Of a stretch of 64,000 bases of DNA, positions 1 through 64,000 are shown piece by piece. Source of the DNA: Pseudomonas sp. R84. GTDB taxonomy: Bacteria > Pseudomonadota > Gammaproteobacteria > Pseudomonadales > Pseudomonadaceae. Each line of letters begins with the position of its first letter. Within the stretch, counting starts at the first letter, position 1. The stretch spans positions 3,647,501-3,711,500 of the forward strand of contig NZ_CP019426.1 in assembly GCF_009834515.1 (NCBI RefSeq). Reading direction: 5' to 3'. Below the pieces are notes generated by a model that did not search any database, was not told where the DNA came from, and saw only the letters and a list, made by a program, of their open reading frames with translations. Both the position numbers and the translations under genes were made by a program.

Positions 1-256
1 CGCCATCACTCACATAAAAGCACTCAATATATGTCGCAATGGATCGAAGCAAAGAATCGTCATACCACAAAAGATAAACCTCTATAAAAAAACAACAGCC
101 GAACCAACATTAAATCAATATCAAAATAACAAAAACAACCAGCATCAATTTTAATATTGCCAACATACAACGCCTGCCCTTATAAAAACCTGCAAGCGCT
201 ACTTATCTAAATCATGACGGTAGCGCGCCTCTAAACAAGTTAATGCAGGTAAAACA
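1..256. other. A+T-rich intergenic region upstream of the PI-PLC gene
   Basis: This stretch is clearly richer in A and T than the rest of the window and contains runs of A. I see no convincing reading frame, RNA gene or terminator. A weak ribosome binding site (AGGT at about 246-249) precedes the ATG at 257. The promoter of the next gene presumably lies here, but no -35/-10 pair stands out. Confidence 0.5.
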
Positions 257-1114
257 ATGAACACTCAATACAGCAATCATCAATGGATGACGGCGACACC
301 CGCTATCGATACCCTGTCGCTTTTCGAACTGACCTTGCCGGGCACACACAACGCTGGCACTGACTGGAAAGCCTCTTACCCTTTTTTCGGCCCGCCGCGC
401 CACTGGCTGGCGTGTCAGCACGATACGTTCTACAGCCAGCTTCGAAACGGTTCCAGAGTTCTCGACATACGTTTGACCTACGATCAAAACGCCGAGGGTC
501 TCGGTAAATTCCCCATGCATCACGGTGGACACCGCAACTCCCGGACGCTAGGACATCTGGTAACCGACATCAACGATTTTCTCGCTAAAAACCCTGACGA
601 GTTCATCATTGTCGACTTCCATGATTTGGCAGGCAGCAACTTCGACTTCAAATACTTCAACGAAATAATCATTCGTTTTCTGGGTGAACGACTGATACCG
701 AGAGGCAACCGCTCGCTTAGTCTGGAACAACTAAAACGCATCAGCCCCATGCAGCGGGTTTTGGTTGCGGCGCGCTCTCATCAGGCTCTTCACAGCGGTG
801 TCTTTATCGATTCGATCAATCACCAATGGTCCGGAAAAGACATTACCACTGCGAAAGAGTTACAACAGTTCATCGGCAACGTACTGGAGAATTCTTTCAG
901 CGTCTGGGCCCCTTGGTCTTTATCAGCAACCAGCTACAGTATCGCCGGCGGGCCGGTGGATATTCATAGCGATCTTGACGTCTGGTTTGACCCTGCGAAA
1001 AGTGACTGGGCGCAACAGTGCAATATCATCAATGTTGATTTCATCGAAGAATCGCGCATTGTCGAGTTTTGCCGCGCAGCCAACCTGAACAAGGTGCGTC
1101 AGCGTAACGCCTGA
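257..1114 (+). CDS. PI-PLC-like phosphodiesterase
   Basis: This 285-residue protein has the X-domain layout of bacterial phosphatidylinositol-specific phospholipase C, which cleaves phosphatidylinositol or GPI anchors to an inositol 1,2-cyclic phosphate. The N-terminal motif LPGTHNAG supplies a candidate catalytic His31. RVLDIRL (Arg72) and FPMHHGGH (His88/His89) match the second strand and second catalytic His of the Bacillus enzymes. IIVDFHDL (about 116-123) is a further family motif. The length fits the compact bacterial enzymes. I see no N-terminal signal peptide, which is odd for a secreted lipase, so it is either cytosolic or exported by another route. It stands alone, facing the same way as mtlR. 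The family call is firm; the substrate is inferred. Confidence 0.82.
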   Translation: MNTQYSNHQWMTATPAIDTLSLFELTLPGTHNAGTDWKASYPFFGPPRHWLACQHDTFYSQLRNGSRVLDIRLTYDQNAEGLGKFPMHHGGHRNSRTLGHLVTDINDFLAKNPDEFIIVDFHDLAGSNFDFKYFNEIIIRFLGERLIPRGNRSLSLEQLKRISPMQRVLVAARSHQALHSGVFIDSINHQWSGKDITTAKELQQFIGNVLENSFSVWAPWSLSATSYSIAGGPVDIHSDLDVWFDPAKSDWAQQCNIINVDFIEESRIVEFCRAANLNKVRQRNA

Positions 1115-1192
1115 TCGGCCAACTTTACCTACTGGCACAAACGGACCGGAAAGAGGCATGATCGGCGGCGAGAACAAAAAAAGCGCCCCGCC

Positions 1193-2098
1193 ATGACCCG
1201 AACCGCCCGCGTGACCGACCCTTCATACGAGTTGATGGATGACCATAACGGGTTGTCCATCATCTACCGCCAGCACGGTTTTCCATGCCCGCTGGTGCGC
1301 TGGCATTTCCACAAGGAATACGAGCTGCACCTGATCGTCGCCAGCTCCGGCAAGGTGTTCATCGGCGACTACATCGGCAATTTTTACCCCGAAACCCTGT
1401 TTCTCACCGGCCCTAACTTGCCGCACAACTGGATCAGCCAGGTGGCCGAGGACGAGGTCGTTGAGAAGCGCGACATGCTGGTCAACTTCACCGACGAGCT
1501 GTTCGAGAGTGGCCATCAGGTGTTTGCCGAACTGAAAACCCTGGCGCCCCTGCTGGAACGTGCGCAGTACGGCATCGAGTTTCGCTGCAAGCGTACCATC
1601 CGCCAGGCCATGACGCTCATGCAGCGAATCGCCGACAGCAAGGGCATCACCCGCCTCGGGCACTTTTTCATCCTGATGGAGTTGCTTGCCGCCAGCGATG
1701 ATTTCCAGTTGTTGTCCGGCGCCACCACCCCGCAACTCGCCGATGAGCACAACATCGATCGCACCAACCGGGCGGTCGATTACATCTTCAGCCACTACGC
1801 CCGGGATATTTCGCTGGAAGAAGTCGCCGACCATCTGGGCATGACGCCGACTTATTTCAGTCGTGTATTCAAGCAGGCCACGGGGCGCAATTTCATCGAG
1901 TTCGTCAATCGCCTGCGCATCAGCAAATCCTGCGAGCTGCTGGCTGATGGTGACAAACCGGTGACCGAGGTGTGTTTCGAATCCGGCTTCAACAATATTT
2001 CCAATTTCAATCGGCGCTTTCAGCAGCTCAAAGGTATGACGCCGTCGCATTACCGCCGGCTCGCGGTGCAGCGCCTGACTGAACAGAACCACCACTGA
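1193..2098 (+). CDS. mtlR: AraC-family activator of the mannitol operon (MtlR)
   Basis: This 301-residue transcription factor has an N-terminal cupin-like sensor region (RWHFHKEYELHLIV, about residues 38-51) and a C-terminal AraC/XylS double helix-turn-helix (about 196-292, with YFSRVFKQATGRNF and a second helix around GFNNISNFNRRFQ). It sits directly upstream of and parallel to mtlE, the position of MtlR in P. fluorescens, where it activates the polyol operon in response to mannitol, sorbitol or arabitol. The ATG at 1193 gives the usual family length. No strong Shine-Dalgarno sequence is visible. A repeat element separates it from mtlE, so it is probably a separate transcription unit. Confidence 0.9.
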   Translation: MTRTARVTDPSYELMDDHNGLSIIYRQHGFPCPLVRWHFHKEYELHLIVASSGKVFIGDYIGNFYPETLFLTGPNLPHNWISQVAEDEVVEKRDMLVNFTDELFESGHQVFAELKTLAPLLERAQYGIEFRCKRTIRQAMTLMQRIADSKGITRLGHFFILMELLAASDDFQLLSGATTPQLADEHNIDRTNRAVDYIFSHYARDISLEEVADHLGMTPTYFSRVFKQATGRNFIEFVNRLRISKSCELLADGDKPVTEVCFESGFNNISNFNRRFQQLKGMTPSHYRRLAVQRLTEQNHH

Positions 2099-2108
2099 CA
2101 ACCCAATT

Positions 2109-2207
2109 CCCCTGTAGGAGTGAGCCTGCTCGCGATAGCGGTGGGACAGCTTGCAAAAATGCTGGCTGACATTCCGCTATCGCGAGCAGGCTCACTCCTA
2201 CAAGGGG
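2109..2207. repeat. REPIN-like inverted repeat, family A, copy 1
   Basis: Two arms, GTAGGAGTGAGCCTGCTCGC and its reverse complement, each extended by GATAGCGG, face each other around a spacer of about 35 bases. The outer bases CCCCTGTAGGAG and CTCCTACAAGGGG also pair imperfectly. Identical arms recur near 3777, 5694, 24349 and 50243. The layout matches the REP doublets (REPINs) of the P. fluorescens group. The RNA could fold into a long hairpin behind mtlR. Confidence 0.9.
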
Positions 2208-2368
2208 CTGTGTCGGCATCAAAAACCTGTACGCATTCGATAGCACCTCGGCGCTGAAAAGCCCTTCTCTGCATTCACCACGTCAAAGCCCAGTGCAAAA
2301 AAGTATCGACAAAAGTGCTAGGGATGATTTGTCAGTCCTGCAATTGAAGGCTGTAATCAGCGCACATT

Positions 2369-2384
2369 CTTCCTGCACAGGAAG
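2369..2384. promoter_or_regulatory. 16-bp perfect palindrome upstream of mtlE
   Basis: CTTCCTGCACAGGAAG is a perfect inverted repeat of 7 bases around a central CA, about 58 bases upstream of the mtlE start. It lies in the only non-repeat part of the mtlR-mtlE gap, where the mtl promoter and the MtlR site must be. It may be an operator. AraC-type activators usually bind direct repeats, so another regulator is possible. No -10/-35 pair could be assigned with confidence. Confidence 0.4.
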
Positions 2385-2441
2385 ACACAAAAACAATAAC
2401 TGTCCTTCTGTAACCCGCTGGGTGCAGAAAAGGAGTGCACG

Positions 2442-3752
2442 ATGCAACCGACTGCAAAAGCTCTGCTTGCCCTCACCTGCATGACCCTCAGCAGCGTCAG
2501 CCTTGGCGCCCAGACCCTGACCATCGCCACCGTCAACAACAGCGACATGATCCGCATGCAAAAGCTCTCGAAAACCTTCGAGACCGAGCATCCGGACATC
2601 AAACTCAATTGGGTCGTGCTGGAAGAAAACGTCCTGCGCCAACGCCTGACCACCGACATCGCCACTCAGGGCGGGCAGTTCGACGTGTTGACCATCGGCA
2701 TGTACGAAGCGGCACTGTGGGGCGCCAAAGGCTGGCTGGAACCGATGAAGGATCTGCCGGCCAGTTACGCCCTCGACGACGTGTTCCCGTCGGTGCGTGA
2801 AGGCCTGTCAGTCAAGGGTTCGCTGTACGCCTTGCCGTTCTACGCGGAAAGCTCGATCACCTATTACCGCACCGACCTGTTCAAGGATGCCGGGCTGACC
2901 ATGCCCGAGCGTCCGACCTGGGAACAGATCGCCGGCTTCGCCGAAAAACTCACCAATAAAGACAAAGAGCAGTACGGCATCTGCCTGCGCGGCAAGGCCG
3001 GTTGGGGCGAGAACATGGCGCTGATCACCACCGTCGCCAACGCCTATGGCGCGCGCTGGTTCGATGAGCAGTGGAAACCGGAATTCAGCGGCCCTGAGTG
3101 GAAAAACGCGCTGAACTTCTACGTCGACACCATGAAGAAATCTGGCCCGCCGGGCGCTTCCAGCAACGGTTTCAACGAAAACCTCGCACTGTTCAACAGC
3201 GGCAAATGCGCAATGTGGGTCGATGCCAGCGTCGCCGGTTCGTTCGTTACCGACAAAACTCAAAGCAAAGTCGCCGATCACGTCGGCTTCACCTTCGCCC
3301 CGCATCAAGTGACTGACAAAGGTTCGGCCTGGCTGTACTCCTGGGCGCTGGCGATTCCGACCAGTTCCAAAGCCAAGGATGCAGCGAAAGAGTTCAGCGC
3401 CTGGGCAACTTCCAAGGAATACGGTGAGTTGGTGGCCAAAACTGACGGCATCGCCAACGTTCCGCCGGGCACCCGCGCCTCGACCTACAGCGACGCTTAC
3501 ATGAGCGCCGCGCCGTTCGCCAAGGTCACGCTGGAATCGTTGAAAGCGGCTGACCCGAGCAAACCGACGCTGAAACCGGTGCCGTACATTGGCATTCAAC
3601 TGGTGACCATTCCTGAGTTCCAGGCCGTGGGCACCCAGGTTGGCAAGCTGTTCTCGGCAGCGCTGATCGGCCAGACCACGGTGGATCAAGCTCTGACCGC
3701 CGCGCAGCAAACCACTGAACGCGAGATGAAGCGCGCCGGTTATCCCAAGTAA
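2442..3752 (+). CDS. mtlE: Mannitol/sorbitol ABC importer, periplasmic binding protein
   Basis: This 436-residue solute-binding protein of ABC family 1 has a signal peptide of about 23 residues ending SLGA before QTLTIATVNN. The mature part has the two-lobed MalE-like pattern (FDVLTIGMYEAALWG; ALPFYAESSITYYRTDLF; GWGENMALITT). In P. fluorescens MtlE captures mannitol, glucitol and arabitol for MtlFGK. A good ribosome binding site, AAGGAG at 2430-2435, precedes the ATG. It is the first gene of the polyol operon. A family A repeat follows its stop and may protect this most abundant message from 3' decay. Confidence 0.95.
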   Translation: MQPTAKALLALTCMTLSSVSLGAQTLTIATVNNSDMIRMQKLSKTFETEHPDIKLNWVVLEENVLRQRLTTDIATQGGQFDVLTIGMYEAALWGAKGWLEPMKDLPASYALDDVFPSVREGLSVKGSLYALPFYAESSITYYRTDLFKDAGLTMPERPTWEQIAGFAEKLTNKDKEQYGICLRGKAGWGENMALITTVANAYGARWFDEQWKPEFSGPEWKNALNFYVDTMKKSGPPGASSNGFNENLALFNSGKCAMWVDASVAGSFVTDKTQSKVADHVGFTFAPHQVTDKGSAWLYSWALAIPTSSKAKDAAKEFSAWATSKEYGELVAKTDGIANVPPGTRASTYSDAYMSAAPFAKVTLESLKAADPSKPTLKPVPYIGIQLVTIPEFQAVGTQVGKLFSAALIGQTTVDQALTAAQQTTEREMKRAGYPK

Positions 3753-3776
3753 CCGCAACAGCTCGCTCCTGCCTTT

Positions 3777-3866
3777 TGTAGGAGTGAGCCTGCTCGCGAT
3801 AGCGGTGTATCAGTCACCGACGGTGTTGGATGGAAAACCGCTATCGCGAGCAGGCTCACTCCTACA
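3777..3866. repeat. REPIN-like inverted repeat, family A, copy 2 (mtlE-mtlF gap)
   Basis: Inverted arms TGTAGGAGTGAGCCTGCTCG...GATAGCGG and CCGCTATCGC...CTCCTACA fill most of the gap between mtlE and mtlF. The element lies inside a gene cluster expected to be one operon. It may form an mRNA hairpin that sets different transcript levels for the binding protein and the permeases. Confidence 0.9.
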
Positions 3867-3906
3867 TTAGATCTTCATAGGTCTGTATGACTCGGTTGTG
3901 ATCGCC

Positions 3907-4833
3907 ATGAATACTTCAACTGCCAAAGCCCACCTCGACCTGTCGCCACCTGCGCGCAAGGTCCGCGTACGCAATCCCGGCTGGTTTCTGGTCAGCCCTT
4001 CGGTGGCCCTGTTGCTGCTGTGGATGATCGTGCCGCTGGGCATGACCATCTACTTCTCGATGATCCGCTACAACCTGCTCTACCCCGGCGAAAACGAGTT
4101 CGTCGGGCTTGAGAACTTCACCTACTTTCTGACCGACTCGGGCTTCATGCCCGGTGCCACCAACACGCTGTTGCTGGTCGGTAGCGTTTTGCTGATTAGT
4201 GTGGTGTTGGGCGTATTGATCAGTGCATTGCTGGAGGCCAGTGAATTCCTTGGTCGCGGCATCGTCCGGGTCATGCTGATCTCGCCGTTCTTCATCATGC
4301 CCACGGTCGGTGCGCTGATCTGGAAGAACCTGATCTTCCATCCGGTCTCGGGGATTCTCGCCTACGTCTGGAAACTGTTCGGCGCGCAACCGGTGGACTG
4401 GCTGGCGCACTACCCGCTGCTGTCGATCATCATCATTGTTTCGTGGCAGTGGCTGCCCTTCGCCATCCTGATCCTGATGACCGCGATGCAGTCCCTCGAC
4501 CAGGAACAAAAAGAAGCCGCGCGCCTCGACGGTGCCGGGCCGATCGCGATCTTCTGGCACCTGACCCTGCCGCATCTGGCGCGGCCGATTGCTGTGGTGG
4601 TGATGATCGAAACGATCTTCCTGCTGTCGGTGTTCGCCGAGATTTTCACCACCACCAACGGCGGCCCCGGCTACGCCTCGACCAACCTCGCCTACCTGAT
4701 CTACAACCAGGCGCTGGTGCAGTTCGACGTCGGCATGGCCTCGGCGGGCGGCTTGATTGCCGTGGTCATCGCCAACATCGCCGCGATCATTCTGGTGCGG
4801 ATGATCGGCAAAAACCTGACTGACAAAGCCTGA
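3907..4833 (+). CDS. mtlF: Mannitol/sorbitol ABC importer, permease 1
   Basis: This inner-membrane permease of 308 residues belongs to the MalF-like binding-protein-dependent group. It has about six membrane helices, the first around VSPSVALLLLWMIVPLGMTI, and the cytoplasmic EAA loop EAARLDGAGPIAIFWHLTLP, which docks on the ATPase. I prefer the ATG at 3907 to a GTG three codons upstream; neither has a strong ribosome binding site. It pairs with MtlG, which begins 9 bases after its stop. Confidence 0.93.
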   Translation: MNTSTAKAHLDLSPPARKVRVRNPGWFLVSPSVALLLLWMIVPLGMTIYFSMIRYNLLYPGENEFVGLENFTYFLTDSGFMPGATNTLLLVGSVLLISVVLGVLISALLEASEFLGRGIVRVMLISPFFIMPTVGALIWKNLIFHPVSGILAYVWKLFGAQPVDWLAHYPLLSIIIIVSWQWLPFAILILMTAMQSLDQEQKEAARLDGAGPIAIFWHLTLPHLARPIAVVVMIETIFLLSVFAEIFTTTNGGPGYASTNLAYLIYNQALVQFDVGMASAGGLIAVVIANIAAIILVRMIGKNLTDKA

Positions 4834-4841
4834 GGCCTGCC

Positions 4842-5672
4842 ATGACTCTTCAACAATCCCGCCGGCTGCAAAGCCTGCTGCTCGGCACCCTGGCCTGGGC
4901 CATCGCGATCGTGATTTTCTTCCCGATCTTGTGGATGGTGATGACCAGTTTCAAAACCGAAATCGACGCGTTCGCCACGCCGCCGCAGTTCATCTTCACG
5001 CCGACGCTGGAGAACTACCTGCACATCAATGAGCGCAGCGACTACTTCAGTTTCGCCTGGAACTCGGTGGTGATTTCCTTTAGCGCCACCGCGTTGTGCC
5101 TGCTGATCGCGGTGCCCGCCGCTTACTCGATGGCGTTCTACGAAACCCAGCGCACCAAAGGCACGCTGCTGTGGATGCTCTCGACCAAGATGCTGCCGCC
5201 GGTGGGCGTGCTGATGCCGATCTACCTGCTGGCGAAGAGTTTCGGCCTGCTCGATACACGCATCGCGCTGATCGTGATCTACACGCTGATCAACCTGCCG
5301 ATCGTGGTCTGGATGGTTTACACCTACTTCAAGGACATCCCCAAAGACATCCTCGAAGCCGCCCGCCTCGACGGCGCCACGCTGTGGCAGGAAATGGTCC
5401 GCGTGCTGTTGCCGATTGCCAAGGGCGGCCTCGCCTCGACCGTGCTGCTTTCGCTGATTCTGTGCTGGAACGAGGCGTTCTGGTCGCTGAACCTGACCTC
5501 GTCGAAAGCCGCGCCACTGACCGCGTTGATCGCCTCGTATTCAAGTCCGGAAGGCTTGTTCTGGGCCAAGTTGTCGGCAGTCTCGACCCTGGCGTGTGCG
5601 CCGATCCTGATCTTCGGCTGGATCAGCCAGAAGCAACTGGTGCGCGGCCTCTCCTTCGGTGCCGTGAAATGA
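4842..5672 (+). CDS. mtlG: Mannitol/sorbitol ABC importer, permease 2
   Basis: This MalG-like permease has 276 residues, about six membrane helices and the EAA loop EAARLDGATLWQEMVRVLLP. It forms the channel with MtlF in the inner membrane. The gene starts 8 bases after the mtlF stop, so the two are translationally close. Another family A repeat lies between it and mtlK. Confidence 0.93.
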   Translation: MTLQQSRRLQSLLLGTLAWAIAIVIFFPILWMVMTSFKTEIDAFATPPQFIFTPTLENYLHINERSDYFSFAWNSVVISFSATALCLLIAVPAAYSMAFYETQRTKGTLLWMLSTKMLPPVGVLMPIYLLAKSFGLLDTRIALIVIYTLINLPIVVWMVYTYFKDIPKDILEAARLDGATLWQEMVRVLLPIAKGGLASTVLLSLILCWNEAFWSLNLTSSKAAPLTALIASYSSPEGLFWAKLSAVSTLACAPILIFGWISQKQLVRGLSFGAVK

Positions 5673-5693
5673 AGATCCCGAACCCGACACATC

Positions 5694-5788
5694 CCCCTGT
5701 AGGAGTGAGCCTGCTCGCGATGAGGCCGTGTCAGTCGCCATCATTGTTGAATGACACTCCGCTATCGCGAGCAGGCTCGCTCCTACAA
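5694..5788. repeat. REPIN-like inverted repeat, family A, copy 3 (mtlG-mtlK gap)
   Basis: The arms are CTGTAGGAGTGAGCCTGCTC... and ...GAGCAGGCTCGCTCCTACA. The left arm continues GCGATGAGG rather than GCGATAGCGG, and the right arm reads GGCTCGCTCC rather than GGCTCACTCC, so this copy has diverged. It is the second repeat inside the mtl cluster. Confidence 0.88.
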
Positions 5789-5835
5789 AAACGCGTTCGA
5801 TTCAACTGAATAATAAATTGCGGAGGCCCATCCTC

Positions 5836-6939
<1,104 letters not shown>

Positions 6940-6954
6940 TTTCGAGAACTCCCG

Positions 6955-8427
6955 ATGAAACTCAATCAACAAAATCTCCATCGTCTGGCCAGCGAAGTGC
7001 AACTGCCGGCCTACAGCCTCAACGACACGCGCCAAGGCATCGCCCACATCGGCGTCGGCGGCTTTCATCGCGCACATCAGGCGTATTACACCGATGCGCT
7101 GATGAACACCGGCGAAGCCCTCGACTGGGCGATTTGCGGCGTCGGCCTGCGCACTGAGGACCGCCGCGCCCGCGACGATCTCAAGGAGCAGGATTACCTG
7201 TTCACGCTGTTCGAACTCGGTGACAGCGACGACACCGAAGTCCGCGTGATCGGTGCGATTCGCGACATGCTGCTGGCCGAGGACGGCGCTCAGGCGTTGA
7301 TCGACAAGCTCGCCGATCCGCAAATCCGCATCGTCTCGCTGACCATCACCGAGGGTGGTTATTGCATCGACGACAGCAACGGCGAGTTCATGGCGCACCT
7401 GCCGCAGATCCAACACGATCTGGCCCATCCCGAGTCACCGAAAACCGTGTTCGGTTTTTTATGTGCAGCCTTGGAAAAACGCCGGGCGACGGGCATTCCG
7501 GCGTTTACCGTGATGTCTTGCGATAACCTGCCGCACAACGGCGCCGTGACGCGCAAGGCGCTGCTGGCGTTTGCCACACTGCGTAACAGCAACCTGTGCA
7601 GCTGGATCGACGCCAACGTCAGTTTCCCCAATGCCATGGTCGACCGCATCACCCCAATGACCAGCACCGCGCATCGCCTGCAACTGGCCGACAAACACGG
7701 CGTCGACGATGCCTGGCCGGTGGTCTGCGAGCCGTTCGTGCAATGGGTGCTGGAAGACAAATTCGTCAATGGTCGCCCGGCCTGGGAAAAGGTTGGCGTG
7801 CAGTTCACCGACGATGTTTCGCCCTATGAAGAGATGAAAATCAAACTGCTCAACGGCAGCCACTTGGCGCTGACCTATCTGGGCTTTTTGAAGGGCTACC
7901 GGTTTGTGCACGAGACCATGAACGACCCGCTGTTCGTGCGTTACATGCGTGCTTACATGGATCTGGACGTGACCCCGCAACTGGCGCCGGTGCCGGGCAT
8001 TGATCTGACGGATTACAAAAATACGCTGGTGGCGCGCTTTTCCAATCAAGCGATTGCCGATCAATTGGAGCGGGTGTGTTCGGACGGCTCGTCGAAGTTT
8101 CCCAAGTTCACTATTCCGACGATCAATCGCTTGATTGCCGATGGGCAGGAGACCAAGCGTGCGGCTCTGGTGGTCGCTGCGTGGGCGTTGTATTTGAAGG
8201 GGGTCGATGAGAATGGTGATACCTATTCGATCCCGGATCCGCGCGCGGCGTTTTGTCAGGCGTTGGTGGCGGATGATGCTTTAATCACGCAGCGGTTGTT
8301 GGCGGTTGAGGAGATTTTTGGCACGGTGATTCCGCGTTCGGCGGAGTTTGTCGCGGCGTTTGAGTGGTGCTGCAACAGTTTGCGCGAAGAAGGTGTGACG
8401 CGGACTTTGCAGCGGATTCTGGATTGA
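6955..8427 (+). CDS. mtlD: Mannitol 2-dehydrogenase (polyol dehydrogenase)
   Basis: This NAD-dependent, zinc-independent long-chain polyol dehydrogenase of 490 residues oxidises D-mannitol to D-fructose, and also acts on sorbitol and arabitol, in the cytoplasm. The N-terminal motif HIGVGGFHRAHQAYYTD is the nucleotide-binding signature. The catalytic segment MKIKLLNGSHLALTYLGF places Lys295, Asn300 and His303 exactly where the P. fluorescens enzyme has its catalytic triad. It starts 15 bases after mtlK and is in the same operon. Codon use drifts from C-ending to G/T-ending in the last 500 bases. Confidence 0.95.
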   Translation: MKLNQQNLHRLASEVQLPAYSLNDTRQGIAHIGVGGFHRAHQAYYTDALMNTGEALDWAICGVGLRTEDRRARDDLKEQDYLFTLFELGDSDDTEVRVIGAIRDMLLAEDGAQALIDKLADPQIRIVSLTITEGGYCIDDSNGEFMAHLPQIQHDLAHPESPKTVFGFLCAALEKRRATGIPAFTVMSCDNLPHNGAVTRKALLAFATLRNSNLCSWIDANVSFPNAMVDRITPMTSTAHRLQLADKHGVDDAWPVVCEPFVQWVLEDKFVNGRPAWEKVGVQFTDDVSPYEEMKIKLLNGSHLALTYLGFLKGYRFVHETMNDPLFVRYMRAYMDLDVTPQLAPVPGIDLTDYKNTLVARFSNQAIADQLERVCSDGSSKFPKFTIPTINRLIADGQETKRAALVVAAWALYLKGVDENGDTYSIPDPRAAFCQALVADDALITQRLLAVEEIFGTVIPRSAEFVAAFEWCCNSLREEGVTRTLQRILD

Positions 8428-8429
8428 AA

Positions 8430-8637
8430 AGCCCCTCACCCTAGCCCTCTCCCGGAGGGAGAGGGGACTGACCGAGGCGTTCTTGCGGAATACATCGACC
8501 TGAAAGTCCGGAGTCAAACTCAGCTTTTGAACAGCCCCGGTTGAGAGAACCGGAGTCGAACTCAGCTTTTGAACAGCCCCCCGATCGGCTCCCTTTCCCC
8601 CTCGCCCCCTTGGGGGAGAGGGCTGGGGTGAGGGGGT
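8430..8637. repeat. Composite palindromic element between mtlD and mtlY
   Basis: The left end CCCCTCACCCTAGCCCTCTC and the right end GAGAGGGCTGGGGTGAGGGG are near-perfect inverted repeats about 208 bases apart. Each also has its own local hairpin (CTCTCCCGGAGGGAGAG; CCCCCTTGGGGG). Between them are two 31-base direct repeats (8508-8538 and 8550-8580, one mismatch) containing ACTCAGCTTTTGAACAGCCC. A fragment of the end motif recurs at about 53025-53047. It resembles a small non-autonomous element, but no target duplication is obvious. Confidence 0.75.
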
Positions 8638-8674
8638 AAGCTCTTGATCTTCACCACACCCGAGTGGTTCACAC

Positions 8675-10171
8675 ATGACAACACAACAACTGTTCCTAGG
8701 CATCGACTGCGGCACCCAAGGCACCAAAGCCATCATCCTCGACGCCATCAGCGGCCAAGTCCTCGGCCAAGGCGCCGCCGCACACACAATGATCAGCGGC
8801 GCCAACGGCCGCCGCGAGCAAGACACCCAGCAATGGCTCGAAGCCTTCGCCCTCGCTACCCGCCAGGCATTGCTGGCGGCGAATGTCGACGGCCAGGCGA
8901 TCCTCGGCATCGGCGTCTCCGGCCAGCAACACGGCCTGGTCCTGCTCGACGACCAAGGTGAAGTGCTGCGCCCGGCCAAGCTCTGGTGCGACACCGAAAC
9001 CAGCGCCGAAAACGACCGTCTGCTCACTCATCTGGGCGGTGAAAAAGGCTCGCTGGAACGCCTCGGCGTGGTCATCGCGCCGGGCTACACGGTGTCGAAA
9101 CTGCTCTGGACCAAAGAACAACACCCCGTGGTGTTCTCACGCATCGCACGCATTCTGCTGCCGCACGACTACCTGAACTTCTGGCTCACCGGCCGCGCCT
9201 GCAGCGAATACGGTGACGCTTCCGGCACCGGCTATTTCAACGTGCGCACTCGCCAATGGGACTTGCAACTGCTGCGCGACATCGACGCCAGCGGACGCCT
9301 GCAAGCGGCGCTACCTGAGCTGATCGATGCGCACCAAAGCGTCGGCACCCTCCTCCCGGCCATCGCCGAACACCTCGGCATCAACCCCGACGCATTGGTA
9401 TCAAGCGGTGGCGGCGACAACATGATGGGCGCCATCGGCACCGGCAATATCCAGCCCGGCGCGATCACCATGAGCCTTGGTTCCTCTGGCACGGTGTACG
9501 CCTATTCCGAGGTGCCGAAAGTCAGCCCGGACGCCTCGGTCGCGACGTTCTGCTCGTCCAGTGGCGGTTGGTTGCCGCTGATCTGCACGATGAACCTGAC
9601 CAACGCCACCGGCGCGATTCGCGAGTTGTTCGACCTCGATCTGCAGCAGTTCAACGACCTCGTCGCCCAGGCTCCCATCGGCGCCGACGGCGTGAGCATG
9701 CTGCCATTCCTCAACGGTGAACGGGTGCCCGCCCTGCCCCACGCCACCGGCAGCCTGCACGGCTTGACGCTGGATAACCTGACCCAGGCCAATCTGTGCC
9801 GCGCCGCCGTCGAAGGCACCACCTTCGGTCTACGTTACGGACTGGATTTGCTCCGCCAGAATGGTTTACAAAGCCGCAGCATTTGCCTGATCGGCGGCGG
9901 CTCGAAAAGCGCGGTGTGGCGGCAGATCGTCGCCGACATCATGAACACCCCGGTGATCTGCACCGAACAAAGCGAAGCCGCCGCCCTCGGCGCAGCGATT
10001 CAAGCGGCGTGGTGCAAATCCTGGTCGAACGGCCACGAAGACACCCTCGCCGATCTGTGCCAGCGCTGCGTGAAACTCGATTCAAGCAGTGAAACCCTGC
10101 CGATCGCCGCCAACGTCGCGGCGTTCCAGCATGCCTATGAACGCTATCAACAGCATGTCGCAACCCTATAA
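8675..10171 (+). CDS. mtlY: Xylulokinase
   Basis: This FGGY-family sugar kinase of 498 residues has an N-terminal phosphate loop LGIDCGTQGTKAIILDA, a Rossmann-type kinase fold in two halves and a C-terminal LIGGGSKSAVWRQIVADI. It phosphorylates D-xylulose, the product of arabitol oxidation by MtlD, to xylulose 5-phosphate. In P. fluorescens mtlY lies between mtlD and mtlZ, as here. The repeat element before it leaves 247 bases without coding, so transcription may be attenuated at that point. It overlaps nothing and is followed after 13 bases by mtlZ. Confidence 0.93.
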   Translation: MTTQQLFLGIDCGTQGTKAIILDAISGQVLGQGAAAHTMISGANGRREQDTQQWLEAFALATRQALLAANVDGQAILGIGVSGQQHGLVLLDDQGEVLRPAKLWCDTETSAENDRLLTHLGGEKGSLERLGVVIAPGYTVSKLLWTKEQHPVVFSRIARILLPHDYLNFWLTGRACSEYGDASGTGYFNVRTRQWDLQLLRDIDASGRLQAALPELIDAHQSVGTLLPAIAEHLGINPDALVSSGGGDNMMGAIGTGNIQPGAITMSLGSSGTVYAYSEVPKVSPDASVATFCSSSGGWLPLICTMNLTNATGAIRELFDLDLQQFNDLVAQAPIGADGVSMLPFLNGERVPALPHATGSLHGLTLDNLTQANLCRAAVEGTTFGLRYGLDLLRQNGLQSRSICLIGGGSKSAVWRQIVADIMNTPVICTEQSEAAALGAAIQAAWCKSWSNGHEDTLADLCQRCVKLDSSSETLPIAANVAAFQHAYERYQQHVATL

Positions 10172-10184
10172 AGAGCAAACAATT

Positions 10185-11123
10185 ATGTATTTGGTGTGTG
10201 GCGAAGCCCTGTTTGATTTTTTCAGTGAAGACGACGCCAGCGGTCTGGCCTCGAAAGTGAATTTCAACGCGATTGCCGGCGGTTCGCCGTTCAACGTCGC
10301 CGTCGGTTTGCGCCGTCTGGGCGTGGACTCGGCCTTGTTCGGCGGGCTGTCCACCGACTACCTCGGCCGCCGCTTGCAGCGAGTGCTGCAGGATGAAGGT
10401 GTGCGCCCGGACTATCTGGTGGATTTCGCCGCGCCGACCACGCTGGCCATGGTCGCCGTCGGTGCCAATGGCTCCCCGCATTACAGCTTTCGCGGTGAAG
10501 GCTGTGCCGATCGGCAACTGAGTCTTGCGCATCTGCCAGAGCTGAGCGCTGAGGTGCGCGGCTTGCACATTGGCTCATTCTCGCTGGTGGTGCAGCCGAT
10601 CGGCGACACCTTGCTGACGCTGGTACAGCGCGAAAGCGGCAAACGCCTGATCACCCTCGACCCCAACGTGCGCCTTAATCCCGAGCCGAATATCGACCTG
10701 TGGCGCGAGCGCATCGCGACGCTGGTACCACTCGCCGACCTGATCAAGGTCAGCGACGAAGACCTGAGCCTGCTCTACCCCGAACAGGACCCGCAACGGG
10801 TGATCGAAGGCTGGCTCGAACATCGCTGCCAGATCGTTTTCCTCACCCGGGGCGGCGACGGCGCCAGTGTGTTCAGCCGCCAGCATGGCAACTGGTCGGT
10901 GCCGGCGGCCTCAGTGAAGATCGCCGATACCGTTGGCGCCGGTGACACCTTCCAGGCCGCGCTGATCACCTGGCTGACCGAGCACGGTCTGGATTCGGTC
11001 GAAGGCGTGCAGCAACTCGCTCGCGAGCAGATCGACGCCATGCTCAAGTTCGCCGTACAAGCCGCCGCACTGACCTGCAGCAAGACTGGCCCGGATCTGC
11101 CCTATCGTCATCAATTGAGCTGA
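10185..11123 (+). CDS. mtlZ: Fructokinase
   Basis: This PfkB/ribokinase-family kinase of 312 residues phosphorylates fructose made by MtlD. The N-terminal part has the substrate-binding AGGSPFNVAVGLRRLG. The C-terminal signature DTVGAGD (248-254) gives the catalytic base Asp254 and the anion hole. The ATG at 10185 is preferred over an in-frame start about 100 bases upstream that would lie inside mtlY, because family members begin with a strand such as MYLVCGEAL. It is the last gene of the polyol operon. Confidence 0.93.
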   Translation: MYLVCGEALFDFFSEDDASGLASKVNFNAIAGGSPFNVAVGLRRLGVDSALFGGLSTDYLGRRLQRVLQDEGVRPDYLVDFAAPTTLAMVAVGANGSPHYSFRGEGCADRQLSLAHLPELSAEVRGLHIGSFSLVVQPIGDTLLTLVQRESGKRLITLDPNVRLNPEPNIDLWRERIATLVPLADLIKVSDEDLSLLYPEQDPQRVIEGWLEHRCQIVFLTRGGDGASVFSRQHGNWSVPAASVKIADTVGAGDTFQAALITWLTEHGLDSVEGVQQLAREQIDAMLKFAVQAAALTCSKTGPDLPYRHQLS

Positions 11124-11168
11124 GCGCGTAGACTGTCGGCCTTTTTGCGCACGACGGGATAACGGCTT

Positions 11169-11789
11169 TTGAATTACAGGCAGACGCTTGGACTACTGAC
11201 ACTGGCAACGCTACTGAGCGGGTGCGGCACCTCGCCGCCCCGCTCGCCGGAAGACATTTGCGAAATCTTCCGCGAAAAAAGCGACTGGTACGACGCTGCG
11301 CAAGTCACGCAAAAACGCTGGGGCGTGCCGATTCAGGTGCCCTTCGCGATCATGTATCAGGAATCCGGCTACCGCTACGACGCCAAGACTCCGCGCAAAT
11401 ACTTGCTCTGGGTGATCCCGTGGGGCCGCGTTTCGACCGCCTCGGGTTATGCGCAAGCCAAAGATGAAGTCTGGGCCGACTACCAGAAAAGCACCGGCCG
11501 CAGCGGAGCCGATCGCGAAGACTTCGACGACGCCATCGACTTTGTCGGCTGGTACATGGACAAGACCTATTCGATCAATGGCGTGTACAAGTACGACGCC
11601 TATAACCAGTACCTCAACTACCACGAAGGCTGGGGCGGATTCCGCAACAAGACCTACGCGAGCAAAGCCTGGCTGATGCCAACGGCGCGCAAAGTGCAGA
11701 ACCGTTCGGATGTGTATGCGCGGCAATATGCCGGGTGCAAGGAAGATTTGAATCGCGGGTTCTGGAGCCGGTTCTGGCATTGGCTGTAA
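11169..11789 (+). CDS. Lipoprotein with lysozyme/SLT-like domain
   Basis: This 206-residue lipoprotein has a clear lipobox LLSGC with Cys19 as the lipidated residue. The segment VPFAIMYQESGYRYDAKTP resembles the start of soluble lytic transglycosylase folds, with Glu65 as a candidate catalytic acid. The later AYNQYLNYHEGWGGF is also typical of this uncharacterised Pseudomonas group. It probably acts on peptidoglycan from a membrane anchor. The start is TTG, as no ATG gives the signal peptide. It faces the same way as mtlZ, but the 45-base gap and unrelated role suggest an independent gene. Confidence 0.75.
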   Translation: MNYRQTLGLLTLATLLSGCGTSPPRSPEDICEIFREKSDWYDAAQVTQKRWGVPIQVPFAIMYQESGYRYDAKTPRKYLLWVIPWGRVSTASGYAQAKDEVWADYQKSTGRSGADREDFDDAIDFVGWYMDKTYSINGVYKYDAYNQYLNYHEGWGGFRNKTYASKAWLMPTARKVQNRSDVYARQYAGCKEDLNRGFWSRFWHWL

Positions 11790-11804
11790 AAGCTCCGGGA
11801 TCCC

Positions 11805-11891
11805 GTGTAGGAGCTGCCGAAGGCTGCGATCTTTTGATCTTGGTTTTTTAAAATCAACGTCAAAAGATCGCAGCCTGCGGCAGCTCCTACA
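11805..11891. repeat. Inverted repeat, family B, copy 1
   Basis: The arms GTAGGAGCTGCCGAAGGCTG...GATCTTTTGATC and ...AAAAGATCGCAGCCTGCGGC...CTCCTAC are inverted around a short A/T spacer. The element lies between convergent genes (the SLT-like lipoprotein and the porin). Its hairpin could act as a bidirectional transcription end. Related copies are at 33839, 56380 (half) and 57401. Confidence 0.9.
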
Positions 11892-11901
11892 TTGGGAGCC
11901 G

Positions 11902-13203
11902 TTACAGGACGGAGAAGCTATAACTCACAATCAACCGGGTCTCATCCACATCCCGGGCAAACTTCTCATAATTGGTGCGATACGTAGCATTCCTCAAACG
12001 CAGACTCACATCCTTGAACGTGCCCGTCTGAATCACATACTTCAACTCGCTATCGCGCTCCCACTCCTTGCCTTCCTGATCACTGCCCAACACCTTGATG
12101 TGATCACCGTTCACATAGCGGGTCAGAAAGCTCAAACCATTAATGCCAATGGCCTTGAAGTCATAGTCATAACGCAACTGCCACGAGCGTTCCTGCGCAG
12201 CGGCGAAGTCGTTGACCTGCACATAGTTGACCAGATACGGATTGCTGCCATCGAGGTACGGCATCGAGTTGTCGCCGTTCATGCGCTGCCAACCGGCGCT
12301 GAACGTGTGGCCGCTGTGCGCATACGACAACATGCCGCTCAACGCCCGGTTATCGATGGAACCGGCCTTGGCATCACCGCTGTCGGCACTTTTCAGCACG
12401 CGCAGATCCGCTTTAAGCACACCGCCAGCTAACGGTTGATTACCCAACAGCCCGACAAAGTGCTGACGATAAATGTCTTCCAGTTCAGCGTAGTGATACT
12501 GCGCGGTCAGGCGATCGTTGATCTTGTAGTCGAAGCCGTACATGTCGAAATGATCGGCAGTGGTGTTGCAGGCGTAGCGCTTGTTCTTGCAGTGCACGCG
12601 GATGTCTTGCGAATCGGTGGAATCGCGCGCGGTGTACTTGTCCAGGCGCGCGGCCATGAAGGTCAGGTCTTTCACCTCTTTAGAGGTGAGCATGGCGCCG
12701 TTGAACATCGTCGGCAGCAAACGGCCGTCGTTGTATTTCAACAGAGGCAGATCCGGCAACAGCGCGCCGTACTTCAGCACCGTGTCCGAGACCTTGACCT
12801 TAGCGGTCAGGCCCATTTTCGCGTACTGACCTTTCGAGCCGCGCGGGTCGTTGCCGCTCGATGGCAACAAGCCGCTGTTGCTGCGGTCCGGGCTGGAATC
12901 GAGTTGAAAGCCGAGCATGCCCAGCGCATCGATACCAAAACCCACCGTTCCTTCGGTGTAGCCCGATTGCAGGTTGAGAATAAAACCCTGTGCCGACTCT
13001 TCACGCTTGGACGCGCCCTGATCGTTCGTGGTGTGCCCATCACGGAAATCGCGGTTGAAGTACACCGTGCGCGACTCGATTTTCGCCGTGGCGTCTTCAA
13101 AAAATCCGCTGGCCTGAACCTGTGCAGTAAAACCTGCGCACAGCACAACGGCTCCGAAGCCAAACGACTGGCGCGGGGTGATGAGGGGAAATGGGGGACG
13201 CAT
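11902..13203 (-). CDS. OprD-family outer membrane porin
   Basis: This substrate-specific porin of the Pseudomonas OprD family has 433 residues. It has a signal peptide ending in QVQAS before GFFEDATAKIESRTVYFNRDF, the family's first strands. ALLPDLPLLKYNDGRLLP, the paired cysteines in HCKNKRYACN, and the tyrosine/aromatic-rich strands to the end (IVSYSFSVL) are typical. The ATG at 13203 is preferred because it starts the signal peptide; upstream in-frame sequence lacks one. Nothing in the sequence fixes the substrate; OprD relatives take amino acids or aromatic acids. No partner gene lies next to it. Confidence 0.88.
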   Translation of the reverse strand: MRPPFPLITPRQSFGFGAVVLCAGFTAQVQASGFFEDATAKIESRTVYFNRDFRDGHTTNDQGASKREESAQGFILNLQSGYTEGTVGFGIDALGMLGFQLDSSPDRSNSGLLPSSGNDPRGSKGQYAKMGLTAKVKVSDTVLKYGALLPDLPLLKYNDGRLLPTMFNGAMLTSKEVKDLTFMAARLDKYTARDSTDSQDIRVHCKNKRYACNTTADHFDMYGFDYKINDRLTAQYHYAELEDIYRQHFVGLLGNQPLAGGVLKADLRVLKSADSGDAKAGSIDNRALSGMLSYAHSGHTFSAGWQRMNGDNSMPYLDGSNPYLVNYVQVNDFAAAQERSWQLRYDYDFKAIGINGLSFLTRYVNGDHIKVLGSDQEGKEWERDSELKYVIQTGTFKDVSLRLRNATYRTNYEKFARDVDETRLIVSYSFSVL

Positions 13204-13576
13204 GAAAAACTCCAACAATGCAGCGTTTGCGCAAGCGCGCAACAAGCCAGAAAAATAGCTCCCGTCCCGGATCAGATTGAACCAGGAGAAAGTGGACACG
13301 CAGGGGTGAGCAGCAATGATGGCAGATGGCTTTGACGTGCTACAGGCGACTTTAGTCTGAATCTGACTGAGGATTCTTCAACCCCGGTCGTGGAAAAAGT
13401 TGCCGGCAATCAACGCCAATTCGCAGCAAACGCCCGGTTTTACTGGGTCAAACACCTCATCTAAGGGTTTTCCCTATACCGCAAACCTGCCAGACCTACG
13501 GCTTTTGTGCCTTGAACGAGGCCGCTGAATCCTCCATCATCCGTCACCTGCTTATTCAACGGACGGAATTCAAGGC

Positions 13577-15649
13577 ATGCTGGACGCCAACGCAACCCAC
13601 ATTACCCTCACGCTTGAAGGCGCCAACGCCGACCTGCAAGTCCTCAGCTTCACCGGTCGCGAAGCCCTCAACCAACCGTTCCGTTTCGACCTTGAACTCG
13701 TCAGCGCGCGCCCCGACCTGAAACTCGAAGAGCTGTTGCACAAGCCCGGCGTCCTGACTTTCGGCCCGACCGGCGAAGGCAAGATCCACGGTCTGGTCTA
13801 TCGCATCGAGCAAGGCGACTCCGGCAAGACCCTGACCCGTTACAGCCTCAGCCTGGTGCCACAACTGGCCTACCTGCGGCACAACCACGATCAGCAGATC
13901 TTCCAGCAACTGACCGTGCCGAAAATCATCGCCCAGGTCCTGGAAGATCGCGGCATCCTCGCCGACGCCTACAGCTTCCAGCTCAACGCCGAATACCCGG
14001 AACGCGAGTACTGCGTGCAGTACGACGAATCCGACCTGCATTTCATCCAGCGCCTGTGCGAGGAAGAAGGCATTCACTTCCACTTCCAGCACAGCAGCAG
14101 CGGCCACAAACTGGTGTTCGGCGACGACCAGACCGTGTTCCGTAAGCTGAAACCGGTGAGCTACCAGCAAGACTCCGGCATGGCCGCCGACAAACCGGTG
14201 ATCAAGCGTTTCAACCTGCGTCTGGAAACCCGCACCACCCGCGTCAGCCGCCGCGACTACGACTTCGAAAAACCGCAGATCCTCCCCGAAGGCACGGCGA
14301 AAAGCACCTTTGCCCCGGACCTCGAAGACTACGACTACCCCGGCCGCTTCACCACCCGCGAGCGCGGCAAGTTCCTTTCCACCCGCGCCCTCGAACGCCA
14401 TCGCAGCGACTACAAACTCGCCGAAGGCAAAGGTGACGAACCGACGCTGACCAGCGGCCATTTCCTCACGCTCGCCGAACACCCGCGCGCCGAATGGAAT
14501 GAGCTGTGGCTGCTGCTGGAAGTCTTCCACGAAGGCAAACAACCGCAAGTGCTCGGCGAAAACGTCACCAGCGACGTCACCGAGAACAAAAGCGATTTCC
14601 ACCAGGGCTACCGCAACAGCTTCCTCGCCACCCCGTGGGATGCGCACTACCGCCCTGCCCTTGAACACCCGAAACCAAAAGTCCTCGGCAGCCAGACCGC
14701 GGTCGTCACCGGCCCGGCCGGCGAAGAAATCCACTGCGACCAGTACGGCCGCATCAAAGTGCAATTCCACTGGGACCGCGACGGTCAGTCCAACGACAAA
14801 ACCACCTGCTGGATGCGCGTCGCCAGCGGCTGGGCCGGCGCAGCGTACGGCGGCATCGCCATCCCGCGCATCGGCATGGAAGTCCTCGTTACCTTCCTCG
14901 AAGGCGATCCCGACCAGCCGCTGGTCACCGGTTGCCTGTACCACAAGGAAAACGTCGTCCCCTACGACCTGCCGGCAAACAAGACCCGCAGCACCTTCAA
15001 AACCCTGAGCTCACCGGGCGGCAAGGGCTACAACGAGTTCCGTATCGAAGACAAGAAAGGCGTCGAGCAGATCTACATCCACGCCCAACGCGACTGGGAC
15101 GAAAACATTGAGCACGATCAGAAGATTCGTGTCGGGAATGAACGGCACGACACCGTTGAAGCCAATACGCTGAGTGAGTTCAAGGTTGAAGAGCACCGGA
15201 TTACGCATCTGGATCGTATCAGTGAGATGCGCGCGGATGATCACCTGACCGTGGGCGTGACTCAGCATGTGAAAGTAGGTACGGCGCAGTTTGTCGAGGC
15301 CGGGACAGAGATTCACTATCACGCGGGTGAGAAAGTGGTGATCGAGGGCGGCATGGAGCTGACCGCCAAGGCGGGCGGGAGCTTTGTGAAGGTGGATGCC
15401 GGTGGTGTGACCATCAGCGGGGCTGAGGTGAAGGTGAATACCGGTGGTGCGCCTGGGGTGGGAACCGGGATCGGGATTCTGGAACCTGTCATACCGTGGG
15501 CCGCAGCGAAAGACAAAGCAGGTGCCCTGCTCGTCCCGGCCGCCGCACAGATGGCCTTGGCCAAAGCCGCTCGCGCTGCCGGCGACATACGTTGCCCGAT
15601 CTGCGAAGCCTGCCGCGAAGGCAAATGCGATCTGGGAGCTACAGCATGA
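13577..15649 (+). CDS. vgrG: Type VI secretion spike protein VgrG
   Basis: This VgrG/TssI protein of 690 residues has an N-terminal gp27-like region (to about 330, with YCVQYDESDLHFIQRLCEEE), a gp5-type OB fold (GEEIHCDQYGRIKVQFHWDR to GDPDQPLVTGCLYHKENVVP) and a C-terminal beta-helix rich in V/G repeats. It forms the trimeric tip that carries effectors. The last residues contain CPICEACREGKC, a tight four-cysteine cluster. Base use changes at about 15110, from almost all C-ending codons to mixed, where the conserved core meets the cargo-specific tail. Its stop overlaps the next start (ATGA). No structural T6SS genes lie in the window. Confidence 0.95.
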   Translation: MLDANATHITLTLEGANADLQVLSFTGREALNQPFRFDLELVSARPDLKLEELLHKPGVLTFGPTGEGKIHGLVYRIEQGDSGKTLTRYSLSLVPQLAYLRHNHDQQIFQQLTVPKIIAQVLEDRGILADAYSFQLNAEYPEREYCVQYDESDLHFIQRLCEEEGIHFHFQHSSSGHKLVFGDDQTVFRKLKPVSYQQDSGMAADKPVIKRFNLRLETRTTRVSRRDYDFEKPQILPEGTAKSTFAPDLEDYDYPGRFTTRERGKFLSTRALERHRSDYKLAEGKGDEPTLTSGHFLTLAEHPRAEWNELWLLLEVFHEGKQPQVLGENVTSDVTENKSDFHQGYRNSFLATPWDAHYRPALEHPKPKVLGSQTAVVTGPAGEEIHCDQYGRIKVQFHWDRDGQSNDKTTCWMRVASGWAGAAYGGIAIPRIGMEVLVTFLEGDPDQPLVTGCLYHKENVVPYDLPANKTRSTFKTLSSPGGKGYNEFRIEDKKGVEQIYIHAQRDWDENIEHDQKIRVGNERHDTVEANTLSEFKVEEHRITHLDRISEMRADDHLTVGVTQHVKVGTAQFVEAGTEIHYHAGEKVVIEGGMELTAKAGGSFVKVDAGGVTISGAEVKVNTGGAPGVGTGIGILEPVIPWAAAKDKAGALLVPAAAQMALAKAARAAGDIRCPICEACREGKCDLGATA

Positions 15650-16497
15650 GCGAAGCACTCAACAACTGGCTAGGCGAACAGGCCAGACTCAATCGCGTGC
15701 TGATTCTGGCACTGGACAGCCTCGCCGAACCCAATCCGGTCACCTCGCTGTATAGCGCCGGCGTCATGCAACGCTCGGTACAACTTTACCGCCGTACCGA
15801 ATACGCGCAGTTCGCCGCCATCAGTCCATGGCTGACCGAATTACAGAACCCGGGCAACGATGCGTTCCGCAAACTACTCGATGACCCACAGCGCAACTGG
15901 GGCTGGATCGGCAGCATGGACAAGGCTGATCTCGACAGCCTGACCCAGCACTGGATCGCTCGCATGGTCATCGACGAAGACGGCGAGCGCTCGCTGTTCC
16001 GTTTTCAAGACAACCGGGTTCTGGCCCGCTGCCTGGGCAACATGAAGGAAATCGAATGGCCGCTGCTGCTGGGTCCGATCAGCAGTGTGCTGTATTGGGA
16101 GGAGAATCAGTGGAGAAGTGCGGATAACGGCAAACCAGGCATGTATGCCGTACCTAACCCGGCACCATGGCTTCAAGCCCCTACGCCGCCAGAGCGAACC
16201 CGCGAAATCTTGCGTGCGAACCTCAAGCGCTGGTTGCTGGTGTATCACGCCGAAACCGCCGCAAAACTCTCAGAAACCCGCCCGATCCTCGAATGGCTGG
16301 AAGAGCAGATGGACCTGCTCCAGGCCTGGCAATGGAACACGCCAGAGCAGCGGGAGTTCATGTTGACCCTGCGCCTCGACCCCAGGAATGCCGAGGACCT
16401 GGCTTGGCAGCCCTTACCTGGAGAAACGCCGGAGAAGCATTTTGAGCGGTGTGAACGGTTTTTTGCTAAACACAGCGACGACTACGCACTGAATTAA
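15646..16497 (+). CDS. DUF4123 T6SS effector adaptor (Tap-1/TEC-like)
   Basis: This 283-residue protein has the N-terminal DUF4123 region (LILALDSLAEPNPVTSLYSAG; AQFAAISPWLTELQ; FRFQDNRVLARCL). Proteins of this family load a specific effector onto the matching VgrG and are not themselves delivered. The ATG at 15646 overlaps the vgrG stop, giving translational coupling, and is preferred to upstream starts inside vgrG. Its place between VgrG and a lipase effector is the classic context. The C-terminal half (from about 180) is less conserved and probably recognises the lipase. Confidence 0.9.
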   Translation: MSEALNNWLGEQARLNRVLILALDSLAEPNPVTSLYSAGVMQRSVQLYRRTEYAQFAAISPWLTELQNPGNDAFRKLLDDPQRNWGWIGSMDKADLDSLTQHWIARMVIDEDGERSLFRFQDNRVLARCLGNMKEIEWPLLLGPISSVLYWEENQWRSADNGKPGMYAVPNPAPWLQAPTPPERTREILRANLKRWLLVYHAETAAKLSETRPILEWLEEQMDLLQAWQWNTPEQREFMLTLRLDPRNAEDLAWQPLPGETPEKHFERCERFFAKHSDDYALN

Positions 16498-16555
16498 TAT
16501 CGAAACTTTGGGTGTCGCTCGCTCGAAACGATCGCCCGAGTCAAAGGACAATCAA

Positions 16556-17350
16556 ATGCGTCATCGCAATATTTCCAATGGGTTTGTTCGCAGCATCATG
16601 ATCGGGTTGGGTGCGATTGGGGCTACTGGCTGTTCGGTTGCTCAGCAAGACAGTTTTACTTTAGTGACTGAGCTTCCCCCCGGGTTTCAGATATTGGTTG
16701 AAGCGCAATATGTGCCTCGGATGGGTGAGACGTGTTCTGTTCCAGTGAAGAAAGGCCGTGAACATCCGGGTTTCAAGTTCTTCGAACAGAAACGCAGTGA
16801 GAAAGCTCAAACTGCGAACTTTCAGGTTGCCCTTACAAGTGTGGAGGGCGGATGTCCGCTGGTTTTGGATAATCTCGACTATGAGATTTACGCCAAATAC
16901 GCTGCTGGTCCGGTAGACGTAGGCAAAGACTATTCGGGAATCCAGTTTGAGGACGGCCCGACTGATGGGACTCATCCACCGTCTCCACTTAAGTTGCAAC
17001 GGGAGTGCGAGTGGCTATTCCGCACTGTCGGGTCCAATCGCGTTATCGCAAAAATCCTTAAATGCGCTCCGGTGGCGACGCAAGAAGAAAAAAATGGTGC
17101 TATCGCCGAAGGGCCCTTGAAGCGTCCGCAGTTAGTGGGGAAGACATTGAGAGTCACCTTCACTGTGTCCAATGATGAGAGGCCGGCCGTAGGTGACAAT
17201 TGGGTGAAATTTCCGAAAGGATGGAAGCGTTGCATGGGCAAGAGTCTGGAAGATCCCTATGCGTTCTGTCGCGGTAACACTACCGATTTCAAACCTTTCA
17301 AAATGCCGGACGGGCGAGATTGCACGATCTACCCGACGTGTACGGAATAA
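16556..17350 (+). CDS. Putative periplasmic immunity lipoprotein for the T6SS lipase
   Basis: I do not recognise a named domain in this 264-residue protein. It has a basic N terminus, a hydrophobic stretch and a plausible lipobox GATGC (Cys26), so it is probably a lipoprotein facing the periplasm. It carries many cysteines (for example MGETCSVPV, GGCPLVLD, CEWLF, CMGKS, CTIYPTC), consistent with disulfides. It sits between the adaptor and the lipase gene, 13 bases before the latter. Known antidotes of T6SS phospholipases are periplasmic lipoproteins encoded next to the toxin, so immunity is the best inference. It is more A+T-rich than vgrG. The ATG at 16556 gives the signal peptide. Confidence 0.6.
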   Translation: MRHRNISNGFVRSIMIGLGAIGATGCSVAQQDSFTLVTELPPGFQILVEAQYVPRMGETCSVPVKKGREHPGFKFFEQKRSEKAQTANFQVALTSVEGGCPLVLDNLDYEIYAKYAAGPVDVGKDYSGIQFEDGPTDGTHPPSPLKLQRECEWLFRTVGSNRVIAKILKCAPVATQEEKNGAIAEGPLKRPQLVGKTLRVTFTVSNDERPAVGDNWVKFPKGWKRCMGKSLEDPYAFCRGNTTDFKPFKMPDGRDCTIYPTCTE

Positions 17351-17362
17351 GGACATTCATCA

Positions 17363-19492
17363 ATGACGGTCAAAAAAGCAGCACAACCACTACTAAAAGA
17401 TGCCAAAGAGCCCTGCCCACTCAGAGGCACCAAAGTTCGATTTCGGCTAGTTGACGAGTCCGGGAATGGCAAGCCCTATGCCGGGCTTAAATATGTGGTC
17501 ACCGACAGCGTTGGACAGCGATATGAAGGTACGCTAGACGCCACCGGTTTTGGTGAAGTTCTAAACCACTACGAAGGGCCTGTCGTGCTGACCGTGGATC
17601 AGCCTTACACCGGTAGCGAAGAAGACTATAACTGGTTGATGAGCCGGCCAAACTACCCGCTGAAAGTCAGCGAGCTGCAGGTTCGAGCCGAAAAAACGCG
17701 ATTCATCCGTAAAGATGGCCAAAGAGTTGACAACAACCCAGCAAAATCTGAAGCGGATCAATTTTTTCATGTCGAAGTACGCCACCTCGTTGAAAAAAGC
17801 TCGCATCTCCCTCCGGAGTCAAAAGCCAAATACCCTCCCAATCAGAATCTGCTAAAAGTACTGGGCGACATCGGTTTCGGTCCGGAGCAACCAGATCTTT
17901 GGGGTGTTGCCCTGGTACCGAACACACTCACAGTTCTGGAAGTGCGCCCGCTGCGGGCTTTCCGCCCAATGCTCTCGAGAGACAACAAGTTTAGTGCATT
18001 GAATTTGTATCAACTCTCATTGTTTGCGGCATTGAGCTATTGTGACTTCGGACAGTCACCGGCGGAGCAGCCTACTGATACGGTGAGTTTCCCCCTCGAG
18101 CCCAGCGTAGGAAATATGTTTGGAGAGGGTATGGCTTGTTATAAGGAGTCTTGGAAGATTAACGCGCAGCAGTCTGCTGCGTACTATCCGCTTTATGAAG
18201 ACGTCCCATACTCCAAGCGTTTCGAAATTTTGCCATTCGATCCGACTTTGTATGAACAAAACAAACCGCAACAGGGGGGCAAGCAGGAACACCCTGCAAA
18301 GTGGCATTTCTTCGATGACAGTAAAGCTGATGGTGGAACTAACACCCAAGCGTTCATGACACATCATGACGAGGTTGTTCTTATTTCCATACGTGGAACA
18401 TTAGAACTCGTCGACTTTGTTCGAGATACCGATGCGGAGCAAATTCCTGTAAATCCTGGCGTAGGCAAAGCTCACCAAGGCTTTTACCAGGCCTATCAAG
18501 CAATGAGGGAATTCGTCCAAGCTTACCTCGACAGTTTCCATGTTGATCAAAAAGTAATTATCTGTGGCCACAGCCTTGGAGGAGCCATTGCGACATTACT
18601 CGCAGAGGCGCTCAGGCAAAGCGCAAAAAATTACGACATTTTGCTTTATACATATGGTTCGCCCCGAGCAGGGGACGCAGATTTTGTTCAGGGTGCAACG
18701 GCCTTGGCGCACCACCGCATGGTCAACGACAACGACCCGATCCCAAGCGTACCGGCACCGTGGATGAACACTCGTAAGAGAATCTGGGTCCCAGGTGTGG
18801 TGCTCAGCTTTATCACGGCGCCACTGGGCGCGTTGATTTTTGCCTTGGGTTTAAGTCGAACAGGTGGTTCGGCTTACGAGCATCAGGGCGACCTGCATCA
18901 CTTTATGCCTGTGCACTTCAAAGGCCGTGAGCAATCTTCGGTGCTGTGGAACCCGGGTTGCGAATCCATCGAGGAAGCCGCGTGCACCCGGGCAGTGAAA
19001 AAGTTCGGTGACTTGCCCGACCGGGCTCTATTCATCCAGCAACTATTCCAGATGCCTCACCACTACATGCTGCCATCCTACATTCCAAACGCATGGGCAA
19101 CGTTGCGCCGCTGGCAGCAGACCCAGGAAGGCGGCGGAACGGTGGTAACAAAGACTGAATACGATCAGATCTACTTCCAACTGCAGGAAATGCAGGAACG
19201 CTTGAAAACCAAAGAGGCGGAGTTGAATAGCCCTTTCCAATCGGATCGCCGAGCCGCCATGCAGCAAGCAAGTGTGTTGCGGGCGGAAATCGGTCGATTG
19301 GACACCTCCCGCCAGCGCCTTCATACCCTGAGCTATCTCAAGCTCACACCTGAGGATATCTACGGTTCTGCCACTCAGGCGCCTGAACATGACCAGAACC
19401 TGCAACGCTGGCTAGCAAAGAAAGAGAACAATGTCGACGTTCAACTCGCGATGATTCCTCACGCGGGCAGCGCTCAACTAAGGACTGCATGA
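17363..19492 (+). CDS. T6SS lipase effector, class 3 lipase (Tle-like)
   Basis: This 709-residue protein has an N-terminal beta-rich domain (about 18-95, LRGTKVRFRLVDESGNGKPY) that looks like an Ig-type carrier, a linker, then a class 3 alpha/beta-hydrolase. The nucleophile elbow GHSLGG puts the catalytic Ser at 404. NDNDPIPSVP supplies a candidate Asp (456 or 458), and DLHHF near 510 a candidate His. A hydrophobic stretch around 476-495 (VLSFITAPLGALIFALGL) may insert into membranes. The last 150 residues include a charged coiled coil (LQEMQERLKTKEAEL). Encoded behind VgrG and DUF4123, it is best read as a phospholipase delivered into rival cells. No second immunity gene follows it. Confidence 0.85.
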   Translation: MTVKKAAQPLLKDAKEPCPLRGTKVRFRLVDESGNGKPYAGLKYVVTDSVGQRYEGTLDATGFGEVLNHYEGPVVLTVDQPYTGSEEDYNWLMSRPNYPLKVSELQVRAEKTRFIRKDGQRVDNNPAKSEADQFFHVEVRHLVEKSSHLPPESKAKYPPNQNLLKVLGDIGFGPEQPDLWGVALVPNTLTVLEVRPLRAFRPMLSRDNKFSALNLYQLSLFAALSYCDFGQSPAEQPTDTVSFPLEPSVGNMFGEGMACYKESWKINAQQSAAYYPLYEDVPYSKRFEILPFDPTLYEQNKPQQGGKQEHPAKWHFFDDSKADGGTNTQAFMTHHDEVVLISIRGTLELVDFVRDTDAEQIPVNPGVGKAHQGFYQAYQAMREFVQAYLDSFHVDQKVIICGHSLGGAIATLLAEALRQSAKNYDILLYTYGSPRAGDADFVQGATALAHHRMVNDNDPIPSVPAPWMNTRKRIWVPGVVLSFITAPLGALIFALGLSRTGGSAYEHQGDLHHFMPVHFKGREQSSVLWNPGCESIEEAACTRAVKKFGDLPDRALFIQQLFQMPHHYMLPSYIPNAWATLRRWQQTQEGGGTVVTKTEYDQIYFQLQEMQERLKTKEAELNSPFQSDRRAAMQQASVLRAEIGRLDTSRQRLHTLSYLKLTPEDIYGSATQAPEHDQNLQRWLAKKENNVDVQLAMIPHAGSAQLRTA

Positions 19493-19735
19493 TTTCGGTA
19501 TGAACATGCTCCAAGCGAAAATTTCTTGCCGTGACGGCTCACGCACTTGCTATTGGAGTCGTCACATTGGGAATGGGTTGATGAACTTCAGCCTGTATAA
19601 GACACGAAGGATAATTCGCGTCTCCCGATTACCGACGACGTACAAAGAGAGTGAATGGTGATTCCGTACACTGAGACCTGAATGAATCACATGGCCAAGG
19701 GGAGTCCAGACAGACTCCCCTGCTTTCGCGTTTTG
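19493..19735. other. Intergenic region after the T6SS island, with a hairpin
   Basis: No gene is visible. At 19698-19721 AGGGGAGTCCAGACAGACTC followed by CCCT forms a strong 9-base stem with a 6-base loop. It has only a broken T tract on the + strand (GCTTTCGCGTTTTG), so it may be a weak terminator of the vgrG-lipase transcript. Confidence 0.4.
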
Positions 19736-20032
19736 TTAAACCGGCGCCTTCCAACTCAACATCTGCTGCTGCGCGACCTGCAGCAAATCATTGCCATCCT
19801 GCGTCAGCAGGTAAAGCGCATGGGTGATGTGTGGAATGTCTTGCACGTCGGCGTGTTTGAAGCACAGGCAATGCAGGGTTTCGAGCAAGTCGGCGGCGGC
19901 GCGGATGCGCTGGACGGCGGCTTCGAGGATGTCTTTCGGGTTGGCTTGGGTGTCGATGAGCAGTGTCGGGGTTTCGGTGACATTGCTGCTGAGGGGGAGA
20001 TAGCGGTTTTGTAGCAGTTTGATTATTGGCAT
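19736..20032 (-). CDS. Small helical protein of unknown function
   Basis: This 98-residue protein has a short variable N terminus and a C-terminal half predicted as two amphipathic helices (DILEAAVQRIRAAADLLETL; ITHALYLLTQDGNDLLQVAQ). The pattern recalls the abundant short Pseudomonas families of about 100 residues (DUF3077/DUF6124 type), but I cannot assign it firmly. It has no signal peptide or membrane segment. It is convergent with the T6SS lipase gene. The start has no strong ribosome binding site. Confidence 0.55.
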   Translation of the reverse strand: MPIIKLLQNRYLPLSSNVTETPTLLIDTQANPKDILEAAVQRIRAAADLLETLHCLCFKHADVQDIPHITHALYLLTQDGNDLLQVAQQQMLSWKAPV

Positions 20033-20523
20033 ATTGATTACTCGATTGTTTCAAAAGTAACCGCCGACACCGTGACCAAACGATGGGAGGCGGACCGTGT
20101 ACAGGCTTGGTCAACCGAGAACAATCAACTCAGCTCGCCCGAAGGCGTCCTGCACACGGCCGCCACAGCTATGCACTTCACGGTCAAAGAACTCCGCGGT
20201 GCAAATGATGGCACATATGCAATCGATTATTCCCGGGTGACCAAACCCGAACCACTGATTTTGCAGCGGCAACCGACAATAACCGCCCCGCTCCAGCCGC
20301 CGAAAGCAGACAAGGCACCAGCCTTTGTAGGAATTCGCCAAACCTTCCAAAGAAAACCGCCGCACTCCCTGACAGCCGGCGTTCAGCTCGGTTAACCATC
20401 CCTTAACGCCGTGGTCAAAAACTCTACTGAACCGCACGCCCTCAGCCATTCTGGCTGTCGCCCAGTGCGGCAGGTTCGGGTGAATCACGCCGAACTCTAG
20501 AACCGTCACTCGGGAGTCCTTTC
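20033..20523. other. Gap of about 490 bases without a convincing gene
   Basis: Overlapping open frames exist on both strands (for example 20072-20395 + and 20111-20509 -). None has a ribosome binding site, family motif or typical codon use. The sequence is GC-moderate and looks like decayed coding DNA. The 3' end carries the promoter and the ribosome binding site (GGGAG, about 20512-20516) of the DUF2790 gene. Confidence 0.45.
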
Positions 20524-20793
20524 ATGAACATTCGTCCTTTATTACTCACTGCCGCCCTCGCCTGCACCGCGTTTGCCGGGCTGGCCCAGGCCAATGACAC
20601 CTCTGCCACGTCCAAAGCCATGCCGTATGAGTACGGCATGCCGCTGCATGTGGCCAAAGTGGTGTCGTTGACCGAGCCGCCAACGCAACTGTGCAAGGTG
20701 GTCACGGCCGACATGAAGTACATCGACAATGCCGGTAAGCCTGAGGAAATCAGCTACCGGAAATTGTCTGACGCGTGCAACTTCCAGAACTGA
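20524..20793 (+). CDS. DUF2790 small periplasmic protein
   Basis: This 89-residue protein has a 23-residue signal peptide (cleavage after LAQA) and the DUF2790 body (YGMPLHVAKVVSLTEPPTQL, then MKYIDNAGKPEEISYRKLSDAC). The family is confined largely to pseudomonads and has no established function; members are small secreted or periplasmic proteins, often metal- or stress-induced. GGGAG lies in front of the ATG. It stands alone between the gap above and a small membrane protein. Confidence 0.85.
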   Translation: MNIRPLLLTAALACTAFAGLAQANDTSATSKAMPYEYGMPLHVAKVVSLTEPPTQLCKVVTADMKYIDNAGKPEEISYRKLSDACNFQN

Positions 20794-20882
20794 CAGAAAC
20801 GTCTGATTTGCGGGTTTGCGGTAGGCGTGGGGTGTTTCGGCGGTTATGCTCGGAGCCCTCCTCACTGCCGCAAGGATTCGCC

Positions 20883-21281
20883 ATGCAGTTGTCGTTTCGC
20901 ACGTTGTCGGGCTTCACTTGTTCGTTGTGTTTTTTGCTGGCGTTGGCCTGGGGCGTTTTCCCGGAGAGCCTGCTGGCGATCTGGAGCATCGAGTATTCCG
21001 ACGCTGCGGGGTTTGTCGCGCGGCGCAGCGCGGTGCTGTTTGCGGCGTTGGGGGTGATGTTTTATCTGGTGCGCAACGCACCGCCGTCGCTGGGGCGCAA
21101 TGCGCTGAGCAACGGGTTTATCGTCGGTTGTTTTGGCTTGGCGGTGCTGGGTTTTGCGGAATGGCTCAACGGTCATGCCGGCCCCGGGATTTTGCTCGCG
21201 GTGCTGGTCGAGTTCGCGCTGGGCCTTGGTTTTGTGCAGGCCCGGCGCGTGACGGTCGAACTGGGTGAAACGGTGCGTTAA
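20883..21281 (+). CDS. Small integral membrane protein
   Basis: This 132-residue protein has four hydrophobic segments (SLCFLLALAWGVFPESLLAI; SAVLFAALGVMFYLV; NGFIVGCFGLAVLGFAEWL; GILLAVLVEFALGLGFV). The layout resembles DUF4345-like proteins, but I cannot name a function. The ATG at 20883 is chosen over upstream in-frame codons because it has AAGGA in front and begins just before the first helix. Its stop shares bases with the stop of the convergent DUF1652 gene. Confidence 0.65.
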   Translation: MQLSFRTLSGFTCSLCFLLALAWGVFPESLLAIWSIEYSDAAGFVARRSAVLFAALGVMFYLVRNAPPSLGRNALSNGFIVGCFGLAVLGFAEWLNGHAGPGILLAVLVEFALGLGFVQARRVTVELGETVR

Positions 21282-21547
21282 ACGACTCTGGAGCGTGGGC
21301 TGTAGTGATGTTGCACAGTTTGCTGGTTCAGATCCGAGCGCAGCCCGGCGATCAGTTCGTTGATTTCACGACAGCCATTGAGGTGGCTGGCGTCGATGCC
21401 ACTGACCAGCAGATCGACCTGATCGGTCTGGTGATCGCCGAAAACCTTGACGGTCATCGACAAGTCCGGCGACAGCGTGCACTGGCAGCGTTTCGGCAGA
21501 AAACTGCTTTCAATGATATTGCGTAGTTCCAAGGCAGACAGAAACAT
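21278..21547 (-). CDS. DUF1652 protein
   Basis: This 89-residue protein matches the Pseudomonas DUF1652 family: LSALELRNIIESSFLPKRC, CTLSPDLSMTVKVF, VDLLVSGIDASHLNGCREIN and ELIAGLRSDL are its conserved blocks. The function is unknown; the proteins are cytosolic and small. The gene is convergent with the membrane protein gene, and the two stop codons overlap in the palindrome TTAA (21278-21281), so the two transcripts must overlap at their 3' ends. Confidence 0.85.
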   Translation of the reverse strand: MFLSALELRNIIESSFLPKRCQCTLSPDLSMTVKVFGDHQTDQVDLLVSGIDASHLNGCREINELIAGLRSDLNQQTVQHHYSPRSRVV

Positions 21548-21914
21548 GGCGAAACCCTCTCCTTACTGTGAGATGCCAATCAAGTATTCACGCTGACCGT
21601 TGCTGCCCCTGCACGGGTGTGTCCCCGCTGTTTCCCTGGTGCGACAAGCGGTGGTACTGCGAAATGCCCATTGGAGTGTAGGCGCCCAAGGCCGGTGCGC
21701 CGCACTGAAAAGACGCATAAAGCGTGCCTTTCATCGGTTCATTTTCACCCTCATGAAATCAAGCACTTGGCGGCGGTGCCAGTATTTGGCTACTTGCAAT
21801 TTGCAAGAATGGCCTTGGCGGGTACTGCAATTTGCAACTCGACGCTGGTTTGCAATCACGGCCCATGACGGTAAGAATGCCCGTCATCCACCCTACACCC
21901 GCACGGAGGCTTCC
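21548..21914. other. Intergenic region upstream of ecotin with TTGCAA palindromes
   Basis: No gene is apparent in these 367 bases. The end nearest ecotin has a perfect palindrome CTTGCAATTTGCAAG (21793-21807), a second near-palindrome CTGCAATTTGCAAC (21825-21838) 32 bases further on, and a half site TTTGCAATC (21849-21857). Ecotin's ribosome binding site CGGAGG is at 21904-21909. Confidence 0.5.
21793..21857. promoter_or_regulatory. Cluster of TTGCAA-type operator-like palindromes
   Basis: Two copies of the core GCAATTTGC, one inside a perfect 15-base palindrome and one inside a near-palindrome, are spaced 32 bases apart (three helical turns), with a third half site downstream. The regular spacing suggests cooperative binding of a dimeric regulator in front of ecotin. 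The regulator is not identifiable from sequence alone. Confidence 0.4.
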
Positions 21915-22400
21915 ATGGGTTCTTTACGCGTCTACGCGACCACCGGTTTGTTCATCGCCAGCCTGTCCACCCTCGCCCACGCCGCCAAGCTTGAAGACGT
22001 CGCGCCGTTCCCGAAGGCTGAAGCCGGGTTCACTCGCCAGGTCATTCACTTGCCCAAGCAAGAGCAGGAAGAGAACTTCCAGGTGGAAATCCTCGCCGGC
22101 AAAACCCTTGAAGTGGACTGCAACCGCCAGCGTTTGGGCGGTGTTCTCGATGAGAAGAATCTTGAAGGCTGGGGTTATCCGTTCTATCGACTGGAAAAAG
22201 TCATCGGGCCGATGAGCACGATGATGGCCTGCCCGCCCGGCAGCCAGAAGAAACGCGCGTTCGTGCCGGTCGTCGGTGACGGTTTCATGCTGCGTTACAA
22301 CAGCAAATTGCCGGTCGTGGTGTATGCGCCGTCGGACGTCGAAGTGCGATATCGCATCTGGTCGGCGTCGGACAAAGTCGGTACAGCCCTGCAGGAATAA
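21915..22400 (+). CDS. eco: Ecotin, periplasmic serine protease inhibitor
   Basis: This 161-residue ecotin has a 23-residue signal peptide (after LAHA). The mature protein shows the family blocks [20 protein letters not shown] and [18 protein letters not shown]. The reactive loop [11 protein letters not shown] puts P1 at Met103, as in the E. coli inhibitor, and Cys69-Cys106 reproduce its disulfide spacing of 37. Ecotin dimers block trypsin, chymotrypsin and elastase-like proteases in the periplasm, defending against host or predator enzymes. It has a strong ribosome binding site. It is followed after 21 bases by the NIPSNAP-like gene. Confidence 0.95.
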
Positions 22401-22421
22401 CCCGAACAAGGAGTGCGTCGT

Positions 22422-22727
22422 TTGATTACCTGCCATGTCCGATATGTCATTGATCCATACCAATTGCCCGAGTTCGAGGCCTACGCCAAGGCCTGGCTCG
22501 GCATCGTCGAGCGCTTGGGCGGCACGCATCACGGCTACTTCCTGCCGTCCGAAGGCGCGAGCAACATCGCTTATTGCCTGTTCAGTTTTCCGTCGCTGGC
22601 GGATTACGAAAGCTACCGGCACATCGCGATGACTGACCCGGAAAGCACCGCACTGGTGGCCAGCCTGGTCGAGAAGAAGTTTATCGTCAGCTACGAGCGC
22701 AGCTTCCTGCGCCCGTTACTGCCGTAA
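22422..22727 (+). CDS. NIPSNAP-family small protein
   Basis: This 101-residue protein is an alpha-beta barrel monomer of the NIPSNAP group: ITCHVRYVIDPYQLPEFEAY, GGTHHGYFLP and YRHIAMTDPESTAL are typical. These are dimeric ferredoxin-like folds of uncertain function. The TTG at 22422 has AAGGAG (22408-22413) at a good distance; the GTG at 22413 would overlap that site. It may be cotranscribed with ecotin. It ends 6 bases from the stop of the convergent threonine dehydratase gene. Confidence 0.8.
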   Translation: MITCHVRYVIDPYQLPEFEAYAKAWLGIVERLGGTHHGYFLPSEGASNIAYCLFSFPSLADYESYRHIAMTDPESTALVASLVEKKFIVSYERSFLRPLLP

Positions 22728-22733
22728 ACCGCT

Positions 22734-23747
22734 TCACGCCGAGACGCTGCAGACTGCGGCGCGCTCGGCGACATGGCGCAGACTGTCGAAGTTGATATTG
22801 GCGCCCGAGTCGATTGCCACGAATGTCTGCTCGCTCACCCCGGTTCGCGCTACGTACTGCTTGATCCCGGCCACGGCCAAGGCGCCGGAAGGTTCGGTGA
22901 TCGAGCGGGTATCGTCGTAGATGTTCTTGATCGCTGCGCAGAGGTCGTCATTGCTGACGGTGATCACTTCGTCGACGCAAAAGCGGCACACCTCAAACCC
23001 GAACGCGCCGATCTGCGCTACCGCCACGCCATCGGCGAACGTCCCCACCGTGGGCAGCACGACGCGTTGATCAGCTTCGAGCGCAGCCTTCAGGCACGCT
23101 GAATGTTCGGATTCGACGCCGATGATCCGCACTTCCGGGCGCAGGTATTTGACGTAGGCGGCGATGCCGGCGATCAGACCGCCACCACCTACCGGGATAA
23201 AAATCGCATCCAGCGAACCTTGATGTTGGCGGAGGATTTCCATCGCCACGGTGCCCTGCCCGGCGATTACCTCCGGGTCATCGAACGGTGACACGAAGGT
23301 GCGCCCGGTCTGTTCCGCCAGTTGCAGCGCATGGGCCAGCGCGAACGGGAAACTCTCGCCGTGCAGCAACGCTTCAGCGCCGCGACTGCGCACACCCAGC
23401 ACTTTCAGTTCCGGCGTTGTCGCTGGCATGACGATGGTCGCCGCAATCCCGAGTTCGCGCGCTGCCAACGCCACGCCTTGCGCGTGATTGCCGGCCGAGG
23501 CGGTGATCACTCCGCGCGCCTTCTGTTCTTCACTGAGTTGTACCAGTTTGTTGTAAGCGCCACGGATCTTGAAGGAGAACGTCGGTTGCAGGTCTTCACG
23601 CTTGAGCAGAATCCGGTTGCCCAACGCCTCCGACAGCGCCGGCGCCGCTTGCAAAGGCGTGCGCACCGCAAGGTCGTACACCGGCGCGGCGAGGATCTTT
23701 TTCACATAGTGTTCAAGCAGGGTTTGCTGGTCGGGGCTGTGCGGCAT
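22734..23747 (-). CDS. Threonine dehydratase, catalytic domain only
   Basis: This fold-type II PLP enzyme of 337 residues deaminates threonine to 2-oxobutanoate. LQPTFSFKIRGAYNKL has the PLP Lys60; ITASAGNHAQGVALAA and IPVGGGGLIAGIA are the cofactor loops. It matches the catalytic half of biosynthetic IlvA and ends (NINFDSLRHVAERA) just where the ACT-like isoleucine-binding region would begin, so feedback inhibition is probably absent. The ATG at 23747 follows AGGAGACGACC on its strand. An Ile/Thr-coded leader with an attenuator lies upstream. Catabolic or biosynthetic roles cannot be separated by sequence, but the leader argues for biosynthesis. Confidence 0.88.
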   Translation of the reverse strand: MPHSPDQQTLLEHYVKKILAAPVYDLAVRTPLQAAPALSEALGNRILLKREDLQPTFSFKIRGAYNKLVQLSEEQKARGVITASAGNHAQGVALAARELGIAATIVMPATTPELKVLGVRSRGAEALLHGESFPFALAHALQLAEQTGRTFVSPFDDPEVIAGQGTVAMEILRQHQGSLDAIFIPVGGGGLIAGIAAYVKYLRPEVRIIGVESEHSACLKAALEADQRVVLPTVGTFADGVAVAQIGAFGFEVCRFCVDEVITVSNDDLCAAIKNIYDDTRSITEPSGALAVAGIKQYVARTGVSEQTFVAIDSGANINFDSLRHVAERAAVCSVSA

Positions 23748-23790
23748 GGTCGTCTCCTGACATTTTTTCAAAACCCCGGAGACAGAAAGT

Positions 23791-23815
23791 AAAAACCCGC
23801 CTCTAGGGCGGGTTG
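23791..23815 (-). terminator. Attenuator terminator of the threonine dehydratase leader
   Basis: On the minus strand AACCCGCCCTAGAGGCGGGT continues into a run of five T residues in all. The stem is 8 base pairs with a 5-base loop. It lies between the leader peptide stop (23833) and the dehydratase start (23747), so it would end transcription before the structural gene. Confidence 0.8.
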
Positions 23816-23832
23816 GGTGCTGCAGTCGTGAG

Positions 23833-23868
23833 CTAGCCCGCCAAATGAGGAATGGCGGTAATAATCAT
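23833..23868 (-). CDS. Leader peptide MIITAIPHLAG
   Basis: This 12-codon frame reads Met-Ile-Ile-Thr-Ala-Ile-Pro-His-Leu-Ala-Gly-stop. Three isoleucine codons and one threonine codon cluster in the first six positions. Its last codons contain GGCGGGC, which can pair with the CCCGCC that otherwise forms the 5' side of the terminator at 23791-23815. A ribosome stalled at the Ile codons would free GGCGGG to make an antiterminator; a ribosome reaching the stop would cover it and allow termination. No strong ribosome binding site is visible. The frame is too short to be proved by sequence alone. Confidence 0.7.
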   Translation of the reverse strand: MIITAIPHLAG

Positions 23869-23905
23869 TGGCTGGCAGCGCGATACAGTCGAAGTCATGG
23901 GCTGG

Positions 23906-23935
23906 AAATTAGCCTGTGCGCTATTGGCGAGTCAA
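23906..23935 (-). promoter_or_regulatory. Putative sigma-70 promoter of the leader and threonine dehydratase
   Basis: On the minus strand TTGACT (23930-23935) is followed after 17-18 bases by CTAATT/TAATTT (23906-23912). Transcription would begin near 23900, about 30 bases before the leader peptide start, the distance expected in an attenuator. Confidence 0.55.
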
Positions 23936-24000
23936 TGGCCAATTTTGCGCGGCGGCGTTAGTCTGGCGACTCTCTCATCACACCACGGAAGGAATGCATG

Positions 24001-24336
24001 ATGTCGATCGCCCTGCCCCTCACGGCTTTGCTCGCTTTTAGCGGTTACACCGTTTCGGTGATGCTCCAGGCTGAACAGTCGTTGATCGATTTTGGCATCA
24101 GCCTGATGTCGCGGCCCGATACGGCGCAGGTGGTGATTGATCTGTATCTGCTGGCCACGCTGGCGGGTATCTGGATGGTCAAGGATGCGCGGTCGCGTGG
24201 GCAGTCGGTTTGGTCGGTGCTGCCGTATTTGTTGTTGACGGCGGTTTTTGTCTCGGTTGGGCCGTTGTTGTATCTGGTGGTGCGTGGGGTTCGCGAACGA
24301 CGCAAGGCGGTGGAAAAGTGCAGCCAGATACTATGA
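24001..24336 (+). CDS. DUF2834-type small membrane protein
   Basis: This 111-residue protein has three hydrophobic segments (ALPLTALLAFSGYTVSVML; VVIDLYLLATLAGIWMV; LPYLLLTAVFVSVGPLLYLV) and the DUF2834 pattern DLYLLATLAGIWMVKDARSRG. The function is unknown. Two ATGs are adjacent (23998 and 24001); AAGGA at 23989-23993 gives the better spacing for the second. It is divergent from the threonine dehydratase leader. Confidence 0.75.
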   Translation: MSIALPLTALLAFSGYTVSVMLQAEQSLIDFGISLMSRPDTAQVVIDLYLLATLAGIWMVKDARSRGQSVWSVLPYLLLTAVFVSVGPLLYLVVRGVRERRKAVEKCSQIL

Positions 24337-24348
24337 ACACCTGAAACC

Positions 24349-24380
24349 CCTGTAGGAGTGAGCCTGCTCGCGATAGCGGA
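24349..24380. repeat. Half REP, family A
   Basis: CCTGTAGGAGTGAGCCTGCT followed by CGCGATAGCGG matches the left arm of the family A repeats but has no facing right arm. It sits between the DUF2834 gene and the convergent methyltransferase gene. Confidence 0.85.
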
Positions 24381-24392
24381 GTGTCGTGGGAT

Positions 24393-25166
24393 TCAGCCCT
24401 TTTTCACGGCGACGAACGCGGCGGTTTCGTAAGGCACTGTCACCACGTCCCTGCCGCGTAACTCAGGCTCGGCGGCAATCAACGCGCGAATCTGCTCATC
24501 AACCTGCGCCCGCTGCGCCTCCGGCAGCGCGGCAATGAAACTGGTCGAGCGCACGCGGTTGAAGATCACATCTTCCGGTGAGCCGGTATGGCCATGGTGA
24601 AACCGTTCAACCTGCAGCGGCGCGAATGCCGGGTGCGGAAACGCTGTGCGCCACGCGCCGGTGTAATAGCGCGGCGTGTCCCCTTCCAGCGCATTGACGA
24701 TGGCGTCCAGTTTCGGCACCCAACTGACCTGGGTGTCGCGCAGGTTCCAGATCAACCCCAACTTGCCACCGGGTTTAAGCACCCGGGCGATTTCGCTCAG
24801 TGCCTCGGTGCTGGCGAACCAGTGAAACGCTTGCGCGCAAATCACCACATCCACGGAAGCGTCGGGCAACGGCAAGTCAGTCGCCGTGCCGCTCACGGCC
24901 AGGACTTCAGGCCAGGCGTCCGAGAGCTTTTCCAGCATTTGCGCCACTGGCTCAACCGCGATCACTTGCGCACCGGTCGCTACCAGACGCCCGGTGAATT
25001 TTCCGGTGCCGGCGCCCAGATCGATCACGGTCTTGTGCCCATCCAGACCCAGCGTCGCGGCCAACCACTGACTAACCTGCGGCGGATAGTCCGGCCGCCC
25101 TTTGACGTAGCTGTCGGCAGCGGTTTTGTAGCCGGCAGCGGCTGAGTGATGGACGTGGTCGGTCAT
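24393..25166 (-). CDS. Class I SAM-dependent methyltransferase
   Basis: This 257-residue cytosolic protein has motif I VIDLGAGTGKF, motif II with an acidic residue in VIAVEPV, and motif IV DVVICAQAFHWF, typical of the UbiE/Methyltransf_11 group that includes small-molecule methyltransferases such as trans-aconitate methyltransferase. ARVLKPGGKLGLIWNLRD follows. The substrate is not evident. The ATG at 25166 is preferred over a longer frame, since residues before it do not align with the family start. It stands alone. Confidence 0.85.
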   Translation of the reverse strand: MTDHVHHSAAAGYKTAADSYVKGRPDYPPQVSQWLAATLGLDGHKTVIDLGAGTGKFTGRLVATGAQVIAVEPVAQMLEKLSDAWPEVLAVSGTATDLPLPDASVDVVICAQAFHWFASTEALSEIARVLKPGGKLGLIWNLRDTQVSWVPKLDAIVNALEGDTPRYYTGAWRTAFPHPAFAPLQVERFHHGHTGSPEDVIFNRVRSTSFIAALPEAQRAQVDEQIRALIAAEPELRGRDVVTVPYETAAFVAVKKG

Positions 25167-25325
25167 GGCAACGCTCCTTACGGCAAAACATCGGATCGAC
25201 GGCAGACGCTCCCGAGCATAGCGCTTGAATTTACGCTGAACTTGAACAGTCACTGATAAAGCAATGAATAAAAATTCACGCTGTGGTGTTCAAAGTGAAA
25301 CATAACCCCCTGTGGAGCCTTGCCC

Positions 25326-25859
25326 ATGACTATCCGTTCCGTTATGTTCGCCGCCCCGTTGTTACTGGCCGCCGCGATGTCCAGCCAATTGGCCTTCGCC
25401 AACGGTGATGAAGAAGCTCCGGTACAGAAACCCGAATGCCCGAAAGGCCAGGTCTGGGACAGCAAAACGCAGAAGTGCGTGATGCAAGTCAGCAAAGCAC
25501 TTTCAGATGCCGACCGTACCGATTATGCCTATCGCCTCGCCAAGGTCGGTCGCTACGAAGAAGCCCTGGCGCTGCTCGATACGCTCAAGCAACCGAAAAC
25601 CGCCAAGGCCCTCAACTATCGCGGTTATGCCACGCGCAAACTGGGGCGCACTGATGAGGGCATCGGTTATTACCTGCAATCGGTGAAGCTTGATCCGCAG
25701 TATGCGCAAGTGCGCGAATACCTCGGCGAGGCCTATGTGATCAAGGGTCGCGTCGATCTGGCGCAGGAACAGTTGCAGCAGATCCAATCGATTTGCGGTA
25801 CGTCCTGCGAGGAATACCAGGATCTGGCCGAAGCCATCAACGATTCATCGAAAACCTGA
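25326..25859 (+). CDS. Exported TPR protein
   Basis: This 177-residue protein has a signal peptide (after LAFA, about residue 24), a short cysteine-containing segment (KPECPKGQVWDSKTQKC) and a TPR-like array (about 65-150: YAYRLAKVGRYEEALALLD, ALNYRGYATRKLGRTDEGIG, YLGEAYVIKGRVDLAQEQL). It probably works as a periplasmic protein-binding scaffold. It is the first of three genes with the sigma factor and anti-sigma factor, 18 bases before the likely sigma start, so it may feed the signal sensed by the anti-sigma factor. Confidence 0.8.
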   Translation: MTIRSVMFAAPLLLAAAMSSQLAFANGDEEAPVQKPECPKGQVWDSKTQKCVMQVSKALSDADRTDYAYRLAKVGRYEEALALLDTLKQPKTAKALNYRGYATRKLGRTDEGIGYYLQSVKLDPQYAQVREYLGEAYVIKGRVDLAQEQLQQIQSICGTSCEEYQDLAEAINDSSKT

Positions 25860-25877
25860 GCACTTATAAGGGCCGCC

Positions 25878-26405
25878 ATCATCGTCAACGATCAGGCATT
25901 CAGAGCAGAACTCGGACAGCATCTGGCGCGATTGTGGCGCTACGGTTTGCTGCTGTCGCGCAATCGGCATTTGGCCGAGGATCTGGTGCAGGCCACGTGT
26001 GTGCGAGCGCTGGAGCGCGCCGGTCAATACGCCGCCGGCACGCGCATGGATCGCTGGTTATTGAGCATTCTGCATTCGATCTGGCTCAATGAAGTGCGCG
26101 CTCGACGCGTGCGTCAGGGTGCGGGTCAGGTCGATGCCGATGGGCAGCTGGCGTTCGATGGGGAGTATGCGGCGCAGACTCACGTGATGGCCGCGCAGGT
26201 GATTCGTCGCGTTGATGCCTTGCCGGAAACCCAGCGTGAAACCGTGTATCTGGCCTATGTCGAAGGCTTGTCTTACCGCGAAGTCGCCGAGATCCTGCAA
26301 GTGCCGATCGGCACGGTCATGAGTCGTCTGGCCACCGCACGGCTGAAACTCGCCGAATACCCGCCGTTGCAGGCTGTGCCGAAATCCACCGAAGGAGACC
26401 GTTGA
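25878..26405 (+). CDS. ECF sigma factor with a non-standard start
   Basis: The protein has both ECF regions: sigma-2 (HLAEDLVQATCVRALERAGQ; MDRWLLSILHSIWLNEVRAR) and sigma-4 (LPETQRETVYLAYVEGLSYR, then VPIGTVMSRLATARLKL). The family start requires coding sequence upstream of the first ordinary in-frame initiator, the TTG at 25932, which would begin inside sigma-2. AAGGG at 25868-25872 is correctly spaced for 25878, but the codon there is ATC, followed by another ATC. Either ATC initiates, or TTG 25932/CTG 25923 is used, or an ATG has been lost. The stop overlaps the anti-sigma start (TGATG). The start coordinate is therefore provisional. Confidence 0.8.
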   Translation: MIVNDQAFRAELGQHLARLWRYGLLLSRNRHLAEDLVQATCVRALERAGQYAAGTRMDRWLLSILHSIWLNEVRARRVRQGAGQVDADGQLAFDGEYAAQTHVMAAQVIRRVDALPETQRETVYLAYVEGLSYREVAEILQVPIGTVMSRLATARLKLAEYPPLQAVPKSTEGDR

Positions 26406-27166
26406 TGAACACACCTTCGGATGAGCAACTGGTCGCCTACCTCGACGGAGAACTTGAACGCGAATATCGCGATCAGCTCGACGATGCGATTGCCGAAGAT
26501 TCGCTGCTGAGTCTGCGCGTGCAATGGCTCAGCCGCAGCAACCTGCCGTACAAGAACGCCTATGACGAACTGGCGCAACAGGCGCCGCTGGATCGCCTGC
26601 AAGCGCGGCTGGATGCGATTCCTTCACCGCAGCGTCCGGGCTTCAACCGACGCTGGTTTATCGGTGGCGCAGCCGCAGCGCTAGTGGCCGGTGGTGTGCT
26701 GGCTGACCGCTTGTTCCTCGGTTGGCATGCCGCGCAATCGAACAACTGGCGCGCACTGGTGGGCGATTACATGGCGCTGTACGTGCCGCAGACGCTTGAT
26801 CATCTGGCCACGGACGACGCCTCCCAACGCGCGCAACTGCGCACGATTGACGCACGCCTTGGCCTGAGCCTTTCGCCAGCCACTTTGAAGCTACCGGGTG
26901 CCGAATTCAAACGGGCACAAATGCTTGAGTACGACGGCGTGCCGATTGCACAGATTGTTTATCTGGATGCGAAACACGGGCCACTGGCGCTGTGTGTGAC
27001 CCGCTCGAACAGCGGAAGTCAGCCGCTGGCCCATGAGCGTCGGCATGAGATGAATGTGGTGTATTGGACTGAACGTGAGCATGCGTGGATGTTGATTGGC
27101 CGTAATTCGTCGGCGGAGCTGGAGCAGCATGCGGAACTGCTGCGCGCGCAACTGCTGAAAGTGTAA
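26405..27166 (+). CDS. Anti-sigma factor, membrane-anchored
   Basis: This 253-residue protein begins with the anti-sigma N-terminal pattern SDEQLVAYLDGELEREYRDQ, has a single membrane helix at about 80-102 (RWFIGGAAAALVAGGVLADR) and a periplasmic C-terminal domain (LGLSLSPATLKLPGAEFKRA; GPLALCVTRSNSG). It would hold the ECF sigma factor encoded just upstream. Overlapping stop and start codons couple the two. The signal it senses is not evident; it is not FecR-like, and no TonB receptor is nearby. Confidence 0.85.
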   Translation: MNTPSDEQLVAYLDGELEREYRDQLDDAIAEDSLLSLRVQWLSRSNLPYKNAYDELAQQAPLDRLQARLDAIPSPQRPGFNRRWFIGGAAAALVAGGVLADRLFLGWHAAQSNNWRALVGDYMALYVPQTLDHLATDDASQRAQLRTIDARLGLSLSPATLKLPGAEFKRAQMLEYDGVPIAQIVYLDAKHGPLALCVTRSNSGSQPLAHERRHEMNVVYWTEREHAWMLIGRNSSAELEQHAELLRAQLLKV

Positions 27167-27230
27167 GAAAGCTGTAGGCCTGCGCCGTCTCTAAATCGCG
27201 GACAACCAGCGCTAAGATGGCGACTGATTC

Positions 27231-27263
27231 GGCGCCTTCGCGAGCAGGCTCGCTCCCACAGGT
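27231..27263. repeat. Half REP, family C
   Basis: GGCGCCTTCGCGAGCAGGCT followed by CGCTCCCACAG is one arm of the family C repeats that recur at 29334, 41513, 43371 and 45823. It sits between the anti-sigma gene and the convergent histidine kinase gene. Confidence 0.85.
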
Positions 27264-27284
27264 ATATGTGTAGAGGCATGAAGC

Positions 27285-28586
27285 TCAGGCGGTAGTGGGC
27301 AGCCACAACCGGAAGCGCGCACCACCCAACGGCGAAGACTCAACCGTCAACGTCCCACCCTGCGCTTCCAGTGCCCGACGGCTGATCGCCAGGCCAAGCC
27401 CAAACCCACCTGTAGCCCGATCACGACTGCGATCCAGTCGATAGAACGGCTCGAAAATCCGCTCACGTTCGTCATCGGGAATGCCGATGCCGTCATCATC
27501 GACCCAGATCTCACAACCTGCGGCATTGACCTGCACGCCAATCTGAATGCGTTTCTCGCAATAGCGCATGGCGTTGCGCAGCAGGTTCTGGATCGCGCGC
27601 GCGGTCAGGCGCGGATCGAGCGAGAAGCGTTCGAGCTGGCCGTGCAGCAAGACATCGATGACGATTTCCGGTGATTCCAGCTCTTCATCGACACTGCCCA
27701 GAATGCTGTCGATGAACTCGTCCAGCGACACCTCGACCTGTTCCGGCAACTGCGCCGGGTTCTGCAAACGGCTGTAAGACAGCAACTCCAGCACCAGCTC
27801 ATCCAGCTCGCGAATGTGCGCGACCAGCCCCAGCAAACGCTCGCGGCTGGCGGTCGGCAAGTCATCGGACAGCGCCAGCGCCAGGCCAAAGTCCAGACGC
27901 GTCAACGGCGTGCGCAGTTCATGGGACACGGCGTTAAGCAGATCACGTTGTTGGTTGAGCAGGTTTTCGATGTCGCCGGCCATGGTGTCGAAGACATTGG
28001 CGAGGCTGCCGATGTTAGAGCTTGGGGCGATTTCCGTACGCTCGCTCAAATGACCTTTGCCGAAGCGTTCGGCGGTGCCTTTGAGGCGTTCCAGATCACG
28101 CCAGTGCGGGCGCAACCACATCAGCAGACAGGCGAGCAGGCTCGCGCCGATCAGCACGTTGATGCTCCAGTACAACAGATTGACGTCCAGCGGATCCGGC
28201 GGCACAACCATTTGCACGGCGGTGGTGTCGTCCAGCGGCGTTACCGCCAGCGTGCGCCAGCCCCAATCGCCGATACGCACAACGTTTTCACCGCGACGCA
28301 GGCGCTCCTGCTCGATAGCGGTGAAATCGGCATCGTCGATGCGCGCCAGGACGATGTGCAGCGGCTGGAAATCCTTGTCCATCGACGCCGCCAGCGCCGG
28401 CCACTGCTCATGCGGCACCGCATGAAACTGGCGGGTGATCAACGATTGCAGGCCTCGCGAATAATCGAGGTTGTAGGTGACGAAGCGCTCGCGAAATGCC
28501 ATGACCACCAGATCTGGCACCAGGTAAATCGCCGCGCTATACGAGATGATCGTAACCAGATAAAGGCGAAACAGGATGCGAAACAT
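27285..28586 (-). CDS. Sensor histidine kinase (RstB-like)
   Basis: This 433-residue kinase has two membrane helices (about 8-30 and 140-160) around a periplasmic sensor, a HAMP segment (RLKGTAERFGKGHLSERTEI), the phosphoacceptor His222 in LLNAVSHELRTPLTRL, and the ATP-binding boxes NLLRNAMRYC, DDGIGIPDDERERIF and GGFGLGLAISRR. The layout resembles RstB. It starts 4 bases after the response regulator stop. Its stimulus is unknown. The pair is divergent from RND efflux genes. Confidence 0.88.
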   Translation of the reverse strand: MFRILFRLYLVTIISYSAAIYLVPDLVVMAFRERFVTYNLDYSRGLQSLITRQFHAVPHEQWPALAASMDKDFQPLHIVLARIDDADFTAIEQERLRRGENVVRIGDWGWRTLAVTPLDDTTAVQMVVPPDPLDVNLLYWSINVLIGASLLACLLMWLRPHWRDLERLKGTAERFGKGHLSERTEIAPSSNIGSLANVFDTMAGDIENLLNQQRDLLNAVSHELRTPLTRLDFGLALALSDDLPTASRERLLGLVAHIRELDELVLELLSYSRLQNPAQLPEQVEVSLDEFIDSILGSVDEELESPEIVIDVLLHGQLERFSLDPRLTARAIQNLLRNAMRYCEKRIQIGVQVNAAGCEIWVDDDGIGIPDDERERIFEPFYRLDRSRDRATGGFGLGLAISRRALEAQGGTLTVESSPLGGARFRLWLPTTA

Positions 28587-28590
28587 CAGC

Positions 28591-29292
28591 TCAGCATTCC
28601 CACTCGGAACGGCTGAACAGATAGCCCTTGCCCCACACGGTCTTGATCTTGCGCGCCTCGCCGGCGTGGTCGTCGAACTTGCGGCGCAGCTTGGAAATCG
28701 CCACGTCCACCGAGCGGTCGGTGCCGTTGAATTCGATACCGCGCAGGCGCTGCAGAATCTGGTCGCGGCTCAACACTTCGCCGGCGTGTCGGGCCAGCAC
28801 CACCAGCAGGTTGTATTCGCCGCTGGACAGTTCGACCGGTTGATCACGCCAGGTCACGGTGCGTTCAGACAGATCGATACACAGATTGCCCATGAGGATG
28901 CGGTCATTGGCGGTCAGCGGTTCGCCGAGGCTGCTGCGGCGCAACAGCGTGCGTACCCGCGCCAGCAACACCCGTGGCTCGCACGGTTTGGTGACGTAAT
29001 CGTCGGCGCCCATTTCCAGGCCCAGCACTTGATCGTGGCTGTCATCGCGGGCGGTGAGCATCAGGATTGGCAGTGTCGCCGAATCGGCGCGCAATAAACG
29101 GCAGACTTGCAGGCCATCAAGGCCCGGCAGCATCAGGTCGAGGATCACCAGATCGGGCGGATTGACCCGCGCTCGTTCACGCACGTGGTCGCCACGGCCG
29201 ATCACGCTGACGGAATAACCGTTGCGCTCCAGGTAGCTGGAGATCAGTTCGGCGAGGGCGGTGTCGTCTTCGACCAGGAGGATGTTGGGCAT
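28591..29292 (-). CDS. OmpR-family response regulator (RstA-like)
   Basis: This 233-residue regulator has a receiver domain (NILLVEDDTALAELI; phosphorylated Asp52 in LVILDLMLPG; Lys in GADDYVTKPCEP) and a winged-helix effector domain ending KIKTVWGKGYLFS. The ATG at 29292 begins the receiver; longer frames add non-conserved residues from a repeat element. It is the first gene of the two-gene operon with the kinase and lies divergent from the efflux genes, which it may control. Confidence 0.9.
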   Translation of the reverse strand: MPNILLVEDDTALAELISSYLERNGYSVSVIGRGDHVRERARVNPPDLVILDLMLPGLDGLQVCRLLRADSATLPILMLTARDDSHDQVLGLEMGADDYVTKPCEPRVLLARVRTLLRRSSLGEPLTANDRILMGNLCIDLSERTVTWRDQPVELSSGEYNLLVVLARHAGEVLSRDQILQRLRGIEFNGTDRSVDVAISKLRRKFDDHAGEARKIKTVWGKGYLFSRSEWEC

Positions 29293-29333
29293 GGGGTGAT
29301 CCAGAAAGTGCTGTGGCGACTGATAAGGCTCAT

Positions 29334-29399
29334 TCGCGAGCAGGCTCGCTCCCACACTTGGAATGCGATTCCTTGTGGGAGCGAGCCTGCTCGCGAAAG
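29334..29399. repeat. Inverted repeat, family C, copy 1
   Basis: TTCGCGAGCAGGCTCGCTCC and GGGAGCGAGCCTGCTCGCGA are inverted around the spacer CACACTTGGAATGCGATTCC. It sits between the response regulator and the efflux operon, in a divergent promoter region. Confidence 0.9.
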
Positions 29400-29468
29400 C
29401 TATTTATCTGTCGCAATAAATTTCAAGACCTGAAGGATATACGCCCTCGCCCGTCCCTGAGCAAAACC

Positions 29469-29510
29469 CTTACACAATTTCACACAGCGCCTACAAAGCT
29501 TCACCGCTAA
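29469..29510 (+). promoter_or_regulatory. Direct-repeat tract upstream of the efflux operon
   Basis: TTACACAATTTCACACAGCG followed by CCTACAAAGCTTCACC contains tandem TTACAC / TTCACA / CTACAA / TTCACC hexamers about 10-11 bases apart. Tandem TTACA-type hexamers at one-turn spacing are usual for OmpR-family regulators, so the neighbouring response regulator is a candidate binder. Confidence 0.35.
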
Positions 29511-29558
29511 TCTCGGCGTCTGCCCGTAGGATGCGGGCATCAATATTGGGGGTTGTAC

Positions 29559-30716
29559 ATGTCGAACAAACTGCTGGCCGGGCTCGGCCTGATCGCGATG
29601 GCGCTGACACTGAGCGCCTGTGATTCATCCTCGAAGGCAGAGGATCAGGCGCCACCGGCCACGGTGCGTATCGAGACGATCGAAGCGCATCCCCTGACGA
29701 TCAGCAGCGAACTCAGCGGCCGCATCGCCGCGCCACGCATCGCCGAAGTACGGGCACGGGTGGCCGGTGTGGTGTTGCAGCGCACCTTCCGCGAAGGCAG
29801 CGACGTGAAAAAGGGCGACGTGCTGTTCCGCATCGACCCGGCGCCGTTCAAGGCTGACCTCGACAGCGCCGAAGCCGCGCTGCGCAAGGCCGAAGCCAAT
29901 GCGTTCCAGGCGAAACTGCAAGAGCAGCGTTACGCCCAGTTGATCGACGACCAAGCCATCAGCGGCCAGGACTACGACAACGCCCGTGCGAACGCCCGGC
30001 AGACCGCCGCTGACGTTGCGGCCAACAAGGCTGCCGTCGAACGGGCGAAACTGAACCTCGGTTACGCCACCGTCACCGCGCCGATTTCCGGCCGTATCGG
30101 TCGTGCACTGGTGACCGAAGGCGCACTGGTCGGCCAGAACGAAACCACGCCACTAGCACTGATCCAGCAGCTCAATCCGATTCACGCCGACCTCACCCAG
30201 TCGACCCGTGAACTCAACGAACTGCGCCGCGCGTTTCGCTCCGGGCAGTTGCAGGAAGTCGGCCAGAATCAGGTCAAAGCCACGCTGATTCAGGATGACG
30301 GCAGCCTGTATCCGTTGCCGGGCAAGCTGCTGTTCAGCGACATCACCGTCGACCCGGGCACCGGCCAGATCATCCTGCGCAGCGAATTCCCCAATCCGGA
30401 CCTCGATTTGTTGCCGGGCAGTTTCATCCGCGTGCGTCTGGAGCAGGCAACCATCCAGAACGGCATCACCGTGCCGCAACGGGCCGTGCAGCGTGACAGC
30501 GCCGGTATTGCCCAGGTGCTGACCGTTGATGAGCAAATGCGCGTCGCCGAGCAACCGGTGCAACTCGGCGCGGTGCAGAACAATCGCTGGATCGTTACCG
30601 GCGGCCTCAAGCCCGGCGACCGTATCGTCATCGAAGGCCTGCAACACGCCCGTCCCGGCGAAAAAGTGCAGATCGACGACACCCCTCTTCCACTTGCCCA
30701 GACCTCTGGTCAGTAA
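29559..30716 (+). CDS. RND efflux periplasmic adaptor lipoprotein
   Basis: This membrane fusion protein of 385 residues has a lipobox LTLSAC (Cys21), the lipoyl half-motifs around RARVAGVVLQRTFREGSDVK, an alpha hairpin (about 95-165), and beta-barrel and membrane-proximal domains (LPGSFIRVRLEQ; GLKPGDRIVIEGLQ). It links an inner-membrane RND pump to an outer-membrane channel. It starts at the ATG at 29559. The pump gene follows after 15 bases. No outer-membrane factor gene follows, so a shared OprM/TolC-type channel must be used. Confidence 0.92.
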   Translation: MSNKLLAGLGLIAMALTLSACDSSSKAEDQAPPATVRIETIEAHPLTISSELSGRIAAPRIAEVRARVAGVVLQRTFREGSDVKKGDVLFRIDPAPFKADLDSAEAALRKAEANAFQAKLQEQRYAQLIDDQAISGQDYDNARANARQTAADVAANKAAVERAKLNLGYATVTAPISGRIGRALVTEGALVGQNETTPLALIQQLNPIHADLTQSTRELNELRRAFRSGQLQEVGQNQVKATLIQDDGSLYPLPGKLLFSDITVDPGTGQIILRSEFPNPDLDLLPGSFIRVRLEQATIQNGITVPQRAVQRDSAGIAQVLTVDEQMRVAEQPVQLGAVQNNRWIVTGGLKPGDRIVIEGLQHARPGEKVQIDDTPLPLAQTSGQ

Positions 30717-30731
30717 GCAGGACGCTTTTCT

Positions 30732-33700
30732 ATGCCGCAGTTCTTTATCGACCGTCCGGTGTTTGCCTGGGTCGTCGCGCTGTTCATCCTGTTGGCCGGT
30801 GCGCTGGCCATCCCGCAGTTGCCGGTGGCGCAATACCCCGATGTCGCCCCGCCGCAGATCGAAATCTACGCCGTGTATCCCGGCGCTTCGGCGCAGACCG
30901 TCGATGAAAGCGTGGTCAGCCTGATCGAGGAAGAGCTCAACGGCGCCGATCACCTGCTGTACTTCGAGTCGCAGAGCAGCCTCGGCAGCGCGACGATCAA
31001 AGCCACGTTCCAGCCGGGCACCAACCCGGAACTGGCGCAGGTTGACGTGCAAAACCGCCTTAAGGTGGTCGAGTCGCGCCTGCCGCAAGCAGTGAACCAG
31101 CAAGGTTTGCAGGTCGAAAAAGTCTCGTCCGGTTTCCTCTTGCTGATCACCCTGACGTCCAGTGACGGCAAGCTCGATGACGTGGCGCTCAGCGATTATC
31201 TGGCGCGTAACGTGATGAACGAGATAAAGCGTCTGGATGGCGTCGGCAAGGCACAGTTGTATGGCGCCGAGCGGGCCATGCGCATCTGGATCGATCCGCA
31301 GAAGCTGATCGCGTTCAACCTGACTCCGGCTGACGTCAATGAAGCCATCGTCGCGCAGAACGCGCAGGTCTCCGCCGGCAGCATCGGCGATCTGCCGAAT
31401 CCGTCCAGTCAGGAAATCACCGCGACCATTCTGGTGAAGGGTCAGTTGTCGACGCCGCAAGAGTTCGCCGACATCGTGCTCAAGGCCAATCGCGACGGTT
31501 CAACTGTGCGCATCGGCGATGTCGCACGCGTGGAAATCGGCAGTCAGGAATACCAGTTCGGCACGCGTCTCAACGGCAAGCCGTCGACCGCTGTCGGCGT
31601 GCAACTGTCGCCGGGGGCCAACGCGCTGAACACCGCGACGCTGGTGCGGGCGAAGATGGATGAGCTGGCGCGCTACTTCCCGGCGGGCGTGGAATACAAG
31701 ATCCCGTACGACACTTCGCCGTTCGTCAAAGTCTCGATCACCAAAGTGGTTTACACCTTGGGCGAAGCGATGCTGCTGGTGTTCGCGGTGATGTTCCTGT
31801 TTCTGCAGAACGTGCGTTACACGCTGATCCCGACACTGGTGGTGCCGGTGGCGTTGATGGGTACGTTCGCGACCATGCTCGCGCTGGGTTTCTCGATCAA
31901 CGTGCTGACCATGTTCGGCATGGTGCTGGCCATCGGTATTCTGGTGGACGACGCCATCGTGGTGGTGGAGAACGTCGAACGGATCATGGCCACCGAAGGC
32001 CTGTCGCCCAAGGAAGCCACGCGCAAAGCCATGACGCAGATTACCGGTGCGATCATCGGCATCACGCTGGTGCTGGTGGCGGTGTTCATTCCGATGGCGT
32101 TCATGCAAGGTTCGGTCGGGGTGATTTACCAGCAGTTCTCGCTGTCGATGGCCACGTCCATTCTGTTTTCGGCGTTCCTCGCCCTGACCCTGACACCAGC
32201 ACTTTGCGCGACGCTGCTCAAGCCGATTGCCAAAGGTGAGCATCATGAAAAGTCCGGGTTCTTCGGCTGGTTCAACCGCCGCTTCGAGCGCCTGACCGAT
32301 CGTTATCAGGGCTGGGTCGGCTATGCGCTGAAACGCAGTGGCCGTTATCTGCTGATTTACGTCGTGTTGCTGGTCGGGCTGGGCCTGTGCTTCGCGCGCC
32401 TGCCCTCCTCGTTCCTCCCGGTGGAAGATCAGGGTTACACCATCACTGACATTCAGCTGCCGCCCGGCGCCACCAAGAATCGTACGGTGGCTGTGGCGGA
32501 ACAGTTCGAAGCGCATAACGCCGGCGAGCCGGGGATCAGCGACAGTGTGGTGATTCTCGGTTTCAGCTTCTCCGGCAGCGGCCAGAACGCAGCGCTGGCG
32601 TTTTCTACGCTAAAGGACTGGTCGCAGCGCGGCAGTGATGACTCCGCCAGCTCGATTGCCGATCGCGCCAACATTGCGCTGAGCGAGATCAAGGACGCCA
32701 TGGCATTCTCGGTACTGCCACCGCCCGTGGATGGCCTCGGCACGTCGAGCGGTTTCGAGTTCCGCTTGCAGGATCGCGGCGGCCTCGGCCATGCGATTTT
32801 GATGCAGGCGCGTACTGAGTTGCTGGCTGCCGCCGAAAAAAGCCCGGTGCTGATGAATGTGCGCGAAAGCGCGCTGGCCGAAGCGCCGCAAGTGCAATTG
32901 GTGGTCGACCGCAAGCAGGCGAATGCCTTGGGCGTCTCGTTTGCAGACATCGGCAATGTGCTGTCCACCGCCGTCGGTTCCAGCTACATCAACGATTTCC
33001 CCAATCAGGGGCGCATGCAGCGTGTTGTCGTGCAAGCCGAAGGCGATCAACGCAGCCAGGTCGCCGATCTGCTGAAAATGCATGTGCGTAACAACGCGGG
33101 GCATATGGTGCCGCTGTCGGCGTTCGTGCAGGCCAACTGGATTCAGGGCCCGGCGCAATTGACCCGTTACAACGGCTATCCGGCGATTGCGATTTCCGGC
33201 GAACCGTCACCGGGGCACAGTACCGGTGAGGCCATGGCGGAAATCGAACGTCTGGTGGCGCAGGGGCCGAAAGGTCTGGGCCAGGAATGGACAGGGCTGT
33301 CGTTGCAGGAACGCTTGTCCGGCAACCAGGCGCCGATCCTGCTTGGGCTGTCGTTGCTGGTGGTGTTCCTGTGTCTGGCGGCGCTGTACGAGAGCTGGTC
33401 GATTCCGACCTCGGTGTTGCTGGTAGTGCCGCTGGGTGTGCTCGGCGCGGTGTTGGCCGTGACGTTGCGCGGCATGCCCAACGACGTGTTCTTCAAGGTC
33501 GGGCTGATCACCATCATCGGTCTGTCGGCGAAGAATGCGATCCTGATCATCGAGTTCGCCAAGAGCCTGTATGACGAAGGTCACGACCTGATCGACGCGA
33601 CGTTGCAGGCCGCGCGTTTGCGCCTGCGGCCGATCGTGATGACTTCTTTGGCGTTCATTCTCGGTGTGGTGCCGTTGGCCATCGCCACCGGTGCCAGTTC

Positions 33701-33830
33701 GGCGAGTCAACAGGCAATCGGCACCGGAGTGATCGGCGGGATGATCACTGCGACGCTGGCGGTGATCTTTGTGCCTGTCTTTTTCGTCGTCGTCATCAAA
33801 CTCGTCCAACGATTCACCAAACCCCACTGA
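30732..33830 (+). CDS. RND multidrug efflux pump, HAE1 family (MexD/MexB-like)
   Basis: This inner-membrane proton/drug antiporter has 1032 residues and twelve membrane helices, with large periplasmic loops after helices 1 and 7. FFIDRPVFAWVVALFILLAG opens it. AIGILVDDAIVVVENVERIM in helix 4 carries the paired Asp residues of the proton relay, and SAKNAILIIEFAK the later segment. The sequence is nearer to MexD and MexB than to MexW-type pumps. It forms an operon with the adaptor upstream. Substrates cannot be read from sequence. Confidence 0.93.
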   Translation: MPQFFIDRPVFAWVVALFILLAGALAIPQLPVAQYPDVAPPQIEIYAVYPGASAQTVDESVVSLIEEELNGADHLLYFESQSSLGSATIKATFQPGTNPELAQVDVQNRLKVVESRLPQAVNQQGLQVEKVSSGFLLLITLTSSDGKLDDVALSDYLARNVMNEIKRLDGVGKAQLYGAERAMRIWIDPQKLIAFNLTPADVNEAIVAQNAQVSAGSIGDLPNPSSQEITATILVKGQLSTPQEFADIVLKANRDGSTVRIGDVARVEIGSQEYQFGTRLNGKPSTAVGVQLSPGANALNTATLVRAKMDELARYFPAGVEYKIPYDTSPFVKVSITKVVYTLGEAMLLVFAVMFLFLQNVRYTLIPTLVVPVALMGTFATMLALGFSINVLTMFGMVLAIGILVDDAIVVVENVERIMATEGLSPKEATRKAMTQITGAIIGITLVLVAVFIPMAFMQGSVGVIYQQFSLSMATSILFSAFLALTLTPALCATLLKPIAKGEHHEKSGFFGWFNRRFERLTDRYQGWVGYALKRSGRYLLIYVVLLVGLGLCFARLPSSFLPVEDQGYTITDIQLPPGATKNRTVAVAEQFEAHNAGEPGISDSVVILGFSFSGSGQNAALAFSTLKDWSQRGSDDSASSIADRANIALSEIKDAMAFSVLPPPVDGLGTSSGFEFRLQDRGGLGHAILMQARTELLAAAEKSPVLMNVRESALAEAPQVQLVVDRKQANALGVSFADIGNVLSTAVGSSYINDFPNQGRMQRVVVQAEGDQRSQVADLLKMHVRNNAGHMVPLSAFVQANWIQGPAQLTRYNGYPAIAISGEPSPGHSTGEAMAEIERLVAQGPKGLGQEWTGLSLQERLSGNQAPILLGLSLLVVFLCLAALYESWSIPTSVLLVVPLGVLGAVLAVTLRGMPNDVFFKVGLITIIGLSAKNAILIIEFAKSLYDEGHDLIDATLQAARLRLRPIVMTSLAFILGVVPLAIATGASSASQQAIGTGVIGGMITATLAVIFVPVFFVVVIKLVQRFTKPH

Positions 33831-33838
33831 CCCAAACT

Positions 33839-33916
33839 GTAGGAGCTGCCGAAGGCTGCGATCTTTTGATCTTCTAAAAGCAAAGTCAAAAGATCGCAGC
33901 CTTCGGCAGCTCCTAC
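33839..33916. repeat. Inverted repeat, family B, copy 2
   Basis: TGTAGGAGCTGCCGAAGGCT...GATC and its reverse complement face each other around CTTCTAAAAGCAAAGT. This is the most symmetrical family B copy. It starts 8 bases after the RND pump stop and could stabilise or end that transcript. Confidence 0.92.
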
Positions 33917-33971
33917 AAAAGCCAGGTGGCGTGCGCTATGGTGCAGAGACAATTCACCAACGTGAGTCCCC

Positions 33972-34613
33972 ATGCGCTTCCTCGCCCGCACCCACCCTCG
34001 CCTGTCCGCCGCTGCCCTGTTCGGCCTCGCTACTGGCCTGTTAGCGCCCGCTGATTCCATCGTCAGCAAAATCCTCATCGGCTGGAACGCCGGTGTCTGG
34101 ACCTACCTGATCCTGATGTTCTGGCTGACCGTGCGCGCCAAGGCCCCGGACGTCAAACGCATCGCTGAAGTCGAAGACGAAAATGCCGGGCTGGTGCTGT
34201 TTGTGGTGTGCATTGCCGCGCTGGCCAGTTTGGCAACCATCACCTTCGAACTGGCGGGCAGCAAAGATCTGGAAAGCACGCGTAAGCTCATGCATTACGG
34301 GTTCACCGCGCTGACGGTGATCGGTTCGTGGCTGCTGATCGGGGTGATTTTCTGCGTGCACTATGCGAGGTTGTATTACACATGGGACGGCAAGGAACCG
34401 GCGTTGCGCTTTGCCGAAGGGCTGACCACGCCCAACTACTGGGACTTCTTGTACTTCTCGTTCACCATCGGTGTGGCAGTGCAGACTGCCGATGTCGGGG
34501 TGGCAACGCGAGATATCCGTAAAATCGTGCTGGCGCAGTCGTTGATCGGGTTTGTTTTCAACACAGCGATACTCGGATTTTCAATCAATATCGCCGCAGG
34601 ACTGTTTGGCTGA
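33972..34613 (+). CDS. DUF1345 membrane protein
   Basis: This 213-residue protein has five hydrophobic segments ([87 protein letters not shown]) and the DUF1345 block [20 protein letters not shown]. That block resembles the pore region of two-helix channels, but the function is unknown. It stands alone; a bidirectional terminator follows it. Confidence 0.85.
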
Positions 34614-34631
34614 ACAAGCTCCGAACAAAAA

Positions 34632-34660
34632 AATGCCCTGACACTGTCAGGGCATTTTCA
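34632..34660. terminator. Bidirectional terminator between the DUF1345 and autotransporter genes
   Basis: ATGCCCTGACACTGTCAGGG followed by CAT forms an 10-base-pair stem, flanked by an A run on one side and TTTT on the other. It can end both convergent transcripts. Confidence 0.85.
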
Positions 34661-34676
34661 ATTCACTGGTAACCGA

Positions 34677-37217
34677 TCAGAAGAAGTAGCTGACTCGCAG
34701 GCTACCGCTCCAGTCCTGGCTCACGGTTGTCCCTTTGCTGCCACCGACCTGGCCGGAAACCTGCCATGTACGCTGAGCCGGTGTCCACTTGAGACCTGCG
34801 CCATACTCCACAGAGCTGCTGGCACGATCATCATCGAAGCTGTCGTCGTTGACTTTGACCTCGTTGGATTTGACGAACTCGTGATTGAACGCGGTCGACA
34901 GGCTTGGTTCCAGCAGACTGCCATTATCCAGCGTGATGACGCGCCCGCCGCGAACACCCACTTTGCCCTGAACAGACCGCATGGTATCGGCTTTGACTTG
35001 CAGGCCGTTGTCGAGCCTGTATTCATCGCTTTGCGCAACGCCCGTCGATACCTGCACCTGCGGCTCGACAAAATAATCATCCTTGAGACGCATATGTTTA
35101 CCGATTGCTGCAGAACCACTTAATCCCAGAGACTTGTAGTCACCCTTCGTGCGGGTGCCGTCGCTCATGGTCACTTTGGCTTTGTTATCGAACTGATTGA
35201 CTTTGGCCATGAGATTGACGAACACACCGCTGTCGACATCGAAGGTGCTGCCGTAAATACCCGCGTTCACACTGTCGACAATGGCGCTGGAACCGTATTT
35301 CAGATCGATGTCTGTTCGACTCGTGCCGACGAATCCACCGAGTACCCATGCACGCCCGGCAATATCGACGACCGTGTCGGCACCACCAGTAATACCGGTC
35401 TGATTCTGGGTGTAACCGTCGCCATACGCGTTGTCGACGTTGTACTGGTTACCGTAAGTGCGAACCCAAACGCTTTTGCTCAGTTTCACCGAGCTGTCAT
35501 CCATGGCGCGCATCGAGGCCTCAGGGCGGATACTGAGACTGCGGTCACCCAACTGATCGCTGAGCATGGTGGCCTCGGCATTCAGGACACTGCGAGCACT
35601 GCCCGCCAAGGCCAGCGCGGTGTTACTCGAAGTACTCACGGTTTCCTTGTCCGGATTCAGGTACAGACCCTGACCTTCTTTGGCCAACCGATACACGAAC
35701 GTACCCGCGTCAACCGTCTCACGTCCTCCCAGCGAAAAACTCGCATCGCCCGCAGCGATATTGCCGACCTTCACAGCTTCGGCCGTGACAGGCGTCGTGC
35801 CGGTAGCAGCGATTTGCAGTTGATGTTGCCCAGTGGCGTTGCCGGTGACATTCAGGAAATCGGTTTGCCCGGTAACCAGGTCAGTGCCCATTTCGACGGT
35901 GCCGTTACCGGACAGATTCACCACGTTCAATTGCAGGTATTGATCATGGGTGCCCATCCGCACCACACCATTGCTCAATTCCAGTTGCTGCACGGTGCTG
36001 TCAGCCGACATCGTCCATTGCGCGCCGCTATTAATGGCGACGCGTGCAGAATCAAAAATCCCACCTTGCAGAACAGCCTGATTGCTTAACTGGATGACGG
36101 CCCCTGCCCCAGGCAAAGCGTGCACATCACCGGTAAGGGTGCTGCCATCTACGCTGACATTCGCGACGTTTTGCAGATTGCCGTTCAGCGAAGAACCGTT
36201 TGCCAGTTGCACCGAAGCAGGGTTGCCAGTGTCTGCAAGTACATCGCCTGTCATTGACCCTGCGTTGAGATTGACCTGCGCGACGTTTTGCAAGTTACCG
36301 TTCAGCGTCGCGCCATTCTTCAAGGTAACGGCTGCCGAACTACCGGACTCGACGACGACATTACCCACAAGGTCGCTACGATCCGCCGAAAAGTTGGCCG
36401 CGGCACCGTCATTGACCTCAAGGCTCGTGCCGTTGGCCCCAATCAATCGGCTGCCATTGAGCAAATCGATATTTGCTGTAATCCCGCTCCGGTCCTGGAA
36501 GCCAACAACAATCGCGGAACCGGACTTGCCTTCAACGGTAGTGCTGTCCAGTGTCACCGTGGAGGTTCTGGCCCCGTTGATTTCCCGGCCTATCTGCAGA
36601 CCGTTCAGCCCACCGGTAATCCGACTGTCCACTGCCTTGAGATCGGCATTGGAGATTCGGGCCCCGTAACTCGTTGCACTGGTGCCAGTGATCGATGAAC
36701 TGGAAAGATTGATCTCGCTGAAGCCTGTCGCGAGAGCGCCGCCGTTTAGCGCGGAAACGGAGCTTGCATTCGTCAGAAAGACTTTCGAACCTATCTGCCC
36801 CGATACATTTCTGATCAGGTTCAGCCCGATATCGTCGCTGGTCACTTGAGTGTTCGAAAGGTTGGCAACGCTATCGCTTATCGAGATGGCACGGCCACCT
36901 CCAAGAAGGCTTATAGCTGCATTTGTGATATTGAACGTGGAGTTACGCTGGCCCTCGAGCCGCTCAATGTTTGCACCCGTAGCGTTGAACGTTGCCGTGT
37001 CGGCGACTACCGCCAGTGTATCTGCACCATTGGAAATGAGTGTGGAGCCTGGCTGTAACGTCCAGCTTTCAGAAGGCAAGGAGTTGTCAATTGTGTGAGT
37101 GCTACCACCTGGAACCACGGCACCGTAGACCGGAGCGCCGAAGAGCATCATTGAGGACAGTGCAGGCAAAGCACATCCTTTGACGAATCCATAGGAAAGA
37201 TATGAGGTATTGGGCAT
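34677..37217 (-). CDS. Autotransporter with pertactin-like passenger
   Basis: This type Va secreted protein has 846 residues. An extended signal region (residues 1-33, ending GAPVYGA) precedes a beta-helical passenger of repeated N/G/S-rich turns, including imperfect repeats of about 33 residues with the core LNGNLQNVA (about 305-380). A linker (about 525-570) leads to a C-terminal beta-barrel domain of about 270 residues (SVWVRTYGNQYNVDNAYGDG to the terminal WSGSLRVSYFF, ending in Phe as barrels do). The passenger has no visible catalytic motif; adhesion is likely. It is followed upstream by the large orphan gene on the same strand, 182 bases away. Confidence 0.9.
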   Translation of the reverse strand: MPNTSYLSYGFVKGCALPALSSMMLFGAPVYGAVVPGGSTHTIDNSLPSESWTLQPGSTLISNGADTLAVVADTATFNATGANIERLEGQRNSTFNITNAAISLLGGGRAISISDSVANLSNTQVTSDDIGLNLIRNVSGQIGSKVFLTNASSVSALNGGALATGFSEINLSSSSITGTSATSYGARISNADLKAVDSRITGGLNGLQIGREINGARTSTVTLDSTTVEGKSGSAIVVGFQDRSGITANIDLLNGSRLIGANGTSLEVNDGAAANFSADRSDLVGNVVVESGSSAAVTLKNGATLNGNLQNVAQVNLNAGSMTGDVLADTGNPASVQLANGSSLNGNLQNVANVSVDGSTLTGDVHALPGAGAVIQLSNQAVLQGGIFDSARVAINSGAQWTMSADSTVQQLELSNGVVRMGTHDQYLQLNVVNLSGNGTVEMGTDLVTGQTDFLNVTGNATGQHQLQIAATGTTPVTAEAVKVGNIAAGDASFSLGGRETVDAGTFVYRLAKEGQGLYLNPDKETVSTSSNTALALAGSARSVLNAEATMLSDQLGDRSLSIRPEASMRAMDDSSVKLSKSVWVRTYGNQYNVDNAYGDGYTQNQTGITGGADTVVDIAGRAWVLGGFVGTSRTDIDLKYGSSAIVDSVNAGIYGSTFDVDSGVFVNLMAKVNQFDNKAKVTMSDGTRTKGDYKSLGLSGSAAIGKHMRLKDDYFVEPQVQVSTGVAQSDEYRLDNGLQVKADTMRSVQGKVGVRGGRVITLDNGSLLEPSLSTAFNHEFVKSNEVKVNDDSFDDDRASSSVEYGAGLKWTPAQRTWQVSGQVGGSKGTTVSQDWSGSLRVSYFF

Positions 37218-37399
37218 AAATACGGCTCTTACATTGAGTTAAGGGCATTCTCGAGCTGCGGAAGACTACAGGGCCACTTACTCCCTTTATGTAGGATAAG
37301 TCTCTATTTGATGATGAAAATTGCTTCGTCACTGCAGGAACAACCACAACCTGACTCGCTAAACAAATAGAAAGCCAGGTTGGGTTATCAGGTCATCGG

Positions 37400-40249
37400 T
37401 TATGCCGGTTCATCACAGAACTTGCTGCTGGTGTTACGTACGTTGACTCTGTATTGACGTTTCGGTGAGTCATAAGTCGTTCCTGCAATCACCGTTGAGT
37501 ACCATACCTGTATGTAGTTGTAGTCGGCAGGAGTGCCTGGCGGAGTAATCGGCCCTTGCAGGGTTTTCAGATACGTGAGAGTCACATCAAAAACGGTATC
37601 TGCCGTTGCGACCGCAGCCGGTTTGGTTTCCGTATGTGGCACACCAATCGGCGTGCTCAGACCTACATCTTCATAGCCGTGAACATGAACAGTTATATCC
37701 TGACCCGCAGGCAATGCTGCTTGCCCTTTCTCTACCGCCACTCGCCAGAGATGCGCACCTGCTACTACATCAAGCGCAGGGCAACTGACAACGGGATCTG
37801 TCGCATTAAACTCCCGAGCTATGTGCGGACGGAGATTAATCTCCGTTGCTTCAAACCTGACCGTAGTCGGAGTCTTCTGTTCTACGGTAGCGTCAACATC
37901 CGGATATTTGATATCACAGTAAGCCGGCCTTGTGCCGATACCATGAAATGCGACTCGGGCAAAAGGCACAGTAATGGAGGTAGAGAGATCTCCAACATCA
38001 ATAAACTCATCCCCCATAAACTCATTATTGTAATAAAAACTCACGACTGCCTGGCGCTCCAGTGGCTCGCCCAGGTCCAACTCCCATAATTTGAAGGTAA
38101 ATGTGACAAGCCCATTGAAATCCGCAGGCGTAATATGGTTCAGCTGAACAGTGACACCCGTCACTTCGACCGGTGGCAAGTTTCCATTGACAAGATCCGG
38201 AGCTGGAATTAACCCGATCGGCGGATAATCACCATTCAGGTATACCGTAGTCACCTGATTTGAATCTTCCGTGGGGGCACTTCCATCCTTATAGGTATAC
38301 GTCAGCTTCGCAGGCAGTTCGCCCTTGGTCACACCGTAAACGGCATCGAACACATCATAGGTCAAGTCGAATTCCAGACCACCCGTAGCACCTAACTTCT
38401 TGCTGCCCAGGCTTTCGCCTTCCAACTTGACTTCGATGTCCGCGTTCGCCACTGCGTTGGTGGGCCGTCGCAAGATTACCCGGATATTCCGCACCACCGG
38501 ATTGAAGTGCTTAAGTGTCAACGTAGTACTTAAATCAGTACCCGCGTCCGGCACTTCAAGAGGAAAGAACACCAAAGGCGGTGGCAAACTTACAGACAGC
38601 AAACGCCTCGCGGCCGAAAAAACACTAGGATATCCTGCCAGGTCAACAATGTTATTGGCATCCCAAAGTGCTGTAGTGCCAAACGCTCTTAGTTTGTCGG
38701 CCGGAATAATCAGTTCATCATTGGCATCCAGCTTACCCGAAATGATTGGGGTGTCTGAGGTAGTAATGGATCTCGGCCCCATATATATATTTTTAACATC
38801 ATCCGCATGCTTGAAAGCATACGTATCGAGAAACTTGCAACGCAAACCACCCGGATTTGCATTGAACCACGCCGAATCCAGTACGTTACTGGCGGGAGCA
38901 TTCGTAAAACTCACAGCGGGCACTGTACCCCTGCTATTAGGGGTTTTGGTCGCGTACGGCCCTCGAGTCCGTACTTGAATATCGGTCGGCGCACTCGAAT
39001 GGTCATCGTTACCATCCGCGTCAAAAATCTTGAATTGAAACTTATAAGGAGTGGGATCCTCCGGAGTGGTGCGTTCAGCAATATTTGCGATAAGCACTCT
39101 GAACGTTAAAGGTTGATTGATACCGTCCAGTGATTTGGTTTCACCTGCAACCACCGAACCATCGGGCAGGATCACTTCTATTTGCGCTGTGCCACCGCCG
39201 CCTGCGTTCGTCAGACCATCAAGGTCAACTTCGATGTAACCTCTGTCGGCATCTTCCTTTTTAATTCGCGTATTCACCGTAAGATTCTTAACAACTGGCG
39301 GTAGAGAGAGAACACCACCTCCGAATTCCACACGTTCAGCATCACCCGTAACTTTTTCTTCGATAGTCATTTCATACACTCCATTATGAGACAAGAAACC
39401 GCTACTACTTATCACCCCGTCGTCCTGGGACGACTTTGACGCGCCCGGAATGAGCAGATCAATCTTGACCAAGGCTGGCGATGACTCTCCGACCAGCCGT
39501 CCGTTATTAAAAAAACGATATACAACCAAAGCCGAGCCCAGCCCCCCCAGCGGCTGTATATACCGGGCGAACGGGATCGGTGTTTCGAATCCAGTTTTAA
39601 TATCATTGTCATTAAGAGTTTTTTCAAAGCGACCAAATGCAGCTGCCACTTCGGCACCACTAGCATTCAGACTATTATATACCCGCCATTCTAATTCACC
39701 CGCATCAACAGGACGGCTCACTGTCTGAGCGGGAACGAAAACAACACCACCATTATTTATTTGAGTTTTGGAAAGGTTCCAATACCCATTTAGCGTGGCA
39801 TCTAGAAACTCCGCCTCGGCAAGTTTCTGAACCGGTACCTGGGTATGATCAATCGTCAGCTGTCTACGCGGTGCGCGATCCGGATTTCCATCAAAGTCAG
39901 TCAATTCATAGTAAATCTCGGCCACTCCATCCTTGCTCAGCAGTGCAGGGCTCAAGACAACTTCTATTTCTTCAATAGCAACGGGAACATAATAAGCGTC
40001 ATGAATTTTCGTGGTAATACGATCCTGTTCAAAAAAAACAACTAAATGATCAGGCCTGGCTGGATCGATGGAATACTCTTTCCATCTTGGTATTCGAGCA
40101 ATGGTGCCGTTGGTCAGTTTTTCAAGAGGGATATAGCCTGCTGGGTCAGCAGGATCCACACCATCGACTTCAATAATCACCGCCAGCACATTTTTATCCG
40201 CAGAGACGGTTGATTTTGCAGGCAATAAATTTGATTTGATGCTGCTCAT
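37400..40249 (-). CDS. Large orphan protein with repeated beta-sandwich-like modules
   Basis: I do not recognise this 949-residue protein. It lacks a signal peptide, membrane segments and catalytic motifs. It is rich in beta-strand patterns and Pro/Asp-rich turns, with recurrent module-like blocks (VVKNLTVNTRIKKEDADRGY; VVRNIRVILRRPTNAVANAD; VEVTGVTVQLNHITPADFNG), suggestive of Ig-like domains of about 100-120 residues. Codon use is distinctly A+T-rich (many ATA, AAT and TTA codons), so it looks acquired. The ATG at 40249 is chosen; a TTG at 40285 is possible, and neither has a clear ribosome binding site. It precedes the autotransporter on the same strand and may be a surface or intracellular partner. 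Confidence 0.65.
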   Translation of the reverse strand: MSSIKSNLLPAKSTVSADKNVLAVIIEVDGVDPADPAGYIPLEKLTNGTIARIPRWKEYSIDPARPDHLVVFFEQDRITTKIHDAYYVPVAIEEIEVVLSPALLSKDGVAEIYYELTDFDGNPDRAPRRQLTIDHTQVPVQKLAEAEFLDATLNGYWNLSKTQINNGGVVFVPAQTVSRPVDAGELEWRVYNSLNASGAEVAAAFGRFEKTLNDNDIKTGFETPIPFARYIQPLGGLGSALVVYRFFNNGRLVGESSPALVKIDLLIPGASKSSQDDGVISSSGFLSHNGVYEMTIEEKVTGDAERVEFGGGVLSLPPVVKNLTVNTRIKKEDADRGYIEVDLDGLTNAGGGGTAQIEVILPDGSVVAGETKSLDGINQPLTFRVLIANIAERTTPEDPTPYKFQFKIFDADGNDDHSSAPTDIQVRTRGPYATKTPNSRGTVPAVSFTNAPASNVLDSAWFNANPGGLRCKFLDTYAFKHADDVKNIYMGPRSITTSDTPIISGKLDANDELIIPADKLRAFGTTALWDANNIVDLAGYPSVFSAARRLLSVSLPPPLVFFPLEVPDAGTDLSTTLTLKHFNPVVRNIRVILRRPTNAVANADIEVKLEGESLGSKKLGATGGLEFDLTYDVFDAVYGVTKGELPAKLTYTYKDGSAPTEDSNQVTTVYLNGDYPPIGLIPAPDLVNGNLPPVEVTGVTVQLNHITPADFNGLVTFTFKLWELDLGEPLERQAVVSFYYNNEFMGDEFIDVGDLSTSITVPFARVAFHGIGTRPAYCDIKYPDVDATVEQKTPTTVRFEATEINLRPHIAREFNATDPVVSCPALDVVAGAHLWRVAVEKGQAALPAGQDITVHVHGYEDVGLSTPIGVPHTETKPAAVATADTVFDVTLTYLKTLQGPITPPGTPADYNYIQVWYSTVIAGTTYDSPKRQYRVNVRNTSSKFCDEPA

Positions 40250-40446
40250 GGCAAGTGCCCGCGTTGTTTTATGAACAGGCTTCAAAGATTTGAATTGTTA
40301 CCCTTTGAGAAAATTAGACGCCTAATACAACTCCTTGCCTACTGTCAGATCTGACAGGTTAGGCGACCGCTGGTCGGAAAAGTCAGTATTTTTCCGCGGT
40401 ACCTAGCGCCTTACTACTTGACACGACTAAACAAATCACTATCGTC

Positions 40447-40460
40447 TGAAACCGGTTTCA
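40447..40460. promoter_or_regulatory. PtxS operator upstream of ptxS
   Basis: TGAAACCGGTTTCA is a perfect 14-base palindrome 20 bases before the ptxS start. It is the established binding site of PtxS in P. aeruginosa and P. putida, used for autorepression. The same sequence lies upstream of kguE. Confidence 0.92.
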
Positions 40461-40480
40461 CACAATAAGAAGACGATGCC

Positions 40481-41509
40481 TTGAACACTTTTTCCATTGC
40501 CCAGCGCGCCCGTATCACCATGCTGGACGTCGCCAATCATGCCGGGGTCTCCAAGGCCAGTGTCTCGCGCTTTATCGGCGATGATCGCGCCCTGCTCTCC
40601 GACGCCATTGCCCTGCGCATCGAACAGGCCATCAGCGAACTTGGCTACCGCCCCAACCAAATGGCTCGCGGCCTGAAGCGCGGGCGCACACGCCTGATCG
40701 GCATGCTGGTGGCCGATATCCGTAACCCTTATTCGATTGCCGTGATGCACGGGGTGGAAACCGCCTGCCGTGCGCACGGCTACAGCCTGGTGGTGTGCAA
40801 CACCGACCGCGATGACGAGCAGGAACGCCAGCACCTGGCGCTGCTGCGTTCGTACAACATCGAAGGGCTGATCGTGAACACCCTGGGCCATCACCGTGAC
40901 GAATTGCACGAGTTGCGCCGCGAGATGCCGATGGTGCTGGTGGATCGCAAGGTCGACGGGCTAGACAGCGACATGGTCGGGCTCAACAACCCACTGGCTG
41001 TAGAGATGGCGCTCACGCATCTGGAGCAGCGTGGTTATCGGGATCTGGTACTGGTGACTGAACCCTATGACGGCACCAGTTCAAGGATCGAGCGGGTCAG
41101 CAGTTTTCAGGCGCAGATCGCGCAGTGCTCGGGATTGACCGGTGCGGTGCTGGAAACCGGCGATGATCTGAGCGCGCAACTTCAAACCTTTTTAAACACA
41201 CCCGCTGCCGGGCCGAAGGCGTTGCTTTGCGCCAATGGTGTGGCAGCGCTGACGGCGACAACTGCGTTGCGCCAGATTGGCTGCCGGCTGTTTGAGGATG
41301 TCGGGCTGATTGCCCTGGATGATCTGGATTGGTATCCGTTGGTGGGCAGCGGGATTACAGCGCTGGCTCAGCCGACGCAGGAGATTGGTGCGCGGGCGTT
41401 TGAGTGTTTGCTCAAGCGCTTGCGTGGGGATGGCGAGGCGGCGCGGGTGGTGGATTTTGCGCCGATGCTGGTTGAGCGTGGGTCGACCATTGGGATTTCA
41501 GGTGTTTGA
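40481..41509 (+). CDS. ptxS: 2-Ketogluconate-responsive LacI-family repressor PtxS
   Basis: This 342-residue repressor has an N-terminal LacI helix-turn-helix (ITMLDVANHAGVSKASVSRF), a hinge region (GYRPNQMARGLKRGRTRLIG) and a periplasmic-binding-like effector domain (ADIRNPYSIAVMHGVETACR; VCNTDRDDEQERQHL). PtxS binds 2-ketogluconate and controls its own gene and the kgu operon. Both expected operators are present. It begins at the ATG at 40481. Confidence 0.95.
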   Translation: MNTFSIAQRARITMLDVANHAGVSKASVSRFIGDDRALLSDAIALRIEQAISELGYRPNQMARGLKRGRTRLIGMLVADIRNPYSIAVMHGVETACRAHGYSLVVCNTDRDDEQERQHLALLRSYNIEGLIVNTLGHHRDELHELRREMPMVLVDRKVDGLDSDMVGLNNPLAVEMALTHLEQRGYRDLVLVTEPYDGTSSRIERVSSFQAQIAQCSGLTGAVLETGDDLSAQLQTFLNTPAAGPKALLCANGVAALTATTALRQIGCRLFEDVGLIALDDLDWYPLVGSGITALAQPTQEIGARAFECLLKRLRGDGEAARVVDFAPMLVERGSTIGISGV

Positions 41510-41512
41510 GCT

Positions 41513-41588
41513 GACGCCTTCGCGAGCAGGCTCGCTCCCGCAGGTTGATCGCATTCCATTGTGGGAGCGAGCCTGCTCGCGAAGGCGT
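41513..41588. repeat. Inverted repeat, family C, copy 2 (ptxS-kguE gap)
   Basis: GACGCCTTCGCGAGCAGGCT...CCC and GGGAGCGAGCCTGCTCGCGA followed by AGGCGTC are inverted around GCAGGTTGATCGCATTCCATT. It begins 4 bases after the ptxS stop and leaves the kguE operator untouched downstream. Confidence 0.92.
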
Positions 41589-41633
41589 CCGAAAGGACAA
41601 CACAGAAACACCTGATATTTTTTTGAACAAAAA

Positions 41634-41647
41634 TGAAACCGGTTTCA
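41634..41647. promoter_or_regulatory. PtxS operator upstream of kguE
   Basis: TGAAACCGGTTTCA, identical to the site before ptxS, ends 13 bases before the kguE ATG. It would overlap the leader region of the kgu transcript and repress it when 2-ketogluconate is absent. Confidence 0.92.
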
Positions 41648-41660
41648 GAGGTCGATAACA

Positions 41661-42443
41661 ATGAATAAACCCGACGTTTCCATCAGCCTGTCCAGCTACG
41701 GCGCCGAGCTTGTGCGTCAGCGCGGGCAGGATTCTTTTATCGATGTGCTGGCTGCGGCCGGGGCCAATCGCATCGAGTGGCGCGAAGAGTTGCTGACCCG
41801 CGAAGAACCGGCGCAACTGGCGCACGCCACCCAGGCGCTGGGCCTGCAAAGCATCTATTCGTCGCCGACCGAGCTGTGGCTCGCCGGTCAGGCACAACCC
41901 AATCCAGAACTGATCACCGCCCTGCAACAGGCCGAAGCCTTTGGGTCGAAATGGCTGAAAGTGTCGCTGGGCTATTTCACCGACACCAATGACCTGCAAG
42001 CCCTGGCCGAACGTTTGAAACACAGTCCGGTGCAGTTGCTGGTGGAAAACGACCAGACCTTGCACGGCGGCCGCATCGAGCCGTTTCAGCGCTTCTTCGC
42101 CGCTGTTGAACAGCACAATCTGCCGATCAAAATGACTTTCGACATCGGCAACTGGCAGTGGCAGGACCAGTCCGCCACCAGCGCTGCGCGCCTGCTTGGC
42201 CGCCATGTCGGTTATGTGCACTGCAAAGCCGTGGCCCGTCGCGCCGACGGCAAACTGGTGGCGGTGCCGCCGGCCGTCAGTGATCTGCATCTGTGGGAAC
42301 AACTGTTGCGGCACATGGCCCAAGGCGTTATGCGCGCGGCCGAGTATCCGTTGCAGGGCGATGATCTGGTGCAACTGACCACCGAGCACGTCGCCGCCCT
42401 CGCCCGCCTCGGCCAATCCCGTCTGGAGCCTGCTCATGTCTGA
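41661..42443 (+). CDS. kguE: Sugar phosphate isomerase/epimerase-family protein KguE
   Basis: This 260-residue TIM-barrel protein belongs to the xylose isomerase-like group (IEWREELLTREEPAQLAHAT; LLVENDQTLHGG; KMTFDIGNWQWQ; HCKAVARRADGK). It is the first gene of the 2-ketogluconate operon in the standard Pseudomonas order. Its exact reaction has not been established; an isomerase or mutarotase step is assumed. The metal-binding Glu, Asp and His of the family appear in VENDQ, FDIGN and VHCKA. It overlaps kguK by 8 bases. Confidence 0.92.
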   Translation: MNKPDVSISLSSYGAELVRQRGQDSFIDVLAAAGANRIEWREELLTREEPAQLAHATQALGLQSIYSSPTELWLAGQAQPNPELITALQQAEAFGSKWLKVSLGYFTDTNDLQALAERLKHSPVQLLVENDQTLHGGRIEPFQRFFAAVEQHNLPIKMTFDIGNWQWQDQSATSAARLLGRHVGYVHCKAVARRADGKLVAVPPAVSDLHLWEQLLRHMAQGVMRAAEYPLQGDDLVQLTTEHVAALARLGQSRLEPAHV

Positions 42444-43455
42444 GATCGATATTCTTTCGTTCGGCGAAACCATGGCGATGCTGGTCGCTGAGCAGACCGG
42501 TGATCTGGCGGCGGTCGAGCACTTCCACAAGCGCATTGCCGGGGCCGATAGCAACGTGGCGATCGGGCTATCGCGCCTGGGTTTCAACGTCGCCTGGCTG
42601 AGTCGGGTTGGCAATGATTCGCTTGGGCGCTTTGTGGTCGAGACCTTGATCAAGGAAGGTCTGGATTGCAGCCACGTCGATGTCGATAAACAGCACCCGA
42701 CCGGTTTCCAGTTCAAATCGCGCAACGACGATGGCAGCGACCCGCAGGTCGAGTATTTCCGGCGCGGTTCGGCGGCCAGTCATCTGTCGCCGCAGTCGAT
42801 CAACGCCAGCCTGCTAAGCGCCCGCCATTTGCACGCCACTGGGATTCCTCCGGCGTTGTCGGCCTCGGCGCGGGAGATGTCTTTCGAACTGATGACGCGT
42901 ATGCGCAATGCCGGGCGCAGCGTGTCGTTCGACCCCAATCTGCGCCCGAGCCTGTGGGCCAGCGAGGGCGAAATGATCACCGAAATCAACCGCCTCGCCG
43001 CCCTTGCCCATTGGGTGCTGCCGGGGCTGAGTGAAGGTCGTTTGCTGACTGGTTTTGACGATCCGGCAGACATTGCCGCGTTTTATCTCGATCAGGGCGC
43101 TGAGGCGGTGGCGATCAAACTCGGGCCGGAGGGTGCTTATTACCGAACGCATCTGGCGTCGGGATTTGTTGCTGGTGTGCCGGTGGCCAATGTCGTCGAT
43201 ACGGTCGGTGCCGGTGACGGCTTTGCAGTGGGGATGATCAGTGCCCTGCTCGAACATCAGAGTATTGCCGAGGCGGTGCAGCGGGCGAACTGGATTGGCA
43301 GTCGCGCGGTGCAGAGTCGCGGGGATATGGAAGGGTTGCCGACCCGCCTGGAGTTATCGGTTGAATTTGAGGCCGCCTTCGCGAGCAGGCTCGCTCCCAC
43401 ATTTGGAATGCATTCCCCTGTGGGAGCGAGCCTGCTCGCGAAGAGGCCCGCCTAG
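42436..43455 (+). CDS. kguK: 2-Ketogluconate kinase KguK
   Basis: This PfkB-family kinase of 339 residues forms 6-phospho-2-ketogluconate. It has AGADSNVAIGLSRLGFNVAW near the N terminus and the C-terminal signature DTVGAGDGFAVGM with the catalytic base Asp. The normal protein seems to end around residue 312 (ELSVEFE). Residues 313-339 (AAFASRLAPTFGMHSPVGAS and on) are read straight through a family C repeat, which also supplies the stop. The start overlaps the end of kguE. Confidence 0.94.
   Translation: MSEIDILSFGETMAMLVAEQTGDLAAVEHFHKRIAGADSNVAIGLSRLGFNVAWLSRVGNDSLGRFVVETLIKEGLDCSHVDVDKQHPTGFQFKSRNDDGSDPQVEYFRRGSAASHLSPQSINASLLSARHLHATGIPPALSASAREMSFELMTRMRNAGRSVSFDPNLRPSLWASEGEMITEINRLAALAHWVLPGLSEGRLLTGFDDPADIAAFYLDQGAEAVAIKLGPEGAYYRTHLASGFVAGVPVANVVDTVGAGDGFAVGMISALLEHQSIAEAVQRANWIGSRAVQSRGDMEGLPTRLELSVEFEAAFASRLAPTFGMHSPVGASLLAKRPA
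43371..43450. repeat. Inverted repeat, family C, copy 3 (inside the end of kguK)
   Basis: GGCCGCCTTCGCGAGCAGGC...CCCAC and GTGGGAGCGAGCCTGCTCGC...GGCC are inverted around ATTTGGAATGCATTCCCCT. Unlike the other copies it lies within a reading frame, as the last 27 codons of kguK, and it has no in-frame stop until TAG at its edge (43453-43455). Confidence 0.93.
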
Positions 43456-43512
43456 TCACTGCAAATAATTGAACCTGCTGCGACAAAAACAACAAGCTCA
43501 GGAGCAAGACCC

Positions 43513-44811
43513 ATGAAAACCGCAACCCTTGCCACCCGCCGCTGGTGGTACATCATGCCCATCGTGTTCATCACCTACAGCCTGGCGTATCTCGATCGCG
43601 CCAACTACGGCTTCGCCGCCGCGTCGGGCATGGCCGAAGACCTGATGATCACCCCGGGCCTGTCTTCGCTGCTCGGCGCGCTGTTCTTTCTCGGTTACTT
43701 TTTCTTCCAGGTGCCGGGTGCGATCTACGCGCAAAAGCACAGCGTGAAGAAACTGATTTTCGTCAGCCTGATTCTCTGGGGCGGTCTCGCGACGTTGACC
43801 GGCGTGGTTTCCAACGCCTATTGGCTGATCGTCATCCGCTTCATGCTCGGCGTGGTTGAAGCGGCGGTAATGCCGGCGATGCTGGTCTATCTGTGCCACT
43901 GGTTCACCCGTGCCGAACGCTCGCGGGCCAACACGTTTCTGATCCTCGGCAACCCGGTGACCATGCTGTGGATGTCGGTGGTTTCGGGGTATCTGGTGCA
44001 GCATTTCAGCTGGCGCTGGATGTTCATCATCGAAGGCCTGCCGGCGGTGCTCTGGGCATTTATCTGGTGGCGCCTGGCCGATGATCGTCCGTCCGAGGCC
44101 AAGTGGCTCAACGACCAGGAAAAGCAGGACCTGGAAAGTGCACTGGCCGCCGAACAGGTCGGTATCAAAGCGGTGAAGAACTACGCCGAGGCCTTCCGTT
44201 CGCCGAAGGTGATCATTCTGGCGCTGCAGTTCTTCTGCTGGAGCATCGGCGTTTACGGTTTCGTGCTGTGGCTACCGTCGATCCTCAAGGCCGGCGCGCA
44301 AATGGACATGATAGAGGCCGGTTGGCTGTCGGCGCTGCCATATCTGGCGGCGGTGATCGGCATGCTGTTGGTGTCGTGGGGTTCGGACAAGTTGCAGAAA
44401 CGCAAACGCTTTGTCTGGCCGCCGCTGCTGATCGCATCCATTGCGTTCTACGGTTCTTACGCGTTGGGCGCGGAACATTTCTGGTGGTCGTACACGCTGC
44501 TGGTGATTGCCGGCGCCTGCATGTACGCGCCTTACGGACCGTTCTTTGCCATCGTTCCGGAGATTCTTCCGGCCAACGTTGCCGGCGGTGCGATGGCGCT
44601 GATCAACAGCATGGGCGCGCTCGGTTCGTTCGGCGGTTCGTATCTGGTCGGTTATCTGAACAGCTCCACCGGCTCGCCCGGCGCTTCCTACCTGCTGATG
44701 AGCGGCGCGTTGCTGCTGTCGGTGGTGCTGACGATTTTTCTCAAGCCCGGCGCCAGTGATCGCGTCGTTGCCAAAGTCGTCGCCACGCCTGCCGTGCCGG
44801 CGCATTCCTGA
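43513..44811 (+). CDS. kguT: 2-Ketogluconate transporter KguT (MFS)
   Basis: This inner-membrane symporter of 432 residues belongs to the anion:cation symporter branch of the major facilitator superfamily. It has twelve predicted helices (ITYSLAYLDRANYGFAAASG in helix 1; LFFLGYFFFQVPGAIYAQ in helix 2; FMLGVVEAAVMPAMLVYLCH in helix 4). It imports 2-ketogluconate. AGGAG at about 43499-43503 precedes the ATG. It is the third gene of the kgu operon. Confidence 0.94.
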   Translation: MKTATLATRRWWYIMPIVFITYSLAYLDRANYGFAAASGMAEDLMITPGLSSLLGALFFLGYFFFQVPGAIYAQKHSVKKLIFVSLILWGGLATLTGVVSNAYWLIVIRFMLGVVEAAVMPAMLVYLCHWFTRAERSRANTFLILGNPVTMLWMSVVSGYLVQHFSWRWMFIIEGLPAVLWAFIWWRLADDRPSEAKWLNDQEKQDLESALAAEQVGIKAVKNYAEAFRSPKVIILALQFFCWSIGVYGFVLWLPSILKAGAQMDMIEAGWLSALPYLAAVIGMLLVSWGSDKLQKRKRFVWPPLLIASIAFYGSYALGAEHFWWSYTLLVIAGACMYAPYGPFFAIVPEILPANVAGGAMALINSMGALGSFGGSYLVGYLNSSTGSPGASYLLMSGALLLSVVLTIFLKPGASDRVVAKVVATPAVPAHS

Positions 44812-44824
44812 AGAGACTTTTGCC

Positions 44825-45802
44825 ATGAAAAAACAGGTCGTGTTGTACAAGAAACTTTCGCCCGCGCTGATGGCGCGTCTGCAGGAACAGTGCGAAGTCA
44901 CGCTGATCAACAGCCTCGACGCCGACGGTCTGATGCAACTGCGCGACGCCCTGCCCCGTGCCCACGGCTTGCTCGGCGCCAGCCTGAAACTCGATGCGGC
45001 GTTGCTTGATCTGGCACCGCAACTCGAAGCTATCGCTAGCGTTTCGGTAGGTGTCGACAACTACGACATCGCTTACCTGAGCCAACGCAAGATCCTGCTC
45101 AGCAACACCCCGGACGTACTCACCGAAACCACCGCCGACACTGGTTTCGCCTTGATCCTCGCCGCTGCCCGGCGCGTGGTTGAACTGGCGAACATGGTGC
45201 GCAGCGGCCAATGGAATCGCAACATCGGCCCGGCGCATTTCGGCACTGATGTGCATGGCAAGACGCTGGGAATTATTGGCATGGGTCGCATCGGCGAAGC
45301 ATTGGCGCAGCGTGGGCATTTTGGTTTTGGCATGCCGGTGATCTATCACAGTCAGTCGCGTAAACCGGCAGTCGAAGCGCGATTCGATGCGCAATATCGT
45401 AGCCTTGAAGATCTGCTCCAGCAGGCTGATTTCATTTGCCTGACCTTGCCATTGACGGCGCAGACCGAAGGTTTGATCGGCGCTGAGCAGTTTGCGCTAA
45501 TGCGCCCGGAAAGCATCTTCATCAATATCTCGCGGGGCAAAGTGGTGGATGAGGCGGCGATGATCGAGGCGCTGCGTCATCAGCGGATTCGTGCGGCGGG
45601 GCTAGATGTGTTTGAGCGCGAGCCGTTGCAGCATGATTCGCCGTTGTTGCAGCTTAGTAATGTGGTGGCGACGCCGCACATGGGTTCGGCGACGCATGAG
45701 ACGCGCGAGGCGATGGCGCGGTGTGCGGTGGAGAATCTGTTGGCTGCGTTGAAGGGAGAGAGGCCGGAGAATCTGGTGAATCCATCGGCTTGGCAGGGCT
45801 GA
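44825..45802 (+). CDS. kguD: 6-Phospho-2-ketogluconate reductase KguD
   Basis: This D-isomer-specific 2-hydroxyacid dehydrogenase of 325 residues reduces the KguK product to 6-phosphogluconate with NAD(P)H. It has the nucleotide-binding motif LGIIGMGRIGEALAQRGHFG, the catalytic Arg in INISRGKVVDEAAMI, a Glu in DVFEREPL and the catalytic His in ATPHMGSAT. The ATG at 44825 begins the family N terminus and lies 13 bases after the kguT stop. It is the last gene of the operon; a family C repeat follows. Confidence 0.93.
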   Translation: MKKQVVLYKKLSPALMARLQEQCEVTLINSLDADGLMQLRDALPRAHGLLGASLKLDAALLDLAPQLEAIASVSVGVDNYDIAYLSQRKILLSNTPDVLTETTADTGFALILAAARRVVELANMVRSGQWNRNIGPAHFGTDVHGKTLGIIGMGRIGEALAQRGHFGFGMPVIYHSQSRKPAVEARFDAQYRSLEDLLQQADFICLTLPLTAQTEGLIGAEQFALMRPESIFINISRGKVVDEAAMIEALRHQRIRAAGLDVFEREPLQHDSPLLQLSNVVATPHMGSATHETREAMARCAVENLLAALKGERPENLVNPSAWQG

Positions 45803-45822
45803 ATTAATCGGTGGCTGTAATG

Positions 45823-45898
45823 CCGCCTTCGCGAGCAGGCTCGCTCCCACAGGGGAATGCATATCCAATGTGGGAGCGAGCCTGCTCGCGAAGAGGCC
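45823..45898. repeat. Inverted repeat, family C, copy 4 (after kguD)
   Basis: GCCTTCGCGAGCAGGCTCGC...CCCACAGGGG and TGTGGGAGCGAGCCTGCTCG...GGCC are inverted around GAATGCATATCCAA. It lies between the convergent kguD and arginine transaminase genes. Confidence 0.92.
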
Positions 45899-45919
45899 GG
45901 GACAGGCAACCCAAAACCA

Positions 45920-47107
45920 TCAGGCACTGCGCGCCTGTAACAACTGCGCCGCACAAAGCGCAATCCGCGCACAGGCATCCGCCAGTTTCACCCGATCCAA
46001 CACCAAACCAATGCGGATATGCCCCGCCGCACTCGGCCCGAACGCTTCACCGGCGAGGACCGAAACCCCATAGCCTTCCAGCAATTGCTCGGCAAACGCC
46101 TGGGCTCCCAGCCCGGTCTGGCGAACATCGACCATCACGAACATGCCGCCATCCGGACGAATCGGGTACAGCCCGGGGCAGCCCTGCAAACGCTCACACA
46201 CCAGATCCCGGCGCAGGCGATACTCCTCGCGCATCTGCGTCACTTCCGGCAGGTCTGAGTGCAACGCAATCTCTGCAGCCTTCTGCACAAAATCCGGCAA
46301 CCCGAACAACATGCTCAGCGACAAATTGACCAAGTGCTCGGCCAGCGATGTCGGCCCGATCATCCAGCCGATGCGCCAGCCGGTCATGGCGTGGGATTTC
46401 GACAGGCTGTTGATTGTCGCCGTGCGCTCAGCCATGCCCGGCAGACTCGCCGGACTGACGTGCTGCCCCTCGTACAGCAAATCGCTGTAGACCTCGTCGC
46501 TGATCAGCCACAAGTCATGCCGCACACACAGCGCCGCCAGCTCCTGCCAGATCAGCAGTGACAGACTCGCGCCGCTGGGGTTGTTCGGACTGTTCAACAG
46601 CATCGCGCGGGTTTTCGGCGTGATGCGCGCAGCGACATCAACCGGGTCGACACGAAAGCCGTTTTCCGGGCGCACCGGCACCGGCACTACCGTCGCGCCG
46701 CAAGCGCCAAACACGCCTTCGTAGGTGACATACATCGGTTCTGCAACAATTACTTCATCACCCGGATCCAGCAAGCATTGCGCCACCGAATACACCGCAC
46801 ATTGCGCGCCGGGCATGACGATCACGTGGTCGGCATCCACCGCTTGCCCGCTGCGCTGACGATGGCGTTCGGCAATCAGCGTGCGCAGCGCCGAACGGCC
46901 ACGCACATCGGAATAATGGGTATCGCCGGCCAACAAGCTGTCGATTGCGCCGTGGACAATTGGCAGAGGCGTGTCGAAATCCGGATCGCCGATGCTCAGC
47001 AGCAGGATATCGACACCCTCGGCGCGCAACTCCAGCGCTCGGTCGTGAATCTGCCAGGCCGCTGCTCCCTCGCCGGCGATTCGTTGGGTCAAGGCTGAAT
47101 AGCGCAT
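45920..47107 (-). CDS. aruH: Arginine:pyruvate transaminase AruH
   Basis: This PLP-dependent fold-type I aminotransferase of 395 residues closely follows P. aeruginosa AruH from MRYSALTQRIAGEGAAAW to the end. The PLP Lys is in NSLSKSHAMTGWRIGW; NSPNNPSGA and SDEVYSDLLYEG are the usual class I blocks; HIRIGLVL has the carboxylate-binding Arg. AruH transfers the arginine amino group to pyruvate, giving 2-ketoarginine and alanine. The expected partner decarboxylase gene aruI is not in the window. It begins 41 bases after the stop of a chemoreceptor gene on the same strand. Confidence 0.9.
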   Translation of the reverse strand: MRYSALTQRIAGEGAAAWQIHDRALELRAEGVDILLLSIGDPDFDTPLPIVHGAIDSLLAGDTHYSDVRGRSALRTLIAERHRQRSGQAVDADHVIVMPGAQCAVYSVAQCLLDPGDEVIVAEPMYVTYEGVFGACGATVVPVPVRPENGFRVDPVDVAARITPKTRAMLLNSPNNPSGASLSLLIWQELAALCVRHDLWLISDEVYSDLLYEGQHVSPASLPGMAERTATINSLSKSHAMTGWRIGWMIGPTSLAEHLVNLSLSMLFGLPDFVQKAAEIALHSDLPEVTQMREEYRLRRDLVCERLQGCPGLYPIRPDGGMFVMVDVRQTGLGAQAFAEQLLEGYGVSVLAGEAFGPSAAGHIRIGLVLDRVKLADACARIALCAAQLLQARSA

Positions 47108-47148
47108 GTACGTCTCCTGATTGCGCGGTCTCCAGCCTTCACCGTATC

Positions 47149-48774
47149 TCAAATCACGAAACGCGCCACCATCGCATTCAAATCCACCGCCAGACGCGAC
47201 AATTCGTGGGTCGCGGCGCTGGTCTGATTGGCCCCGGCAGCCGATTGCGTGGCCAGATCGCGGATGTTGACCAGGTTGCGGTCGACCTCGCGCGAGACTT
47301 GCGCCTGCTCTTCCGAGGCGCTGGCGATGACCAGGTTGCGCTCGTTGATCTGGTGAATCGACTGGGTGATCTGCTCCAGCGCCACGCCGGCCGCGCGAGC
47401 CATTTCCAGGGTTGACTGGGTGCGCTGGTTGCTTTGCTGCATCGACGAGACCGCTTCGCCGGTGCCGTTCTGAATGCCGGCGACCATTTTTTCGATTTCC
47501 TGAGTCGACTGCGCGGTGCGATGGGCCAGTGCGCGCACTTCGTCCGCCACCACCGCGAAACCCCGTCCGGCCTCACCGGCGCGTGCGGCTTCAATGGCCG
47601 CGTTGAGTGCCAGCAAGTTGGTCTGTTCGGCAATGGCGCGGATCACGTCGAGCACTTTGCCGATGTCGCGGCCCTGCGCGGCGAGGCCTTCGATCATGTG
47701 CGCGGTGTTCTGCACGTCGTGGGTCATGGTCTGGATCGCGTCGACGGTTTTCACCACTTGATCGCGGCCTTCGCGGGCGGCGTGGGTCGACTGGTTCGAG
47801 GCTTCGGAGGTCGACACGGCGTTGCGCGCGACTTCTTCGACGGCGGCGGTCATCTCGTTGACGGCGGTGGCGGCTTGCTCGATTTCGTTGTTCTGCTGCT
47901 GCAAGCCACGGGAGGCTTCTTCAGTCACCGCGCTGAGTTCTTCGGCGGCAGCGCCCAGTTGCGTGGCAGAACCGGCGATCTGCTCGATGGTTTTACGCAG
48001 GTTGGTTTGCATGGTGGCCAGCGCCTGCAACAACTGCGTCGCTTCATCCTTGCCGTCGACTTCGATGACTTTGGTGAGGTTGCCGTCAGCGATGGTTTGC
48101 GCGGCCTGCACGGCGCGGTTCAGCGGTGTGACGATGCTGCGGGTAAGCAACCAGGCCAGCAGCACAGTGGCAATAGCCGCGAACACGGCGACGATAATGA
48201 TCCCCGTGATCGCGCTGTCATAGTATTGACCCGCCTGAACTGATGCTGCTTTGGCGTCGGAAGCATTCATGGCGATCAGTTTGTTGAGCTGCTCGCCCAT
48301 CTGGTCGGTGCCGTCCTTGATCCGCGTGTTGATCAGGGCACGCATCTCGTCGACCTTGTCCTGACGCGACAGCTCCATCATCTGGTTCTGCGCTTGCAGG
48401 TAGTTGTCGAGCGTGGTCGCGAAGCTCTGGTACAACGCCCGTTCTTCCGGGCCAGCCGGCAGTGCCGCGTAACTGGCCTGCGCGGCGCGAACCTTGTCGA
48501 CCAGGACGCCGATGCGGGTCTGCGCTTCCTGCAACCCGGCCGCTTCGCGGTTGACCAGCACGCGGAACGACAGAATGCGCAAACGCAGGACGTTTTCTGT
48601 CACTACGGCAAGTTGCGTCACGCTGGGCAGTTGCGTCGAATCCATCTCGACGGACGCCTGACGGATGATCGACATGCGGTTGACGGCGAACACGCCGAGC
48701 ACGATCACCAACAGGGCGATAAAGGCAAAACCGAGGAAGGCACGGGGCGCGATGTTCAGGTTACGCAGGGACAT
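47149..48774 (-). CDS. Methyl-accepting chemotaxis protein
   Basis: This chemoreceptor of 541 residues has a first membrane helix (about 12-31), a periplasmic four-helix-bundle sensor of about 155 residues, a second membrane helix ([20 protein letters not shown]), HAMP and a cytoplasmic signalling hairpin. The hairpin tip has [20 protein letters not shown], the CheA/CheW contact. It lacks a C-terminal CheR-docking pentapeptide. It is transcribed toward aruH and could share its mRNA. The ligand is not known. Confidence 0.93.
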
Positions 48775-48975
48775 AGTTGAGCTCTCGGAAGATAGAAACT
48801 ACGAGCGTCCATGCGTCATCACTGGCCCGAGGGGGGCGGGCTCAGTCCGGCGTCACTGTTTTAGGAAGTTATGTGCGCGCCTGATAGCTGTATCGGCCAG
48901 GCTTTAGGAAGATTGCGGGTCAGGGGTAACTATTTTTCAGGGTGTTACAAGATTGAAACACCCTGTGGACCTGTT

Positions 48976-50118
48976 TCACACGTTGTGTTTCGCCATCTGC
49001 CAGACGCGGGCAATATCGGTAGCGCGTTCGCGCAACAAACGCGGAGCCTCGGCGCAGGCCTGCTCCAGCGTCATCGGGCCACTGGTCACGGCGAAGGCCG
49101 CATCGATGCCGTGATCGTAAAGTTCCTGGTAACCCTCGCCCAAGGTGCCGGCGATGACGATCACCGGCACGGCGTGCTGTTTGGCAATCCGTGCGACACC
49201 GAACGGTGTCTTGCCGCGCAAGGTCTGGGCATCGAAGCGCCCTTCCCCGGTAATCACCAGGTCGGCGCCTTTAACGGCTTCGGCGAGGCCGACCAGTTCG
49301 GCAACCACTTCAACCCCGGCCTGAAATTGCGCGCCGAGAAAGGCCTTGGCGGCAAACCCCAAACCACCCGCCGCGCCGCTACCCGGTTCGTCACGTACGT
49401 CTTTGCCCAATGCTTGCGCGCAGAGTTCGGCGAAGTGCCCCAACGCCTGATCGAGTTGCTGCACCTGCGCGGGCGATGCGCCTTTCTGCGGGCCGAAAAT
49501 CGCCGAGGCACCGTGCGGGCCGCACAGCGGGTTGTTGACGTCTGCGGCGATATCGAAGCGCACCTGTGCCAGACGCGGGTCGAGTTCGCTCAGGTCCAGT
49601 TTTGCCAGTTGCGCCAACGCCAGGCCGCCAGGTACCAGCGATTGACTCTGCGCATCAAGCAACTTCACGCCCAGCGCCTGCATCGCCCCTGCGCCGCCAT
49701 CGTTGGTCGCACTGCCGCCAATCGCCAGAATTACCCGCTGCGCGCCGGCATCCAGTGCTGCGCGAATCAGTTCGCCGGTGCCGAAAGTGCTGCTGATGCA
49801 GGCATCGCGTTGCCCCAGCGGCACCAGTTGCAAGCCGCTGGCCTCGGCCATTTCAATGATTGCGGTGTGGTTGTGCGGCAACCAGCCCCATGCAGCGTCG
49901 ACAGCTGTGCCCAGCGGGCCGCGCACGCGGGTGCGGCGCAGTTCGCCTTCGCAGGCGGCGAGGATCGATTCGACCGTGCCTTCGCCGCCGTCAGCCATCG
50001 GGCATTTGACCATCGTTGCCTGCGGCCACACCTGAGCGAGGCCGAGGGCAATGGCTTCGGCGACGCCTTGGGCACTGAGGCTGTCCTTGAACGAGTCGGG
50101 GGCGATAACGATCTTCAT
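48976..50118 (-). CDS. Glycerate 2-kinase (GarK type)
   Basis: This 380-residue kinase of the glycerate kinase type 1 family begins MKIVIAPDSFKDSLSA and has GGEGTVESILAA, AIGGSATNDGGAGAMQALG and ITGEGRFDAQTLRGKTPFGV, all family blocks. It phosphorylates D-glycerate, the end of the aldarate and glyoxylate routes, toward 2-phosphoglycerate. The ATG at 50118 is preceded on its strand by GGAGAATTCCC. CdaR-type regulator and transporter genes lie next to it, as in the garK regulons. Confidence 0.92.
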   Translation of the reverse strand: MKIVIAPDSFKDSLSAQGVAEAIALGLAQVWPQATMVKCPMADGGEGTVESILAACEGELRRTRVRGPLGTAVDAAWGWLPHNHTAIIEMAEASGLQLVPLGQRDACISSTFGTGELIRAALDAGAQRVILAIGGSATNDGGAGAMQALGVKLLDAQSQSLVPGGLALAQLAKLDLSELDPRLAQVRFDIAADVNNPLCGPHGASAIFGPQKGASPAQVQQLDQALGHFAELCAQALGKDVRDEPGSGAAGGLGFAAKAFLGAQFQAGVEVVAELVGLAEAVKGADLVITGEGRFDAQTLRGKTPFGVARIAKQHAVPVIVIAGTLGEGYQELYDHGIDAAFAVTSGPMTLEQACAEAPRLLRERATDIARVWQMAKHNV

Positions 50119-50242
50119 GGGAATTCTCCGGTTGCAATGCCCCACATGCTGCCAGTCGGCCTGCGTATTGACGCCTGTCCGCTGCACAAGTGGCGGGGGC
50201 GTTTATTGTTCATTTTCACAAAAGGCTCTGCGGTGAATGTAC

Positions 50243-50330
50243 CGCCGCCATCGCGAGCAGGCTCACTCCTACAGGGGAATGCATTCCAAATGTAGGAGTG
50301 AGCCTGCTCGCGATGGCGTCTTTGAAGGCG
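50243..50330. repeat. Inverted repeat, family A, copy 4
   Basis: CGCCATCGCGAGCAGGCTCA...CTCCTACAG and TGTAGGAGTGAGCCTGCTCG...CGATGGCG are inverted around GGGAATGCATTCCAAA. It lies between the glycerate kinase gene and the regulator gene upstream of it on the same strand. Confidence 0.92.
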
Positions 50331-50335
50331 CCCAA

Positions 50336-51454
50336 TCAGTTCGGATCAGTCTGGGGAAGAAGCTGCACCCCAAGATACAGCGCCAACATCCCATCCAGCC
50401 TGAGCGGATCAACCCCGCTCAACTCGGCAATCCGCTCCATCCGATAACGCAGGCTGTTGCGATGAATCCCCAATGCATCGGCACACGCCTGACTCTGGCC
50501 ATCGTGCTCACACCAACTGCGCAGCGTCGCCAGCAACTGCCCGTTGGCGTCCTTGGCGATCACTTTGCGCAAGGGTTTGAGCAGTTCGTCCAGCGCATCA
50601 TCGTTACGATGCCGCCACAGCATTACCGGCAATCGATAGCGGTTCAGCGTCAGCAACCGCGAGTGCGGCAACACTTCCCGGCCATAGGCGAGCAAGTCGC
50701 CGACCCGTCGATAACAACGGCGCAATCCGGTGAGCCCATCAGCCTGTCCGCCCACGGCAATGCGCAGCACCTTCCAGCCCAGACCATCGAGTTTTTCCAG
50801 CAAGCGGTCATGCTCGACGTGCTGAGTCGCCGGGCGACACCACAGCAGCGATGACTTCGCCGAACTCACACACCAGCTATCGGGATAACGCGACATCAGC
50901 CAGGCACTCAGCGCCTCGACGGTTTGCCCCGGCCCATGTTCAAGGCCCAGCTCAAAAAGATACGGCACCCGCGTCAATTGCGGTTTCAGTCCGAGTTGTT
51001 GCGCTTCATCGACCAGACGCGGCGAGTCCCCCGCCTCGCTCAACAACAACGCCAGCAAGTCATCACAGCGCTGGCGCCGCCATTGCTGTTCGGCCTGTTG
51101 GTTGCGCTGGCCGACGAGCATCTCGGCGGTCATGCGCACCAGTTCTGCGTACGTACGCAGTTGCTCTGGTTCGCCGGTAATCCCGAGCACGCCGATCAAG
51201 CGTTGGTCGAGCAACAGCGGCAGATTGATACCCGGTTGCACGCCTTTGAGATGCACAGCGGTCTGCGCATCGATCTCCACCACGCGACCATTGGCCAGCA
51301 CCAGTTGCGCGCCTTCGTGACGGGTATTGATGCGCTCCGGTTCGCCGCTGCCGAGGATCAGCCCCTGGCTGTCCATGACGTTGACGTTGTAGGGCAAAAT
51401 GGCCATGGCCCGGTCGACGATGTCCTGGGCGAGGTCGTGATCGAGTTCAAACAT
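50336..51454 (-). CDS. cdaR: CdaR-type sugar diacid-responsive regulator
   Basis: This 372-residue regulator has the N-terminal sugar diacid recognition domain (about 3-135: LDHDLAQDIVDRAMAILPYN, VLANGRVVEIDAQTAVHLKG) and the C-terminal PucR-type helix-turn-helix (QSQACADALGIHRNSLRYRM). CdaR relatives activate glucarate, galactarate and glycerate genes. The ATG at 51454 begins the sensor domain; longer frames add unrelated residues. It is divergent from an MFS transporter and upstream of the glycerate kinase, which fits such a regulon. Confidence 0.88.
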   Translation of the reverse strand: MFELDHDLAQDIVDRAMAILPYNVNVMDSQGLILGSGEPERINTRHEGAQLVLANGRVVEIDAQTAVHLKGVQPGINLPLLLDQRLIGVLGITGEPEQLRTYAELVRMTAEMLVGQRNQQAEQQWRRQRCDDLLALLLSEAGDSPRLVDEAQQLGLKPQLTRVPYLFELGLEHGPGQTVEALSAWLMSRYPDSWCVSSAKSSLLWCRPATQHVEHDRLLEKLDGLGWKVLRIAVGGQADGLTGLRRCYRRVGDLLAYGREVLPHSRLLTLNRYRLPVMLWRHRNDDALDELLKPLRKVIAKDANGQLLATLRSWCEHDGQSQACADALGIHRNSLRYRMERIAELSGVDPLRLDGMLALYLGVQLLPQTDPN

Positions 51455-51625
51455 GATGGGCAAGATCCTTGAAAAACGCGGCAGTCGGTTGTTCACCCGC
51501 ACAGGGTCTGGCGGCAAACCCTGTGCTCAGGCACAAAGACAATCCGGCCAAAGGTGACCGAGACTCTCGGGGCGATCAACGTTACCCTTTGCATCGCAAA
51601 AAATCATAATAAAGAGAGAGCCGCT

Positions 51626-52936
51626 ATGTCGCAGAGCGCCGCAGCTACCCAGACCATCGATGACGATAAAAACGCCGTCTACAAACGCATCACCCTGCGT
51701 TTGATCCCCTTCATTTTCATCTGCTACCTGTTCAACTACCTCGACCGGGTCAACGTTGGATTTGCCAAACTGCAGATGCTCGACGCACTGAAATTCAGCG
51801 AAACCGTGTACGGCCTCGGTGCCGGTATCTTCTTCATCGGCTACGTGCTCTGCGGCGTGCCGAGCAACCTGGCCCTGACCAGATTCGGCCCACGGCGCTG
51901 GATTGCCGTGATGATGATCACTTGGGGCACGCTGTCGACCTGCCTGCTGTTCGTCACCACCCCGACCGAGTTCTACACGCTGCGCCTGTTCACCGGTGCG
52001 GCCGAAGCCGGGTTCTTCCCGGGCGTCGTGTTGTACCTCTCGCAATGGTTCCCGACCTTCCGCCGTGGCCGGATCATGGCGCTGTTCATGTCGGCGATCC
52101 CGGTTTCCGGTCTGCTCGGCAGCCCGTTCTCTGGCTGGATTCTCAATCACTTCGCCGCAGGGCAAGGTGGTTTGGCCGGCTGGCAGTGGATGTTTCTGCT
52201 GCAAGGCATTCCTACCGTCATCCTCGGCGCCCTCGCCTATTTCCTCCTGAGCGACAGCTTCGCCAACGCCAAATGGCTGAGCCCGCATGAGCGTGCGGTG
52301 CTTGAGGCGGATCAAGCTGAAGACTTGGCGAACAAACCAAAAACCACCTCCGACTCGCTGTTGGCGGTGTTCAAGAACCCGGCGATCTGGGCGTTCGGCC
52401 TGATTTACTTCTGCATCCAGAGCGGCGTGTACGCGATCAACTTCTGGTTGCCGTCGATCATCAAGAACCTCGGTTTCAGCGATAACCTGGTGATCGGTTG
52501 GCTGAGTGCGATTCCGTATCTGCTGGCGGCGGTGTTCATGCTGGTGGTCGGGCGGTCGGCGGATTTGCGCAAGGAACGCCGCTGGCATTTGGTGGTGCCG
52601 ATGCTGATGGGCGCGATCGGTCTGGTGATCGCGGTGAATTTCGCGGCCAATCCGGCGATTGCGATTCTCGGCCTGACCATTGCCACCATGGGCGCACTGA
52701 CCGGCCTGCCGATGTTCTGGCCGGTGCCGACGGCGATGTTGAGCGCCGGTGCCGCGGCCGGTGGTCTGGCGTTGATCAACTCGATGGGGCAGATGGCTGG
52801 GTTCCTTAGCCCGTACCTGGTGGGTTGGGTCAAGGACAGTACGGGGTCGACCGATGCTGCGTTGTATCTGCTGGCGGCGGTGATTGTCGGCGGGAGTCTG
52901 CTGGCGTTGCGCATGACGCGGACGTTGCGGGCTTAA
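51626..52936 (+). CDS. MFS transporter, anion:cation symporter family (glycerate/aldarate type)
   Basis: This 436-residue permease has twelve helices and the family signature FNYLDRVNVGFAKLQ in the first, then GIFFIGYVLCGVPSNLAL and AAEAGFFPGVVLYLSQWFP. The context with glycerate kinase and CdaR points to D-glycerate or aldarates as substrate. AAGAGAGAG precedes the ATG at 51626. It is divergent from the regulator gene, with 171 bases between. Confidence 0.9.
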   Translation: MSQSAAATQTIDDDKNAVYKRITLRLIPFIFICYLFNYLDRVNVGFAKLQMLDALKFSETVYGLGAGIFFIGYVLCGVPSNLALTRFGPRRWIAVMMITWGTLSTCLLFVTTPTEFYTLRLFTGAAEAGFFPGVVLYLSQWFPTFRRGRIMALFMSAIPVSGLLGSPFSGWILNHFAAGQGGLAGWQWMFLLQGIPTVILGALAYFLLSDSFANAKWLSPHERAVLEADQAEDLANKPKTTSDSLLAVFKNPAIWAFGLIYFCIQSGVYAINFWLPSIIKNLGFSDNLVIGWLSAIPYLLAAVFMLVVGRSADLRKERRWHLVVPMLMGAIGLVIAVNFAANPAIAILGLTIATMGALTGLPMFWPVPTAMLSAGAAAGGLALINSMGQMAGFLSPYLVGWVKDSTGSTDAALYLLAAVIVGGSLLALRMTRTLRA

Positions 52937-52954
52937 GGTTTTGATGAAAGAAAG

Positions 52955-52980
52955 AACGGCCCTTTTCAGGGTCGTTTTTC
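52955..52980 (+). terminator. Terminator after the MFS transporter gene
   Basis: AACGGCCCTTTTCAGGGTCG followed by TTTTT forms an 8-9-base stem with one mismatch and a T tract. Confidence 0.75.
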
Positions 52981-53024
52981 GTTGGGTATCTGGCTTGGTT
53001 TTTGTGGTGGTCTGTAGATCTTTT

Positions 53025-53047
53025 CCCCCTCACCCCAGCCCTCCCGA
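53025..53047. repeat. Fragment of the 8430-8637 element
   Basis: CCCCCTCACCCCAGCCCTCC matches the left end of the element between mtlD and mtlY. Only one end is present here, so it is probably a remnant. Confidence 0.55.
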
Positions 53048-53134
53048 AACGTCGGATGAGCCAATATTCACTTTGCCGCATCGCACGCTTCTGGTATTTG
53101 ATTAACCCTTTCCCACCGACAAAAGGATTTCGGC

Positions 53135-54148
53135 ATGAGCTTTCGCATACTCGGGCACTCGGGGTTGCAGGTGTCCACCCTCACCCTCGGTACGATGATG
53201 TTTGGCGAGCAGACCAGCGCTGAGGATTCACTGCGTATCATCGACAAGGCCTGGGATCAGGGGATCAATTTCATCGACACCGCTGACGTCTACACCAACG
53301 GTCGCTCCGAAGAGATCGTCGGTGAAGCGATTGCCCGACATCGGCATGAGTGGGTGCTGGCAACCAAGGTCGGTTTCGGCCCGGTGGACGGTGTGCCGAA
53401 TCGTAGCGGTTTGAGCCGCAAACACATTTTCAATGGCATCGATGCCAGCCTGACCCGGCTCGGCACGGACTATCTCGACATCTATTACCTGCACCGTGAA
53501 GACCACAACACGCCTCTGGAGGTCAGCGTTTCGGCGATTGGTGATCTGATTCGCCAGGGAAAAATTCGCTACTGGGGCCTGTCGAACTATCGCGGCTGGC
53601 GGATTGCCGAGGTGATTCGTATCGCCGACAAACTCGGCGTTGATCGCCCGGTGATCAGCCAGCCGTTGTACAACATCGTCAACCGTCAGGCCGAGACCGA
53701 GCAGATCACCGCGGCGCAAACCTATGGCCTGGGCGTGGTGCCTTACAGTCCGCTGGCCCGTGGCGTGCTCAGCGGCAAATACGCGCCGGACGCTACACCG
53801 GATGCCAACAGCCGTGCCGGGCGTCAGGACAAGCGCATTCTGGAAACCGAGTGGCGCGTGGAATCGCTGCGCATCGCCCAGCAGATTCAGCAGTACACCG
53901 AGCAGCGCGGCGTCGGCATGGTCGAGTTTGCGATTGCCTGGGTGTTGAACAACAGTGCGGTGACGTCGGCGATTGTCGGGCCGCGAACTGAAGCGCAATG
54001 GGATGCATACACCAAGGCGCAGACCGTGAAGATCACCGCAGCAGATGAGGCGTTTATCGATTCTCTGGTGACGCCGGGCCATGCATCGACGCCGGGATTC
54101 AACGATGTCAGTCATTTTGTGTCGGGGCGTAAACCGCAATTGGTTTAA
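53135..54148 (+). CDS. Aldo/keto reductase
   Basis: This 337-residue oxidoreductase has an aldo/keto reductase barrel. The catalytic tetrad is visible: Asp in FIDTADVYTNGRSEEIVGEA, Tyr in the same motif, Lys in WVLATKVGFG and His in IYYLHREDHNTPLE. The later GVVPYSPLARGVLSGKY and AIVGPRTEAQWD bind NADP(H). It resembles the YajO/Tas-like group. The substrate is unknown. AAAAGGA precedes the ATG, and a terminator follows it. Confidence 0.9.
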   Translation: MSFRILGHSGLQVSTLTLGTMMFGEQTSAEDSLRIIDKAWDQGINFIDTADVYTNGRSEEIVGEAIARHRHEWVLATKVGFGPVDGVPNRSGLSRKHIFNGIDASLTRLGTDYLDIYYLHREDHNTPLEVSVSAIGDLIRQGKIRYWGLSNYRGWRIAEVIRIADKLGVDRPVISQPLYNIVNRQAETEQITAAQTYGLGVVPYSPLARGVLSGKYAPDATPDANSRAGRQDKRILETEWRVESLRIAQQIQQYTEQRGVGMVEFAIAWVLNNSAVTSAIVGPRTEAQWDAYTKAQTVKITAADEAFIDSLVTPGHASTPGFNDVSHFVSGRKPQLV

Positions 54149-54167
54149 GCATTTTCCCTTGTTCAGC

Positions 54168-54193
54168 AACAGCCGATACAATCGGCTGTTTTT
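54168..54193 (+). terminator. Terminator after the aldo/keto reductase gene
   Basis: AACAGCCGATACAATCGGCT followed by GTTTTT forms a 10-base-pair stem with a T tract. Confidence 0.85.
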
Positions 54194-54260
54194 CGTTGAA
54201 GCAAGCGCGATCAAACGGATGATTTGATTGAGCGTTCAGAAATAACCAAGGATTTAATAC

Positions 54261-56366
54261 ATGCTCAATCGCCCCGTTGAGGTATCCAGGAAGCCTTTGC
54301 GCGGGCTGCTGTTCAAACTGTTTGCCGATAAGTTTCCTGAGCCGGCAGCAACCGCAACTGTCGGGGATCGCAAACCCTCGATTGATTACCGTGCGGATAT
54401 CGACGGCCTGCGCGCAATCGCGGTGTTGCTGGTGCTGATTTTCCACGGCGGCCTGACGTTCTTCCCGTCCGGGTTTATCGGCGTCGATATCTTCTTCGTG
54501 ATCTCCGGTTATTTGACCACCGCAATCATCATGAAGTCGCTGAACAACGGCACGTTCACTTTCTCGGGGTTCTACACGCGGCGCATCTGGCGTCTGCAAC
54601 CGGCCGTTATTGCGTTGCTGGGCGCAACGCTGATAGTCACAACGTTGCTTTACTTGCCCGATGACTATGTCGACTTTCTCAAAAGCGAGAAATACACCTC
54701 GTTAATCATCTCCAACCAGTACTTTTCCAAAGTAACCACGGGTTACGCCACGCCCGATGCGGCCAGTCTGCCGCTCTTGCACACCTGGTCGCTGGCCATT
54801 GAATGGCAGTGGTATCTGGCGCTGCCACTGGGCCTCTGGTTGCTCAACCGTTATCTGGCGAAAAGCCTGTTCAAAGCGGCGGTGCTCGGTTTGACCCTGG
54901 CGGCCATGGCGCTCGCGCTGTATCTGTCTTACTCGGCTCCTGAAAAGAACTACTACTTCTTCACTGCGCGAATCTTCGAATTGATGATTGGCTCCTGTGC
55001 GGTCATCTTCAGCACGCACACGTTCAGGCTCAATCGCCTGAGCGCCACGCTGGTCTGCGCGCTTTCGCTGGCGACAATCATCTACTGCGCCACCCTGGAA
55101 GATATCCTGCCGGGCTTTCCGCGATACCACGCCATTGCCGTGTGCCTCGCTACGGCGGCCTTACTGTTTAAGGGTGTTGGCGATGCGAGCGTCACCTCGA
55201 AACTGCTGGCGTTCAAACCCTTGGTGTTTATTGGCACGCTTTCGTACTCCTTGTACTTGTGGCACTGGCCGATCCTCGCAGTGATGAGTTACATGGGCAT
55301 CGCGCTCACCCCGCCGATGACGATTGTTTACTTCGTCTGCACTTTCGCCACGGCCTGGCTCTGCTATGTGCTGATCGAAAACCGCTTTCGAAAGGCCCGG
55401 CTCGGCTTTACCAAAACCCTGGTCGTGCTGATGATCGTGCCGGCGATCGGCCTGTCTCTGCTCCACGCTGCCAGCGTCAGACAAGAAGGCTGGCCGAACC
55501 GCTTCAACCAAGGCTACAACGACGTGTTCAACGGCTTGAAAGCGTCTGTTCCGGCCAGTCGCGAGGGATGCCTGGGGGTCAGCGATGGCGCCGACCCTGG
55601 CTGTATATCGGGCGCCACACAGGCTGCACCGCAAATATTGCTGATGGGCGATTCGTTTTCGAATCATTACTGGGGCTTTGTGGAAACACTGGCCAAAGAC
55701 GCCAATCTTGCCGTGCTCACACAGGGCTACCCGGCGTGCCTGGCCTTGCCCGATATCTACCTCTATGACGTGAATAAATACACGAACGGGCTGTATCAAA
55801 AATGCCACAACGCCGCTCAACGCTATTACGACATGATCGCGAAGCGGCATTTCAGGTATGTGATCGTGGGTCAGTTCTGGGAGGCCTATCTCGACGATGA
55901 CATCGTCACCCAACTCGATGACCCGCGCAGCCCGGAACTGTCAAGACAACGCCTCGGCACAGCGATCCGCAAGGCCCTCGATATCATTGTCGAATCCGGT
56001 GCGACGCCGGTTTTTCTGGAAAATACGTTGCCCATGCCTGCGGGGATCAACACCTGCCTGCTGCAACAGGTCAAGCTGCGCGGCTTGATGGGCAGTGCCG
56101 AGCAAAGCAGCCTCTGCGCTACGGCGCCATGGTCTGGCGCAAAAGAGCCGGTGCTGGAACAACTGTTCAATGACCTGAAGACCGAATATCCCGGTTTGAT
56201 CGTCATTGACCCGAAAATCGTGCAATGCAAAGACGACGCGTGTATGACCACCGTCGACGGTTTGCCGGTCTATCGTGATATTGGTCATATCACCGATTAC
56301 GCCTCCTACAAGTTCGGCGAGATGTACCTGATGCGCTTCGGCAATCCGTTGAAGGTTGCGCAGTGA
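54261..56366 (+). CDS. OafA-type acyltransferase fused to an SGNH domain
   Basis: This 701-residue membrane protein has an acyltransferase-3 domain of about ten helices (RADIDGLRAIAVLLVLIFHG; GFIGVDIFFVISGYL) and a C-terminal periplasmic SGNH hydrolase-like domain (ILLMGDSFSNHYWGFV with the nucleophile Ser; DIGHITDYASYKFGE with the Asp/His pair). Such fusions O-acetylate LPS O antigen, exopolysaccharide or peptidoglycan. A 45-residue cytosolic head precedes the first helix. It stands alone, without a polysaccharide cluster, so the acceptor is not evident. Confidence 0.9.
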   Translation: MLNRPVEVSRKPLRGLLFKLFADKFPEPAATATVGDRKPSIDYRADIDGLRAIAVLLVLIFHGGLTFFPSGFIGVDIFFVISGYLTTAIIMKSLNNGTFTFSGFYTRRIWRLQPAVIALLGATLIVTTLLYLPDDYVDFLKSEKYTSLIISNQYFSKVTTGYATPDAASLPLLHTWSLAIEWQWYLALPLGLWLLNRYLAKSLFKAAVLGLTLAAMALALYLSYSAPEKNYYFFTARIFELMIGSCAVIFSTHTFRLNRLSATLVCALSLATIIYCATLEDILPGFPRYHAIAVCLATAALLFKGVGDASVTSKLLAFKPLVFIGTLSYSLYLWHWPILAVMSYMGIALTPPMTIVYFVCTFATAWLCYVLIENRFRKARLGFTKTLVVLMIVPAIGLSLLHAASVRQEGWPNRFNQGYNDVFNGLKASVPASREGCLGVSDGADPGCISGATQAAPQILLMGDSFSNHYWGFVETLAKDANLAVLTQGYPACLALPDIYLYDVNKYTNGLYQKCHNAAQRYYDMIAKRHFRYVIVGQFWEAYLDDDIVTQLDDPRSPELSRQRLGTAIRKALDIIVESGATPVFLENTLPMPAGINTCLLQQVKLRGLMGSAEQSSLCATAPWSGAKEPVLEQLFNDLKTEYPGLIVIDPKIVQCKDDACMTTVDGLPVYRDIGHITDYASYKFGEMYLMRFGNPLKVAQ

Positions 56367-56379
56367 CGTCGACTTTTAA

Positions 56380-56419
56380 GTCAAGGTCAAAAGATCGCAG
56401 CCTGCGGCAGCTCCCACAA
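56380..56419. repeat. Half repeat, family B
   Basis: AAGGTCAAAAGATCGCAGCC followed by TGCGGCAGCTCCCACA is a single right arm of the family B repeats, between the acyltransferase gene and the RarD-like gene. Confidence 0.8.
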
Positions 56420-56517
56420 GGAATGCGTGTGAATAATATTGAGCATCCGGCCAATATTCAGCACAAAAACCACGTATCCTTCGCGCCCGTTTGACCATCA
56501 ACCCCCGCGAGGACAGT

Positions 56518-57399
56518 TTGTCTAAAGGTATCGCTCTATCGGTTTCAGCTTCGGTGCTGTTTGCCGTCATGTATTACTACACTTCGCTGCTCACACCGTT
56601 GAGTGGCGTAGAGATTTTCGGCTGGCGGATGCTGCTGACCGTGCCATGCATGACCGTGTTCATGCTGGTGTCCGGGGAATGGCGGCGGGTGCTGGAACTG
56701 GTTCGTGTGGTCGCGACAAAGCCAAAACTGGTCGCCGGGTTGATCGTCTCGGCTGCCCTGCTCGGTGTGCAACTGTGGCTGTTCATGTGGGCGCCGCTCA
56801 ACGGCTACAGTCTCGATGTTTCGCTGGGTTACTTCCTGCTGCCACTGGCGATGGTCCTGACCGGAAGGATTGCCTACGGCGAAAGCCTGTCGTACCTGCA
56901 AAAAGTCGCGGTGTTCTTCGCATCCCTGGGTGTTGTGAACGAGCTGTACCAGGTCGGCGGATTTTCCTGGGCGACACTGGTGGTCGTGGTTGGCTACCCG
57001 CTGTACTTCGTGCTGCGCAAATACCTGAAGACTGACAATCTTGGCGGCTTGTGGGTCGACATGACGCTGATGCTCCCCGTCGCCTGGTGGTTTGTGCACG
57101 GTGGCGAGCAAGGCTTTGGCGTGTTTGATCAGTACCCGGGGCTGATGTGGCTGATCCCCTTGCTCGGCCTGATCAGTGCGTCGGCGTTGGTGGTGTACAT
57201 CATCGCCAGCCGCTTGCTGCCGTTCAGCCTGTTTGGCTTGTTGAGTTATGTTGAGCCGGTGTTGCTGCTCGGTGTGGCGTTGCTGCTCGGTGAGAGCATC
57301 AAGTCCGGTGAATGGCTGACGTATATTCCGATCTGGCTGGCGGTGATTGTGCTGGTGTTTGAAGGCTTTAAACACTTGATGCGCCAAAGCCGTCCTTAA
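56518..57399 (+). CDS. RarD-like EamA-family transporter
   Basis: This 293-residue permease of the drug/metabolite superfamily has about ten helices and an EamA repeat pair. KGIALSVSASVLFAVMYYYT and GVEIFGWRMLLTVPCMTVFM at the N terminus, and GLLSYVEPVLLLGVALLLGE in the second repeat, are typical of RarD. The substrate is unknown. The start is taken as the TTG at 56518, 4 bases after GCGAGGA; a TTG at 56491 is possible but would add 9 residues of charged sequence. A repeat element follows the stop at once. Confidence 0.85.
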   Translation: MSKGIALSVSASVLFAVMYYYTSLLTPLSGVEIFGWRMLLTVPCMTVFMLVSGEWRRVLELVRVVATKPKLVAGLIVSAALLGVQLWLFMWAPLNGYSLDVSLGYFLLPLAMVLTGRIAYGESLSYLQKVAVFFASLGVVNELYQVGGFSWATLVVVVGYPLYFVLRKYLKTDNLGGLWVDMTLMLPVAWWFVHGGEQGFGVFDQYPGLMWLIPLLGLISASALVVYIIASRLLPFSLFGLLSYVEPVLLLGVALLLGESIKSGEWLTYIPIWLAVIVLVFEGFKHLMRQSRP

Positions 57400-57400
57400 A

Positions 57401-57486
57401 GCAAAAGATCGCAGCCTGCGGCAGCTCCTACATTTGGAATGCGTATTTCCTGTAGGAGCTGCCGCAGGCTGCGATCTTTTGATCTT
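57401..57486. repeat. Inverted repeat, family B, copy 3
   Basis: CAAAAGATCGCAGCCTGCGG...CTCCTACA and TGTAGGAGCTGCCGCAGGCT...GATC face each other around TTTGGAATGCGTATTTCC. The arms are in the opposite order to copies 1 and 2. It immediately follows the RarD-like gene. Confidence 0.9.
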
Positions 57487-57490
57487 GAAA

Positions 57491-57527
57491 GAAATCCCGG
57501 CCCTGCATCGCTGCAGGTCGGGATTTT
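57491..57527. terminator. Bidirectional terminator between the RarD-like gene and hpd
   Basis: AAATCCCGGCCCTGCAT and the facing GCAGGTCGGGATTTTT form a long interrupted stem with A and T tracts on the two sides. It lies 17 bases beyond the hpd stop, so it probably ends hpd on the minus strand too. Confidence 0.85.
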
Positions 57528-57543
57528 TCATTTCAGTGGTCGA

Positions 57544-58620
57544 TTACTCAGTGGCAAGTACACCACGACGCACCTGATCACGCTCGATCGATTCGAACAG
57601 TGCCTTGAAGTTACCTTCACCGAAACCATCATCGCCCTTGCGCTGGATGAATTCGAAGAACACCGGGCCCATCAGGGTTTCCGAGAAGATCTGCAGCAGC
57701 AGACGCTTGTCGCCCTGTTCCGAGGCGCCGTCGAGCAGGATGCCGCGCGATTGCAGCTGATCAACCGGTTCGCCGTGGTTAGGCAGACGGCCTTCGAGCA
57801 TTTCGTAGTAGGTGTCCGGCGGCGCGGTCATGAAGCGCATGCCGATCTTCTTCAACTGATCCCAGGTCTTGATCAGGTCGTCGGTGAGGAACGCCACGTG
57901 CTGAATGCCCTCGCCGTTGAACTGCATCAGGAACTCTTCGATCTGACCCGCGCCTTTGGACGATTCTTCGTTCAGCGGGATGCGGATCATGCCGTCCGGT
58001 GCGGTCATCGCTTTCGAAGTCAGGCCGGTGTATTCGCCCTTGATGTCGAAGTAACGGATCTCGCGGAAGTTGAACAGCTTCTCGTAGAAGTTCGCCCAGT
58101 AAGCCATGCGACCGCGATACACGTTGTGGGTCAGGTGGTCGATGATCTTCAGGCCAGCACCGACCGGGTTGCGGTCAACGCCTTCGATAAACACGAAGTC
58201 GATGTCATAGATCGAGCTGCCTTCGCCGAAACGGTCGATCAGGTACAGCGGCGCGCCGCCGATGCCTTTGATCGCCGGCAGGTTCAGCTCCATCGGGCCG
58301 GTTTCGATGTGGATCGGCTGAGCGCCGAGTTCGAGTGCGCGGTTGTAGGCTTTCTGCGAATCCTTGACGCGGAACGCCATGCCGCAAACGGACGGGCCGT
58401 GCTCGGCAGCGAAGTACGAAGCAACGCTGTTGGGTTCGTTGTTGAGGATCAGGTTGATCGCGCCCTGACGGTACAGGTGCACGTTCTTCGAGCGGTGGGT
58501 CGCGACTTTGGTGAAGCCCATGATCTCGAAGATCGGCTCCAGGGTGCCCGGCACCGGCGATGCGAGCTCGATGAATTCAAAGCCCATCAGGCCCATAGGG
58601 TTTTCGTATAAATCTGCCAT
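57544..58620 (-). CDS. hpd: 4-Hydroxyphenylpyruvate dioxygenase
   Basis: This 358-residue non-haem Fe(II) enzyme converts 4-hydroxyphenylpyruvate to homogentisate in tyrosine breakdown. Two vicinal-oxygen-chelate domains are present. The iron ligands fall in [11 protein letters not shown] (first His), [11 protein letters not shown] (second His) and [16 protein letters not shown] (Glu). The length matches the P. fluorescens enzyme, which is the structural prototype of the family. On its strand GAGGTG lies just before the ATG. No other tyrosine-pathway genes adjoin it. Confidence 0.97.
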
Positions 58621-58865
58621 GGTGGCACCTCATCATTTCTTATCAATTAACCAGGGTTATTTGTCAGTCATGTGAGGTCGGTGGGTGGCGCGCAGGAGAT
58701 GCCACGCACACTGCGGGCGAGGAAGTCACCGTAGATCAGTTGAAACCCGAATATCTTCATTGTCGACCCAAGGCTCTTGCGGGCGAGGCTTCTGCTGCCA
58801 GAAGACGATTATTATTGTATGCGTAACCCGATTCTACACAGCGTAAATAGGCTTGTCTGCTCTCT
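58621..58865. other. Divergent gap upstream of hpd
   Basis: No gene is visible. GCGTAA occurs twice in the same orientation (58822-58827 and 58842-58847), 20 bases apart, which is two helical turns; a regulator site is possible. The hpd promoter lies here but was not assigned. Confidence 0.4.
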
Positions 58866-59813
58866 CTATAAAATCCGCTTTCTGGCGCCCGGTGCAAGGG
58901 GTTTGTTGCAGAGGTAAATGCCCGTCAGGATCAGTACGCCACCCCCATACATGGCCAATGTCAGTTGCTCGCCCAGCAACACAGCGCCGAAGACTACGGC
59001 CGTCAACGGGTTCAGCGCGATAAACACCCCGCTGCGCGTCGCGCCGATTTTACGGATGCCGTCGTAGTAACCGATGTAGGCGAGCGCCGAGCCGAGGATG
59101 CCGAGGTACAGCAGGCTCAGCCATTGCGGCAGCCCCAGATCATCCAGCGCCTCCCAGCTCAGTTCGCCGCGCACAGCCGCCAGAACCCACAACATGAACG
59201 TGCCGATCAGGATCGAGTACGTCACGGTCTGCACCGGCCCCAGCGTCTGATTCAGCTCACGGGAAAACAACGAGTAAACACCCCAACCCAGCACGCAGCC
59301 AAGGATCAACAGATCACCGATCCATGCGTCAGGCGTTGCAGCCAGTAATTGTGGATTACGGCTGACGATCACCAGGCCGGCGCCAACAATACAGGTCGCG
59401 ATGCCAGCAACTTTCACCCGGCCCAAGCGTTCTTTGAACAGCCACCACGAGGCAAGACCGATCACCGCCGGGTTCAACGCGACAATCAACGAGGCCCGCG
59501 ACGCGTTGATGTATTGCAGGCCGTAAAAAAAGCACAGGTTATAGAAGAAGATCCCGAAGAACCCCAGCAACGCCAGTTGCAACCATTGCCTTGGCGCCGG
59601 ACGCGCCAAGGGGATCCGCGCTAGCCACAAGAAGCCGAGCAGCGCCGCACTGGCGAGCAAGAAGCGCAGGCTGGCCGCGAGGATCGGGCTCAGACCTCCG
59701 GCCAGAAAACGCCCGGCGACAAAGGTCCCGCCCCAGATCATGGTCACCGCCGCCAGTGTCAGATAAACCGCAATGTCGGACGATGTTATGTGCAGTTGCT
59801 CGACGTTGCGCAT
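58866..59813 (-). CDS. EamA-family (DMT) transporter
   Basis: This 315-residue inner-membrane permease has ten helices and a tandem EamA repeat (VTMIWGGTFVAGRFLAGGLS; PAVIGLASWWLFKERLGRVK; PLTAVVFGAVLLGEQLTLAM). The substrate is unknown; such proteins export metabolites or amino acids. The ATG at 59813 is used because upstream residues are not family-like. It is divergent from a LysR gene 78 bases away, which is the usual position for its regulator. Confidence 0.88.
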   Translation of the reverse strand: MRNVEQLHITSSDIAVYLTLAAVTMIWGGTFVAGRFLAGGLSPILAASLRFLLASAALLGFLWLARIPLARPAPRQWLQLALLGFFGIFFYNLCFFYGLQYINASRASLIVALNPAVIGLASWWLFKERLGRVKVAGIATCIVGAGLVIVSRNPQLLAATPDAWIGDLLILGCVLGWGVYSLFSRELNQTLGPVQTVTYSILIGTFMLWVLAAVRGELSWEALDDLGLPQWLSLLYLGILGSALAYIGYYDGIRKIGATRSGVFIALNPLTAVVFGAVLLGEQLTLAMYGGGVLILTGIYLCNKPLAPGARKRIL

Positions 59814-59891
59814 GAGGCTCCAGACCAAAGAACTTTAGGAATGCCGTATCATTCCCTTCATTTCTTGTCATCGTAAAATGAGCAAACACTC

Positions 59892-60761
59892 ATGACCCTC
59901 ACTCAACTGGAAGTCTTCTCGCTGGTTGCCGAGTTGCGCGGGTTTACTCTCGCGGCCCATCGGCTGGGGATTTCGCAGTCGGCAGTATCCCACGCGATGA
60001 AGTCGTTGGAGCAGGAACTCGGCGTCGAGTTGCTGCGTCGGCACTCTTCTTCAGTGGAACTCAGTGACATCGGAGAACAATTACTGCTGCGCGCCCGCGC
60101 CATGCTCGGGCTGGCCAACACCTTGCGCCAGGAAGCCGCCGATGCTCGCGGCATGAAAACCGGCACCCTGCGCATCGGCTCGTTCGGGCCAACCTCGTCG
60201 ATCAAACTGTTACCCAGGATTCTGCGGCAATATCGACGGGCGCATCCGGGCATCGAAGTGCACATCGATGAAGGGCCGGATCGACAAGTGATTCAATGGC
60301 TGGAAGAACGACGGATCGACATCGGTTTTGTGGTGCTGCCCGAGGAGCGCTTCGACACCTTTGCCTTGATCGAAGACCAACTGGTTGCCCTGCTTCCAGT
60401 CAGCCATCCGCTGGCAACACGCTCGGCGTTGAGCCTCAAGGAGTTGTGCGACGCGCCGTTTGTGCTGACCGAGGCTGGTTCTGCGGAACTGGTGTCGCGG
60501 CTGTTCATGGCCGCGCGTTTACAACCAAACATCCGCTATCGCTGCTCGCAACTGCTCAGCACCCTCGACACGGTCAGCCGTGGTGACGCCATTACGATTG
60601 TTGCCGAAGGCTCATTGCCGGAGGAGGCAACGCCGCGCTATGTGAAGAAGCCATTATTGCCGGCCGTACAGCGTCAGTTTGGCCTTGCTGTCCTTGATCA
60701 GCGCCAGGCGTCCCCCGCTACGCTGGCCTTTATCGAGCTGGCAACGCGAATGAAGCACTGA
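59892..60761 (+). CDS. LysR-family transcriptional regulator
   Basis: This 289-residue regulator has an N-terminal winged helix-turn-helix (LTQLEVFSLVAELRGFTLAA, with SQSAVSHAMKSLEQELGVEL) and a C-terminal ligand-binding domain of the LysR type (GTLRIGSFGPTSSIKLLPRI; EGPDRQVIQWLEERRIDIGF). It probably controls the divergent DMT transporter gene and itself; the shared 78-base gap would hold its site. The effector is unknown. Confidence 0.9.
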   Translation: MTLTQLEVFSLVAELRGFTLAAHRLGISQSAVSHAMKSLEQELGVELLRRHSSSVELSDIGEQLLLRARAMLGLANTLRQEAADARGMKTGTLRIGSFGPTSSIKLLPRILRQYRRAHPGIEVHIDEGPDRQVIQWLEERRIDIGFVVLPEERFDTFALIEDQLVALLPVSHPLATRSALSLKELCDAPFVLTEAGSAELVSRLFMAARLQPNIRYRCSQLLSTLDTVSRGDAITIVAEGSLPEEATPRYVKKPLLPAVQRQFGLAVLDQRQASPATLAFIELATRMKH

Positions 60762-60873
60762 TGAGCGGCGCAAGCGCCTTCGGCCATCTATCCTCCCCCA
60801 TGGCTGATGTGATTTGCGCGCCGTTATCCGGCCTGCCTTCGCGAGCCTCAATTCATCGCGACAGGATGCGCCC

Positions 60874-62409
60874 ATGCCGTTAACCGTCAGACCCCGCCGC
60901 ACGCGCCGCACGCGCATCGTTGTGACACTGCTCAGCGGTCTGCTTCCAGTGCTGCTGGGTAGTGCGATCCTTTACATGCAGGCTGAACGCACGCTGGAAC
61001 AAAGTTCGCGAGAGACTGCAGAAGAGGCGTTGGGCCAGTTCGAGTTGATGCTCGACAACACCGCCCAGGCAGCCCGTGAACTGCTGCCACTGGCCGGCCA
61101 GACTTGTGAGAACGTCAAACTCGCCCTGCGCGAGCAAGTGACCCGCCGTCCATTTGTACGCTCGACCAATCTGGTGTGGGACGACAACCTCTATTGCAGC
61201 TCGCTGTTTGGCGACTTCAAGGAAGCCGTCAACGCGGGTGACTACAACCAGGGCAAATTGTGGCTGATGAATGGCAACCCGGTGACACCCGACACCGCCC
61301 TGTTGGTCTATCGGCTCAGCGAAGGTCGCGGCGGCGCTCTGACGACACTGGATGGTTACCATCTAAGCAATATCTTGCGTCTGATCGGACGGCACATGCT
61401 GTTGGTGTTGCAAGTGGGCGATAACTGGCTGTCGGCTGACGGCAAAGTCCACACTGGCGCCCTGCCCGCGTTGCCGATAGCGCAAAACACCCTGGAATCT
61501 TCCCGCTATGCGTTCAGCGTTTCTGCCGGTTTTCCCGAGGGCGAAACCTGGCGCTACATGGCCGATGAATATCCGCCATTGTTTAGTTTGTTGATCTTTT
61601 TTGGCGTGGTATCGGGTGCCATCGGCCATGTTTTGCAGAAGCGCTCCACGTCACCCAGCCACGAAATGCTCCGCGCGCTTGAGGCCGGCGAGTTCATTCC
61701 TTACTTTCAGCCCGTGGTGCACGGCGACAGCAAGAAATGGTCGGGAGCCGAAGTCTTGATGCGCTGGACTCACCCCAAAGAAGGGCTGGTGCGCCCAGAT
61801 CTGTTTATTCCATTCGCCGAACATTCGGGGTTGATCGTGCCGATGACTCGCGCCTTGATGCAACAGACCGCCGCAGTGCTGGGACCGCTATCATCAACGT
61901 TCGCCCCGCCATTTCACATCGGCATCAATATCACCGCTAGCCATTGCAAGGACCTGGAACTGGTGGAGGACTGCCGGGAGTTTCTCGCCGCGTTCGTGCC
62001 CGACAGCATCAGCCTGGTGCTGGAGTTGACCGAGCGTGAATTGATCGAGCCGACTGACATCACCCGGCAACTGTTCGAGCAACTGCATGCACTGGGCGTG
62101 AAAATCGCGATTGACGACTTCGGCACCGGTCACTCAAGCCTCGGCTACTTGCGCAAATTCAACGTCGACTTCCTGAAGATAGATCAGAGTTTCGTCGCCA
62201 TGATCGGCATCGATGCGCTGTCCCGACACATTCTCGATACGATTATCGAACTGTCGGCCAAGCTTGATTTGGGTATTGTTGCCGAAGGTGTCGAAACTCA
62301 GGCGCAAGCCGATTATCTGACGGCACATCATGTCAACTTTCTGCAAGGCTACCTGTTCGGCAAACCGATGCCTGCTGCGGACTTCATCAGCGCATTAACT
62401 CACCATTAA
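60874..62409 (+). CDS. CSS-motif EAL-domain c-di-GMP phosphodiesterase
   Basis: This 511-residue membrane protein has an N-terminal helix (IVVTLLSGLLPVLLGSAIL), a periplasmic CSS-motif domain with Cys residues in AGQTCENVK and NLYCSSLFG, a second helix (PLFSLLIFFGVVSGAIGHV) and a cytoplasmic EAL domain (EVLMRW; LVLELTEREL; AIDDFGTGHSSLGYL; VAEGVET). All metal-binding and catalytic motifs look intact, with EVL in place of EAL. CSS domains sense the periplasmic redox state. The ATG at 60874 follows AGGATG. It is not in an operon. Confidence 0.9.
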   Translation: MPLTVRPRRTRRTRIVVTLLSGLLPVLLGSAILYMQAERTLEQSSRETAEEALGQFELMLDNTAQAARELLPLAGQTCENVKLALREQVTRRPFVRSTNLVWDDNLYCSSLFGDFKEAVNAGDYNQGKLWLMNGNPVTPDTALLVYRLSEGRGGALTTLDGYHLSNILRLIGRHMLLVLQVGDNWLSADGKVHTGALPALPIAQNTLESSRYAFSVSAGFPEGETWRYMADEYPPLFSLLIFFGVVSGAIGHVLQKRSTSPSHEMLRALEAGEFIPYFQPVVHGDSKKWSGAEVLMRWTHPKEGLVRPDLFIPFAEHSGLIVPMTRALMQQTAAVLGPLSSTFAPPFHIGINITASHCKDLELVEDCREFLAAFVPDSISLVLELTERELIEPTDITRQLFEQLHALGVKIAIDDFGTGHSSLGYLRKFNVDFLKIDQSFVAMIGIDALSRHILDTIIELSAKLDLGIVAEGVETQAQADYLTAHHVNFLQGYLFGKPMPAADFISALTHH

Positions 62410-62644
62410 CTAAGCCGGATTAAGACGAGCGTCCCGATCAGACGCACCAAATTGATACAAAAGACCGCTGTTGTTACATGAAGACAACATCAGGATTTAC
62501 TCTTGGCGCATTAACTACTACAATTTTTTCACCCTGAGCAAGATTGGCAGGTGAGCCATTTATCACCGAGTCGCTTCAAGGCTCTTGGCTTATTAGCTTT
62601 GTTTGCGGTTGGTATCAGCCAAACACACTATTGGAGTAAAGATA
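62410..62644. other. Gap upstream of the mvaT-family gene
   Basis: No gene is visible. The region is A+T-rich, as expected in front of a silencer gene that represses itself. TTGGCT (62585-62590) and AGCCAA (62617-62622) are inverted about 26 bases apart; no promoter was assigned. Confidence 0.4.
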
Positions 62645-63010
62645 TTGTCCAGACTCGCTGAATTTCGTGCAGCTGAAAAGGCCCTTCAGGAACAGCTCAA
62701 GCAGCTGGAATCGCTGAAGAACGATGCCGGGCTCAAGAAAGAAATCGAATTCGAAGAAAAGCTCCAGGGGCTGATGAAAACCTACGGCAAAGGCCTGAAA
62801 GAAATCATCGCCATCCTCGATCCGAACCCGGCAAAATCCGGTCTGCAGACCTCTGCAGCACCTAAAACCCGTCGCGCTCGCGTGATCAAGGTTTATCAGA
62901 ACCCGCACACCGGTGAATTGATCGAAACCAAAGGCGGCAACCACCGCGGCCTGAAAGCCTGGAAAGAACAATACGGTGCTTCCACCGTTGATTCCTGGTT
63001 GCGCGGTTAA
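62645..63010 (+). CDS. mvaT: MvaT-family H-NS-like xenogeneic silencer
   Basis: This 121-residue DNA-binding protein has a coiled-coil N-terminal dimerisation region (SRLAEFRAAEKALQEQLKQL; KEIEFEEKLQGLMKTYGKGL), a basic linker and the C-terminal AT-hook-like motif NPHTGELIETKGGNHRGLKA that inserts in the minor groove. It silences A+T-rich, horizontally acquired genes. Pseudomonads carry several paralogues (MvaT, MvaU, MvaV, TurA-E) and I cannot separate them here. The TTG at 62645 is chosen because of GGAG at 62632-62635 and family alignment at MSRLAEF. Confidence 0.9.
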   Translation: MSRLAEFRAAEKALQEQLKQLESLKNDAGLKKEIEFEEKLQGLMKTYGKGLKEIIAILDPNPAKSGLQTSAAPKTRRARVIKVYQNPHTGELIETKGGNHRGLKAWKEQYGASTVDSWLRG

Positions 63011-63021
63011 TCCCTGCCAAC

Positions 63022-63052
63022 AAAAAAGCCCTGCATCATGCAGGGCTTTTTT
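63022..63052. terminator. Terminator after the mvaT-family gene
   Basis: AAAAAAGCCCTGCATCATGC followed by AGGGCTTTTTT forms an 8-base-pair stem and T tract. The flanking A run makes it bidirectional. Confidence 0.9.
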
Positions 63053-63228
63053 ATTGACAATATCTAACAAATGAAATGAATTTCATCGAACAAGTTACGA
63101 GTTTTCTGTAACGTTGCTGAGTCAGACCGCTAAACATTTTGCTGCGCGATGTTACGATCAGGGTCAGCGTTAAACTTTGTGCTTAATCCGTTCGGGTATC
63201 TAACCTACGCCGTGAAGAGTGCAGCGGA

Positions 63229-63747
63229 TTAAAGTTTCAAGCTGTTTCTCACCGTCACTATCTCTTCTGCGCTCGCCTTATAAACCTCAGCTTGTCCGGC
63301 GTAGGAAAGAACATAAGCCTTGTCCGCCTCGACCGCCGCCACCAAGGTTTGCGACAACACATGTCGACCGTTTTCGGTGATCGTGCAAGTGGTTTCCAGT
63401 GCCGGCAAAGTACCCAGCTTGGCCGGATGCACTTTGTTGCAGACACTTTGATAGCCACCCTGGAAGAAGTCCTTCTGTATCGACTTGCGCATCTCCAGCA
63501 GCACGCCCTGCAAATTGACCTGATGGTCCTTCTCAACCTGAGTCATGGTCAATTCCATCACCATGACCTGATTGCCATCGGCGTCATTCTTCACCGCACG
63601 CTGACGGGAAACCTGTGCACTTGTCTCAGGCAGTGCCTCGACTTCCCAGCCGGCCGGCCAGGTAATGCGCGGTTCGTCCGCCGATGCGCAGACAGCCACA
63701 AGCGACAACACAGAAAAAACAAACAGGGATTTGAACAGTCGGATCAT
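63229..63747 (-). CDS. DUF4946 exported protein
   Basis: This 172-residue protein has a signal peptide (IRLFKSLFVFSVLSLVAVCASA) and the DUF4946 pattern ITWPAGWEVEALPETSAQVS, QVMVMELTMTQVEKDH and a single Cys pair (SVCNKV; ETTCTITE). Its function is unknown; it is probably periplasmic. The ATG at 63747 is chosen; a GTG at 63759 is in frame, and neither has a ribosome binding site. It is convergent with the mvaT-family gene. Confidence 0.78.
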   Translation of the reverse strand: MIRLFKSLFVFSVLSLVAVCASADEPRITWPAGWEVEALPETSAQVSRQRAVKNDADGNQVMVMELTMTQVEKDHQVNLQGVLLEMRKSIQKDFFQGGYQSVCNKVHPAKLGTLPALETTCTITENGRHVLSQTLVAAVEADKAYVLSYAGQAEVYKASAEEIVTVRNSLKL

Positions 63748-63886
63748 TGCCGGGCGCACTCGCAGATTGAGCGGTAAAGTCTGAGGCCCGTCTGCACGCA
63801 GGGCAAGTCTGCCCTTTCATTTGGCGATGCTGGCAGGCATGCGTATCATTGCGTCCATTCACTCGCCCATAGTTATTGGAGGGCCC

Positions 63887-64000
63887 ATGAGCCTGCACGA
63901 ACTCAACACTTTCCCAGGCGTCACCGCCACCCCAGACAGCGCAACCCGCAACTTCGTCTTCAACCACACCATGTTGCGCGTCAAAGACATCACCAAATCT
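63887..64000 (+). CDS. gloA: Lactoylglutathione lyase (glyoxalase I), 5' part
   Basis: The window ends after 38 codons. FNHTMLRVKDITKS is the conserved glyoxalase I start, with the metal-binding His of strand 1 in NHTML. The enzyme isomerises the hemithioacetal of methylglyoxal and glutathione. GGAGGG precedes the ATG. Confidence 0.88.
   Translation, partial: MSLHELNTFPGVTATPDSATRNFVFNHTMLRVKDITKS

Follow-up and report, generated by a model that had tools for sequence, protein, structure and literature searches.

Elements upstream of ilvA2

We analysed a 64,000-nt window of the Pseudomonas sp. R84 genome (contig NZ_CP019426.1), and all coordinates are positions in this window. The window carries ilvA2, a threonine ammonia-lyase gene, preceded by a promoter-like pair, a short open reading frame and an intrinsic terminator, all on the minus strand (Table 1). 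The first-pass annotation had pointed out the promoter-like pair, the 8-bp terminator with five T residues before the dehydratase start, and a complementarity between the end of the leader frame and the 5' arm of the terminator. All three are present: the boxes read TTGACT and TAATTT, GGCGGG (23842-23837) is complementary to CCCGCC, and the ilvA2 ATG at 23747 lies 43 nt past the T run. The start of the leader frame and the number of RNA segments were misread, as described below. Divergent from ilvA2, at 23998-24336 (+), is a gene for a DUF2834 protein that scores just over the Pfam cut-off, and a match to the Rfam C4 antisense RNA (RF01695; 49.1 bits, cut-off 45) lies at 20083-20170 (-).

Table 1. 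Features of the ilvA2 leader region in the window, and loci with related leaders before other genes
Feature	Position or loci	Strand	Evidence or remarks
-35 box TTGACT	23930..23935	(-)	sequence; best-scoring -35 starts TTGA in 78/78 unique upstream regions
spacer between -35 and -10 boxes	18 nt	(-)	sequence
-10 box TAATTT	23906..23911	(-)	7 nt before leader ATG; predicted transcription start at or beside A of ATG
leader peptide ORF MTSTVSRCQPMIITAIPHLAG*, 21 codons, no Shine-Dalgarno	23833..23898	(-)	in-frame ATG in 79/79; TAG stop 23835-23833
control codons Ile12-Ile13 (ATT ATT)	23860..23865	(-)	at least 2 Ile among six sensing codons in 102/103 distinct leaders
segment 1 CCGCCA (inside Thr14-Ala15-Ile16 codons)	23853..23858	(-)	partner of segment 2; 95.2% of cells paired, 49 leaders
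segment 2 TGGCGGG	23837..23843	(-)	pairs with segment 1 (hairpin) or segment 3 (antiterminator)
segment 3 AACCCGCC, terminator 5' arm	23807..23814	(-)	terminator scan, alignments
segment 4 GGCGGGTT, terminator 3' arm	23794..23801	(-)	helix 97.7% of cells paired, 49 leaders; double changes at two pairs
terminator AACCCGCC-CTAGA-GGCGGGTT, 8 bp	23814-23794	(-)	with T run reaches 23791
T run of intrinsic terminator, five T	23791..23795	(-)	sequence, terminator scan
Rfam RF00624 (P9) match	23792..23868	(-)	85 bits, E 8e-17, gathering score 43
ilvA2, 337-aa threonine ammonia-lyase, catalytic domain only	22734..23747	(-)	PALP 276 bits, without Thr_dehydrat_C; AGGAG before ATG
leader before adenylate-kinase-like P-loop gene (about 174 aa)	L150-L159, L162, L163, L165, L167, L172		tblastn
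leader before SnoaL/YybH-like gene	L160, L161, L164, L170, L171, L173, L192-L195, L197-L199		tblastn
leader before AAA_33 kinase (about 165 aa), some Pseudomonas genomes	L196, L200, L201, L202		tblastn

Statistics on the single sequence did not reach significance: a scan of 23000-25500 returned 2 terminators, the one before ilvA2 among them, compared with 2.9 +/- 1.8 in shuffles, and 0 promoter pairs passed where 0.6 were expected. We therefore drew the significance of the element from its conservation, that is, from the RF00624 match and its occurrence across the genus. The match covers model positions 1-74 of 74. There is one copy in the R84 genome. A search of relatives found RF00624 in 31 of 57 genomes (R84 included; 27 above the cut-off), and across the genus it was present in 188 of 249 (181 above the cut-off); none of 14 control genomes had it. 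One genome has tandem P9 matches beside a run of N (G007:C18:100544-100695; L023, L183), perhaps an assembly artefact.

P9 has been both predicted and detected in P. aeruginosa, as a small RNA with no known function. It is the same element as the window leader, but Rfam gives its type as 'Gene', whereas Trp_leader is 'Cis-reg; leader', and the displayed line of the entry makes no mention of an attenuator. Because the match begins at the ATG at 23868, 30 nt inside the leader frame, it misses the first 10 leader codons. Among the matches listed in a literature search, in which subscription papers are under-covered, no title or abstract start describes an attenuator of ilvA in Pseudomonas or treats P9 as one, and the parts seen of PMC2965389, PMC9239102, PMC5542712, PMC2375449, PMC7822408 and PMC8395346 led to none. 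We conclude that the kind of regulator is already known and that the family is already in Rfam, filed as a small RNA.

Leader frame, predicted transcription start and probable amino acid signal

The short frame noted at first, MIITAIPHLAG, does exist at 23868-23833 and was counted as 12 codons (11 amino acids and a stop), but it is the second half of a 21-residue peptide whose conserved start is the in-frame ATG at 23898, 30 nt upstream. To compare the two candidate starts we used 145 loci, from which 8 were skipped as non-leader loci; a motif consisting of an Ile run and a terminator was searched in the remaining 137. The 58 loci without a motif match were 55 ilvA loci lacking the leader plus L027, L030 and L041. 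The other 79 elements precede ilvA (76), a kinase gene (2) or a SnoaL-like gene (1) as judged by tblastn. All 79 have an in-frame ATG 27-36 nt ahead of the Ile run, whereas an ATG at the 23868 position occurs in 5 (the window itself, L001, and L018, L047, L052 and L054), always alongside the upstream one, and the shorter start was rejected. Being in frame was the criterion by which the ATG was selected, so its offset modulo 3 is not independent evidence; what counts is that such an ATG was present each time, near the promoter. In 35 distant or second-copy leaders, with the start position fixed by a covariance model rather than by the frame, 34 have ATG and L159 has GTG 4 nt upstream, and each of these frames has at least 2 Ile codons.

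The peptide itself is conserved unevenly. Its N-terminal half varies widely across species, and the excess of changes at third codon positions there is weak (245, 256 and 325 differences at positions 1, 2 and 3). In L049 (P. protegens) and L051 (P. chlororaphis) there is one base fewer before segment 2, which shifts the frame at that point: the RNA segment is intact, the peptide tail LAG becomes WRAC, and a stop follows directly. From this frameshift we take it that the leader tail is preserved for the RNA and the Ile codons for translation. Those codons are ATT in 238 of 265 cases over 74 distinct leaders, compared with 207 of 678 in a crude set of 28 long open frames of the window.

The position of the promoter bears on how the frame would be translated. 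Over 78 unique upstream regions of the 79-element set, the -10 box stops 6 or 7 nt short of the leader ATG in 64 and 8-12 nt short of it in 14, with a -35/-10 spacer of 16-18 nt. The promoter pair in each region is the best-scoring pick and is thus maximised; the -35 box is also seen in register in the alignment. The distant leaders were judged by eye. The base at -1 of the ATG is C in 74/78, and Shine-Dalgarno-like 4-mers ahead of the ATG were found in 0/78 upstream regions. Since the -10 box is mostly 6-7 nt before the ATG and Shine-Dalgarno-like words are absent, the leader mRNA is probably leaderless, with a predicted start at the ATG. There is precedent in Sinorhizobium meliloti: the 5' end of rnTrpL, an attenuator RNA, is the ATG of its leader frame (PMC7298713). 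That attenuator senses Trp and is alphaproteobacterial, whereas the 5' end in the window is predicted.

To ask which amino acid the leader senses, we defined the sensing codons as the six at which a stalled ribosome would mask segment 1 but not segment 2. We counted them in 103 distinct leaders, comprising 67 Pseudomonas ilvA leaders and 36 distant or second-copy leaders; there were 104 distinct over the first 90 nt, from which we removed L029, a duplicate of locus L153 that starts later. (Three loci bear two labels: L026/L150, L028/L192 and L029/L153.) At least 2 Ile codons were found in 67/67 Pseudomonas ilvA leaders and 35/36 of the others (102/103 in total), compared with at least 2 Thr codons in 0/67 and 9/36 (9/103). 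Because the search models and motifs contain ATTATT, the counts are biased towards isoleucine, and the Ile count is not independent. The initial suggestion had been starvation for isoleucine or threonine. A response to threonine, the substrate, or to threonine plus isoleucine would have in its favour that Thr14 lies inside the sensing region of the window leader, that a stall there also frees segment 2 in the fold, and that every peptide counted contains a Thr at some position. Against it, besides the counts, stand related leaders such as MNLNLTHKVSRIIIIP, whose core has no Thr, and several of which read RIIIIP, and we regard this response as very unlikely. The isoleucine part of the suggestion stands, the threonine co-signal was rejected, and the codons identify isoleucine, not threonine, as the amino acid that the leader is predicted to sense.

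Alternative pairings and the proposed attenuation mechanism

The leader had been described as a compact three-segment design. That description overlooked the segment CCGCCA (23858-23853), which can pair with TGGCGG of segment 2; segment 2 can instead pair through GGCGGG with CCCGCC of segment 3, and segment 3 pairs with segment 4. We examined these helices in two alignments, one of 20 leaders (A1; 17 before ilvA and 3 before other genes) and one of 49 (A2; 36 distant or second-copy rows, two of them, L191 and L169, from ilvA, and 13 diverse Pseudomonas ilvA leaders). The percentage of cells paired in A1 was 99.2% for 1:2, 99.4% for 3:4 and 100% for 2:3; in A2 the 2:3 value was 99.0%, with the other two as given in Table 1. 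For 1:2 and 3:4 together in A2, 96.6% of cells were paired with a covariation score of 0.216, each matched by 0/500 shuffles, and 29 cells had double changes compared with 7.6 +/- 2.1 in shuffles (0/500 as high). Two further measures were less distinctive: double changes fell in 4 pairs, a number reached by 88/500 shuffles, and the number of pair types was reached by 53/500. The double changes in 1:2 are from G-C to A-U. At a central position both 1:2 and 3:4 alternate between G-C and A-U, and 2:3 there is C-G, U-G or U-A in 48/49 leaders. Clear covariation of 2:3 alone was absent in A2, its paired cells being matched by 79/500 shuffles and its score by 44/500. The segments are thus conserved in relatives, which the first-pass annotation had proposed to check, with covariation in 1:2 and 3:4 but not in 2:3, and the three-segment design was rejected on the covariation of the segment 1 helix.

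To follow how a ribosome would affect these pairings, we folded the leader RNA with the ribosome footprint masked. In nascent RNA cut off ahead of segment 4, 2:3 is the best fold when the ribosome sits at Ile12, Ile13 or Thr14, and it does not form when the ribosome is at Ile16 or the stop codon. In the full-length leader RNA the terminator is thermodynamically best in every masked state, which means that the choice must fall during transcription and that readthrough would be kinetic. Without a ribosome, segment 2 of the window RNA is sequestered by the upstream sequence GCCAATGA rather than by segment 1; the outcome is the same, with segment 3 free and the terminator formed. We then asked whether the geometry holds generally, requiring at least 2 Ile codons whose stalling frees segment 2 and a terminating ribosome that covers segment 2. 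This was found in 101 of the 103 leaders, the exceptions being L159 and L200.

The same masking procedure applied to thrL of E. coli gave the same picture, with a shortened 2:3 remaining at codon 16, and there too the full-length RNA favours the terminator, so that readthrough is likewise kinetic. Like the window leader, thrL before thrABC has a leader peptide with control codons and segments 1-4. It senses Thr and Ile and is translated with a Shine-Dalgarno sequence and a 5' UTR, whereas the window leader is predicted to be leaderless and to sense isoleucine. The enterobacterial ilvGMEDA attenuator (ilvL) also brings branched-chain control to ilvA, but it is multivalent (Ile, Val, Leu) and stands at the head of an operon whose gene set includes ilvA, whereas in the window ilvA2 is alone and the signal would be Ile only.

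From the sequence conservation, the pairing options, the covariation of 1:2 and 3:4 and the geometry, we infer a promoter start, translation, stalling and regulation as follows. RNA polymerase probably starts at or beside the A of the leader ATG (23898), and a ribosome would therefore load on a leaderless mRNA and translate the 21-codon peptide. When charged tRNA-Ile is ample, the ribosome would reach the stop codon and cover segment 2, the terminator 3:4 would form, and termination would yield the 'P9 RNA', a leader transcript of about 108 nt. When tRNA-Ile is short, the ribosome would stall at Ile12 or Ile13 and cover segment 1, leaving segment 2 free to pair with segment 3 before segment 4 is made, and ilvA2 would be transcribed. 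With no ribosome, the upstream pairing would hold segment 2 and the terminator would form. Taken together, the conserved 2:3 pairing, the covarying terminator and segment 1 helices and the thrL-like masked folds agree with the earlier proposal of a leader-peptide attenuator in which antiterminator and terminator exclude each other, and we consider it very likely that 23791-23935 is an isoleucine-sensing, ribosome-mediated transcription attenuator of ilvA2. Of that earlier interpretation the attenuator is retained; the short start, the three segments, the threonine co-signal and the replacement of feedback (see below) are not. If so, the database small RNA P9 gains a testable job, and attenuation of the classical kind, with a leader frame that is leaderless, probably controls an isoleucine gene of Pseudomonas.

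Three other explanations were weighed. The first is that the hairpin is a plain 5'-UTR terminator, giving constant attenuation or dividing transcripts, with no sensing. The 3:4 hairpin is indeed the most stable in all complete-leader folds, but such a terminator would not account for the leader frame, its Ile codons or the conservation of segments 1 and 2, and we hold it to be extremely improbable. The second is that P9 is a stand-alone, trans-acting small RNA, with its short frame and its place before ilvA2 incidental. The Rfam type agrees with this, and a terminated leader of about 108 nt would accumulate in either case. Nevertheless, the members read have an in-frame start codon and Ile codons, the stop is placed for a ribosome to cover segment 2 with the full geometry nearly throughout, the alternative pairings are conserved, and a gene follows directly in 115/115 elements (tblastn; 79 plus 36, with three loci counted twice); we judge this explanation very improbable. 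The third is a cis-acting attenuator whose terminated RNA or leader peptide may also act in trans. The predicted layout is that of rnTrpL in S. meliloti, with the 5' end at the leader ATG (PMC7298713); a trans role has been reported for this leaderless trpL. The wide variation in the N-terminal half of the peptide among species speaks against an additional role of this kind, which we regard as unlikely. An attenuator that responds to isoleucine remains the reading we favour.

Genes downstream of the leader

It had also been proposed that the leader replaces enzyme feedback, given that the encoded enzyme has no regulatory domain. The premise holds: Pfam finds PALP and no Thr_dehydrat_C in IlvA2, and a match to TIGR01124 (492.9 bits, model positions 2-320 of 499) shows that its nearest counterpart is the catalytic portion of biosynthetic IlvA. 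The R84 genome also encodes a full-length IlvA1 (frame of 507 aa, 73% identical), and the 300 nt upstream of it contain no such leader. Among named short-IlvA loci the terminator is present in 18/18 and the leader peptide too in 17/18 (L041 is clipped by a contig end). However, seven loci have the same leader before an IlvA of 503-513 aa, and two Thr_dehydrat_C stretches were found in 7/7 of these proteins scanned.

To order these events, we built a tree of 81 IlvA proteins with a midpoint root (L074, 4 aa, was dropped). The 19 short enzymes group in a single clade (100/99), which sits inside a ladder of full-length enzymes that have the leader (L055, L071, L059 and L062; supports 100/99, 100/97 and 100/92). 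The leader is thus older than the domain loss, and on this rooting the tree indicates that the regulatory domain was lost once, later, within the leader-bearing lineage. The attenuator as a substitute for lost feedback was therefore rejected, which corrects the view of a leader acquired in exchange for enzyme feedback. In L075, L116 and L118 (P. congelans, P. bohemica and P. viridiflava) the enzyme behind the leader belongs to the other IlvA paralogue lineage, suggesting recombination between leader and enzyme. At L010 the leader is present and the ilvA2 frame is 63 aa, its N-terminus joining a later motif as if internally deleted.

Related leaders also occur before other genes. A model, R1, in which three non-ilvA leaders were already included (L026, L028 and L029), matched 23/293 genomes of the order (16/118 genera) and 4/274 genomes of the class, R84 included. 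The 36 distant or second-copy elements precede a P-loop gene (15), a SnoaL-like gene (13), an AAA_33 gene (4) and, once each, ilvA (L169), ileS (L168), a citramalate-synthase-like gene (L166) and a GNAT gene (L174); these single-gene classes were assigned by tblastn with their own proteins. The ilvA, ileS and citramalate-synthase-like genes fit isoleucine supply, and we counted them in favour of the attenuator. L169 IlvA matches PRK08639 over the cut-off (462.4 bits), L168 ileS matches TIGR00392 at 579.7 bits (cut-off 621.4) with its frame clipped by the locus end, and L166 matches the CimA model NF042433 at 613.9 bits (cut-off 950). The best NCBIfam match of the L174 protein is ileS_w_GNAT, a GNAT domain found inside some IleRS, at 1.1e-17 and far under the model cut-off.

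For most leaders outside Pseudomonas ilvA, the downstream gene has no known isoleucine link, which we counted against the attenuator. Several sources name the P-loop protein 'adenylate kinase', its PRK08118 match is below the cut-off, and for the kinase of L151 sequence comparison matched no solved structure. The SnoaL-like proteins match SnoaL_3, with a structure match to YybH (2gxf), and the AAA_33 matches score 107.5 and 103.3 bits. When RF00624 was run on 12 loci other than Pseudomonas ilvA, 5 were over the cut-off (L171, L161, L152, L201 and L199), 6 were below it and L168 gave no match; the L174 leader scores better with Trp_leader (36.8 bits, cut-off 41) than with RF00624.

We also started from the downstream genes. 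Kinase homologues were found in 15/244 genomes of the order, 12 of them with the leader; it was not seen at L223, L229 (a stop lies inside the match) or L231. SnoaL-like homologues were found in 5/119 genomes of the genus, with the leader in 2 (G003 and G094); no leader was seen ahead of the matches in G106, G026 and G121, of which G026 and G121 are partial or diverged. Judged from the open frames of 13 of 14 fetched regions (all but L205), each cassette appears to be a single gene, and the contexts differ. One tentative possibility is that RF00624 comprises leaderless isoleucine-tRNA sensors that have spread before single-gene cassettes (P-loop kinases, SnoaL/YybH-like, AAA_33 and GNAT), besides ilvA, ileS and citramalate-synthase-like genes, and that the cassettes may be switched on when charged tRNA-Ile is short, perhaps under antibiotics that target IleRS. 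The kinase, SnoaL-like and GNAT genes would thereby gain a predicted inducer, a shortage of charged tRNA-Ile. The SnoaL/YybH-like leaders are partly second copies, in genomes that also bear the ilvA2 leader.
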